Of a DNA stretch of 39,272 bases, positions 1 through 39,272 are shown in pieces. The notes below the pieces were generated by a model. That model saw nothing but the letters and a program-made list of their open reading frames with translations, made no database searches and was not told the origin of the DNA. The DNA is taken from assembly GCA_019689515.1 (NCBI GenBank), contig JADGHI010000002.1:1-39272 (forward strand). Reading direction: 5' to 3'. The stretch is from Acetobacteraceae bacterium. Its GTDB lineage: Bacteria > Pseudomonadota > Alphaproteobacteria > Acetobacterales > Acetobacteraceae. The position numbers and the translations under genes are program-made. The stretch's first letter is position 1. Each line of letters opens with the position of its first letter.

Positions 1-27
1 CCGCGCTGCGGGGCGGCGGCGCGGCGG

Positions 28-59
28 GCCGGGCCCGGGGCGCATCCTCCGGGCCCGGC
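28..59. terminator. GC-rich hairpin downstream of the TPR gene
   Basis: A perfect 11-bp inverted repeat (GCCGGGCCCGG / CCGGGCCCGGC) with a 10-nt loop begins 8 bp beyond the stop codon of the minus-strand TPR gene. There is no clear T-run, so it is a terminator-like hairpin rather than a textbook intrinsic terminator. It may serve transcripts from both sides. The gene to its left is outside the window. Confidence 0.5.
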
Positions 60-66
60 GACGCGC

Positions 67-1422
67 TCAGTGGGCGATGCTCCGCGCCGCCTCGGCGTAG
101 CCCACGCGCCGCTCCGGCGGCACCGGGTGGCGACCCGCCACGCGCTCGAGCAGCATCCGCGCATCCTCCACCAAGCCGGCCTTGACCGCGGCGTCGAGGA
201 AGAGCTGCTCAAGCACGTCCTGCTGCGCGTGGCTGCCGCCCATGCGGTGCATGATGCCGAGCGCCGGGCGCATCGCCGCGACAGCGCCCGCGAAGTCGCC
301 GCGCCGGTGCGCCAGCACCGCCTCGCAGACCGGGATCGCCGCGTCGCGCACCACCGCGCCGAGGATGCCGCCCTGGGTCGCGGCGAATTCGCGCATCGCG
401 TCCAGCAGGCGCGCGGCCGCCTGGAAGCGGCCTGTGGCGGAAAGCGCCATCATCCAGTGCGGCAGGGTGAAGGTGGAGAGGCAATCGCCGATCCGCGCCT
501 CCGCCTTGTCGGCGAGCTCCACCCAGCGATCGCCCACCGGCACGCCGCGCAGCTCCAGCCGGAACAGCATCGAGGCGGCGTTCTGCACGTCGATGTAGAG
601 ATCGGGCTGCATCTGCGTGACCGGCGAGGCCAGGTCGCGGAAGCGCCGGTCGTACAGGTCCAGCACCGCGTCCCATTCGCGCCGCTCCATGTGGAACATG
701 GCGCGGTGCCACCAGAGGTGGTGCTTGAGGTTGTTGCCGCCCTCCCAGTGCGGCTCCAGCGCCTCGATCCAGGCGATGCCCTCGCCGCGGCGGCCCTGCA
801 TCTCGAAGGTGTGAGCAACCGCATGCGCCGCCCAGAGATCGCCGGGGTCGAGCTCGATCGCGGCGCGCCCGGCGGCCTCCGCCACGGTGTAGTTGCCGCA
901 CTCCTCGTTGGCGAAGGAGCGGCAGGCGAGAACCGCGCCGAAGCCCGGGATCGCCGGCGACCAGCGGGGCAGCACGCGCTCCACCGCGCCCAGCATCCGC
1001 TCCGGCGCGCCGAGCCAGAAGGCGTTGAAGTGGTGCAGGCGGAAGGCGAGGATGTCGTGCGGGTGGTCCGCCAGGATCTCCTCCCAGGTCGCGAGGGCGC
1101 GGTCGAGGTCGCCCGCGACCCAATGGCCGAGCGCCGCGGCGTGCGCCTGCTCGCGCCGGGTGGCGCGCGCTGCGGCGCGCTCGGCCCGGCCATGCGCCGC
1201 GCGCGCCCGGTCGAGCTGCGCGCTGTTGTAGGCGAGCATGGCGAAGCTGCCGGCGAGCACCTGGGCCATGCCGCATTCCGGATCGGCGGCGAGCAGCGCC
1301 TTCAGATGCGCCGAGGCGTCCAGGCGATAGCGCAGATAGGCCGCGATCGTGGCATCGAAGGCTGCGGCGGCCTCCGGCGAGGAGGCGGTGAGTTCCAGTC
1401 CCTGGGCGTCGCGCAGCGTCAT
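67..1422 (-). CDS. TPR protein, TTC38-like
   Basis: This 451-aa protein is built of helical repeats of the tetratricopeptide type and resembles the TTC38 family in length (about 450-470 aa) and in phrases such as LHHFNAFWLG, HAVAHTFEMQGR and NNLKHHLWWHRAMFHMERR. The family is widespread in bacteria and animals, and I know of no defined biochemical activity for it. The histidine- and tryptophan-rich central part is characteristic. The ORF track starts at 1596, but I prefer the ATG at 1420-1422 (MTLRDAQGLEL), because AGGGAG sits nine bases upstream and the extra N-terminus is arginine/proline-rich and looks untranslated. There is no signal peptide or membrane segment, so the protein should be cytoplasmic. 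It is divergent from the small secreted protein at 1717. The family assignment is by recognition only. Confidence 0.8.
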   Translation of the reverse strand: MTLRDAQGLELTASSPEAAAAFDATIAAYLRYRLDASAHLKALLAADPECGMAQVLAGSFAMLAYNSAQLDRARAAHGRAERAAARATRREQAHAAALGHWVAGDLDRALATWEEILADHPHDILAFRLHHFNAFWLGAPERMLGAVERVLPRWSPAIPGFGAVLACRSFANEECGNYTVAEAAGRAAIELDPGDLWAAHAVAHTFEMQGRRGEGIAWIEALEPHWEGGNNLKHHLWWHRAMFHMERREWDAVLDLYDRRFRDLASPVTQMQPDLYIDVQNAASMLFRLELRGVPVGDRWVELADKAEARIGDCLSTFTLPHWMMALSATGRFQAAARLLDAMREFAATQGGILGAVVRDAAIPVCEAVLAHRRGDFAGAVAAMRPALGIMHRMGGSHAQQDVLEQLFLDAAVKAGLVEDARMLLERVAGRHPVPPERRVGYAEAARSIAH

Positions 1423-1716
1423 CTCCGATGGCTCCCTGGCGTCCGACCGACTGACCGGCGGACGGATCGGCGAGCCATCATGCCGCCGGTCGGCGGGGGA
1501 CGGAAAGGCGCGTTCCGCTGCCATCCCGGCTCGCCGCGCCTCCCCCGCTACGGCGCCCTCATGTTTCGCACACGCTCTCCCTGCAATGCACGACATACGC
1601 GGCGCAACTTGCGGAACCCGAATTCCCCTGCCGCGGCATCATCGTGAAACGCGCCTTGCGTATCTCTCTCTGCGTCGGCCGGACAGGCCGTGACCCGAAG
1701 AACGAGGAGAGAGACC

Positions 1717-2112
1717 ATGACGAAGTTCCGCAACACCGCGCTGGCCGCCCTGCTGGCACTCGGCACCGCCGCCGGAACGGCGCAGGCTCAGTTCTATGTG
1801 GATGCGACGACCATCCCCGGCCAGGCGCCCGGCGCCACGGGCAATGTCGTGGGCGGCGGCGTCGCCACGATGATCGGCGGCGGCGACGACCGCGTCATCG
1901 TCTACAGCGCGGGCGGCGCGGGCGCGGGCGGCGGCGCCGTCGTTGCCCAGCCGGGGCGCCTCGCCCGGCTCACGGGCGGCGCCGGCGATGGGCCGCAGGT
2001 CGAGTACCTCGCGCCTGCCCCGGCCGGTCGCGGCCGCACCGCGGTGCTGATCGGCGGCGGCGAGGATCGGGAGGTGGTGTATCTCGGCACCACCCGCCCC
2101 GACCACGGCTGA
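1717..2112 (+). CDS. Small secreted glycine-rich protein with a duplicated motif
   Basis: A 131-aa protein opens with a classical Sec signal peptide: a basic start, a leucine/alanine core and AQA just before QFYVD, giving a predicted cleavage near residue 25. The mature part is rich in Gly and Ala and contains two copies of the same element, MIGGGDDRVIVYS and LIGGGEDREVVYL, about 50 residues apart. The start is the ATG at 1717, preceded by GAGGAGAGAG; the GTG at 1690 in the ORF track has no such signal. I do not recognise a family. An exported or envelope-associated protein is the safest description. It stands alone, with a degenerate hydrolase downstream and a divergent TPR gene upstream. 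Confidence 0.7.
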   Translation: MTKFRNTALAALLALGTAAGTAQAQFYVDATTIPGQAPGATGNVVGGGVATMIGGGDDRVIVYSAGGAGAGGGAVVAQPGRLARLTGGAGDGPQVEYLAPAPAGRGRTAVLIGGGEDREVVYLGTTRPDHG

Positions 2113-2189
2113 AGCCGGTGGCAGACGCGGCTTCCATCCTCCTCCGCTCCGCGCCCCCGCGGAGCGGAGCGAGGCTGTTGGTCGCCGGG

Positions 2190-2777
2190 ACGGGCGACAG
2201 GCCGGGATCCCGGTGCTGCCGCACGGCTTCAACGATCTCCTTCGAGGGCGTGATGCGCCACCTGCCGGCCTTGCTGCATGCGTTCGCGCCCTCGATGCGC
2301 GGCCATGGCGAGGCGCCTTGCAGCGGAGCGTTCGGAGCGCGTGCGCGGCCTCGTCCTGATCGGCGCCTTCGCGGAGTTCCTGCACAATGCCGAGGTCCGG
2401 GCACTCTGGGACGGCGCGGTGGCGACGCTCGCCACCCCGTTCGATCCCGGCTTCGTACACGCGTCCGGGAATCCACCGTGGCGCGCCCCGTGCCGGACGG
2501 ACTGCTCGACACAGCAGTCGCTGAGAGCCTCAAGAGGCCGGCGCGGATCTGGCACGCGGCGCTCGCCGGGCAGAGCGAGGACGACACCGACCGCCCCCTT
2601 CATCACATCCTGGCTGAGCGCGAAGCGGTGGTGCCGCGCGCCGATCAGGACGCGCTGCTCGCTGGCATCCGCGATGCGCGGCTCGTGGTGCACGCGGGCG
2701 GCGACCACACGCTGCACTTGGAGGACCCGGTGCAGGTCGCGGCAGAGATCGCCGAATTCGCTACGGCGACAGCCTGA
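2190..2777 (+). pseudogene. Decayed alpha/beta hydrolase
   Basis: Pieces of an alpha/beta-hydrolase fold enzyme are spread over shifting frames. IPVLPHGFNDL (the HG oxyanion region) is in one frame. SFEGVMRHLPALLHAFAPSMRGHGEA is in a second. ERVRGLVLIGAFAEFLHNAEVRALWD follows in a third. The tail STVARPVPDGLLDTAVAESLK...VPRADQDALLAG...GGDHTLHLEDP returns to the frame that stops at 2777. The segment that should carry the GxSxG nucleophile elbow is missing between RGHGEA and ERVRGL. The aspartate loop before VPRADQ is also shortened. The histidine motif near the end survives. At least two frameshifts plus a deletion make an active enzyme very unlikely. Confidence 0.75.
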
Positions 2778-2789
2778 AGGCCCCGCCGC

Positions 2790-3251
2790 TCAGCTCGTCC
2801 CGGTGCTGCCGAAGCCGCCGGTGCCGCGCGCCGTCTCGGGCAGGGCCGCAACCTCGCGCCAGACCGCGCGCGTGACGGGGGCGAGGACCGCCTGGGCGAT
2901 GCGCATGCCGCGCTCGACGGTGAAGGGCTCGGTGCCGGCGTTGAGCACGATGATCTGCAACTCGCCGCGGTAGTCCTCGTCGATCGTGCCCGGGCTGTTG
3001 GGCAGCACGATGCCGTGGCGCAGCGCCAGGCCGGAGCGCGGGCGGACCTGTAGTTCATGGCCAGGCGGGAGGGCGATGCGGAGCCCCGTCGGGATCAGCG
3101 CACGCCCGCCGGGCGGGACGGTGACCGGCTCGGCGACCGCGGCGAGCAGGTCCATTCCTGCCGCGCCGGGCGTGGCATAGGAGGGCAGCGGCAGGCCCTC
3201 GGCGTGCGGCAGGCGCGTCACCGCGATCTCGGCGGGGGGCGTGCTGGTCAT
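2790..3251 (-). CDS. dut: dUTP diphosphatase
   Basis: This enzyme hydrolyses dUTP to dUMP and pyrophosphate, keeping uracil out of DNA and feeding thymidylate synthesis. The 153-aa length fits the trimeric dUTPase family. All five family motifs are visible in order: AGMDLLA, RPRSGLALRHG, LPNSPGTIDEDYRGE (with the catalytic Asp/Tyr region), RGMRIAQAVLAPV, and the flexible C-terminal GTGGFGSTG that closes over the substrate. The start codon overlaps the coaBC stop as ATGA, so the two genes are translationally coupled in the minus-strand group hypothetical-coaBC-dut. dut being last in the group fits the linkage of coaBC and dut commonly seen in proteobacteria. Confidence 0.97.
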   Translation of the reverse strand: MTSTPPAEIAVTRLPHAEGLPLPSYATPGAAGMDLLAAVAEPVTVPPGGRALIPTGLRIALPPGHELQVRPRSGLALRHGIVLPNSPGTIDEDYRGELQIIVLNAGTEPFTVERGMRIAQAVLAPVTRAVWREVAALPETARGTGGFGSTGTS

Positions 3252-4435
3252 GCGAAGGCCTCCGCGATGCGGGCCGCGAGGCGACGCGCGACTTCCTCCT
3301 TTGGCATGCGCGGCCAGTCCTCCACCCCCTGTCCCGTCACCAGGTGCACGGCGTTCTCCTCCCCGCCCATCACGTCGCCGGAGACGTCGTTCGCCACGAT
3401 CCAGTCGCAGCCCTTGCGCCGGCGCTTCTCGACTGCGTTCGCCACCACCTCCTCGGTCTCGGCGGCGAAGCCGATGACGAGGCGCGGACGCTGCTGATGC
3501 GCGGAGAGCGTCGCGAGGATGTCCGGGTTCAGCGCCAGGGCCAGCGGCGGCGGCGGCTGGCCCGGCACCTTCTTCATCTTCTGCCCCGCCACCGCGGCCA
3601 CGCGCCAGTCCGCCACCGCCGCGGCGCAGACGGCGATGTCGGCGGGCAGCGCCGCCTCGCAGGCGGCGAGCATGTCGCGCGCGCTCTCGACGCGCCGCAC
3701 GGTGACGCCCGGCGGATCGGGCAAGGCGACGGGGCCCGAGACCAGCGTCACCCGCGCACCGAGGGCGGCGAGCGCGGCGGCGATGGCGTGGCCCTGCTTC
3801 CCGGAGGAGCGGTTGGCGATGTAGCGCACCGGGTCGATCGCCTCATGCGTCGGGCCGGAGGTGACGAGGGCATGCCGGCCGGCGAGCGGGCGGGCGCCGG
3901 GCGGCGCCAGCAGCGCCTCGATGGCGGCGAGGATCTCGGGCGGCTCGGCGAGGCGGCCGGGGCCGGATTCCGGCTCGGCCATCGGGCCCTCGTTGGGGCC
4001 GACGCAATGCACGCCGCGGGCGCGCAGCGTGGCGAGGTTCGCCTGGGTGGCCGGGTGCGCCCACATGGTGGGGTTCATCGCCGGGGCGATCAGGATCGGC
4101 CGGTCGGTCGCGAGCAGCACGGTGCTGGCGAGGTCGTCGCACAGGCCGTGCGCCATCTTCGCCATCAGGTCGGCCGAGGCCGGCGCCACCACGACCAGGT
4201 CGGGCAGGCGGGCGAGGCGGATGTGGCCGATCTCGGCCTCGGCGGCCCAGAGATCGTCGTGCACCCGCTCCCCCGTGAGGGCAGCCAGCGCCTCCCGGGT
4301 GACGAAGCGTGCGCCGGCCGCGGTCAGGATCGCGGTCACGGCAGCCCCGCGGGCGCGCAGCAGACGCACCAGCTCGAGCGCCTTGTAGGCGGCGACGCTC
4401 CCGGAGACGACCAGCAGTACGCGCCGCCCCTTCAT
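3248..4435 (-). CDS. coaBC: Bifunctional phosphopantothenoylcysteine decarboxylase / phosphopantothenate-cysteine ligase
   Basis: This 395-aa enzyme performs two successive steps of coenzyme A synthesis. CoaB couples 4'-phosphopantothenate to cysteine, and CoaC, an FMN flavoprotein, decarboxylates the product. The N-terminal CoaC domain (about residues 1-180) shows GSVAAYK, IGHIRLA with the likely catalytic His, and the FMN-domain hallmark PAMNPTMW. The CoaB domain starts at RPLAGRHALVTSGPTHE and continues with YIANRSSGKQG and QKMKKVPG, which holds the conserved lysine. Where E. coli has an ACG motif in the CoaC flap, this protein reads MAEPESGPGRLAEP, without a cysteine there. I started at the ATG at 4433-4435 because it overlaps the upstream gene's stop as ATGA; the track ORF is 19 codons longer. 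Confidence 0.96.
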   Translation of the reverse strand: MKGRRVLLVVSGSVAAYKALELVRLLRARGAAVTAILTAAGARFVTREALAALTGERVHDDLWAAEAEIGHIRLARLPDLVVVAPASADLMAKMAHGLCDDLASTVLLATDRPILIAPAMNPTMWAHPATQANLATLRARGVHCVGPNEGPMAEPESGPGRLAEPPEILAAIEALLAPPGARPLAGRHALVTSGPTHEAIDPVRYIANRSSGKQGHAIAAALAALGARVTLVSGPVALPDPPGVTVRRVESARDMLAACEAALPADIAVCAAAVADWRVAAVAGQKMKKVPGQPPPPLALALNPDILATLSAHQQRPRLVIGFAAETEEVVANAVEKRRRKGCDWIVANDVSGDVMGGEENAVHLVTGQGVEDWPRMPKEEVARRLAARIAEAFA

Positions 4436-5085
4436 GGGTTGAGGCCCCTTGCCGCCGGGTCGAAGGCGCGCGCCGAGGCGGTGTCGAACCACGCGCTGGC
4501 GTTGCTCTGCCCCGCGCCGTTGAGCGAGAAGAGGCGGCCGAGGCCGGGGATGTAGAGCTGGTCAATGAACAAGTGCGGCGCCTCCGGGGCGACGATGCGC
4601 CTCTCGTCCCCTGCCGTGGCGGTGATGCCGGGGCCGGCGAAGGCGCCGATCAGCACGCCGGGGCGGATGCGCACGCTGACCAGCACGTCGCAATCGGTCC
4701 AGGCGGCGGGCAGGGCGAGCTGGCGCCGGGCCATCTCCACGAGCGGCACGCCGGCCGTGCGGGCGCGGCCGAGGAGAAGGACCATCCGGTCCTCCTCCAT
4801 CCACCAGGGCGAATTGAGCAGCGGTTCCAACCCCGGCGCGCCGCTGCCGATGTACCGCCTGGCGGCGAATCGGAACATCCGGTTGTCCTCCGCTAGCGTC
4901 ACCCGCCGCCGGATCACCAGGCCGCCCGTCCGGGCGTAGCGGAAGCCCTTCGGCGCGTCCGCGTCGGGTTCGGTGACGAGCGTCTTGCCGCGGCCGTGGG
5001 AGGCGTTGCGCCACTGGTAGCCCTGGGCTTCGAGCCAGGTGTTCGAATCCTTGAAATAGGCCTCGTTGACCGTCGCGGCAGGCAT
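4432..5085 (-). CDS. Uncharacterised protein upstream of coaBC
   Basis: I do not recognise this 217-aa protein. It has no signal peptide or membrane segment, is fairly rich in aromatic residues and arginine, and contains conserved-looking stretches such as YFKDSNTWLEAQGYQWRN, LNSPWWMEEDRMVLLLGRAR, APHLFIDQLYIPGLG and NASAWFDTASARAFDP. The ATG at 5083-5085 is preferred over the track start at 5097 because GGGAG lies five bases before it. Its stop overlaps the coaBC start by ATGA, so it is co-translated with coaBC and dut. In many alphaproteobacteria ubiB lies between ubiE and coaBC; that gene is not here and this one occupies the place. It shows none of the ABC1/UbiB kinase-like motifs, so it is not a remnant of ubiB. 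Confidence 0.7.
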   Translation of the reverse strand: MPAATVNEAYFKDSNTWLEAQGYQWRNASHGRGKTLVTEPDADAPKGFRYARTGGLVIRRRVTLAEDNRMFRFAARRYIGSGAPGLEPLLNSPWWMEEDRMVLLLGRARTAGVPLVEMARRQLALPAAWTDCDVLVSVRIRPGVLIGAFAGPGITATAGDERRIVAPEAPHLFIDQLYIPGLGRLFSLNGAGQSNASAWFDTASARAFDPAARGLNP

Positions 5086-5231
5086 GCGGGCTCCCAATGG
5101 TGCGGCTGTGTTGCGCCAAGCGGCATCATGCCAGGGTTGCGCGTCGGCAGCGACGGTGCCCGAAGCGGGTCAGGCGGCGCAGGGTGCCTCTCCCGTCCGC
5201 GGCACGGGAACCGGAGGCGCGGCGGACGCGC

Positions 5232-5990
5232 TCAGAGCCGCCAGCCCGTGTGGATCGCCACGATGCCGCCGGAGAGGTTGCGGTACGCCACCCGCTCCAG
5301 CCCCGCCGCGCGCATCATCGCGGCCAGCGTCTCCTGGTCGGGGAAGGTGCGGATGCTCTCGGCGAGGTATTCGTAGGCAGCGCGATCCTGCGCCACGCGC
5401 GCGCCGATCTCCGGCAGCACCTTGAACGACCAGGCGTCGTAGAGCGGCACCAGCGGCGCGATCTCCAGGCGCGAGAATTCCAGGCAGTGGAACCGCCCGC
5501 CCGGGCGCAGCACGCGGCGCGCCTCGCGCAGCACCGCATCCTTGTCGGTGCAATTGCGCAGGCCGAAGGCGATTGAGACCTTTTCCACGCAGCGGTCCGG
5601 CAGCGGCAGGCGCTCGGCATCGGCGCAGAGGAAGGAGAGGCCGGCGGCGAGGCCGCGCTCCAGCGCCCTCCCCTCCGCCACCTCCAGCATCGCAGGGTTG
5701 ACGTCGGAGAGGATCACATGGCCCGCGCCGCGTTCCAGCGCACTGAAGGAGATGTCCCCGGTGCCGCCGGCGAGGTCGAGCAGCGTCTCCCGCGCGCTGG
5801 CGCCGATCGCGGCGACGAAGGCCCGCTTCCACAGCCGGTGGATGCCGAGCGACATCAGGTCGTTCATCAGGTCGTAGCGCGGGGCCACGCTCTCGAACAC
5901 CTGGCGGACCAGGCCGGCCTTGGCGGCGCGCGGCACCTCGCGGAAGCCGAAATCGGTGCTATCGGAGGGGCGGCCCTCGGCGGTCGTCAT
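5232..5990 (-). CDS. ubiE: Demethylmenaquinone/demethoxyubiquinol C-methyltransferase
   Basis: UbiE is the SAM-dependent C-methyltransferase of ubiquinone (and, where present, menaquinone) synthesis. The 252-aa length is normal. Visible family features are [24 protein letters not shown] at the N-terminus, the SAM-binding glycine motif [10 protein letters not shown], the acidic LSDVNPAML that contacts the SAM ribose, and [24 protein letters not shown]. The C-terminus [15 protein letters not shown] is typical. The start is taken as the ATG at 5988-5990 ([10 protein letters not shown]); an ATG four codons further up (6000-6002) is equally open and neither has a strong ribosome site. It is divergent from mutM with only about 40 bp between start codons, so the two promoters must overlap or lie inside the genes. 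Confidence 0.95.
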
Positions 5991-6030
5991 GCGCCGGAAC
6001 ATAGCGCCGCGGGGAGGAAGAGGAACCCTC

Positions 6031-6927
6031 ATGCCGGAACTGCCGGAGGTCGAGACGGTGATGCGCGGGCTCTCCGGCGTCCTGGCCGGGCGGCGTATCG
6101 TGCGGGCGGAGGTGCACCGGGAGGGCATGCGCTTCCCCTTCCCGCCCGGCCTCGGGGCGCGGCTCGAGGGCCGGCGCGTGCTCGGCTTCCGGCGGCGCGG
6201 GAAGTACATGCTGATGCGGCTCGACGACGGCGAGAGCGTGCTGATCCACCTCGGCATGTCGGGGCGCATGGTGGCGCGGCCCATCGGCGCGCCGCCCGCG
6301 CCGCGGCTCGGCCCGCAGGGTCGGGCCTCCGACGCCCGCGGGCACAACCAACCGCCGGGGCTGCACGAGCATCTCGTGATGGAGACTGAAAACGGCATAC
6401 GAGTCGGCTTCGTCGATCCGCGCCGCTTCGGCTGCGTCGATCTCGTGCCGACGGCGGAGGAGGACCGGCATCGGCTGCTGCGGGGCCTCGGGCCGGAGCC
6501 ACTCGAGGACAGCTTCACGCCGGAGGTCCTGTCCGACGCGCTCGCCGGAAAGCGCACGCCGATCAAGGCGGCGCTGCTCGACCAGAAGGTGGTGGCCGGG
6601 CTCGGCAACATCTATGCCTGCGAGGCGCTGTTCCGCGCCGGGATCTCGCCCCGCCGCTCGGCCCACACCGTCCCGGGCGAGCGCGCCGCGCGGCTGGTGC
6701 CGGCGATCAAGGCGGTGCTGACGGAGAGCATCGGCGCCGGCGGGTCCAGCCTGCGCGACTATGTGCGCGCGGACGGCGAGATCGGCGCCTTCCAGGAGCG
6801 CTTCGCGGTCTATGACCGCGAGGGCCAGCGCTGCGAACGCTGCCCCGGCCCGCCGGACTGCGACGGCATCCGCCGCATCGTGCAGTCCGGCCGCTCGACC
6901 TTCTTCTGTCCGCGCACCCAGCGTTGA
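6031..6927 (+). CDS. mutM: Formamidopyrimidine-DNA glycosylase (Fpg/MutM)
   Basis: This base-excision repair enzyme removes 8-oxoguanine and formamidopyrimidines and cuts the abasic site. The 298-aa protein begins MPELPEVET, which supplies the catalytic Pro-1 and Glu-2 after methionine removal. GRRGKYML contains the lysine of the catalytic core and [16 protein letters not shown] the DNA-contacting helix. The start at 6031 is fixed by this N-terminus and by GGAGGAAGAGGA upstream; the longer track ORF is excluded. The C-terminal zinc finger is odd: it reads [10 protein letters not shown]...[12 protein letters not shown], with three cysteines in the first half and only one in the last, where CPxCQR is usual. 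Length and core motifs say it is otherwise intact. Confidence 0.96.
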
Positions 6928-6989
6928 GGCACCCGCGCTCCTGGGCTAGACCGGTGCCCGTCCCCCTGAGCAACAAGGACCGACGCGCC

Positions 6990-7769
6990 ATGGCCGAATA
7001 CGGCATGATCCTGGTCGAGACCCAGGGCAGGGTCGGCGTGATCCGCCTGAACCGCCCCCAGGCGCTCAACGCGCTCTGCGACCAGCTGATGGACGAGCTC
7101 GGCCAGGCCCTGCTCGCCTTCGACGCCGACGACGCGATCGGCGCGATCGTGCTGACCGGCAACGAGAAGGCCTTCGCCGCCGGGGCCGACATCAAGGAGA
7201 TGCGGGACCGCACCTTCCCCGCCGTCTATCGCGACGACTGGATCGGGCAGAAGTGGGAGACGGTGCTGCGGGTGCGCAAGCCCGTGATCGCCGCCGTCGC
7301 CGGCTACGCCCTCGGCGGCGGCTGCGAGCTGGCGATGATGTGCGACATCATCCTGGCGGCGGAGAACGCAAAGTTCGGCCAGCCGGAGATCAATCTCGGC
7401 GTCATCCCGGGCGCCGGCGGCACGCAGCGCCTGACGCGGGCCGTGGGCAAGGCCAAGGCGATGGAGATGATCCTCACCGGCCGGATGATGGACGCGGCGG
7501 AGGCGGAGCGGTCGAACCTCGTCGCCCGCGTGGTGCCGACGGACCAGCTCCTGGCCGAGGCGGTGAAGGTCGGGGAGAGGATCGCCGCCCTCTCCGTCCC
7601 CTCCGTGATGATGGCGAAGGAAGCGGTGAATATCGCCTATGAGACGACCCTGCACGAGGGCGTGCGGTTCGAGCGGCGCCTGTTCCTGTCGCTGTTCGCG
7701 ACCGAGGACCAGAAGGAGGGGATGGCGGCCTTCGCCGAGAAGCGCAAGCCGAGCTTCCGCAACGCGTAA
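6990..7769 (+). CDS. Enoyl-CoA hydratase
   Basis: A 259-aa crotonase-fold protein that should hydrate trans-2-enoyl-CoA to 3-hydroxyacyl-CoA in fatty-acid or related beta-oxidation. AAGADIKEM and [13 protein letters not shown] form the oxyanion hole and carry the first catalytic glutamate. [20 protein letters not shown] holds the second, so both acidic residues of true hydratases are present. The final KRKPSFRN is typical. The start is the ATG at 6990 ([10 protein letters not shown]), with AAGGA about 11 bases upstream; the track start at 6924 would overlap the mutM stop and adds unlikely residues. It lies 62 bp after mutM in the same direction and is followed by a hairpin, so it may be expressed with mutM or alone. 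Substrate chain length cannot be read from sequence. Confidence 0.93.
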
Positions 7770-7774
7770 CCGGG

Positions 7775-7801
7775 GGCCGGGCCGTGGCGCCCGGCCGCCT
7801 T
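7775..7801 (+). terminator. Terminator-like hairpin after the enoyl-CoA hydratase gene
   Basis: GGCCGGGC and GCCCGGCC form an 8-bp perfect stem around a 6-nt loop, five bases after the stop codon, followed by GCCTTG. The T-run is minimal, as expected in GC-rich DNA. It separates the hydratase from rpsT. Confidence 0.6.
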
Positions 7802-7944
7802 GACGGAACCGGGGGCGGTGACTAGAATGCCGCCTCCGCCGCGGGCAGGGCCCAAACCGGCCCCGCGCGGCACCCCATTCGAACGGCAACCGGCCCGAAG
7901 ACCTACCCGGCTTCACCGCCCGTGCGTGGAGATTCTTCATAGCC

Positions 7945-8238
7945 ATGGCGAACACGGCTTCCGCGCGCAAGCGCATCCGCCAGACGGAGAAGCGCACCGC
8001 CCGCAACAAGGCGCGGCGCTCGCGCGTGCGCACCTTCCTCCGCAAGGTGGAGCAGGCGATTTCCGGCGGAAACCACACGGCCGCGCAGGAGGCGTTCCGC
8101 GCCGCGCAGCCGGAGCTGCACCGCGCCGCGACCAAGGGCGTGCTCCACCGCAACGCGGTGGCGCGCAAGCTCTCGCGTCTGTCGGCGCGCATCAAGGCGC
8201 TCGGCCAGGGCGGCGGCGGGGCCGGCGCGACGGCCTGA
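7945..8238 (+). CDS. rpsT: 30S ribosomal protein S20
   Basis: S20 is a primary binding protein of 16S rRNA in the small ribosomal subunit. The 97-aa product begins [22 protein letters not shown], which is diagnostic. It is strongly basic with the expected three-helix make-up and has a slightly longer Gly/Ala tail than the 87-aa E. coli protein. The start at 7945 is unambiguous from the N-terminus. rpsT directly before dnaA is a common alphaproteobacterial arrangement. Confidence 0.97.
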
Positions 8239-8576
8239 CCGCACGCGAAGCGGTCGGCCAGAAGCCGCATCCCGCGGCGGGCGGCGCGTTCCGCCGTCTG
8301 CCGCATCCCTCCCGAAGAACGACGCGGGACACCGCGTGACGCAGCGCCAGGAAGGGCGCTGTGTCTGCCTGCGCGCGTCATTCTGGATCGGCATATTCCA
8401 CACGCAGTTTAGCGTTGGCGGCACCTTCCCGCCACGATATCGTCCATCACTGTCCAGCGCGCGGTCAGGCCTGTCGCCTTGTGTTGGCGCGCCGGGCAAG
8501 CGCGGTCGCCGTCGGATCGTCGCGGCGATGCGGGCGAAGGACGGAAACGCGTCTGACAGGGGTGGCTTGACGCCGC
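8239..8576 (+). other. rpsT-dnaA intergenic region (dnaA control region)
   Basis: This 338-bp stretch holds no convincing ORF and must contain the dnaA promoter and leader. The only DnaA-box-like sequence I see is TATTCCACA at 8394-8402, matching seven of nine positions of TTATCCACA. It sits in a short, locally less GC-rich patch (GGCATATTCCACACGCAG). One imperfect box is not enough to call an origin; autoregulation of dnaA is possible. Confidence 0.35.
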
Positions 8577-10124
8577 ATGGAGAAGCATTCCGGCACCCTC
8601 CCCTCCGCCAGGGCCACGGCGACCTCCACGCCCGCCGCGATGAGTGCCGAGCGGCAACTGGCGGAAGCGTGGGCACGCGTTCGCGGGCGCCTGCGCGATG
8701 AGGTCGGGGAGGTCGAGTACCGCACCTGGCTCCGCCAGATGACGCTCGCCGGCGTCGAGGGCGACGAGGCCATCGTGCAACTCCCGACCCGCTTCCTCCG
8801 GGACTGGGTGCGCGGCCACTACGGCGACCGGCTGCGCGCGCTCTGGCAGCAGGAATTCCCGGGCGTGCGCCGCGTCGAGGTGCGCGTCGCGCGGGGCGCT
8901 GCCGCAGCGTCGCCATCGGCACCCGCAGGCGCCCGGAAGGATGAGGGCGGTGACGGCGCGGGCCGGGCGGAAGACGGGCGCACCGGCGGCAGCGGCGGCG
9001 GACTCGCCGAACCGCTGGCAACGCCCGCGCAGCAGGCCGACGCGCGCACCGCCGCGGGCATGGGCGCTGCCTCGGCGGCCGATGCGCGCGCCATGGAATG
9101 GGCGGCGCCGCTCGATGCACGCTTCACCTTCGACAGCTTCGTCGTCGGCAAGCCGAACGAATTCGCCCATGCCTGCGCGCGCCGCGTCGCCGAGCGGCCG
9201 GCGAGCCAGGGCTTCAACCCGCTTTTCCTCTACGGCGGCGTCGGCCTCGGCAAGACGCACCTGATGCACGCCATCGCCTGGGCGATCCGCGAGATGCATC
9301 CGGCGAAGAGCGTCGCGTACATGAGCGCCGAGAAGTTCATGTACCGCTTCATCGCCGCGCTGCGCAGCCAGTCCACGATGGAGTTCAAGGAATCGCTCCG
9401 CTCCGTCGATGTGCTGATGATCGACGACCTGCAATTCCTGATCGGCAAGGACAACACGCAGGAGGAGTTCTTCCACACCTTCAACGCGTTGGTGGACGCC
9501 GGCAAGCAGATCGTCGTCAGCGCCGACAAGTCGCCCTCCGACCTCTCGGGGCTGGAGGACCGGCTGCGCACGCGGCTCGGCTGCGGCATGGTGGCCGACA
9601 TCCACGCCACGACCTACGAGCTGCGCCTCTCCATCCTGGAAGCCAAGGCCGCGGCGGCCGGCGTGCCGGTGCCGCCCAAGGTGCTGGAGTTCCTCGCCCA
9701 CAAGATCACCTCCAACGTGCGCGAGCTAGAGGGCGCGCTGAACCGGCTGATCGCGCACGCCAACCTGTTCGGCCGTTCCATCACCCTCGAGGGCGCGCAG
9801 GAGGTGCTGCATGACATCCTGCGCGCGCATGACCGGCGCGTGACGATCGAGGAGATCCAGAAGCGCGTCGCCGAGCACTACAACATCCGCCTGACGGACA
9901 TGAGCAGCGCCCGGCGCGCGCGCAACATCGCACGCCCGCGCCAGGTGGCGATGTACCTTGCCAAGCAGCTCACCTCGCGCAGCCTGCCCGAGATCGGCCG
10001 GCGCTTCGGCAACCGCGACCACACCACGGTGATGCACGCCGTGAGCCGCGTCGCCGAACTGATGCAGCAGGACGCCGCCTTCGCCGAGGACGTCGAGCTG
10101 CTGCGGCGGATGCTTGAGACCTGA
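8577..10124 (+). CDS. dnaA: Chromosomal replication initiator DnaA
   Basis: DnaA binds 9-mer boxes at oriC, oligomerises in the ATP form and opens the duplex. The 515-aa protein shows domain I (about residues 25-100, VEYRTWLRQM), a low-complexity Ala/Gly-rich domain II, and the AAA+ domain with Walker A GGVGLGKTHL and Walker B MIDDLQFLIG. Domain IV carries the helix-turn-helix signature ending GNRDHTTVMHAVSRV. The ATG at 8577 is preferred because AGGGGTGG precedes it; an in-frame ATG at 8640 (MSAERQLAEAW) has no ribosome site but matches where many homologues begin. dnaN follows after 279 bp, a longer gap than in compact dnaA-dnaN operons. Confidence 0.98.
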   Translation: MEKHSGTLPSARATATSTPAAMSAERQLAEAWARVRGRLRDEVGEVEYRTWLRQMTLAGVEGDEAIVQLPTRFLRDWVRGHYGDRLRALWQQEFPGVRRVEVRVARGAAAASPSAPAGARKDEGGDGAGRAEDGRTGGSGGGLAEPLATPAQQADARTAAGMGAASAADARAMEWAAPLDARFTFDSFVVGKPNEFAHACARRVAERPASQGFNPLFLYGGVGLGKTHLMHAIAWAIREMHPAKSVAYMSAEKFMYRFIAALRSQSTMEFKESLRSVDVLMIDDLQFLIGKDNTQEEFFHTFNALVDAGKQIVVSADKSPSDLSGLEDRLRTRLGCGMVADIHATTYELRLSILEAKAAAAGVPVPPKVLEFLAHKITSNVRELEGALNRLIAHANLFGRSITLEGAQEVLHDILRAHDRRVTIEEIQKRVAEHYNIRLTDMSSARRARNIARPRQVAMYLAKQLTSRSLPEIGRRFGNRDHTTVMHAVSRVAELMQQDAAFAEDVELLRRMLET

Positions 10125-10403
10125 GAACCGGCGGGCGAACCGCCTGCGCTGCCGCCTGCCGGCCGGCCGCCCCCGACCGATCCGCCGTGGGCACGCTGCC
10201 CTGGCCGACCTCAGCGTGTCGCCCTACCGGGCGACTTCTCTGCCCCCGCTGCGGCTGCTAGAGTGCGCGCCCCGCCGCGCCGGCGGAGGCCGGCGCAGCT
10301 CTGCGGGCCCACCGGACGCACGCCAGCGCGACGTGGGATCGGGGAAGCATGGGGAGTCGGGGCGGAATCCCGGCTCCGGCGGCGTCGGGAAGATTCGGGT
10401 GCC

Positions 10404-11534
10404 ATGAAGTTCACTGTGGACCGGGCGGTGCTGCTCAAGGCGCTCGCGCATGTGCAGAGCGTGGTCGAGCGCCGCAACACCATCCCCATCCTTGCCAATG
10501 TCCTGCTCGAGGCGACCGCGGATGGCACGCTGCGCCTGACCGCGACCGACATGGAGATCGCCATCGTCGAGGAGGTCAAGGACGCGGCCATCGCCCAGCC
10601 CGGCCGCACCACCGCGCCGGCCGCCACCCTCTACGACATCGTGCGCAAGCTGCCCGAGGCAGCGAAGATCGAGCTTCAGCACGACGGAGGCGATTCGCCG
10701 CTGGCACTGCGCGCCGGCCGCTTCGCGACCTCGCTGATGGTCCTCCCGGTCGAGGACTTCCCCTCCATGACCGAGGGCAAGCTGCCGACCGTCTTCTCGC
10801 TCAAGGCCGGCGCGCTGCGCTCGCTGATTGACCGCACGCGCTTCGCTATCAGCACCGAGGAGACGCGCTACTACCTCAACGGCATCTACCTGCACGCGGG
10901 CGAGTCGGACGGGACGCCGGTGCTGCGCGCCGTCGCCACCGACGGCCATCGCCTGGCGCGCGTCGAGGAGCCGCTGCCGGACGGCGCCAAGGGCATGCCG
11001 GGCGTGATCGTGCCGCGCAAGACGGTGGGCGAGCTGCGCAAGCTCGCCGACGAGGCGCCGGACGAGATCGAGATCCGCCTCTCCGACACCAAGATCCAGT
11101 TCCGCATCGGCGCCGTCGCCCTGACCTCCAAGCTGATCGACGGCACCTTCCCCGAGTACGAACGGGTGATCCCGCGCAGCAACGACAAGGTGCTGCGCGT
11201 GGACAAGAAGGCGTTCGAGGATGCGGTCAACCGCGTCGCCGCGATCAGCACGGAGCGCTCGCGCCCCGTGAAGCTCTCGCTCGACCGCAACCACCTGCTG
11301 CTCTCCGCCGCCTCGCCCGAGCAGGGCCAGGCGCAGGAGGAGCTGGACGGCGAGGTGGTGCGCTACGACAACGGGCCGCTCGAGATCGGCTTCCAGGCCC
11401 GCTACCTCACCGACATTACCGGCCTGATCGACGGCGAGGTCGAGTTCCGCTTCGCCGACGGCTCCGCCCCGACCCTGGTGCAGGACGTGGCGAAGGCGGA
11501 CGCGCTCTTCGTGCTGATGCCAATGCGGGTGTGA
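10404..11534 (+). CDS. dnaN: DNA polymerase III subunit beta (sliding clamp)
   Basis: The beta clamp encircles DNA and tethers polymerase III and repair polymerases. At 376 aa it has the usual three-domain length. It starts MKFTVDRAVLLKALAHVQSVVERRNTIPILANVLLEA and ends VLMPMRV, both hallmarks of the family. The ATG at 10404 is chosen from homology at the N-terminus; the track ORF begins 141 bases earlier in arginine-rich nonsense. The gene is followed by a hairpin and then a convergent Bug receptor gene, so it cannot be co-transcribed with recF in the usual way. Confidence 0.97.
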   Translation: MKFTVDRAVLLKALAHVQSVVERRNTIPILANVLLEATADGTLRLTATDMEIAIVEEVKDAAIAQPGRTTAPAATLYDIVRKLPEAAKIELQHDGGDSPLALRAGRFATSLMVLPVEDFPSMTEGKLPTVFSLKAGALRSLIDRTRFAISTEETRYYLNGIYLHAGESDGTPVLRAVATDGHRLARVEEPLPDGAKGMPGVIVPRKTVGELRKLADEAPDEIEIRLSDTKIQFRIGAVALTSKLIDGTFPEYERVIPRSNDKVLRVDKKAFEDAVNRVAAISTERSRPVKLSLDRNHLLLSAASPEQGQAQEELDGEVVRYDNGPLEIGFQARYLTDITGLIDGEVEFRFADGSAPTLVQDVAKADALFVLMPMRV

Positions 11535-11559
11535 GCGGCGCGCGGAAGTCCCGCGCCGC
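11535..11559. terminator. Hairpin between convergent dnaN and Bug receptor genes
   Basis: GCGGCGCG and CGCGCCGC form an 8-bp perfect stem around nine bases, starting directly after the dnaN stop and followed by a run of C. It lies in the 38-bp gap between two converging genes, so it could terminate both. Confidence 0.5.
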
Positions 11560-11572
11560 CCCCCGCCGAGGC

Positions 11573-12574
11573 TTACTCCCTGGGGATTCCCGCCTCCTCG
11601 ACGATGCGCGCCCATCGCGCGAGCTCGCGCGCGGTGAAGGCGCCGAGTTCCTCTGGCGTGCTGGTCGTCGAGGTCAGGCCCAGACCGGCCATGAAACGCT
11701 TCGCCTCCTCGCTCTCGCCGATGGCGACGATCACGCGGTTCAGCCGCTCGACGATCGGCGCCGGGGTGCGCGCCGGCATCCAGACCGCGTTCCAGGAGGC
11801 GAAGTCGTAGCCCTCGATGCCGCTCTCCTGCATCGTGGGCACGTCGGGCAGGAGGTCGATCCGCCGCGCCGTGGTGACGGCGAGCGCGCGGATCGTCCCG
11901 GCGCGCAGGTGCGGCACCGCGGGGCCGAGGTCCACCACCATGAACTGGATCCGCCCGCCGATCAGATCGGTCATCGCCGCCGGCGTGCCGCGGTAAGTGA
12001 CTTGCTCGGCCTGGATCCCCGTCGCCTTGGTCAGCAGGTGAGTCCCGCCGAGGCCGCCCGCATTGCCGATGCCGAAGTTGAGCTTCCCCGGGTTAGCCCG
12101 CGCGTAGGCGAGAAACTCCTGGAGGTTCCGCGCCGGGAAATCGGCCCGCACCAGCAGCGCCAGGGCGTTGATCGTCAGCATCGAAACCGGGGCGAAGTCG
12201 CGAATCGGGTCGAAGCCGGGCTCGCGCAGCACATTCGGATTCGCCGCGTGGGTGGAGACGGTGCCGAAGAACACGGTGTAGCCGTCCGGCGCCGCGCGGG
12301 CGGCGGCACGCGTGGCGATCACCCCGTTCGCCCCGCCCATGTTCTCGACCGGGAAGGGCTGGCCGAGGCTACGCGCCAGACGCTCGGAGTAGAAGCGGGC
12401 AAGGGTGTCGGTGCCGCTGCCAGCGGGGAACGCGACCAGGATGCGGACCGGCCGCGTCGGCCAGGCGGCTTCCTGTGCCGACGCTCCGGGTGATGCGACG
12501 AGCGGAAGCGTCAGCGCGCCGAGCGTGGAAAGGCAACGGCGCCGGGTCAGCGTGCAAGGTGACGTCATGGGCAT
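11573..12574 (-). CDS. Bug/TctC-family tripartite tricarboxylate transporter receptor
   Basis: A 333-aa periplasmic substrate-binding protein of the Bug (TctC) family, which binds organic acids and similar small anions for TctA/TctB-type transporters. The N-terminus has a twin-arginine-like signal (TRRRCLSTLGALTLPLVA...GASAQ). The mature protein opens with WPTRPVRILVAFPAGSGTDTLARF and continues VENMGGANGVIATRAAARAAPDGYT, both family hallmarks. The DLIGGRIQFMVVDLGPAVPHLRAG and LLPDVPTMQESG segments are also typical. The start at 12572-12574 has AGGAGGAGGG upstream; the ATG two codons later is also possible. No tctA or tctB is adjacent. The gene lies opposite in direction between dnaN and recF, which are usually neighbours, and so looks like an insertion into the replication cluster. 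Confidence 0.94.
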   Translation of the reverse strand: MPMTSPCTLTRRRCLSTLGALTLPLVASPGASAQEAAWPTRPVRILVAFPAGSGTDTLARFYSERLARSLGQPFPVENMGGANGVIATRAAARAAPDGYTVFFGTVSTHAANPNVLREPGFDPIRDFAPVSMLTINALALLVRADFPARNLQEFLAYARANPGKLNFGIGNAGGLGGTHLLTKATGIQAEQVTYRGTPAAMTDLIGGRIQFMVVDLGPAVPHLRAGTIRALAVTTARRIDLLPDVPTMQESGIEGYDFASWNAVWMPARTPAPIVERLNRVIVAIGESEEAKRFMAGLGLTSTTSTPEELGAFTARELARWARIVEEAGIPRE

Positions 12575-12748
12575 GGGCGTCCCTCCTCCTTCTGTTGACG
12601 GGCGCATCCTGGCAGCGTCAGGCGGGGGCGCACAGACGCCACGACACGACCGGCGCCCGGCCGGCGGGCGTCACTCCACGCTGGGCCGATCACCGGCAGC
12701 CAGGCCGCCTGCATTCCCGTCCGCCGGGCCGGCTGCTAAGCAACGACG

Positions 12749-16457
<3,709 letters not shown>

Positions 16458-16606
16458 CGACGGAGGACGGGCGGCGCTCGGTCATCCGCCTCCGCACATC
16501 CGCCCGCTTCGCCTCTCGACGGCGCGCGCTCGCCGCTCCAAACTCCGCCCCGTCAGCGGCCGGCGCGTGCCGTCGCCGCGCGAGGACGGAGGGGAGAGGA
16601 GCGCGT

Positions 16607-17062
16607 ATGCTCGAAGTGGAGAAGCCGGCCGACATGGCCGCCTATGTCGGCAAGAAGCTCGGCGTGAGCGAATGGTTCACGGTGGACCAGAAGACCATTG
16701 ACCTGTTCGCCGAGGCGACCGGCGACCACCAGTGGATCCACGTGGACGTGGAGCGGGCGAAGCGCGAGATGCCGGGCGGCAAGACCATCGCGCACGGCTA
16801 CCTGACGCTCTCCCTGCTGCCGCGCCTGACGAAGTCGATCTACCAGATCAAGAACCGCTCGCGCGGGATCAATTACGGCTCGAACAAGGTGCGCTTCACG
16901 GCGCCGGTCCCGGCCGGCTCGCGCGTCCGCCTGCACCTGACCCTCAAGGCCTGCGAGCCGATCAAGGGCGGGCAGCGCCTGACCTTCGAGAGCTCGATGG
17001 AGCTCGAAGGCAGCGATCGGCCGGTCCTGGTCGCCGAGACCTTGTCGCTGGCGTACGACTGA
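16607..17062 (+). CDS. MaoC-family (R)-hydratase-like protein
   Basis: A 151-aa single hot-dog domain of the MaoC dehydratase family, whose members hydrate enoyl-CoA to (R)-3-hydroxyacyl-CoA. The catalytic Asp/His motif is seen in LFAEATGDHQWIHVD, followed by GKTIAHGYLTLSLLP, which is typical. RGINYGSNKVRFTAPVPAGSRVR is the conserved second half. GGAGAGGAG upstream supports the ATG at 16607. It lies 149 bp after gyrB and 58 bp before a ThDP enzyme gene, with a strong hairpin between. The physiological substrate cannot be read from the sequence. Confidence 0.9.
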   Translation: MLEVEKPADMAAYVGKKLGVSEWFTVDQKTIDLFAEATGDHQWIHVDVERAKREMPGGKTIAHGYLTLSLLPRLTKSIYQIKNRSRGINYGSNKVRFTAPVPAGSRVRLHLTLKACEPIKGGQRLTFESSMELEGSDRPVLVAETLSLAYD

Positions 17063-17069
17063 GGCCCCT

Positions 17070-17095
17070 GCCCTCCCCCGCTGCCGGGGGAGGGC
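17070..17095. terminator. Strong hairpin between maoC-like and ThDP-enzyme genes
   Basis: GCCCTCCCCCG and CGGGGGAGGGC form a perfect 11-bp stem closed by the tetraloop CTGC, seven bases after the stop codon. There is no T-run. Its position suggests termination or attenuation before the downstream gene, whose GGAGGG ribosome site starts about ten bases further on. Confidence 0.6.
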
Positions 17096-17120
17096 TGAAG
17101 GCGGGTGGAGGGCCACAGCG

Positions 17121-18815
17121 ATGGAGCAGCAGCAGTCCGGTGCCACCATGACCGGCGCGGAGTTCCTGGCGCGAAGCATCGCCGCCTCCGGCCAGACGCA
17201 CGTCTTCTTCGTGGACGCAGTGCTGCGCCGGACGCTGCTCGCGCTGCACGGGCTCGGCGTGCAGGCGGTGCTGGCGCATACCGAGAAGGCCGCGGCCTAC
17301 ATGGCCGACGGTTATGCGCGCGTCTCCGGACGGCCGGGCCTCGTCGCGGCGCAGTCGGTCGGCGCGGCAAACCTCGCGGCCGGGCTGCAGGACGCCTATC
17401 TCGCCCGCACGCCGATCCTCGCGATGACGGGCCGGAAGGTGCCGGCGCACCAGCACCGCAACGCCTATCAGGAGGTGGCGCACGCGCCGCTCTTCGCTCC
17501 GGTCACCGCCTTCGGGGCCGACGTCGCGGACGCGGCCGACCTGCCGCGCGTGCTGCGCCAGGCCTGGGCGGCCTCGGTCGCCGTGCCGCCGCGCCCCGTG
17601 CACCTCGACCTGTTCGGCCTTCAGGCGGAGGTGGTCGAGACCGGCACCGTCGCCGCCACGAAGCCGCTCGACCTCTCCGCCCTGCGCGCGCCCGCCTATC
17701 GCGCAGGGCCCGATCTGGCCGCGGTCCGCGCCGCTGCCGCGACGCTGCGCGCGGTGCCGCGTGTCGCCATCGTCGCCGGCGACGGTGCCGCCCTCTCCGG
17801 CTGCGGCGCGGAACTGCTGGCGCTGGCCGATGCGCTGGCGGCGCCGCTCGCCACCTCGCTCGGCGCGCGCGGCCTCGTGCCGACGCGGCATCCCCTCTGC
17901 ATCGGCGTCGTCGGCAGCTACTCCGCCCCACCTGCCAATCGCGTCCTCGACGGCGCGGAGCTGGTGCTGTTCGTCGGTTGCGACACCGGCGACATGCTGA
18001 CCAACTACTGGCGCGTCCCCCGTCCGGGCACGCGCGTGATCCAGATCGACGCCGATCCGCTGGAGTTCGAGCGCAGCTACGCGACCGAGCACGCGCTGAT
18101 CGGCGACCCGCGCGCCGTGCTGCGCGCGCTGGCGGCGGAGATCGGCCGCCCGGACCGCGACCGGTCCTACCTCGCCGAGGCGCAGGCGGAACTCGCCGCC
18201 TGGCGCCGCGGGATCGCCCCGCGCCTCGCCAGCGACGCCGCGCCGATCGATCCGGCGCGCCTCTGTGCCGAGATCACCGCCGCGCTGCCGGAAGACGGCA
18301 TCCTCGTCGCCGACACCGGCTATTCCGGCATCTGGACCGGCACGCTGGTGGAGTTGAACGGCACGGGCCAGACCTATCTGCGCGCCGCCGGCTCGCTCGG
18401 CTGGTCCTTCCCCGCCGCACTCGGCGCGAAATGCGCCGCGCCGCACCGCAAGGTGGTGTGCTGGAGCGGTGACGGCGCCTTCTACTACCACCTCGCGGAG
18501 CTGGAGACCGCCCGGCGGCGCGGCATCGCCGTGGCGGTGGTGGTTAACAACAACTCCGGCTTCGGCCAGGGCTGGCCGAATCTGCGGCGGCTGGCCGGGA
18601 ACCGCCCCGACGCGGCGGAGGCGCTGCTGCGCTTCGGCCCGACCGACTTCACCGCGGTCGCGCGAAGCTTCGGCCTGCGCGGGATCCGGGTCGAGCGCGC
18701 GGAGCAGATCGCGCCCGCGCTGCGCGAGGCCATCGCCGCCGACGAAACGGTCGTCGTGGACGACGTCACCGACATCGAGGCCCGCGCGCCCGAAGCCTGG
18801 GCGCCGCCTTCGTAG
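17121..18815 (+). CDS. Thiamine-diphosphate-dependent enzyme (acetolactate-synthase-like)
   Basis: A 564-aa member of the ThDP family that includes acetolactate synthase, benzoylformate decarboxylase and sulfoacetaldehyde acetyltransferase. The N-terminal pyrimidine-binding domain shows AHTEKAAAYMADGYAR, including the glutamate that activates the cofactor. The middle domain is Rossmann-like. The C-terminal domain has the ThDP/Mg motif GDGAFYYHLAELETARRRGI...VVVNNNSGFGQ. The start at 17121 has GGAGGG before it; an ATG nine codons later is an alternative. There is no small regulatory subunit (ilvH) nearby, and the FAD-binding features of true acetolactate synthase are not evident to me, so a catabolic decarboxylase or lyase role is more likely. 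The exact substrate is unknown. Confidence 0.85.
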   Translation: MEQQQSGATMTGAEFLARSIAASGQTHVFFVDAVLRRTLLALHGLGVQAVLAHTEKAAAYMADGYARVSGRPGLVAAQSVGAANLAAGLQDAYLARTPILAMTGRKVPAHQHRNAYQEVAHAPLFAPVTAFGADVADAADLPRVLRQAWAASVAVPPRPVHLDLFGLQAEVVETGTVAATKPLDLSALRAPAYRAGPDLAAVRAAAATLRAVPRVAIVAGDGAALSGCGAELLALADALAAPLATSLGARGLVPTRHPLCIGVVGSYSAPPANRVLDGAELVLFVGCDTGDMLTNYWRVPRPGTRVIQIDADPLEFERSYATEHALIGDPRAVLRALAAEIGRPDRDRSYLAEAQAELAAWRRGIAPRLASDAAPIDPARLCAEITAALPEDGILVADTGYSGIWTGTLVELNGTGQTYLRAAGSLGWSFPAALGAKCAAPHRKVVCWSGDGAFYYHLAELETARRRGIAVAVVVNNNSGFGQGWPNLRRLAGNRPDAAEALLRFGPTDFTAVARSFGLRGIRVERAEQIAPALREAIAADETVVVDDVTDIEARAPEAWAPPS

Positions 18816-19623
18816 CGGAGGCCATTCCTCGCAGCTGGACGCGCGCGCTCGCCGAGGCGGCGGAAGTGACCCCCGGCGCCTCGGACGGCGAAATTTGGCA
18901 CGAGCCGCCTTCCGGACCGACCGATCGTCCCAATCGCTCCATGGCACTGCGCCGACCTGGCGGCGCTGATGCCTCAACTTGCGGCTCCGCGCGACGCGGC
19001 CATCCGGCAATTCGACTGCCACGCCAAGCAATCGGCCGGAAACCGGAACCAAATCCAAAGAAAACTTAGCGACTCCGCTTCAATACGCACCAACAACGTA
19101 ATATGTTTTGCGGTAACGTTCTTACGAAGCACGTCGTCGCTGAATCCGCGCCATGTTTTTGTTTGAAAGAACTTGAATTCAACATTCCATATTGCGGATT
19201 GCATTTCGCGAAATTTTGGAGAATGGGGGGATCAGTCTGCCATGGGCGCTGGATTTTCAGGGGACTCACGGGCGACGTTGTGATCGGCCTCGGCTGGCTG
19301 GGTGACGGCCCCGCCGATCTCCCGGACATCCGCATCCTTCATCGTCGCCTCCCCCTCAATCGCCCGCTGCGCAGAGCGCATGCCCGAGCACCGCTGCGCC
19401 TCGGTCTCGCCGGAGGCGGGACTGGCCTGTCCCCGTTCTGCGATGAGCACATTCCGCGGACTTGCGAATGATCCGGGATGCAGAGATGGGTCCGCATGGC
19501 TCATCGCGCACGCGCGGGAACGCCGCGGCGGCCGCCAGTGGAGGTCGACGACGCATCCGCCGCTACCGGGCGCCTCCCGCTCACGGACGCTCCACGGCCG
19601 CGGCGAGTCGGCGGGCCTCAGCC
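18816..19623. other. 0.8 kb gap with an AT-rich patch between convergent genes
   Basis: No convincing gene is seen here although the flanking genes converge and need no promoters in it. From about 19045 to 19240 the sequence becomes strikingly AT-rich compared with its surroundings (for example AACAACGTAATATGTTTTGC). It includes two perfect palindromes, TTGAATTCAA (19173-19182) and ATTTCGCGAAAT (19203-19214). A 36-codon minus-strand ORF (19232-19342, MKDADVREIGGAVTQ) has a good GAGGGGGAGG ribosome site but no recognisable relatives. The base composition suggests foreign or non-coding functional DNA; no full DnaA box was found. Confidence 0.5.
19232..19342 (-). CDS. Possible 36-aa small protein
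   Basis: This short ORF encodes MKDADVREIGGAVTQPAEAD and ends in PAPMAD. It is listed only because the ATG at 19340-19342 is preceded by GAGGGGGAGG at good spacing, which is rare by chance. There is no hydrophobic segment and no family I recognise. It lies at the edge of the AT-rich patch. Confidence that it is expressed is low. Confidence 0.2.
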   Translation of the reverse strand: MKDADVREIGGAVTQPAEADHNVARESPENPAPMAD

Positions 19624-21210
19624 TCAGTCCAGTGCCGCGTGAGCGCTGCCGCCGCTGCCGCCACCGCCCGTGCCCACGGGGCGCGCGGGCCGGCGCATCA
19701 GCAGGACCAGCACTGCGGTCGGGATCGAGAGCAGCAGCAGCAGCTTGAAATCATTCGCATAGGCCATGATCTGCGCCTGGCGCGTCACCTCCTCGTTCAG
19801 CAGCGCGGCGCCCGCGCCGGTGGAGGGATCCCAGAACCGCGCCACGCCGGGCAGCTCCATCATCCGGTTCAGCGGCGAGACTGCGCTGGCGATCTCCGCA
19901 TGCAGCACCTGGGTGTCACGTTGCAGCACCGCGATGGTCACCGAGATGCCGATCGCGCTGCCGATGTTGCGGACGAGGCTGGTCAGCGCCGTGCCGTCGG
20001 TGCGCAGCTCCGGCGGAAGGGTAGCGAAGGCCACCACCTGGAGCGGGATGAAGATGAAGCCGAGCCCGAAGCCCTGCGCCGCGGTGACCATCATGAGGTG
20101 CCAGCGGCTCACATCGGGCGTCCACCCCGTCATGTCGTAGAGCGACCACGCCACGATCGCGACCCCCACCAGCATCACGGCGCGCGGGTCCGCCCGGTCG
20201 GCCAGGCGGCCGGCGACCGTCATCGCCACCATGGTGCCGACGCCGCGCGGCGCCAGCAGCAGGCCGGAGTCGAACACCGGGTAGCCGCCCAGCGTCTGCA
20301 GGTAGGGCGCGAGCAGCGCCGCGGTGGAGAACAGGATCGCCCCCACCACGAACATCATCAGGCAGCCCGACAGGAAGTTGCGGTCCCTGAAGATCCGCGG
20401 CGGGATGAACGGCCGCTCCGCCGTCGCGAGGTGGACGGCGAAGAGGTAGAGGCCGAGCACGCCGAGCCCGGCCTCGACGACGATCTCGGTCGAGCCGAAC
20501 CAGTCCTTCGACTCGCCGCGGTCCAGCATCAGCTGCAGCGCGCCGACCCCGAGGCTGAGCACCGCGAAGCCGATCCAGTCGAAGCCCCGCGCCGCCGGCC
20601 GCCCCTCCTCCCGCATGAACAGGCTGAGGCCGAGGAAGGCGAGCACGCCGACCGGCAGGTTGACGTAGAACACCCATCGCCAGTTGTAGAACTCGGTCAG
20701 CCAGCCGCCGAGGGTGGGGCCGAGGATCGGGCCCAGCATGACCCCCATGCCCCAGACCGCCATCGCGGAACCGCGCCGCGCCGGCGGGTAGATGTCGAGC
20801 ATGGTGGACTGAGACAGCGGCACCAGCGCCGCGCCGAAGGCGCCCTGCAGCAGGCGGAACACCACCATCTGTTCCAGCGACTGCGCCGCGCCGCACAGCA
20901 CCGAGGCCGCCGTGAACCCGCCGACCGAAACCAGGAAGATCCGCTTGCGCCCGAACCGCGCGGCGAGCCAGCCCACAGGCGAGGTCATGATCGCCGCCGC
21001 CACGATGTAGGAGGTGAGGACCCAGGTGATCTGCTCCGGCGTGGCCGAGAGCGTGCCCTGCATGTAGGGCAGCGCCACATTGGCGATGGTGCCGTCGAGC
21101 GCCTGCATCAGCGTCGCCGCCATGGCGCAGACGGTGATGAGGCCGCGATGCGGCACCTCCAGGGCCGCCCCGGATGCCGCCGCCGCGGTGGGGGTCGTGG
21201 GGGTCGCCAT
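19624..21210 (-). CDS. DHA2-family MFS multidrug efflux transporter (EmrB-like)
   Basis: A 528-aa inner-membrane proton antiporter of the 14-helix drug:H+ antiporter-2 family. The N-terminal helix carries MQALDGTIANVALPYMQGTL, motif A is seen as GWLAARFGRKRIF, and motif C as GPILGPTLGGWLTEFYNWRWVFYVNLPVG. All are typical of EmrB/QacA-type transporters. Many hydrophobic segments run through to about residue 510, and the tail is Gly/Ser rich. It is the last gene of a marR-emrA-emrB type operon, starting 17 bp after the membrane fusion protein gene. It should form a pump with EmrA and an outer-membrane channel encoded elsewhere. Substrates, typically hydrophobic compounds and uncouplers, are inferred from the family only. 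Confidence 0.94.
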   Translation of the reverse strand: MATPTTPTAAAASGAALEVPHRGLITVCAMAATLMQALDGTIANVALPYMQGTLSATPEQITWVLTSYIVAAAIMTSPVGWLAARFGRKRIFLVSVGGFTAASVLCGAAQSLEQMVVFRLLQGAFGAALVPLSQSTMLDIYPPARRGSAMAVWGMGVMLGPILGPTLGGWLTEFYNWRWVFYVNLPVGVLAFLGLSLFMREEGRPAARGFDWIGFAVLSLGVGALQLMLDRGESKDWFGSTEIVVEAGLGVLGLYLFAVHLATAERPFIPPRIFRDRNFLSGCLMMFVVGAILFSTAALLAPYLQTLGGYPVFDSGLLLAPRGVGTMVAMTVAGRLADRADPRAVMLVGVAIVAWSLYDMTGWTPDVSRWHLMMVTAAQGFGLGFIFIPLQVVAFATLPPELRTDGTALTSLVRNIGSAIGISVTIAVLQRDTQVLHAEIASAVSPLNRMMELPGVARFWDPSTGAGAALLNEEVTRQAQIMAYANDFKLLLLLSIPTAVLVLLMRRPARPVGTGGGGSGGSAHAALD

Positions 21211-21227
21211 GGCCGGGCCGGCGCTCG

Positions 21228-22340
21228 TCAGAACAGGTCCGCCAGGGTCCGCTGGTGGCCGGTGTCAATGGTGGCGACCACGCTCATGCCGGCGCGCAGC
21301 GGCGGCGCGTCCGCTTCCGGCTCGACCCGCACGCGGACCGGGACGCGCTGCACCACCTTTACCCAGTTGCCGGAGGTATTCTGCGGCGGCAGCACAGAGA
21401 ACTGCGCGCCGGTCGCCGGGCTGATCGTCTCCACCACGCCGTGCCAAGTCCGCCCCGGATAGGCATCAACCGTGAAGGACACGGGATCGCCCGGCTTCAC
21501 CCAAGTGAGCTCGGTCTCCTTCGGATTGACCTCCACCCAGACCTGGCCGGTGCCGACGAGGCCGAAGGCGGGCGTGCCCGCCGCCAGATACTGGCCCGGC
21601 TGGAGGGACGCGACGCGGGTCACCACGCCATCGAAGGGCGCGCGGACCACCGAGCGCTCCAGCCGCCGCCGCGCCTCGGCCAGTTCCGCCGCGGCCTGCT
21701 GGTGGTCGGGGTGGTCCTCCGGCGCGACCTCCGGATTGCCGCCGAGGCGCGCGAGCTGCACCTGCGCCTGCTGCCGCAGCGCCTCGAGCTGCTGCTCCGC
21801 CTGCTGGAGCTGGAAGCGCGCCTGGTCGTAGTCGGCGCGGGAGACGGCATTGGTGCGGACGAGGTCAGCGTAGCGGTCGAAGCGCGACTGCGCCAGCCGC
21901 ACGGCCGCCTCCTGCGCGGCGACATCGCGCAGCATGCGCCGGTAGTCCTGCTTCATCGCCTCGATCGCGAGGTCGGTCTGGCGCAGCCTGGCCTCCGCCG
22001 CCGCGACGGCGAAGCGGAAGGGCGCAGCGTCAAGGCGGAACAGCACCTGGCCGGCCCGCACCTGCTGCCCCTCGCGTACCGGGACCTCCTGCACGATCCC
22101 GGGGACGTCCGTGGAGACCATGAGCAGGTCGGCATGGACATAGGCGTTGTCGGAAGAGACGTAGCGCCCGCCCGTGAGCCAGGCCCAGCCGCCGACCAGG
22201 GCGGCGAGCAGCACGCCGGCGAGCATCAGCCCGACGCGGAGGCGGCGGCGCCGGCGATCACGGTCGGGGCGGACGGGGATCGTGCGGTCGCCGGAATCGG
22301 CGCCGGCACGCGCGGCGGTCTGGACCGAGCCTTCAGGCAT
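21228..22340 (-). CDS. HlyD/EmrA-family membrane fusion protein
   Basis: A 370-aa periplasmic adaptor with one N-terminal membrane anchor (VGLMLAGVLLAALVGGWAWL) after a basic cytoplasmic lead. The biotinyl/lipoyl-like half-motifs YVHADLLMVSTDVPGIVQEVPVREGQQVRAG and RAPFDGVVTRVASLQPGQYL flank a long alpha-helical coiled-coil hairpin (about residues 110-215, rich in Gln, Ala and Arg). The C-terminal beta-barrel domain ends with PLRAGMSVVATIDTG. It links the EmrB-like transporter to an outer-membrane factor. The gene lies 18 bp after marR and 17 bp before emrB. Confidence 0.94.
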   Translation of the reverse strand: MPEGSVQTAARAGADSGDRTIPVRPDRDRRRRRLRVGLMLAGVLLAALVGGWAWLTGGRYVSSDNAYVHADLLMVSTDVPGIVQEVPVREGQQVRAGQVLFRLDAAPFRFAVAAAEARLRQTDLAIEAMKQDYRRMLRDVAAQEAAVRLAQSRFDRYADLVRTNAVSRADYDQARFQLQQAEQQLEALRQQAQVQLARLGGNPEVAPEDHPDHQQAAAELAEARRRLERSVVRAPFDGVVTRVASLQPGQYLAAGTPAFGLVGTGQVWVEVNPKETELTWVKPGDPVSFTVDAYPGRTWHGVVETISPATGAQFSVLPPQNTSGNWVKVVQRVPVRVRVEPEADAPPLRAGMSVVATIDTGHQRTLADLF

Positions 22341-22358
22341 GGGGTGTGCCGGGCGGCC

Positions 22359-22814
22359 TCAGGCCGCCTCCTCCCGAGTGCGGATGCCGGCCAGCAGATT
22401 GGCCTTCATGCGGAGCAATGCCTCGACCACCCCTTCGACGACGGCGGGCTCGAGGCCGGCGGTGATCTCCTCGTGCAGCGCGGCGCGATAGTCCGCGATC
22501 TGGCGCAGGACGACGGAGGCAGCGGGCGTGAGGTACAGGCGCCAGACGCGCCGGTCGGCGGGATCGGCCCGGCGCTCGACGAGGCCCCGGGCCTGCAGAC
22601 GATCCAGGAGGCGGGCGACCGTGATCGGCTCCACCTCCAGCAGGGCGGCGAGGTCCTTCTGCGTCAGGCCGTCCTGCCGTTCCAGGCGGGCGAGGATGGC
22701 CCACTGGGCGCGGGTCATCCCGCCTTCCCGGGCCTGCCGGTCCGCATGGGTGCGCACGAGGCGCCCGACATCGGCGAGCAGGAACAGGAGGTCGCGATCG
22801 AGGTGGTGGGGCAT
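22359..22814 (-). CDS. MarR-family transcriptional regulator of the efflux operon
   Basis: A 151-aa winged-helix regulator that probably represses its own efflux operon and is released by the pump's substrates. The winged-helix is seen as MTRAQWAILARLERQDGLTQKDLAALLEVEPITVARLLDRL, followed by the wing RRADPADRRVWRLYLT. The start at 22812-22814 (MPHHLDRDLLFLLADVGR) is chosen because it matches the family's length and because a promoter lies immediately upstream; the track ORF extends 72 codons through that promoter. There is no Shine-Dalgarno sequence, and the -10 box is nine bases before the ATG, so the mRNA may be leaderless. Confidence 0.92.
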   Translation of the reverse strand: MPHHLDRDLLFLLADVGRLVRTHADRQAREGGMTRAQWAILARLERQDGLTQKDLAALLEVEPITVARLLDRLQARGLVERRADPADRRVWRLYLTPAASVVLRQIADYRAALHEEITAGLEPAVVEGVVEALLRMKANLLAGIRTREEAA

Positions 22815-22823
22815 GAGGGGCAG

Positions 22824-22852
22824 AAGATAAGCAACGTTATCATCAGCTTCAA
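22824..22852 (-). promoter_or_regulatory. Promoter and candidate MarR operator of the efflux operon
   Basis: On the minus strand TTGAAG, 17 bp and TATCTT form a plausible sigma-70 promoter, matching four of six positions in each box. Between and overlapping the boxes lies GATAACGTTGCTTATC (22826-22841), with perfect GATAA/TTATC arms. This is the position expected for a repressor site of the adjacent MarR protein. The spacing is seen directly; binding is inference. Confidence 0.55.
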
Positions 22853-23416
22853 TTGCCCCAATGGGCCAAGCGGCCCGCGGTTCCGAGCCGTCCGGACAGA
22901 CTCGCAAAGATGGACGGATCGACATCCTGGCGCAGAGGTGTCGAGTGCATGCCGGCGCGCCCCGTTCTCGTGGGGAATCATCCGGTCTCGTCTTCATTCC
23001 GCATTCGTTCTCTGAGCCGTGATGCAGCAAGCAGTGGGCGCGGAGTCTGCGCGTGGCTCAGCGACGCTCCCTGACCTGCTTGCGTCGCTTGGTGCTGCGC
23101 CCCCCAGCATTCGACCGATTGCCGAGCCGACGAGGCGGCCGTGTCTGGGCTGTCCTCCCTCGATGACCTGCCTGGCTTCAGCAGACGAGGCGGGCACGTG
23201 CCATCCCGTCCAGGCCCTCATGCCGCGGCCGGCTGGCCACCTGGTCAGCTCTTCGCCATGACAGCCCGCTGCGGCCCGCCCGGCGCGATGCGGCGGCATC
23301 CGGTGCCGCTCCCCGGCATCCATCCCGCACAGAGGCCGCCAGGCCCTTCCTCTGTACCGTTCCAGGGCGAACCATGGCGCCCGACGACGCCCAATATCCC
23401 GGCAAGGTCACGGAAC
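22853..23416. other. Intergenic region between divergent marR and desulfhydrase genes
   Basis: About 560 bp without a convincing gene. ORFs in both strands are short, lack ribosome sites and have no recognisable content. A plus-strand ORF at 23019-23261 contains a Cys-rich run ([11 protein letters not shown]) but nothing else supports it. The region must hold the promoter of the plus-strand gene at 23417; I could not pick it out. Confidence 0.4.
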
Positions 23417-24433
23417 ATGAATCTCGCCCGTTTCCCCCGCATCCGCCTCGGCCACCTCCCCACGCCGCTGGAGCCGATGGAGAATCTCTCGAAGCACCTC
23501 GGGGGGCCCAGGCTGTGGATCAAGCGGGACGACTGCACCGGTCTCTCCACCGGCGGCAACAAGACCCGCAAGCTGGAATACCTGATGGCCGACGCGCGCG
23601 CGCAGGGCGCGGACACGGTCATCACCCAGGGCGCCACCCAGTCCAACCACGCCCGCCAGACCGCCGCCGCCGCCGCAAAGCTTGGCTTCGCCTGCTACAT
23701 CCTGCTCGAGGACCGGACGGGCTACACGGATCCCGCCTACACCCAGTCCGGCAACGTCATGCTGGACAAGCTGCACGGCGCCACCGTCTCCCGCCGCCCC
23801 GGCGGCGCGGACATGCAGGCGGAGATGGAGGCGCTCGCCGAGGAACTGCGGAAGGCCGGCAAGCGCCCCTACGTCATCCCCGGTGGCGGCTCCAACCCGG
23901 TGGGCGCCCTCGGCTATGTCGGCGCCGCGCTGGAACTGGTGGCCCAGGCTGCCGCCATGGATCTGCGGATCGACCACGTGGTTCATGCCACCGGAAGCGC
24001 CGGCACCCAGGCCGGGCTGGTGACCGGCTTGGTCGCGCTGAACAGCGGGATCCCCGTGCTCGGCATCGGCGTCCGCGCGCCGCGCGAACGGCAGGAGGCC
24101 AATGTCCTCGCCCTGGCGCAGCGCACGGCCGAGCATCTCGGCCTTCCCGCCAGCACGGTGCGCGCGGAGCACGTCCGGGCGAATTGCGACTATGTCGGCC
24201 AGGGCTACGGCATCCCGACCGAGGGCATGGTGGAGGCGGTGAAGCTGGTGGCGGAGAAGGAGGGCATCCTCCTCGACCCCGTCTATTCCGGGAAGGCCAT
24301 GGCCGGGCTGATCGACCTGATCGGCAAGGGCTACTTCAAGCCGGAAGAGAACGTGGTCTTCCTCCACACCGGTGGATCGGTGGGCCTCTTCGGCTACCCC
24401 GACGCCTTCGGCCTTCCCGCCGACGCGGCCTGA
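23417..24433 (+). CDS. D-cysteine desulfhydrase / L-cysteate sulfo-lyase family PLP enzyme
   Basis: A 338-aa fold-type II PLP enzyme of the ACC deaminase/D-cysteine desulfhydrase group. The PLP lysine lies in [13 protein letters not shown], the phosphate-binding and substrate region in [21 protein letters not shown], and the glycine-rich loop in [15 protein letters not shown]. DcyD releases pyruvate, ammonia and sulfide from D-cysteine, while the closely related CuyA splits L-cysteate into pyruvate, ammonia and sulfite. Marine and soil alphaproteobacterial CuyA sequences, as I remember them, are very similar to this one, so either activity is possible. The start is the ATG at 23417 ([19 protein letters not shown]), typical for the family. 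No sulfonate transporter or sulfite exporter is adjacent. Confidence 0.9.
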
Positions 24434-24450
24434 CTCAGGCCACTCACCAT

Positions 24451-24502
24451 CGGGGCGCCAAGGCCCGGGGCAACCGAAGCCACCGAAACGCCTGGCGCCC
24501 CG
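24451..24502. repeat. Perfect 10-bp inverted repeat downstream of the desulfhydrase gene
   Basis: CGGGGCGCCA and TGGCGCCCCG are separated by 32 bases, starting 17 bp after the stop codon. The hairpin could act in transcription termination or mark the edge of an old insertion, since degenerate transposon DNA starts within the next 400 bp. Neither role can be decided from the sequence. Confidence 0.4.
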
Positions 24503-24845
24503 CTGTGCGACGGAACGGACAACCCGGACCTTTGCGTTCCACCTGGCGGGCGCGAAGCGGCTGGAGCCTGGCCGCTGGAATTGCGTCCTGCTGCCCGCGA
24601 GGAGGTGCCTCGCTGCCATCTCGTACCTGCGGCGTGCCTTCGATCGGACAGCCGCAACGTGCGTCGGCAACGGGACCAAGATCCAGCGAGACCTGCGGCT
24701 TCGCCCGATGGCGCAGGCGTTGTCCGATTGAGTCCCCGCCGGCGCAGCTTTGACGCCGTGCCGTCGTCGCAGCGCCCCAAATCCTGCGCTTCCTCACCTC
24801 CGTTGCGGTGTCTTGCCGGCCACGGGCCGCCCTGCACGACGGGGG
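24503..24845. other. Unassigned stretch before the IS3 remnant
   Basis: About 340 bp with overlapping open frames in both strands but no ribosome sites, motifs or recognisable protein. It is probably eroded mobile-element DNA, judged by its neighbour at 24846, but nothing in it proves this. Confidence 0.3.
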
Positions 24846-25060
24846 ACGATCGACTTCGCCGCCTCGCCGAACCTTGCCCCCTGCTTCCTGCGGGTCCGCA
24901 GCCCCGGGAGCAACGGCATCTGCAAGGCCTTCGCGAAGACTTCCTACGCGACTACGCCCGGCTGAATCCAAGGCCCGACGCCATCTCCGTCCCCACCGGC
25001 AGCGCCCCACTTGGTTCGAGGGCGGCTTACCCGATGCAGTCGTCCCCCTGGGTTCATTGC
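24846..25060 (+). mobile_element. Remnant of an IS3-family transposase (OrfB C-terminus)
   Basis: LAPCFLRVRSPGSNGICKAFAKTS corresponds to the PCFTPVRSPxSNGMxEAFVKT block of the IS3-family DDE transposase, which carries the end of the catalytic core. The match then jumps to a different frame, DYARLNPRPDAIS (family: RDYxRxNPLPDA), and to a third with TWFEG. Two frameshifts within 200 bp show that it is dead. The N-terminal two thirds of OrfB and OrfA are not found upstream. TGTCCGGTCTGATGAGGTGCACTCCA just downstream resembles the terminal repeats of some IS3 relatives, but the left end is missing. Confidence 0.7.
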
Positions 25061-25354
25061 CCAGCGATCGTGCAGCCTCACCGAGTGTCCGGTCTGATGA
25101 GGTGCACTCCACCCCCCTTCCACGCCCGGCCTGCCGTCCCGGCCCAGCCGCGCCGTCCGCAGTGGCCCGATCTGCGGACCACAGTGTCAATAGACGAGAA
25201 AACTCGGCCGCAGGGCATTGTGGGGAGCTGCTGGCGAGAATGGGATATTACCCCACGGGACTTAACGCCTTGCTTCTGCAGCGGCCTTAGCCTGCTCTGT
25301 TGCGGCATTCCAGGCTCGGATTGGAACGGCTGTCGGAGCACCCTGTGAGTCGGA
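25061..25354. other. Unassigned stretch between IS3 remnant and truncated receptor
   Basis: Nothing recognisable is encoded here on either strand. Part of it (TCAATAGACGAGAAAACTCGG, GAATGGGATATTACCCC) is less GC-rich than the surrounding genes. It is most simply DNA left after insertion and deletion at the 3' end of the transporter operon. Confidence 0.3.
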
Positions 25355-25447
25355 TTAGCCTGGTGCTTGCGCCCTCGCGGTCACGCCGGCGAAGGGCAAC
25401 GCGCCGAGCGCCCGCAGCAGCGTCCGGCGCAGCGTCTCATCGCTCAT
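25355..25447 (-). pseudogene. Exported (probably Bug-type) receptor cut down to its signal peptide
   Basis: A 30-codon ORF, MSDETLRRTLLRALGALPFAGVTARAQAPG, has a good ribosome site (GGAGAAGG) and reads as a complete twin-arginine-like signal peptide with an ARAQA cleavage region. It stops four residues later. This is the usual N-terminus of Bug/TctC receptors in this genome (compare the genes at 12574 and 35495). It lies 27 bp after the SDR gene on the same strand, so it was probably the last gene of the operon before DNA beyond it was replaced by mobile-element remnants. Confidence 0.6.
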
Positions 25448-25474
25448 CGTCCTTCTCCGCTGCCCCAAGGCCCT

Positions 25475-26242
25475 TCAGGGCATCTGCAGGCCACCGTTCA
25501 CCTCGACCACCTGCCCGGTGATGAACCCCGCCATCTCATCGGAAGCGAGGAAAAGGTACGCCCCGACGCATTCCTCGACCGTGCCGATGCGCCGCATCGG
25601 AGTCAGACGAATCGAGGCCTCAAGTTGGTGGGCGGGCATGGTCGCGGCCTGGTCGGGTTTGCCGATGACCCCGGGCGCCACGGCATTGACACGGATTCCA
25701 TACCGAGCGACTTCCTTCGCCAGTCCGCGCGTGAAGGTCGACACGAACGCTTTTGACGCTGCGTAGAGCGTCGACTTGCTTCCCCCGCCGCTCCGAGCGG
25801 CGAGGGATGTCGTTGAAATGATGGAGCCTCTGCCCCGCGCCTCCATGAACGGCAGGGCAGCCCGCGAGCAGGCAAAGACCGACCGCGCGTTCAGATTCAC
25901 GATCTCGTCGTAGAGCGCGTCGTCGATATCCCGGAGGGGATGCCGCTTCACGACGCCGCCGGCGTTGTTGACCAGCACGTCCAGCCCTCCCAGGGCGTCG
26001 TGGGCCTCCTTGACCAGCCTTGTGCAAGCCTCGACGGACCGGACATCGGCCCGCAGCGCGACGGCCTCTCCGCCGGCGGCCTGGATCTCCTTGACGACCG
26101 CCATGGCCTCCTGCTCGCTGGAATTGTAGTGCACGACGACCCGGGCGCCCTGCGCGGCGAAACCTTTCGCAACCGCGGCCCCGATGCCGGTGGATGAACC
26201 GGTGACGAGGACCGCCTTTCCCTCCAGGTCTGTGATCCGCAC
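25475..26242 (-). CDS. Short-chain dehydrogenase/reductase
   Basis: A 255-aa classical SDR oxidoreductase. The NAD(P)-binding TGSSTGIGAAVAKGFA is at residues 14-29 and VNNAGG near residue 91. The catalytic Ser lies in ISTTSLAAR and the YxxxK pair in LYAASKAFV. HYNSSE after the second beta strand hints at NADP(H) preference. The C-terminus GFITGQVVEVNGGLQMP is standard. Translation is taken from GTG at 26242 because GGAGGAG lies eight bases before it; the track ORF runs much further into unrelated frames. It sits downstream of the LacI-type regulator in the transporter operon and probably oxidises or reduces the imported compound or a derivative. Confidence 0.93.
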   Translation of the reverse strand: MRITDLEGKAVLVTGSSTGIGAAVAKGFAAQGARVVVHYNSSEQEAMAVVKEIQAAGGEAVALRADVRSVEACTRLVKEAHDALGGLDVLVNNAGGVVKRHPLRDIDDALYDEIVNLNARSVFACSRAALPFMEARGRGSIISTTSLAARSGGGSKSTLYAASKAFVSTFTRGLAKEVARYGIRVNAVAPGVIGKPDQAATMPAHQLEASIRLTPMRRIGTVEECVGAYLFLASDEMAGFITGQVVEVNGGLQMP

Positions 26243-26295
26243 TTCTCGGTCTCCTCCGTCTAGAGCTGTATCCAGCCACTCCGCGCGCGTCAGGC

Positions 26296-27399
26296 TTACC
26301 CTGCCAATGGAGCCGTCCGTCGAGGCCCAGGAGCATCGGGCGGCGCGGCGGTCGTGCCGCGCACCACAAGTTCGAGGGGGAGCTCCGCGGGGATGCTGAA
26401 CTTCCGGCCGTCGATGCGGGCCAACAGATAGTCGGCGGCGAGCGCGCCGATCGCATGCTTGGGCGTCCTGACCGTCGTCAGTGGCGGATTGAGGTGCGCG
26501 GCGATCTCCAGGTCGCCGACCCCCACGATCGACATCTGCCCCGGCACGTCGATGCCCTGCGCCTGGGCCTCCAGCACCAGCCCGAGCGCAACGACGTCGT
26601 TGTTCGCGATCAACGCGGTGGGGATCGGTCCGCTCCGCTGAATTCGCCGGAAGGCCTCTCGGGCAGCCTCGATCCGGTATTCGGTGGAGGTCATGCGCCA
26701 CTCCGGAAGCGGAATCCCGTGCCGCCGAAGCGCGCTGCGAATGCCGTCAACGCGGGCGATGACGCGGTCGTTGTGGCGGGTCAGACCGGCGACTACGCCG
26801 ATCTCCCGGTGTCCAAGGCCGACAAGGTGGTCCACAACGAGGAGTGCGAGTGCCGCGTTGGAATAGCCGATCGTCGGGTGCTCGCTCGCCCGCGCGGGCG
26901 CCCAGGTCTGGACGAAGGGAACCGAGGCGCGCCGCAGGAGCTTGCAAAGATCCCTGCTGTGCGTCACGCCGACGAGCATCAGGCCGTCGACACCGCGCTC
27001 GATCATGGTGCGGACGCTGCGGTACTCGAGATCCTCGTCGTAGCCGAAGGTAGCGAGCAGCATCGTGTAGCCCCGCTGATCCAGGCGGTTCTGGAACGCC
27101 TCGATGGCGCCCGAAAAGATCGTGTTCGACAGGTTGGGGACGACGACGCCCAGCGCGTGGGAGCGCCTCGACGCCAGGGCCCGCGCCGCGCCGTGCGCGA
27201 TATAGCCCAGCCTCTTGGTCGCCTTGAGGACCCTTTCCCGCAGCTCCTCGCTCACCTGGGACGGATGGTTCAGGACGCGCGACACAGTTGCCGCGGAGAC
27301 CTTGGTCGCCTGCGCGACGTCCTGAATTCTGACCTTGGAGCGCCTGGCCGTGCTCACTCGGCTCGCGGGCGATGGGCCAGGCCTCACCGGGCGCGCCAT
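26296..27399 (-). CDS. LacI-family transcriptional regulator
   Basis: A 367-aa repressor with an N-terminal helix-turn-helix and hinge (VRIQDVAQATKVSAATVSRVLNHP, about residues 22-45) followed by the periplasmic-binding-protein-like effector domain (LGVVVPNLSNTIFSGAIEAFQ through PPLTTVRTPKHAIG). The ATG at 27397-27399 (MARPVRPGPS) lies 16 bp after the stop of the upstream ABC ATPase gene. A GTG at 27357 just before the helix-turn-helix is an alternative, but neither has a strong ribosome site. It is embedded in the transporter operon, and a perfect LacI-type palindrome overlaps that operon's start (33536-33549), so autoregulated, substrate-induced control is the natural reading. Confidence 0.93.
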   Translation of the reverse strand: MARPVRPGPSPASRVSTARRSKVRIQDVAQATKVSAATVSRVLNHPSQVSEELRERVLKATKRLGYIAHGAARALASRRSHALGVVVPNLSNTIFSGAIEAFQNRLDQRGYTMLLATFGYDEDLEYRSVRTMIERGVDGLMLVGVTHSRDLCKLLRRASVPFVQTWAPARASEHPTIGYSNAALALLVVDHLVGLGHREIGVVAGLTRHNDRVIARVDGIRSALRRHGIPLPEWRMTSTEYRIEAAREAFRRIQRSGPIPTALIANNDVVALGLVLEAQAQGIDVPGQMSIVGVGDLEIAAHLNPPLTTVRTPKHAIGALAADYLLARIDGRKFSIPAELPLELVVRGTTAAPPDAPGPRRTAPLAG

Positions 27400-27415
27400 G
27401 CCGTCCCCAAGCCCA

Positions 27416-28395
27416 TCAGTTGGCGGGGGTACGGAGGTGGCACGCCACGCTGTGTCCCGAGGAATCGCCCAGCAGCGCAGGCTCCTCCTCGCGGCAGCGC
27501 GCAACGGCGATGGGGCAACGCGTATGAAAACGGCATCCCGATGGGGGATTGATCGGGCTCGGAACATCACCCTTGAGGACAACGCGCCTGCGGCGCATCC
27601 GCGGGTGGGAAACCGGAACTGCAGCCAGGAGCGCCTCGGTGTAGGGATGTCGGGGCTCTGCGAAGAGCATGTCGCGCGGCGCGGTCTCGACGATCTTGCC
27701 GAGGTACATGACGGCGACCCGGTGGCTGATGTGCTCCACCACGCCGAGGTCGTGCGCGATGAAGAGGTAGCTGAGCCCGTACTCCTCCTGCAGGTCCATC
27801 AGCAGGTTGATGACCTGGGCCTGGACCGACACGTCGAGTGCCGAGACAGGTTCGTCGGCAATGACGACGCTCGGCCCGAGGGCCAGAGCGCGCGCGATGC
27901 CGAGGCGCTGCCTCTGGCCGCCGGAGAACTCGTGCGGATAGTTGTTGCGCTGGTCCGGGCGCAGGCCGACCCGGGCGAAGAGCGCCGCGACGCGCTCCTG
28001 CTGCTCCGCCCGTGTACCGATGCCGAAGTTGATGAGCGGCTCCTGGACGATCTCTCCCGCCGTCATGCGGGGGTTGAGCGAGGAGTAGGGGTCCTGGAAG
28101 ATCACCTGCATCTTTCGCCGCTTGGCGATGAGCGCGGATCGGCTGAGGGAGGTGATGTCCTCGCCCTCCAGCACGATCCGCCCGGCGGTCGGCTCCACAA
28201 GCCGAAGGACGGCCTTTCCCACCGTGGACTTCCCACAGCCACTCTCACCGACCAGGCCGAGCGTCTCCCCTGGTGCGATGGCGAAGCTCACCCCGTCAAC
28301 CGCGTGGAGCCGGCGGCGGCCAGATCCGAAGAGGCCACGTCCGACGCTGTAATGCTTGACCAGACCCTGGACGTCGAGAACGGAGGTCTTGCCAG

Positions 28396-28399
<4 letters not shown>
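27416..28399 (-). CDS. Peptide/nickel-type ABC transporter ATPase (DppF-like)
   Basis: One of two cytoplasmic ATPases energising the importer. This 327-aa protein has Walker [11 protein letters not shown]-loop [13 protein letters not shown], signature [15 protein letters not shown], Walker [13 protein letters not shown] and H-loop FIAHDLGVV. The C-terminal extension [23 protein letters not shown] is specific to oligopeptide-type transporters. It starts with GTG at 28399, overlapping the stop of the upstream ATPase gene as GTGA, which fixes the start; the track start is 41 codons too long. Confidence 0.95.
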
Positions 28400-29387
<988 letters not shown>

Positions 29388-29388
<1 letters not shown>

Positions 29389-30278
29389 CACAGCCTCCTC
29401 GCCAGCCGCGGGTCGAGCATGTCGCGCAGGCCGTCACCGAGCACATTGATCGACAGAACCATCAGCGCCAGGAAGATGCTCGGGAACAGGATGTTCCAGA
29501 AGGCGATCTGAACGTAGAGACGGCCCTCCGCGATGATGTTGCCCCAGCTCGGGATCTCTGGAGGCGTGCCGACCCCAAGAAAGCTCAGGTAGCTCTCCAG
29601 GAGGACCGCGGAGGCGGCGATGTAGGTCGCCTGCACGATCAGCGGTGCGAAGGTGCTGGGAAGGATGTGCCGGACCATCAGGCGCGGGAAGCGGGTGCCG
29701 ATAGCCGTCGCCGCCTGGATGTAAACCTGCTCGCGGACCGACAGCACGACGGACCGAACCAGGCGCACGACGCGCGGCACCTCCGGGATCGTTATGGCGA
29801 CGATAACGACCCAGATGCTGGCGCGAGTGAGGGACATCAGCCCGATCGCCAGCAGGATCCCGGGGATCGCCATCAGCCCATCCATGATCCGCATCAGGAT
29901 GGCGTCGGCCATTCGGAAGTAGCCGGCGATGACGCCGATCAGCAGCCCGATCGCGGTGCTCGCCAGCGCGACGGACGCGCCGACAACGAGGGAGACACGC
30001 CCGCCATATAGCGTCCGGCTGAAGATGTCCCGGCCGTAGGCGTCGGTGCCGAACCAGTATGCCTCGTTCGGGGGAAGCAGGCGGTCGACCACGTTCATCT
30101 CGAACGGGTCATAAGGCGCCATCCAGGGCGCAACGAGAGCCGAGAGTATCAGAATGACCAGCAGGACGGCCCCCATCGCCGGCAGGAGGTACCGCCGGAT
30201 GCGGCGCAATCTGCTGGGCCGCCGCCGGGCCGTCGGCGCAACAGCGGCCGTCGCCGCCGTCACCTCGCTTGCGGCCAT
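29388..30278 (-). CDS. Peptide/nickel-type ABC transporter permease (DppC-like)
   Basis: A 296-aa inner-membrane subunit. After a basic N-terminus comes the first helix ([23 protein letters not shown]), then the periplasmic [31 protein letters not shown], which is diagnostic for DppC. The EAA loop contacting the ATPase is [23 protein letters not shown]. The end [16 protein letters not shown] is standard. The ATG at 30276-30278 overlaps the preceding permease stop by one base (TAATG). The track ORF is 193 codons too long. Confidence 0.95.
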
Positions 30279-31219
30279 TAGTACCGGATCCTCGGATCGA
30301 GGAGGGAGTAGGCCAAGTCGATCGCAAGGTTCACCAGGACGTAGACACCGGCGATAACCAGAATGACACCTTGGATGACCGGGTAGTCGCGCTGAAGAAC
30401 GGCATCGATCGTGAGCCGGCCGATGCCCGGGACCGCGAAGACGCTCTCGGTCACGACAACCCCACCGATGAGCAAGGCGAGCCCGGTTCCGATCGTCGTC
30501 ACGATCGGCACCGAGGCGTTCTTCAGCGCATGGAGGATCAGAACGCGCGGCTCTGCCAATCCCTTGGCGCGCGCCGTGCGGATGTAGTCCTCGTTCAGCG
30601 TCTCCAGCATCGTCGCCCGCGTGATGCGCGCCAGCAACGCGGTGTAGACGAGCCCCAGTGCGACGGTCGGGAGCACAAGATGCCGGGCGAATCCGACCGG
30701 GTCCTCTGCGAGGCTGACGAAGCCCTGCACGGGCAGGAGCTCGAGGGTAAGCGAAAAGCCGATGACCAGCCCATAGCCGATCAGGAAGACCGGCACGGAG
30801 AAGGCAAGGACCGACAGCGCCATGATGCTCTGATCGATCCAGGAACCCGCCTTCCACGCGGCGACGACCCCCATGGGTATCGCGAGGGCGACCGCGAACG
30901 TCATGGTCGAGATGGAGAGGGCCAGCGTTGGCTCGACCCTCTCCAGAATCAAGCCGAGGACGGGCCGATCGAGGTAGATGGAGGTCCCGAGATCACCGGA
31001 CAGCAACTGTCCCAGCCACCAGACGAACTGCTCCGCAAGCGAGCGGTCGAGGCCGAGGCGCTCGCGGATCTGGGCGATGTCCTCGGAAGTCGCGTGGTCG
31101 CCCGCGATGATCGCGGCCGGATCGCCCGGACTCAGCCGGAGCATGAGAAAGACGATCACGGCGACCACGCCCATGACCGGTAGCGTGGCGAGGACTCGTC
31201 GGGCGACATAGGACCACAT
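30278..31219 (-). CDS. Peptide/nickel-type ABC transporter permease (DppB-like)
   Basis: A 313-aa inner-membrane subunit beginning MWSYVARRVLATLPVMGVVAVIVFLMLRL and continuing SPGDPAAIIAGDHATSEDIAQIRERLGLD, the standard DppB N-terminus. The EAA loop is DYIRTARAKGLAEPRVLILHALKN. The C-terminus LAYSLLDPRIRY is complete. It lies 17 bp after the solute-binding protein gene and overlaps the next permease by one base, so all four membrane and ATPase genes are translationally linked. Confidence 0.96.
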   Translation of the reverse strand: MWSYVARRVLATLPVMGVVAVIVFLMLRLSPGDPAAIIAGDHATSEDIAQIRERLGLDRSLAEQFVWWLGQLLSGDLGTSIYLDRPVLGLILERVEPTLALSISTMTFAVALAIPMGVVAAWKAGSWIDQSIMALSVLAFSVPVFLIGYGLVIGFSLTLELLPVQGFVSLAEDPVGFARHLVLPTVALGLVYTALLARITRATMLETLNEDYIRTARAKGLAEPRVLILHALKNASVPIVTTIGTGLALLIGGVVVTESVFAVPGIGRLTIDAVLQRDYPVIQGVILVIAGVYVLVNLAIDLAYSLLDPRIRY

Positions 31220-31236
31220 GGCCGGCGTCCTTCAGC

Positions 31237-32811
31237 TCATCGCTTCTCGATGTTCCAATAGACGGGAAGGCCCGCCGGCAGCACTCCGTGGATGTTGGAA
31301 CGGATCGCGATGGGCTGCGTGTATTGGCCGTACGGGATGTAGGGCAGCGATTCCCACGCACGCCGGTGGATGCGCTCCAGGATCGGGCGGCGCTTTTCAA
31401 GGTCGCTTTCGCGGGCCCACTCCGCGACCATCGCGCTCAGCTCTTCGTCGCAGGCCCAGCCTGGATTCGCGCGTTCGCACCGCGAGTTGAACCAGGTGTT
31501 GGCGGGCGGGGTCGCGGTAGTCGGGCCGCCATGCGTCGTGATGAACAGGTGGTAGCCCCCCTCGTAGGGATTGTTCCTGCTCGCCCGCCGGGACAGCAGC
31601 GTGCTCCAGTCCATCGCCTGCACGTCGACGTTCACGCCCGCACGGCGAAGGCTCTGGACGAGAACCATGGTCGCCGCGTTGTACTGAGGACGGTCCGTCG
31701 GCTGCAGGACAACGATCGGTTCGCCATTGTAGCCCGCTTCCCGGAGGAGCTGGCGCGCGCGCTCCACGTTGGGCTGGCGGAAGGGCTCGCTGCCGACCTC
31801 GGTGCCGTTCGCCGAGCCGCACATGAAGAAGGCTCCGCAGAACGGGCGGTAGAGCTGCGGATTGCCGACCACCACACGCATGAAGTCTTCCTGCCGCACC
31901 AGATGAGCCAAGGCCTGCCGGGCACGGGGATCGTTGAACGGGGGATAGAGGTGATTCGGCCTGATCAGGCCCTGGGTCCCCAGAGTGTCGATGTCAACGA
32001 TGCGGATGTTGCGGTTGCGCTGAAGCGTGGCGATGAAGTCGAGCGGGGGCGCTTCGAAGTAGTCGACCTCGCCGGAGGTCAGCGCCGCGAGTGCCGTGTT
32101 CTGGTCTGGGATGTAGAGCCACTCCACGCGCTCGACGAGGGCGCGCTTGCCGCCGGACAGGTAGTCGGCCGGCTCCTGGCGTGGCACGTAGTCCGGGTTG
32201 CGCCGGTAGACGACCCGATTGCCCGGCCTCCATTCCTCGCGGACGAAGATGAAAGGACCAGAGCCAATGGTCTCGGTCACCTGAGTATTGGGCGGGGTCT
32301 GTGCGATCCGCTCCGGCATGATGTAGGCAGGGTTCGACGGCTTGGCCAGCGTGTCGAGAACCATGCCCCAGCGCTCCTTCAAGCGGATGTCGAAGGTGCG
32401 GTCATCAACCACGTCAATCGACGCGGTGACTGCCGCCATCTGCTGGCCCATCGCGTCCCGGGCCATCCATCGCCGGAGTGACGCCACCGCGTCCTGCGCT
32501 CGGACCGCGCCCCCGTCATGAAAGCGGAGGCCAGGACGCAGCCGGATGCGGTAGACGAGACCATCCTCCAGCACCTCGTGCCCCTCCGCCATCTGCGGCC
32601 GCGGCTCGAAGCGCGAGTTCATCGCGTAGAGTGTGTCGTAGATGAGGTAGGCATGGCGGCCGGTGATGAACGCCGTCGTCCAGACCGGATCGAGGATCTG
32701 AAGGTTGGCGTGCACGACGACGCGCAGGGTGCTGGCACGGTCCTGCGCCATCGCAGCGCCGGGGCCGCCGAGGCCCAGCGCCAGGACGGCGGCCCAGAGC
32801 AAACGCTTCAT
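31237..32811 (-). CDS. ABC transporter solute-binding protein, family 5
   Basis: A 524-aa periplasmic receptor delivering substrate to the DppBC-like permease. A Sec signal peptide (MKRLLWAAVLALGLGGPGAAMAQ) precedes DRASTLRVVVHANLQILDPVWTT. The family 5 phrase DGLVYRIRLRPGLRFHDG is clear, as is SGPFIFVREEWRPGNRVVYRRNPDY. The ATG at 32809-32811 has GGAGGAAT upstream, and the track start is ten codons further up. Family 5 proteins bind di- and oligopeptides, opines, glutathione, nickel or sugars. The co-encoded SDR, the LacI regulator and the broken thiolase suggest a carbon source rather than bulk peptides, but the ligand is unknown. Confidence 0.94.
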   Translation of the reverse strand: MKRLLWAAVLALGLGGPGAAMAQDRASTLRVVVHANLQILDPVWTTAFITGRHAYLIYDTLYAMNSRFEPRPQMAEGHEVLEDGLVYRIRLRPGLRFHDGGAVRAQDAVASLRRWMARDAMGQQMAAVTASIDVVDDRTFDIRLKERWGMVLDTLAKPSNPAYIMPERIAQTPPNTQVTETIGSGPFIFVREEWRPGNRVVYRRNPDYVPRQEPADYLSGGKRALVERVEWLYIPDQNTALAALTSGEVDYFEAPPLDFIATLQRNRNIRIVDIDTLGTQGLIRPNHLYPPFNDPRARQALAHLVRQEDFMRVVVGNPQLYRPFCGAFFMCGSANGTEVGSEPFRQPNVERARQLLREAGYNGEPIVVLQPTDRPQYNAATMVLVQSLRRAGVNVDVQAMDWSTLLSRRASRNNPYEGGYHLFITTHGGPTTATPPANTWFNSRCERANPGWACDEELSAMVAEWARESDLEKRRPILERIHRRAWESLPYIPYGQYTQPIAIRSNIHGVLPAGLPVYWNIEKR

Positions 32812-32868
32812 GGTCTGATTCCTCCCAGATTTTGTCGCCACCGCCGGCGCGTGGCGTCTCGTGGCCAG

Positions 32869-33407
32869 TCAGTTGCAGACGCGGAACTTCGGCAGCGTCA
32901 GCTCCTCGTCCACCGTCTCGAAGATCACCTCGACACGCGCACCGACGCGCGGGGCCTCAGCCGCCATGCCAACGACACCGGAAATCGGCATCGGCCCCTC
33001 GTCGAGGCCGACGAGGTAGGGAAGATCGGCCTGGAAGCCCTCCCAACAGGCGCGGTGGAACCGCACCCAGGACAGGAGGATCCCGCGCTCCGGCGCAGCA
33101 TGGTCACAGAGGTCCGCCTCCAGCGCCGGCGCCTCGATGATCGCCATGCCGCACATCCGCCCGTGAACGGCAATTGCGCGGTCCAGCAGGGCTTCAGCCC
33201 CAGTATCTCCCCCACGCACGCGTAGAACGGCACGCGGCATGCGAGCAGGCCATCAATCTTGCTCTTGTCGAGGCCGCAATCCTCGATCGCGTTGCGGAAA
33301 GTAAGGGCGCCGCGTCCGTATTCGTCGATGTCCAGGAGGTTCCCATAGGCCGTGTCGCCGACGCCGACGATGGCGACGCGATCCTTCGGCTTTCGGAAAT
33401 CACCCAC
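32869..33407 (-). pseudogene. Thiolase N-terminus fused by deletion to a DUF35 OB-fold C-terminus
   Basis: Read on the minus strand, the first part is the start of a lipid-transfer/acetyl-CoA acetyltransferase-type thiolase: KDRVAIVGVGDTAYGN, FRNAIEDCGLDKSKIDGLL, then GEILGLKP. The frame shifts near 33165 and resumes as HGRMCGMAIIEA..ALEADLCDH, still thiolase. It then becomes RGILLSWVRFHRACWEGFQADLPYLVGLDEGP to LPKFRVCN, the C-terminal half of a Zn-ribbon OB-fold (DUF35) protein. These two families are commonly encoded side by side and act together on CoA esters. One deletion removed most of the thiolase, including its active-site cysteine region, and the front of its partner. GTG at 33407 has GGAGAA upstream. 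Confidence 0.8.
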
Positions 33408-33474
33408 GACCGGGTTCTCCGCGTCGCGTTGCAGGCCCGCTGATCACCGGCCGGATGCCGGGCGTGACGCCCAT
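33400..33474 (-). CDS. 24-codon ORF at the head of the transporter operon
   Basis: ATG at 33472-33474 with an excellent GGAGGAAG ribosome site opens MGVTPGIRPVISGPATRRG and stops after 24 codons, overlapping the start of the thiolase remnant. It may be a leader ORF, or the surviving N-terminus of a first gene lost to the same decay. It is listed because of the ribosome site and its place directly after the operator, not because of any family match. Confidence 0.3.
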   Translation of the reverse strand: MGVTPGIRPVISGPATRRGEPGRG

Positions 33475-33535
33475 CTCGCTTCCTCCCCTCGAAGTACTGT
33501 TGCCTTCCGCATCTTCCCGCGAACAGGCTGCGCCT

Positions 33536-33549
33536 TGAAAGCGCTTTCA
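33536..33549. promoter_or_regulatory. LacI-family operator palindrome
   Basis: TGAAAGCGCTTTCA is a perfect 14-bp palindrome with the central CG typical of LacI/GalR-family sites, and it fits the pattern TGWAANCGNTNWCA. It begins seven bases after the -10 box of the operon promoter, so it would cover the transcription start. The LacI-type regulator encoded at 26296-27399 in the same operon is the likely ligand. Confidence 0.8.
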
Positions 33550-33556
33550 CGAGGTG

Positions 33557-33586
33557 AATCTAGGCGCCAGAGATCTCGTTTGTCTA
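33557..33586 (-). promoter_or_regulatory. Sigma-70-type promoter of the transporter operon
   Basis: On the minus strand TAGACA, an 18-bp spacer and TAGATT match five of six and four of six positions of the -35 and -10 consensus. The LacI-type palindrome follows directly. This is the best promoter I see in the window and points at the operon running to 25355. Confidence 0.65.
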
Positions 33587-33710
33587 CCGCCGAATTTGCC
33601 GATGCGGCTGGTGCGCTATGTAGCGAGCGCCCACGGTTTCACGCGTCAAGACTCGCATTACCAGCGCATCGGATTCGTGTCTGGCCTGAGATGGACGACT
33701 CTGGTTGGTC

Positions 33711-34350
33711 ATGACGGAGTTCATACCGTTCAGCCGCGACCAGGCCTTCGTGCTGCCGCCGGGCGCCCAGGGCAGATTGCCGGCGGGCGACGTGCGCATT
33801 TCGAGGTAGCGACGGTGGATTGGGTTCCGCTCGGCACATTCGCCGTATGCCCGATCCCCGGCGGCGAGCCGCGGCACGAGCCGCGCCTGCTGCCGGCGCT
33901 ACTGATGGACGCCTGTGCCAACGGCATCTTCTCCGTGCGGCGGATCGAGCGGACGACGTATCGCGACCTCGGAGTGCAGTACGTGGCAGCGAACCTGCGC
34001 CCCGACCACGACACCATCGCGCCTTCCGCGGCACCAACCGCGTCGCCTTCGAGGCGGCCTGCCTGCTGGTGCTGCTGATCGTGCGCGAGTCCAGTGTGCT
34101 GCGGCTTGGCACGGTGGCCATCGACGGCACCAGGCTCGATGCCAACGCCTCCAAGATCCACTCGGTGCGCTACGTCCGCGCGGTAGGATGGCGCGTCGGG
34201 CTCGCTGCCGACATCGCCGCGCTTACCGCCCCCGCCGAGGTGGCGGATGCCGAGGCGCAACCCGGTCCGCAGGCCCCGCCCGCCGGGATTGCTCGGAGCG
34301 AGGCCACCACCGGCTGGACCCGGCCGCGTCCGCTGGATGCGAGGCTGCTG
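33711..34350 (+). mobile_element. Frameshifted IS1182-family transposase remnant
   Basis: The N-terminal half of an IS1182-type transposase is recognisable in successive frames: FIPFSRDQAFVLPPGAQGRLPAGD, then FAVCPIPGGEPRHEPRLLPALLM, ANGIFSVRRIERTTYRDLGVQYVAANLRPDHDTI, and after another shift FRGTNRVAFEAACLLVLL with LGTVAIDGTRLDANASKIHSVRY. The last segment holds the first catalytic Asp region (DGT). At least two frameshifts are present, and the C-terminal half with the remaining DDE residues is absent, so the element is inactive. Confidence 0.8.
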
Positions 34351-34393
34351 GCTCGACCGGTAGGTCGGTGTCGATCGTCCGCTGCTGCTGTGA

Positions 34394-34714
34394 GCACGCG
34401 AGGCGGACGCCGGGGATGCGCTGTGGGTGTCGTGCCGAGGACAGCCGCTCGGGCGCGGTGGGATGTCCCGGGCGATCCGCCAACTCGGCGAGGAGCTGCT
34501 CGGGCACTCCATCAACCCACATCGCGTCCGCCACACCTTGGCGACGACGCGGCTCTGGCCCGATCTGGGGCCCCTCAAGGTCGCCGCCACCGCGCTGTCG
34601 CACCGCGACACCAGCATGGTGGCTGAGTTCCATGACCGTTCCGGCGATGCCGCGGCAGTTGGGACTTGGCGCTCGATCACGGCGCACCTGATGCCGGCCC
34701 CAAAGGCGCACTAG
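34394..34714 (+). pseudogene. C-terminal fragment of a tyrosine recombinase
   Basis: This frame reads DALWVSCRGQPLGRGGMSRAI, then LGHSINPHRVRHTLATTRL and LKVAATALSHRDTSMVAEFHDRSGD, the end of a phage-type integrase catalytic domain. HRVR supplies the HxxR box and SHRD the second histidine region, but the nucleophilic tyrosine expected in EFYDRSG is histidine. It is joined directly to the IS1182 remnant with no N-terminal domain or start, so it is a dead fragment. Confidence 0.75.
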
Positions 34715-34788
34715 GGTCCGGCCCCATGAACCGGATTCCCGCTGGGGCGGCATCATGATTCACCCTCTCGGGCGGCGGGTGGCGTGGG

Positions 34789-34955
34789 ATGTCCGAGGAG
34801 TCGTGGCTGGATGATCGGCAGTGGCGATGGCTCGCGACGCTCCTGCCGCACAAGCCGCGGGGCGTTCCGCAGGTGGACGACCGGCGGCAGATGATCGGCG
34901 GCAACATCCACATGCTGCAATCTGGTTGCCTCTGGGTGGATGCCGCTCGTCGCGT
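34789..34955 (+). mobile_element. N-terminal fragment of an IS5-family transposase
   Basis: LDDRQWRWLATLLPHKPRGVPQVDDRRQMIGGNIHMLQSGCLWVDA matches the beginning of IS5-type transposases (LTDEQW..LxPLLP...R.DDRRVxxGIxxxLxSGCxWRDxP). It breaks off after about 55 residues, and no catalytic DDE core follows. It abuts a minus-strand Bug receptor fragment, suggesting insertion into that gene and later deletion. Confidence 0.75.
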
Positions 34956-34979
34956 AGCACCACCGAGAGGCACCGCTGC

Positions 34980-35240
34980 ACACCCCCCGCCGGGGTGCCG
35001 GCGGGCGCGTAGAGACCATGCCAGGTGCTCATTCCCTGGCCGGGACCCGCCTTCGGCCGCGGTCGGTATCTCGGGTAGGCTCGGCAGGCGTGAGGGGCGG
35101 CTGACGGCGTAGGCGTAAAGTGGGCGGCCCTCGCCGATGACGGGCGCTGTGCGGGTGGCATGGTCGCAGAGCAGGCCGATGCGCCCGGCGATGGTCGGGC
35201 CGGTAACGCGGAAGGCGACGACGGTGGCCCGGTTGCCCGC
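34980..35240 (-). pseudogene. Internal fragment of a Bug/TctC receptor
   Basis: On the minus strand TIAGRIGLLCDHATRTAPVIGEGRPLYAYAVSR and RLPSLPEIPTAAEGG correspond to the C-terminal third of a Bug receptor (family: DLIAGRxDLxCD, then LPDVPTxAEAG). The match continues in another frame as STWHGLYAPAGTPAGG. The first two thirds and the last 60 or so residues are gone, and there is at least one frameshift. It runs opposite to the intact Bug receptor at 35495. Confidence 0.7.
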
Positions 35241-35494
35241 ACCCTGTGGAGGAGCGGACCGCTGAGGTTGGCCGCCGATCCGTGACGAGGACCGGCAACT
35301 TCGAGGCTCAGATGGATGCACTAACAGGCCGGCCGGAGCGGGGCCGCTCGGGCTTTGAGAGGCCCGCCCGCGAACGAAAAATCCACGAGGATCTCCCGAC
35401 CCTTTGCCGACGGAGGTCATCCGCGGGTAGCGTCGCCGTCGCCTTTGTGCTCTTTGCGTCCTGGGTCCGGCACGTACGGAATGGAAAGAACCCC

Positions 35495-36460
35495 ATGCAG
35501 CGACGTACGCTCCTCAGTGCGGCTTCTGCAGCTCTGGCGCTCACGGCGACGGGTGCCCGGGCGCAGCAGCGGGACCGCTACCCGAGCCGACCGATCACCA
35601 TCCTGGTGGGCTTCGCCCCGGGCGGCGCGGGCGACGTGACGGCGCGCTTCATCGCCGACGCCGCCAAGGAGAAGCTCGGCGTCCCCGTGGTCGTGGAGAA
35701 CCGGCCCGGCGCAGGGGCAACGCTCGCGGCCGCACAGCTCGCGCGCAGCCAGCCGGACGGCTACACCTTCGCGCTTGCAACGACGTCGCCCTTCACCGTG
35801 TCGCCGCACCTGCAGACCGTGCAGTACGACGCGGCGAAGGACTTCACCTACCTGGTGCAGTACCTGGTCACGCCGCACCCTGCCTACGTCACGACGCAGT
35901 CGCCCTTCCGCACCTGGCAGGACGTGATCGCCTACGCCCGCGCCAATCCAGGACGCCTGCGCTGGGCCACCGCGGCGCCGCGCGGCGGTCCGCACATTGC
36001 AACCGAGGCCGCCTTCCGGAAGGAGGGCGTGAGGACCACCTTCGTGCCCTTCGGCGGCGGATCGGAGGCAATCGCCGCACTGCTCGGCGGCCACATCGAG
36101 ATGGTCGTCTCCGCGGACTACCCGCCGCTGCTGGAGGCCGGGCAGGTGCGCGTCCTGGCGGAGATCGGGCCCGACAAGGTGCCGGGGATGGAGAACGTCC
36201 CGACCTTTGTGGACCTCGGCTACCCGTTGCCTCTCCAGATGTTCTTCGGCCTGGCGGGTCCTGCCGGGCTGCCCGCCGAGGTGATCGGGATCTGGGAGCG
36301 GGTCGTGCAGGAGATCATGGCGACGCCCGCTTGGGCCGATCTGATGCAGAGGTACAAGGCGACCTCCTCCTTCCTGCCACACGCGCGCTTCCAGGAGCGC
36401 GTCCTGTTCACGAACCGCGAGATCGGGCGCCTGGTGCGCGAGCTTGGATTCCGGAGCTGA
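35495..36460 (+). CDS. Bug/TctC-family tripartite tricarboxylate transporter receptor
   Basis: A complete 321-aa periplasmic receptor. A twin-arginine-like signal (MQRRTLLSAASAALALTATGARAQ) is followed by YPSRPITILVGFAPGGAGDVTARFIAD and VVENRPGAGATLAAAQLARSQPDGYTFALATTS, both Bug hallmarks. The second lobe has IAALLGGHIEMVVSADYPPLLEAGQ. The ATG at 35495 has GGAAAG upstream, and the long track ORF reaches back into mobile-element debris. The aminotransferase gene follows after 9 bp, and tctA/tctB are encoded convergently just beyond, so this is the likely receptor of that transporter. Confidence 0.94.
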   Translation: MQRRTLLSAASAALALTATGARAQQRDRYPSRPITILVGFAPGGAGDVTARFIADAAKEKLGVPVVVENRPGAGATLAAAQLARSQPDGYTFALATTSPFTVSPHLQTVQYDAAKDFTYLVQYLVTPHPAYVTTQSPFRTWQDVIAYARANPGRLRWATAAPRGGPHIATEAAFRKEGVRTTFVPFGGGSEAIAALLGGHIEMVVSADYPPLLEAGQVRVLAEIGPDKVPGMENVPTFVDLGYPLPLQMFFGLAGPAGLPAEVIGIWERVVQEIMATPAWADLMQRYKATSSFLPHARFQERVLFTNREIGRLVRELGFRS

Positions 36461-36469
36461 GCGCGCGGC

Positions 36470-37381
36470 ATGTGGAAGCCCAGGATCATCGTTCAGAACG
36501 GCCGCTCGATTCCGTTCGACGAGGCGCGCATCCATCCGCTCTCGGTCGGCACGGCGTACGGCATCGGGGTGTTCGAAGGACTCCGCGCCTACTACAACGC
36601 CGCCACGGGCCGCCTCTCCGTGTTCCGGCTGGAGGAGCACCTCACGCGCCTCGAGCAGGGCATGAAGATCATGCGCTTCGACGATCCGCCCTCGCGCGAG
36701 GTGCTGCGGGAGGGCGTCCTGCGCGTGGTGCGCGAGAACGAGCCCGACGACGACGCCTACATCCGCCTGCAGGTCCACATCGAGGCGCTCGGCATGATGG
36801 CCACGACCGGTCCCGTCGGTTGGGTCGCAGGCGCCATGCCGCGCGAGCGGTCGCCCAAGTTCCGGACCGGCCTGTCGGTCGGCGTCTCCTCCTGGACCCG
36901 CATCGCGGACGACGCGATGCCGCCGCGCGTGAAGGCGACTGCGAACTACCACGCCGCGCGCCTCGCCACGCTACAGGCCAAGGCGGACGGCTACGACACG
37001 GCGATCCTGCTGACGCAGCAGGGCAAGGTCAGCGAGGCGCCCAGCGCCTGCCTGTTCATCGTGCGCAACGGCCGCCTGATCACGCCTGCACGGTCGAGCG
37101 ACATCCTGGAAAGCGTGACCCGGGACACGGTCCTGGTCCTCGCGGACGAGCTCGGCATCCCCGTGCGGGAGGAGACGGTTGACCGCACCGAGCTCTACGT
37201 GGCGGACGAGATGTTCCTCTGCGGCACGGGGCAGGAGCTGGTGCCGGTGACGCAGGTGGACCGCCTGCCGGTCGGAAATGGCCAGCCGGGACCGCTGACG
37301 ATGCGACTGCAGGCCGCCTACGAGGCTGTGGTGCGTGGCACCACGGACGCGCACCCGGAGTGGCGCACGCCGGTCACCTGA
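36470..37381 (+). CDS. Class IV aminotransferase (branched-chain type)
   Basis: A 303-aa fold-type IV PLP enzyme close to branched-chain amino-acid aminotransferases (IlvE), which exchange amino groups between Leu/Ile/Val and 2-oxoglutarate. GTAYGIGVFEGLRAYYNAATG and the PLP lysine in RVKATANYHAARLA are clear, with NGRLITPARSSDILESVTRD and CGTGQELVPVTQVD later. The usual SGxNxF block reads SEAPSACLFIV, with Cys in place of Asn, so substrate range may differ. It is probably co-transcribed with the Bug receptor and not part of an ilv operon. Its last eight bases overlap the end of the convergent tctA gene. Confidence 0.9.
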   Translation: MWKPRIIVQNGRSIPFDEARIHPLSVGTAYGIGVFEGLRAYYNAATGRLSVFRLEEHLTRLEQGMKIMRFDDPPSREVLREGVLRVVRENEPDDDAYIRLQVHIEALGMMATTGPVGWVAGAMPRERSPKFRTGLSVGVSSWTRIADDAMPPRVKATANYHAARLATLQAKADGYDTAILLTQQGKVSEAPSACLFIVRNGRLITPARSSDILESVTRDTVLVLADELGIPVREETVDRTELYVADEMFLCGTGQELVPVTQVDRLPVGNGQPGPLTMRLQAAYEAVVRGTTDAHPEWRTPVT

Positions 37382-38885
37382 CCGGCGTGCGGCGTCGGGC
37401 CAGCCTCACCAGCCACGCCGCCAGCGGCCACAGTACCAGCAGCGCCGTGCCCGCCAGGAAGGCGGCGGAGAGCGGGCTCTCGAGGAACACCATCGGGTCG
37501 CCATAGCCCAGGATGAGGCCCTGGCGCAGCAGCGGCTCGAACATCCGGCCGAGCACGAAGGCGAGCAGGAGCGGCGCGGGGTCGAAGCCGCCCTTGCGCA
37601 ACGCGTAGCCCAGCAGGCCGAAGCCCATCATCGCCAGCACGTCGGTGGCGTTGTTGTTCAGGCTGTAGGCGCCGATCCCGCAGAACAGCACGACGAGCGG
37701 CGCCAGGATCCCCGCCGGGACGCGCAGCATGGCGACGAACACACCGACCAGCGGCACGTTCAGCACCACCAGCATCAGGTTGCCGACCAGCATGGAGGCG
37801 ATGACGCCCCAGAACAGTTCGGGATGGGTCTCCATCAGCCGCGGCCCAGGCGTCACGCCGTGCAGCATGAGCGCGCCGAGGACCACGCCCATCACCGCGT
37901 TCGAGGGCAGGCCGAGGCAGAGCAGCGGCACGAAGGCCGACTGCGCGGCGGCGTTGTTCGCGCTCTCCGGCCCGGCGAGGCCCTCGATCGCGCCCTTGCC
38001 GAAGCGCTCCGGCTCACGGGCGAGCCGCCGCTCGACGACGTAGGAGGCGAAGGAAGCGATCACCGCCCCGCCCCCCGGCAGCAGGCCGAGGAGGAAGCCG
38101 AGCACCGAGCCGCGCCCGATCGGCCCCGCGCTGGCGCGCCAGTCCTGGCGCGTCGGCAGCAGGTCCCGGAGCCGGGAGGAATAGGCGAGCGGCTCCGCTT
38201 GTGCCTGGCGCCGTTCCGCGAGCAGCAGCAGCTCGGAGATCCCGAACAGGCCCATCGCCAGGACGGCGATGTTGAACCCGTCCTGCAGGTAAGGGCTGCC
38301 GTAGGTGAAGCGCTCGGTGCCCGAGACCAGGTCGATCCCCACCGAGGAGAGAAGCAAGCCGGCAAAGACCATCATGTAGGCCTTCAGCCGCGAGCCCTGG
38401 GCGACCGACACCACGAGCACCAGGCCGAGCAGGATGAGCGAGGCGCGTTCGACAGGGCCGAAGGCCAGCGCGTGCGTGGCCAGCGCCGGTCCCACCGCGG
38501 CGATGCCGAGCGTCGCGACGATGCCGGCGATGAAGGAGCCGAAAGCGGACATGCCCAGTGCCACGCTCGCGCGTCCGCGCCGCGCCATCTCGTAGCCGTC
38601 GAGGCAGGTGACGATGGAGGCCGCCTCCCCCGGTATGCGCACCAGGATCGAGGTGATCGAGCCGCCGTACATCGCGCCGTAGTAGATGCCCGCGAGCATG
38701 ATGATCGCGCCGGTCCGGTCGATCGCGAGCGTCACGGGCAGCAGGAGGGAGATCGTCGCCGTCGGGCCGAGGCCCGGGAGCACGCCGACCGCCGTGCCCA
38801 CCGCCACGCCGACGAGGCAGAGCAGCAGGTAGGTCGGCGTCAGCGCCACCTCGAAGCCCGCGGCGAGTTGCGCCAGGACTTCCAT
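37374..38885 (-). CDS. tctA: Tripartite tricarboxylate transporter large membrane subunit
   Basis: A 503-aa inner-membrane protein of the TctA family, with about 10-12 hydrophobic segments. VGVLPGLGPTATISLLLPVT near residue 40 and YGGSITSILVRIPGEAASIVTCLDGYEMARRGRA are family signatures. GLLPGGGAVIASFASYVVERR and GPESANNAAAQSAFVPLLCLGLPSNAVMGV form the second conserved half. With TctB and a Bug receptor it imports organic acids using an ion gradient. It starts three bases after the tctB stop. Confidence 0.95.
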   Translation of the reverse strand: MEVLAQLAAGFEVALTPTYLLLCLVGVAVGTAVGVLPGLGPTATISLLLPVTLAIDRTGAIIMLAGIYYGAMYGGSITSILVRIPGEAASIVTCLDGYEMARRGRASVALGMSAFGSFIAGIVATLGIAAVGPALATHALAFGPVERASLILLGLVLVVSVAQGSRLKAYMMVFAGLLLSSVGIDLVSGTERFTYGSPYLQDGFNIAVLAMGLFGISELLLLAERRQAQAEPLAYSSRLRDLLPTRQDWRASAGPIGRGSVLGFLLGLLPGGGAVIASFASYVVERRLAREPERFGKGAIEGLAGPESANNAAAQSAFVPLLCLGLPSNAVMGVVLGALMLHGVTPGPRLMETHPELFWGVIASMLVGNLMLVVLNVPLVGVFVAMLRVPAGILAPLVVLFCGIGAYSLNNNATDVLAMMGFGLLGYALRKGGFDPAPLLLAFVLGRMFEPLLRQGLILGYGDPMVFLESPLSAAFLAGTALLVLWPLAAWLVRLARRRTPVR

Positions 38886-38888
38886 GAC

Positions 38889-39272
38889 TCAGAACGGCCC
38901 GCGCGGGAGCGGCACCTGGAGCAGCCGCTCGAAGAGGAGCCAGGAGAAAAGCACCGCCCCGGCGGTGATGGCGATGGCCGTCCGCGGCCGCACGAATTCC
39001 AGCCCGAGCATCACGAAGGACAGCACGAGGGCTGTCACGAGCAGATGCCCGAGAGGCTCCAGCAGCAGCGCATAGGCCAGCAGGGCCACGACGTAGCCGG
39101 CGACCCTGCGGCGGTTGGGCGGGCCGTCCCCCTCCGCCTCCTCGTCCGGCGCCAGGCCAGGCCGGGCCAGCAGCACGAGCGCCAGCGCCCCCAGGCCGAG
39201 CGCGGCAAGGAAGGGAAACAGGCCGGAGCCGGGCTCGCCCGTGAGGTCGTCCCGCAACCCCCAGCCGAGGCC
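38889..39272 (-). CDS. tctB: Tripartite tricarboxylate transporter small membrane subunit (partial)
   Basis: The open frame runs off the right edge (127 codons visible, beginning GLGWGLRDDLTGEPGSG). The track's start at 39257 is a TTG inside the gene and is not real. TGEPGSGLFPFLAALGLGALALVLL is the usual TctB front part (a PGxG.FP motif), followed by two or three further helices ending LLFERLLQVPLPRGPF, which matches TctB C-termini. It precedes tctA by 3 bp. Confidence 0.88.
   Translation of the reverse strand, partial: GLGWGLRDDLTGEPGSGLFPFLAALGLGALALVLLARPGLAPDEEAEGDGPPNRRRVAGYVVALLAYALLLEPLGHLLVTALVLSFVMLGLEFVRPRTAIAITAGAVLFSWLLFERLLQVPLPRGPF

Follow-up and report, generated by a model that had tools for sequence, protein, structure and literature searches.

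Bacterial Fpg/MutM proteins, represented by the structures from E. coli (1K82), G. stearothermophilus (1R2Y), L. lactis (1PM5) and N. meningitidis (6TC6), possess a Cys4 beta-ribbon finger, which serves to hold a hairpin in such a way that one arginine rests on the phosphates to either side of the lesion (PMC9266487). A published family analysis describes the four zinc cysteines of the main bacterial Fpg clade as perfectly conserved (PMC3188539), and the fingers of PDB entries 6TC6, 1K82 and 1L1T all align as 2+2, that is, with two cysteines on each side of the arginine; the other bacterial Fpg entries that were matched are largely the same few species or mutants. The ligand set is nonetheless changeable within the Fpg family, since the L. 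lactis variants C248GH and C268H complement a mutator strain, and C248GH has been crystallised (PMC4176347). At the same time, not every background leaves the zinc site open to adjustment, since changes to the E. coli finger are reported to abolish DNA binding (PMC4176347). Human NEIL2 (CHCC), like engineered C248GH, is an example of an Fpg/Nei zinc site that withstands a different choice of ligands and altered spacing, and the zincless fingers of NEIL1, plant and fungal Fpg and Mimivirus likewise depart from the textbook Cys4 set while the clamp arginine is kept.

Here we describe a MutM encoded in a 39,272-nucleotide stretch of Acetobacteraceae DNA (the window) in which one finger cysteine is replaced by threonine and another appears upstream. 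The reading that we favour, at a probability of about 0.86, is that this is a working MutM/Fpg 8-oxoguanine/FapyG glycosylase with a structural zinc on Cys268, Cys271, Cys277 and Cys293 instead of on the textbook set. No earlier description of a 3+1 set was found in the open-licence literature, a body of work that most subscription papers lie outside.

A MutM with a 3+1 cysteine finger

The window protein is a MutM on all criteria tested, the textbook finger motif being the one exception. Its reading frame is intact, and the MPELPEVE N-terminus, the catalytic P2 and E3, the active-site Lys58, the H2TH residue Asn193 and the finger Arg288 are all present, the last five being invariant in an alignment of 59 MutMs. 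The protein scores 325.3 bits against NCBIfam NF002211 (cut-off 212) and 250.2 bits against TIGR00577 (cut-off 203.3), it matches the Pfam N-terminal and H2TH domains, and it is the sole H2TH protein detected in its incomplete genome. The gene lies between ubiE, on the opposite strand, and the genes for enoyl-CoA hydratase, ribosomal protein S20 and DnaA, and the nearest named relatives are Acetobacterales (e.g., Rubritepida, 73% identity). An AlphaFold2 model (pLDDT 89, with 85–96 in the finger block) has 1R2Y as its top PDB match (E 3.2e-31) and superposes on 1K82 with a TM score of 0.93 by target length. The fold, N-terminal catalytic motif, H2TH domain and finger arginine are thus those of the structurally described enzymes, and the role of the protein is probably the ordinary one of an 8-oxoguanine glycosylase.

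Residues 86–109 or so (window positions 6286–6357) form a low-confidence insertion in the model (pLDDT about 50) that L003, L006 and L219, among other close relatives, also have and that is absent from L220 and L221; it is probably a flexible loop.

The finger itself reads C-x2-C-x5-C ... C-P-R-T-Q and contains four cysteines (Table 1). The first, second and third cysteines of textbook Fpg/MutM are shared, but the last is threonine, so that the 2+2 set is incomplete, and there is an extra cysteine in a finger loop that is five residues longer. The original prediction had called exactly this pattern, a threonine at the last ligand position with an extra cysteine in the first half, and had placed the ACC codon correctly; translation bears it out. 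Against the Pfam finger model PF06827 the window finger scores 16.3 bits, under the cut-off of 21.3, with only model positions 11–26 matched. The same model, at an E-value of 0.1, recovers 15 of 15 fingers in a 2+2 set compared with 7 of 15 in a 3+1 set, and profile-based annotation can thus miss 3+1 fingers.

Table 1. Features of the window mutM gene and its finger.
Feature	Position in window	Strand	Basis or remark
mutM/fpg, formamidopyrimidine-DNA glycosylase	6031..6927	+	298 aa plus stop
Cys268-x2-Cys271, first two proposed zinc ligands	6832..6843 (Cys268 6832-6834, Cys271 6841-6843)	+	translation
Cys277, proposed third zinc ligand (relocated), within the longer knuckle loop	6859..6861	+	third-Cys distribution in alphaproteobacterial MutMs
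Arg288, finger arginine clamping the phosphates around the lesion	6892..6894	+	invariant in 59 MutMs; role from PMC9266487
Cys293, third Cys of the textbook set and proposed fourth zinc ligand	6907..6909	+	invariant in 59 MutMs
Thr296 (ACC), vacated site, where textbook Fpg has its last Cys	6916..6918	+	12 residue types at this site in 98 3+1 relatives

The source is a draft assembly of 760 contigs at 78% completeness, and a sequencing or assembly error, or a gene in decay, might on that account be suspected. The pattern is, however, seen again in many independent genomes. Two congeners (L003, 88% identity; L005, 82%) and a member of a close genus (L004, 80%), each from an independent assembly, share C-x2-C-x5-C with CPxTQR, which disposes of the sequencing error that the original prediction had left as an escape. 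With the frame intact, the catalytic residues and neighbouring genes normal and the congeners in agreement, frameshift, pseudogene and assembly error are ruled out, and the probability of any such explanation is negligible.

Coupled gain and loss of cysteines across the class

Relatives were sampled from 60 genomes, then from the class Alphaproteobacteria, from the rest of the phylum and from 80 named loci, which after removal of duplicates amounted to 256 distinct alphaproteobacterial MutMs and 40 from other classes of the phylum (296 in total). Among the relatives from the 60 genomes, the 3+1 arrangement is common to most of the family. Named records that carry it come from Acetobacterales (Rubritepida, Acidisphaera, Asaia), Roseospira, Magnetospirillum, a Kiloniellaceae bin and Micavibrio, and the last cysteine is retained in the named records sampled from Rhodobacterales, Hyphomicrobiales and Caulobacterales; several of the named records are metagenome bins, whose names serve as labels only. 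Cys268 and Cys271 are unchanged in the closest relatives and across the named 3+1 set.

Alignment of the four finger positions in related MutMs, which the original prediction had proposed as a check, reveals that the 3+1 pattern recurs in 98 of the 256 alphaproteobacterial proteins, and what had been noted as a peculiarity of one gene is instead a variant that spans the lineage. When the fingers are classed by the number of cysteines before the arginine and by the residue at the last site, the alphaproteobacterial counts are 98 (three, non-Cys), 2 (three, Cys), 136 (two, Cys), 8 (one, Cys) and 12 (two, non-Cys), and the 40 MutMs sampled from the phylum's other classes all show the textbook CxxC...CxxC. 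One protein, L179, was parsed as 3+2, but its extra cysteine sits upstream of the finger, making it 2+2; it and L255 were recoded by eye for the ligand tally and the dependent-evolution tests described below.

Put in terms of a rule, 98 alphaproteobacterial MutMs have three cysteines before the arginine without the last one, 144 have the opposite, and 14 are off-rule. It is clear that gain and loss of the two cysteines are linked far beyond chance (Fisher p = 3e-54 for extra against last cysteine, n = 256, in a test that ignores kinship). The statement of perfect conservation (PMC3188539) is contradicted as a general rule by this sample, about two fifths of which, broad as it is, break the four-cysteine rule in a compensated manner and with recurrent switches.

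The off-rule proteins are themselves informative. In the 12 with two cysteines and no last cysteine, the last site is His in eight and Asp in two, and L030 (CGDH...C, i.e., CxxH..C) and L116 (CKHCSH, i.e., CxxCxH) have a first-half His. Once His or Asp at the last site and the first-half His of these two are counted as ligands, 195 of the 296 proteins have only the textbook fourth ligand, 96 only the new one, five have both and none has neither.

These data bear directly on the possibility that the finger is zincless, with nothing but packing to support its hairpin (as in NEIL1 or plant Fpg) and with its remaining cysteines as leftovers. The absence of the textbook fourth cysteine and the sub-threshold Pfam score would both fit such a finger. 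Leftover cysteines should, however, decay jointly, and instead each loss is paired with a gain, and His or Asp take over from Cys at ligand sites. Furthermore, zincless clades are reported to show high variability at the ligand positions (PMC3188539), and this is not seen here: Cys268 and Cys293 are constant in 59 proteins and only the vacated site is free to vary. Zincless fingers lose the ligand set; the window MutM retains four ligand-capable residues. We therefore consider this explanation very unlikely. The original prediction had offered a different zinc set and a zincless finger as alternatives, and it is the former that is strongly favoured, in that four ligand-capable residues are nearly always kept, Cys at ligand sites gives way mainly to His or Asp, and drift is confined to the vacated position; the latter is at odds with ligand positions that are not jointly variable.

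Several natural variants of the finger deserve mention in their own right. CCCH fingers, with His at the last site, occur in L036, L043, L055, L057, L074, L095, L239 and L265, and CCCD fingers, with Asp there, in L085 and L098; the His form is constant in the sampled members of families f94 and f36, and the Asp form in those of f34. A single first-half cysteine is found in L024, L125, L289, L291, L088, L090, L133 and L296. Seven of these eight proteins have Asp or His in the first half, and several read C-x3-D-G-G, Sphingomonadales among them, which suggests that Asp or His may be a zinc ligand in such fingers. The eighth, L088, has three cysteines only and no His or Asp before the arginine, and a four-ligand site is thus not absolute in the class.

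The proposed zinc site

From the sequence we infer, for the window MutM, that zinc is bound, that Cys268, Cys271, Cys277 and Cys293 hold it, and that activity is normal; the site has probably been rewired and not lost. The C-terminal knuckle would have given up its ligand, at what is now Thr296, in exchange for a cysteine in a longer first knuckle, and zinc on the four cysteines would still pin the beta-hairpin from which Arg288 reaches the DNA backbone. In NEIL2 and C248GH one ligand changes identity nearly in place, whereas in the window MutM a ligand would move between knuckles. Finger length is consistent with such a move. The distance from the first cysteine to the arginine is at least 17 residues in every 3+1 finger, compared with 15 in 39 of the 40 fingers from other classes (the length of the 40th is a parser artefact), and a longer loop accompanying the extra ligand is what would be expected if the loop must bend back to the metal.

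A separate observation on length concerns MutMs of the form C-x4-C...CxxC (e.g., L227, L264 and L272), which also differ from the textbook C-x2-C and appear as a rigid alternative: the distance from first cysteine to arginine is 17 residues in 88 of 88, and the form is common in Rhodobacterales and Hyphomicrobiales.

The position of the third cysteine varies among 3+1 relatives from 1 to 10 residues past the second, and in 56 relatives the arrangement is CxxCxC...C. Four-cysteine sites can take iron, and the latter arrangement could be taken to favour another cofactor on the four cysteines, such as an iron-sulfur cluster, or iron in place of zinc. However, a third cysteine that may lie anywhere within this range, and switches between 2+2 and 3+1 that recur among close relatives, are better accommodated by one structural zinc, with which the CCCH and CCCD variants are compatible too. 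Another cofactor accordingly seems very unlikely as well.

The vacated site is occupied in the 98 3+1 proteins by Arg, Thr, Lys, Leu, Gln, His, Trp, Ser, Tyr, Ala, Asn or Val, and the Gln directly after it is kept in all 98. It might be argued that zinc is bound by Cys268, Cys271 and Cys293 together with Thr296 or water, with Cys277 incidental, given that the nearest relatives often have Thr there (16 of the 98 overall). This stands in contrast to the other 3+1 proteins, where Arg, Lys, Leu, Trp, Ala or Val is found and the extra cysteine is kept. Drift at the vacated site alongside a retained extra cysteine argues against an incidental Cys277, and coordination by Thr296 or water is very unlikely.

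Phylogeny of the finger states

Trees were inferred from the MutM protein without its finger, in versions of 177 and 296 proteins. Parsimony requires 31 changes per trait on the former and 36 on the latter, against about 80 for shuffled labels (closely related coding), and these counts are likely too high because the tree backbones are weakly supported. When only well-supported branches of the 296-protein tree are considered, about 11 independent contrasts run in the same direction and none in the opposite (p about 0.001); the 177-protein tree offers about four such contrasts, too few to reach significance. Pagel-type models of dependent evolution, fitted with bounded rates, beat independent ones by likelihood ratios of 124–196 on two trees. 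Whether gain or loss came first was also sought in the Pagel rates, but the two trees disagree and no order is claimed.

Both finger states occur within one family in five families. In one of these, L075 (CPGCTC...CLARQR, three cysteines and Arg) is separated by a tree distance of about 0.4 from the 2+2 proteins L060 (CPTRDC...CARCQR) and L094 (CPTPGC...CTHCQR), and the finger lengths are equal. In addition, L265, which has no third cysteine and His at the last site, has two 3+1 proteins as its nearest neighbours and looks like a reverse switch. Overall, the 3+1 finger is a real variant of the Fpg zinc site, compensated and spread across the lineage, and the class offers a natural system for studying how a metal site moves without loss of function.

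A bolder proposal is that the alphaproteobacterial site has repeatedly moved back and forth between 2+2 and 3+1 (and also to CCCH, CCCD and C-x3-D), and that altered thiol exposure might let 3+1 enzymes keep their zinc where oxidants or thiol-reactive agents strip it from textbook Fpg. The cysteine lost in 3+1 fingers is one of the two reactive cysteines of L. lactis Fpg. We hold the proposal as a whole to be rather unlikely. The distribution is also relevant to Fpg inhibitors that eject zinc, for example 2-thioxanthine, whose target cysteine is the one missing in the window MutM.

Finally, one finger in the sample, that of L047, contains five cysteines (CQQCDGC...CGHC) and may represent a step between the 2+2 form and the 3+1 form.

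Follow-up and report, generated by a model that had tools for sequence, protein, structure and literature searches.

In this analysis, we identify a 14-bp perfect palindrome, TGAAAGCGCTTTCA, as the probable single operator of a local, autoregulated repressor of the LacI family. The repressor would be encoded within the operon it controls and would block the operon promoter until an effector binds, a reading to which we assign a probability of about 88%. All coordinates refer to the window, the 39,272-nt stretch of Acetobacteraceae DNA analysed here, unless a related locus is named, and the features are collected in Table 1. From the site, the promoter-like elements, the gene order, the conservation and the uniqueness, all of which were read from sequence, we infer binding, repression rather than activation, and induction by a ligand.

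Operator, promoter elements and their conservation

The palindrome lies on the minus strand 7 nt 3' of the hexamer TAGATT, and the layout TAGACA-18 bp-TAGATT-7 nt-palindrome described in an earlier note is exact on this strand. Within the window, there is no second exact copy. The site is an even palindrome with a central CG and stands upstream of its target operon, as is typical of LacI/GalR operators. In LacI-family regulons, such sites are found 30-140 nt before the start codon and autoregulation is the norm: 72% of 1303 studied regulators are autoregulated, and most operators are even palindromes with a central CG (PMC4052901).

A genome-wide search, which the earlier note had set as a check, did not return many unrelated copies of the palindrome. 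In the 4,491,522 bases of the source genome, which is metagenome-derived and 78% complete, so that a further operator or LacI protein could be absent from the assembly, we found one exact copy, none with one mismatch and four with two mismatches. With a first-order Markov model fitted to the window, 0.003, 0.19 and 4.7 copies are expected, respectively. All four two-mismatch sites are located inside long open frames, and their number corresponds to chance level.

The TAGACA/TAGATT pair is the sole sigma70-like match in the region 26000-34500. As shuffled sequences yield 0.6 ± 0.8 matches, the promoter scan taken alone is weak evidence. Orthologs of the regulator were collected by scanning genome contigs and searching 398 family genomes, and the surrounding DNA was compared. 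The orthologs are 66-73% identical to the regulator and occupy ten loci besides the window (L027/L049 as well as L029/G030:C15 represent the same contig and were each counted once), which span six genera other than that of the window. A 12-bp core of the palindrome, GAAAGCGCTTTC, is invariant in 11/11 loci and is found directly 3' of a -35/-10-like pair. In all ten other loci, the distance from this core to the downstream thiolase start, with which the structural part of the operon begins, is 64-130 nt. The -35-like hexamer in the relatives reads TTGACA (5 loci), TAGGCR (4) or TGGTCA (1), the -10-like hexamer reads TACACT, TATAAT, TATGTT or TACGCT, with a weak GAAGCT in one genus, and the pair ends 3-7 nt 5' of the operator. 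Summed across the loci, the promoter match score is 87 compared to a shuffle mean of 43, and none of 2000 shuffles reached 87. Five of the ortholog loci come from one genus; the excess persists when one locus per genus is used (55 versus 27.5 in shuffles).

The operon is collinear in 10/10 relatives and encodes a thiolase-family protein, a ChsH2-like Zn-ribbon/OB protein, a solute-binding protein, OppB, OppC, OppD, OppF, the LacI-family regulator, a double CoA-transferase III (CaiB), a metallophosphoesterase (MPE) and an SDR oxidoreductase, with the transporter block being absent from two loci (L027 and L029). The triad of promoter, operator and in-operon LacI regulator proposed in the earlier note recurs in ten other ortholog loci. 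The genomes of these ten relatives contain 1-3 operator-like sites each at up to one mismatch. A second motif in L027, at 10027, resides in the coding sequence of the CaiB gene, is not shared and is probably due to chance. The SMP-30 gene, which closes the cluster in relatives, has been inverted in Pseudoroseomonas oryzae (L028) and no longer adjoins the operon; there, it carries its own operator 52 nt upstream. Across the family, 153 of the 398 genomes hold a site with no more than one mismatch. Motif presence at this level discriminates poorly, since sites of similar sequence serve other LacI proteins and some matches arise by chance; what counts is the position in the orthologous operon.

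Table 1 Features of the operon and its control region (coordinates of the window unless stated)
Feature	Position	Strand	Evidence or remark
-35-like hexamer TAGACA	33581..33586	minus	read from sequence; same place in relatives
-10-like hexamer TAGATT	33557..33562	minus	18-nt spacer from the -35-like hexamer
Putative LacI-family operator TGAAAGCGCTTTCA	33536..33549	.	perfect palindrome, central CG; core GAAAGCGCTTTC in 11/11 loci
Shine-Dalgarno GGAGG of leader ORF	33482..33486	minus	counted from sequence
Leader mini-ORF, 24 codons, MGVTPGIRPVISGPATRRGEPGRG	33400..33474	minus	stop overlaps the first gene's start
Thiolase-family gene remnant (about residues 4-106 of 376)	33094..33407	minus	frameshift near 33160; tblastn with L028 thiolase, 68-76% identity, two frames
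ChsH2-like Zn-ribbon/OB-fold remnant (C-terminal half)	32869..33075	minus	PF01796; joined to thiolase remnant
Family 5 solute-binding protein, Opp/Dpp-type ABC transporter	31237..32841	minus	PF00496, 1.1e-64
OppB-like permease	30278..31219	minus	PF00528 + PF19300
OppC-like permease	29388..30275	minus	PF00528 + PF12911; start inferred from homologs
OppD-like ATPase	28396..29391	minus	PF00005 + PF08352
OppF-like ATPase	27416..28420	minus	PF00005 + PF08352; start approximate
LacI-family repressor, proposed binder of 33536-33549	26296..27399	minus	PF00356 2.4e-16, PF13377 5.5e-32
SDR oxidoreductase, terminal gene of this operon copy	25475..26236	minus	PF13561
Second operator copy in L028	19479-19492 (L028)		upstream of inverted SMP-30 gene

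Operon genes and the state of this copy

The solute-binding protein of the window is 81-85% identical to its counterparts in relatives that retain the transporter, and the SDR is 81-84% identical in relatives, where it is placed after CaiB and MPE. CaiB and MPE, which every relative has between LacI and SDR, are missing from the window, where only 26237-26295 separates the neighbors. At the head of the operon, a blastn comparison to L028 skips ~1.0 kb: the thiolase and ChsH2-like remnants are fused by a deletion, and a frameshift is present in addition (33075-33165 for both). As judged from its sequence, the first structural gene, the ChsH2-partner thiolase, looks like a pseudogene in the window, and it is possible that the ~1-kb deletion and the frameshift represent an assembly error. 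Just upstream of the promoter, 34427-35112 on the plus strand carries fragments of a phage-integrase-family protein and of an IS4/5-type (DUF4096) transposase. No repeat copy of the upstream stretch 33587-34760 was found in this genome.

These features bear on the alternative that the site is a relic within an operon decaying from its broken head genes, whose circuit is possibly no longer used in this organism. The fused and frameshifted head genes, the lack of CaiB and MPE and the integrase/transposase fragments directly upstream would all fit such a decay, as would the finding that the regulator is missing from both same-genus genomes searched. However, the damage spares the operator, promoter and leader ORF as well as the transporter, regulator and SDR genes, and part of it could stem from misassembly of a metagenome-derived genome. 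We thus consider a relic rather unlikely, although it deserves to be kept in mind, and the circuit may still be intact despite damage to the pathway. The 'catabolite uptake' put forward in the earlier note stays plausible in view of an Opp-type ABC transporter encoded together with CoA-thioester enzymes, but the first genes of the operon look broken in this copy.

The LacI-family regulator and the proposed circuit

The product of 26296-27399 shows both domains of a LacI/GalR protein, with 59.7 bits for PF00356 (cut-off 27) and 111.6 bits for PF13377 (cut-off 26.5). A PF00356 search of the 78%-complete genome returned this regulator as the single match, and in six near-complete relatives the ortholog is likewise the single PF00356 protein. 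As no other LacI-family protein was found in the genome, the regulator is the only LacI-family candidate for the operator. This argument by elimination does not apply to G192, G165, G413 and G422, because they encode 2 to 13 LacI proteins each. Among the orthologs, the recognition helix VSAAT[VA]SR and the hinge AHGAARALASRRS are invariant or nearly so, as is the operator core. Both protein elements are changed in homologs at 36-41% identity, and other half-sites, e.g. TGAACGCGCTTACA, are found near neighboring homologs with different DNA-binding domains.

The regulator gene is part of a tight same-strand cluster with gaps below ~60 nt, which is conserved in relatives. Its location within the operon suggests autoregulation, a reading of the earlier note that gains support from the triad being kept in ten loci and from the sole LacI protein in the window genome and six relatives. 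Judging from the -10-like element at 33562-33557, the transcript start should lie near 33550, so that the operator covers the start, a position suited for a steric block by a repressor. In the absence of inducer, a dimer of the regulator would sit on TGAAAGCGCTTTCA over this start, with the operator centered at about +7, and would block RNA polymerase at the operon promoter, thereby shutting down the regulator's own gene as well. Binding of the effector, which is probably the substrate after import or a catabolite formed early in the pathway, to the PBP-like C-terminal domain would then release the repressor and allow transcription of the operon.

Some LacI-family proteins act as activators, and the regulator might accordingly bind its site as an activator or dual regulator. 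We regard this as improbable, as in every locus the site is located 3' of the -10-like element, where a bound protein occludes polymerase. Even less probable is a cre-like site serving a global CcpA-type regulator instead of a local one. The operator does agree with a sequence cited as a cre-like motif (PMC5171806), and CcpA (1.7e-41) is, next to a GntR regulator (3h5o, 1e-50), among the closest solved relatives of the regulator. However, a global regulator is expected to have many sites, whereas one is found here and few in each relative, and seven genomes show no further LacI-family protein. The CcpA model TIGR01481, which has a cut-off of 442 bits, reaches only 167.8 bits. The circuit also differs from CcpA and its cre site in being a local regulon with one site in an alphaproteobacterial host, where nothing points to a global regulon, and the reading as a CcpA-type global site is largely refuted. 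A gluconate repressor was rejected, too. The regulator resembles Pseudomonas GntR and the E. coli GntR/IdnR-type proteins in that NF052440 (GntR gluconate type) is its best named model, 3h5o is its closest solved chain, and SMP-30/gluconolactonase genes occur in the conserved cluster. Unlike these repressors, it scores far below the equivalog cut-off (253 bits versus 400), and its targets are other genes, with no gluconate genes in the operon. Hence, no equivalog-level match to the GntR or CcpA models was obtained. A functionless chance palindrome, for which one could only cite that the -35/-10 pair by itself is no better than shuffles, is refuted by the conserved footprint in 11/11 loci and the genome-wide uniqueness and is practically negligible.

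The proposed repressor circuit is an ordinary local LacI regulon, a kind of circuit that is well known. It shares with other local LacI regulons the palindrome type, the central CG, the distance of the site to the start codon, the regulator within its own target operon and the usually single target operon (PMC4052901). It differs from their classical sugar operon in its target, which comprises a thiolase/ChsH2-like pair, a CoA-transferase III, an SDR and Opp-type uptake.

Leader ORF and functional implications

The earlier note took 33474 as the start of the operon. The real first structural gene starts at GTG 33407, and ATG 33474 instead opens the 24-codon leader ORF. All 11 loci possess such a leader ORF, which comprises 6-24 codons, is preceded by its own Shine-Dalgarno sequence and overlaps the start of the thiolase gene by 4 or 8 nt; shuffled leaders are expected to show this architecture in 1.75/11 cases. 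Most thiolase starts lack a good Shine-Dalgarno sequence. The leader peptide sequence varies across genera, and the architecture is kept. In L048, L050 and L043-L047, possible short hairpins were seen by eye between the operator and the leader Shine-Dalgarno sequence.

The simplest reading of the leader ORF is translational coupling by re-initiation. The 4- or 8-nt overlaps leave the following gene in differing frames relative to the leader, which makes frameshifting improbable and re-initiation the natural explanation. Short upstream ORFs coupled translationally to the next gene are described for iraD (PMC5574718) and cbrX-cbrA (PMC6591292); there as here, a short ORF with its own Shine-Dalgarno sequence has a stop overlapping the next start, and the position behind a LacI operator sets the present leader ORF apart. 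We tentatively suggest a second, translational layer of control, in which re-initiation at the thiolase start that the leader overlaps would require translation of the leader and possibly be tuned by it. The leader ORF may also play an active regulatory role that depends on a ligand or on codons. In practice, a genome annotator would mistake this conserved ORF for the start of the first gene.

The enzymes of the relatives, namely the thiolase with its ChsH2-like partner, the CoA-transferase III and the SDR, point to a predicted CoA-thioester side-chain degradation. Most of these operons include the Opp-type transporter, and SMP-30/gluconolactonase genes are located nearby. A lactone or hydroxy acid would be our guess for the substrate. 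Among the papers searched, none described a LacI/thiolase/CaiB operon. The pathway and its LacI regulator appear to be undescribed in Acetobacteraceae (Roseomonas-like bacteria), while the control circuit is an ordinary one. Our analysis would connect a LacI regulator of Acetobacteraceae with a single operator and a single operon. The relatives in which one LacI protein is paired with one strong site offer a well-defined setting in which to identify the effector and, through it, the substrate of the thiolase/CoA-transferase/Opp pathway.
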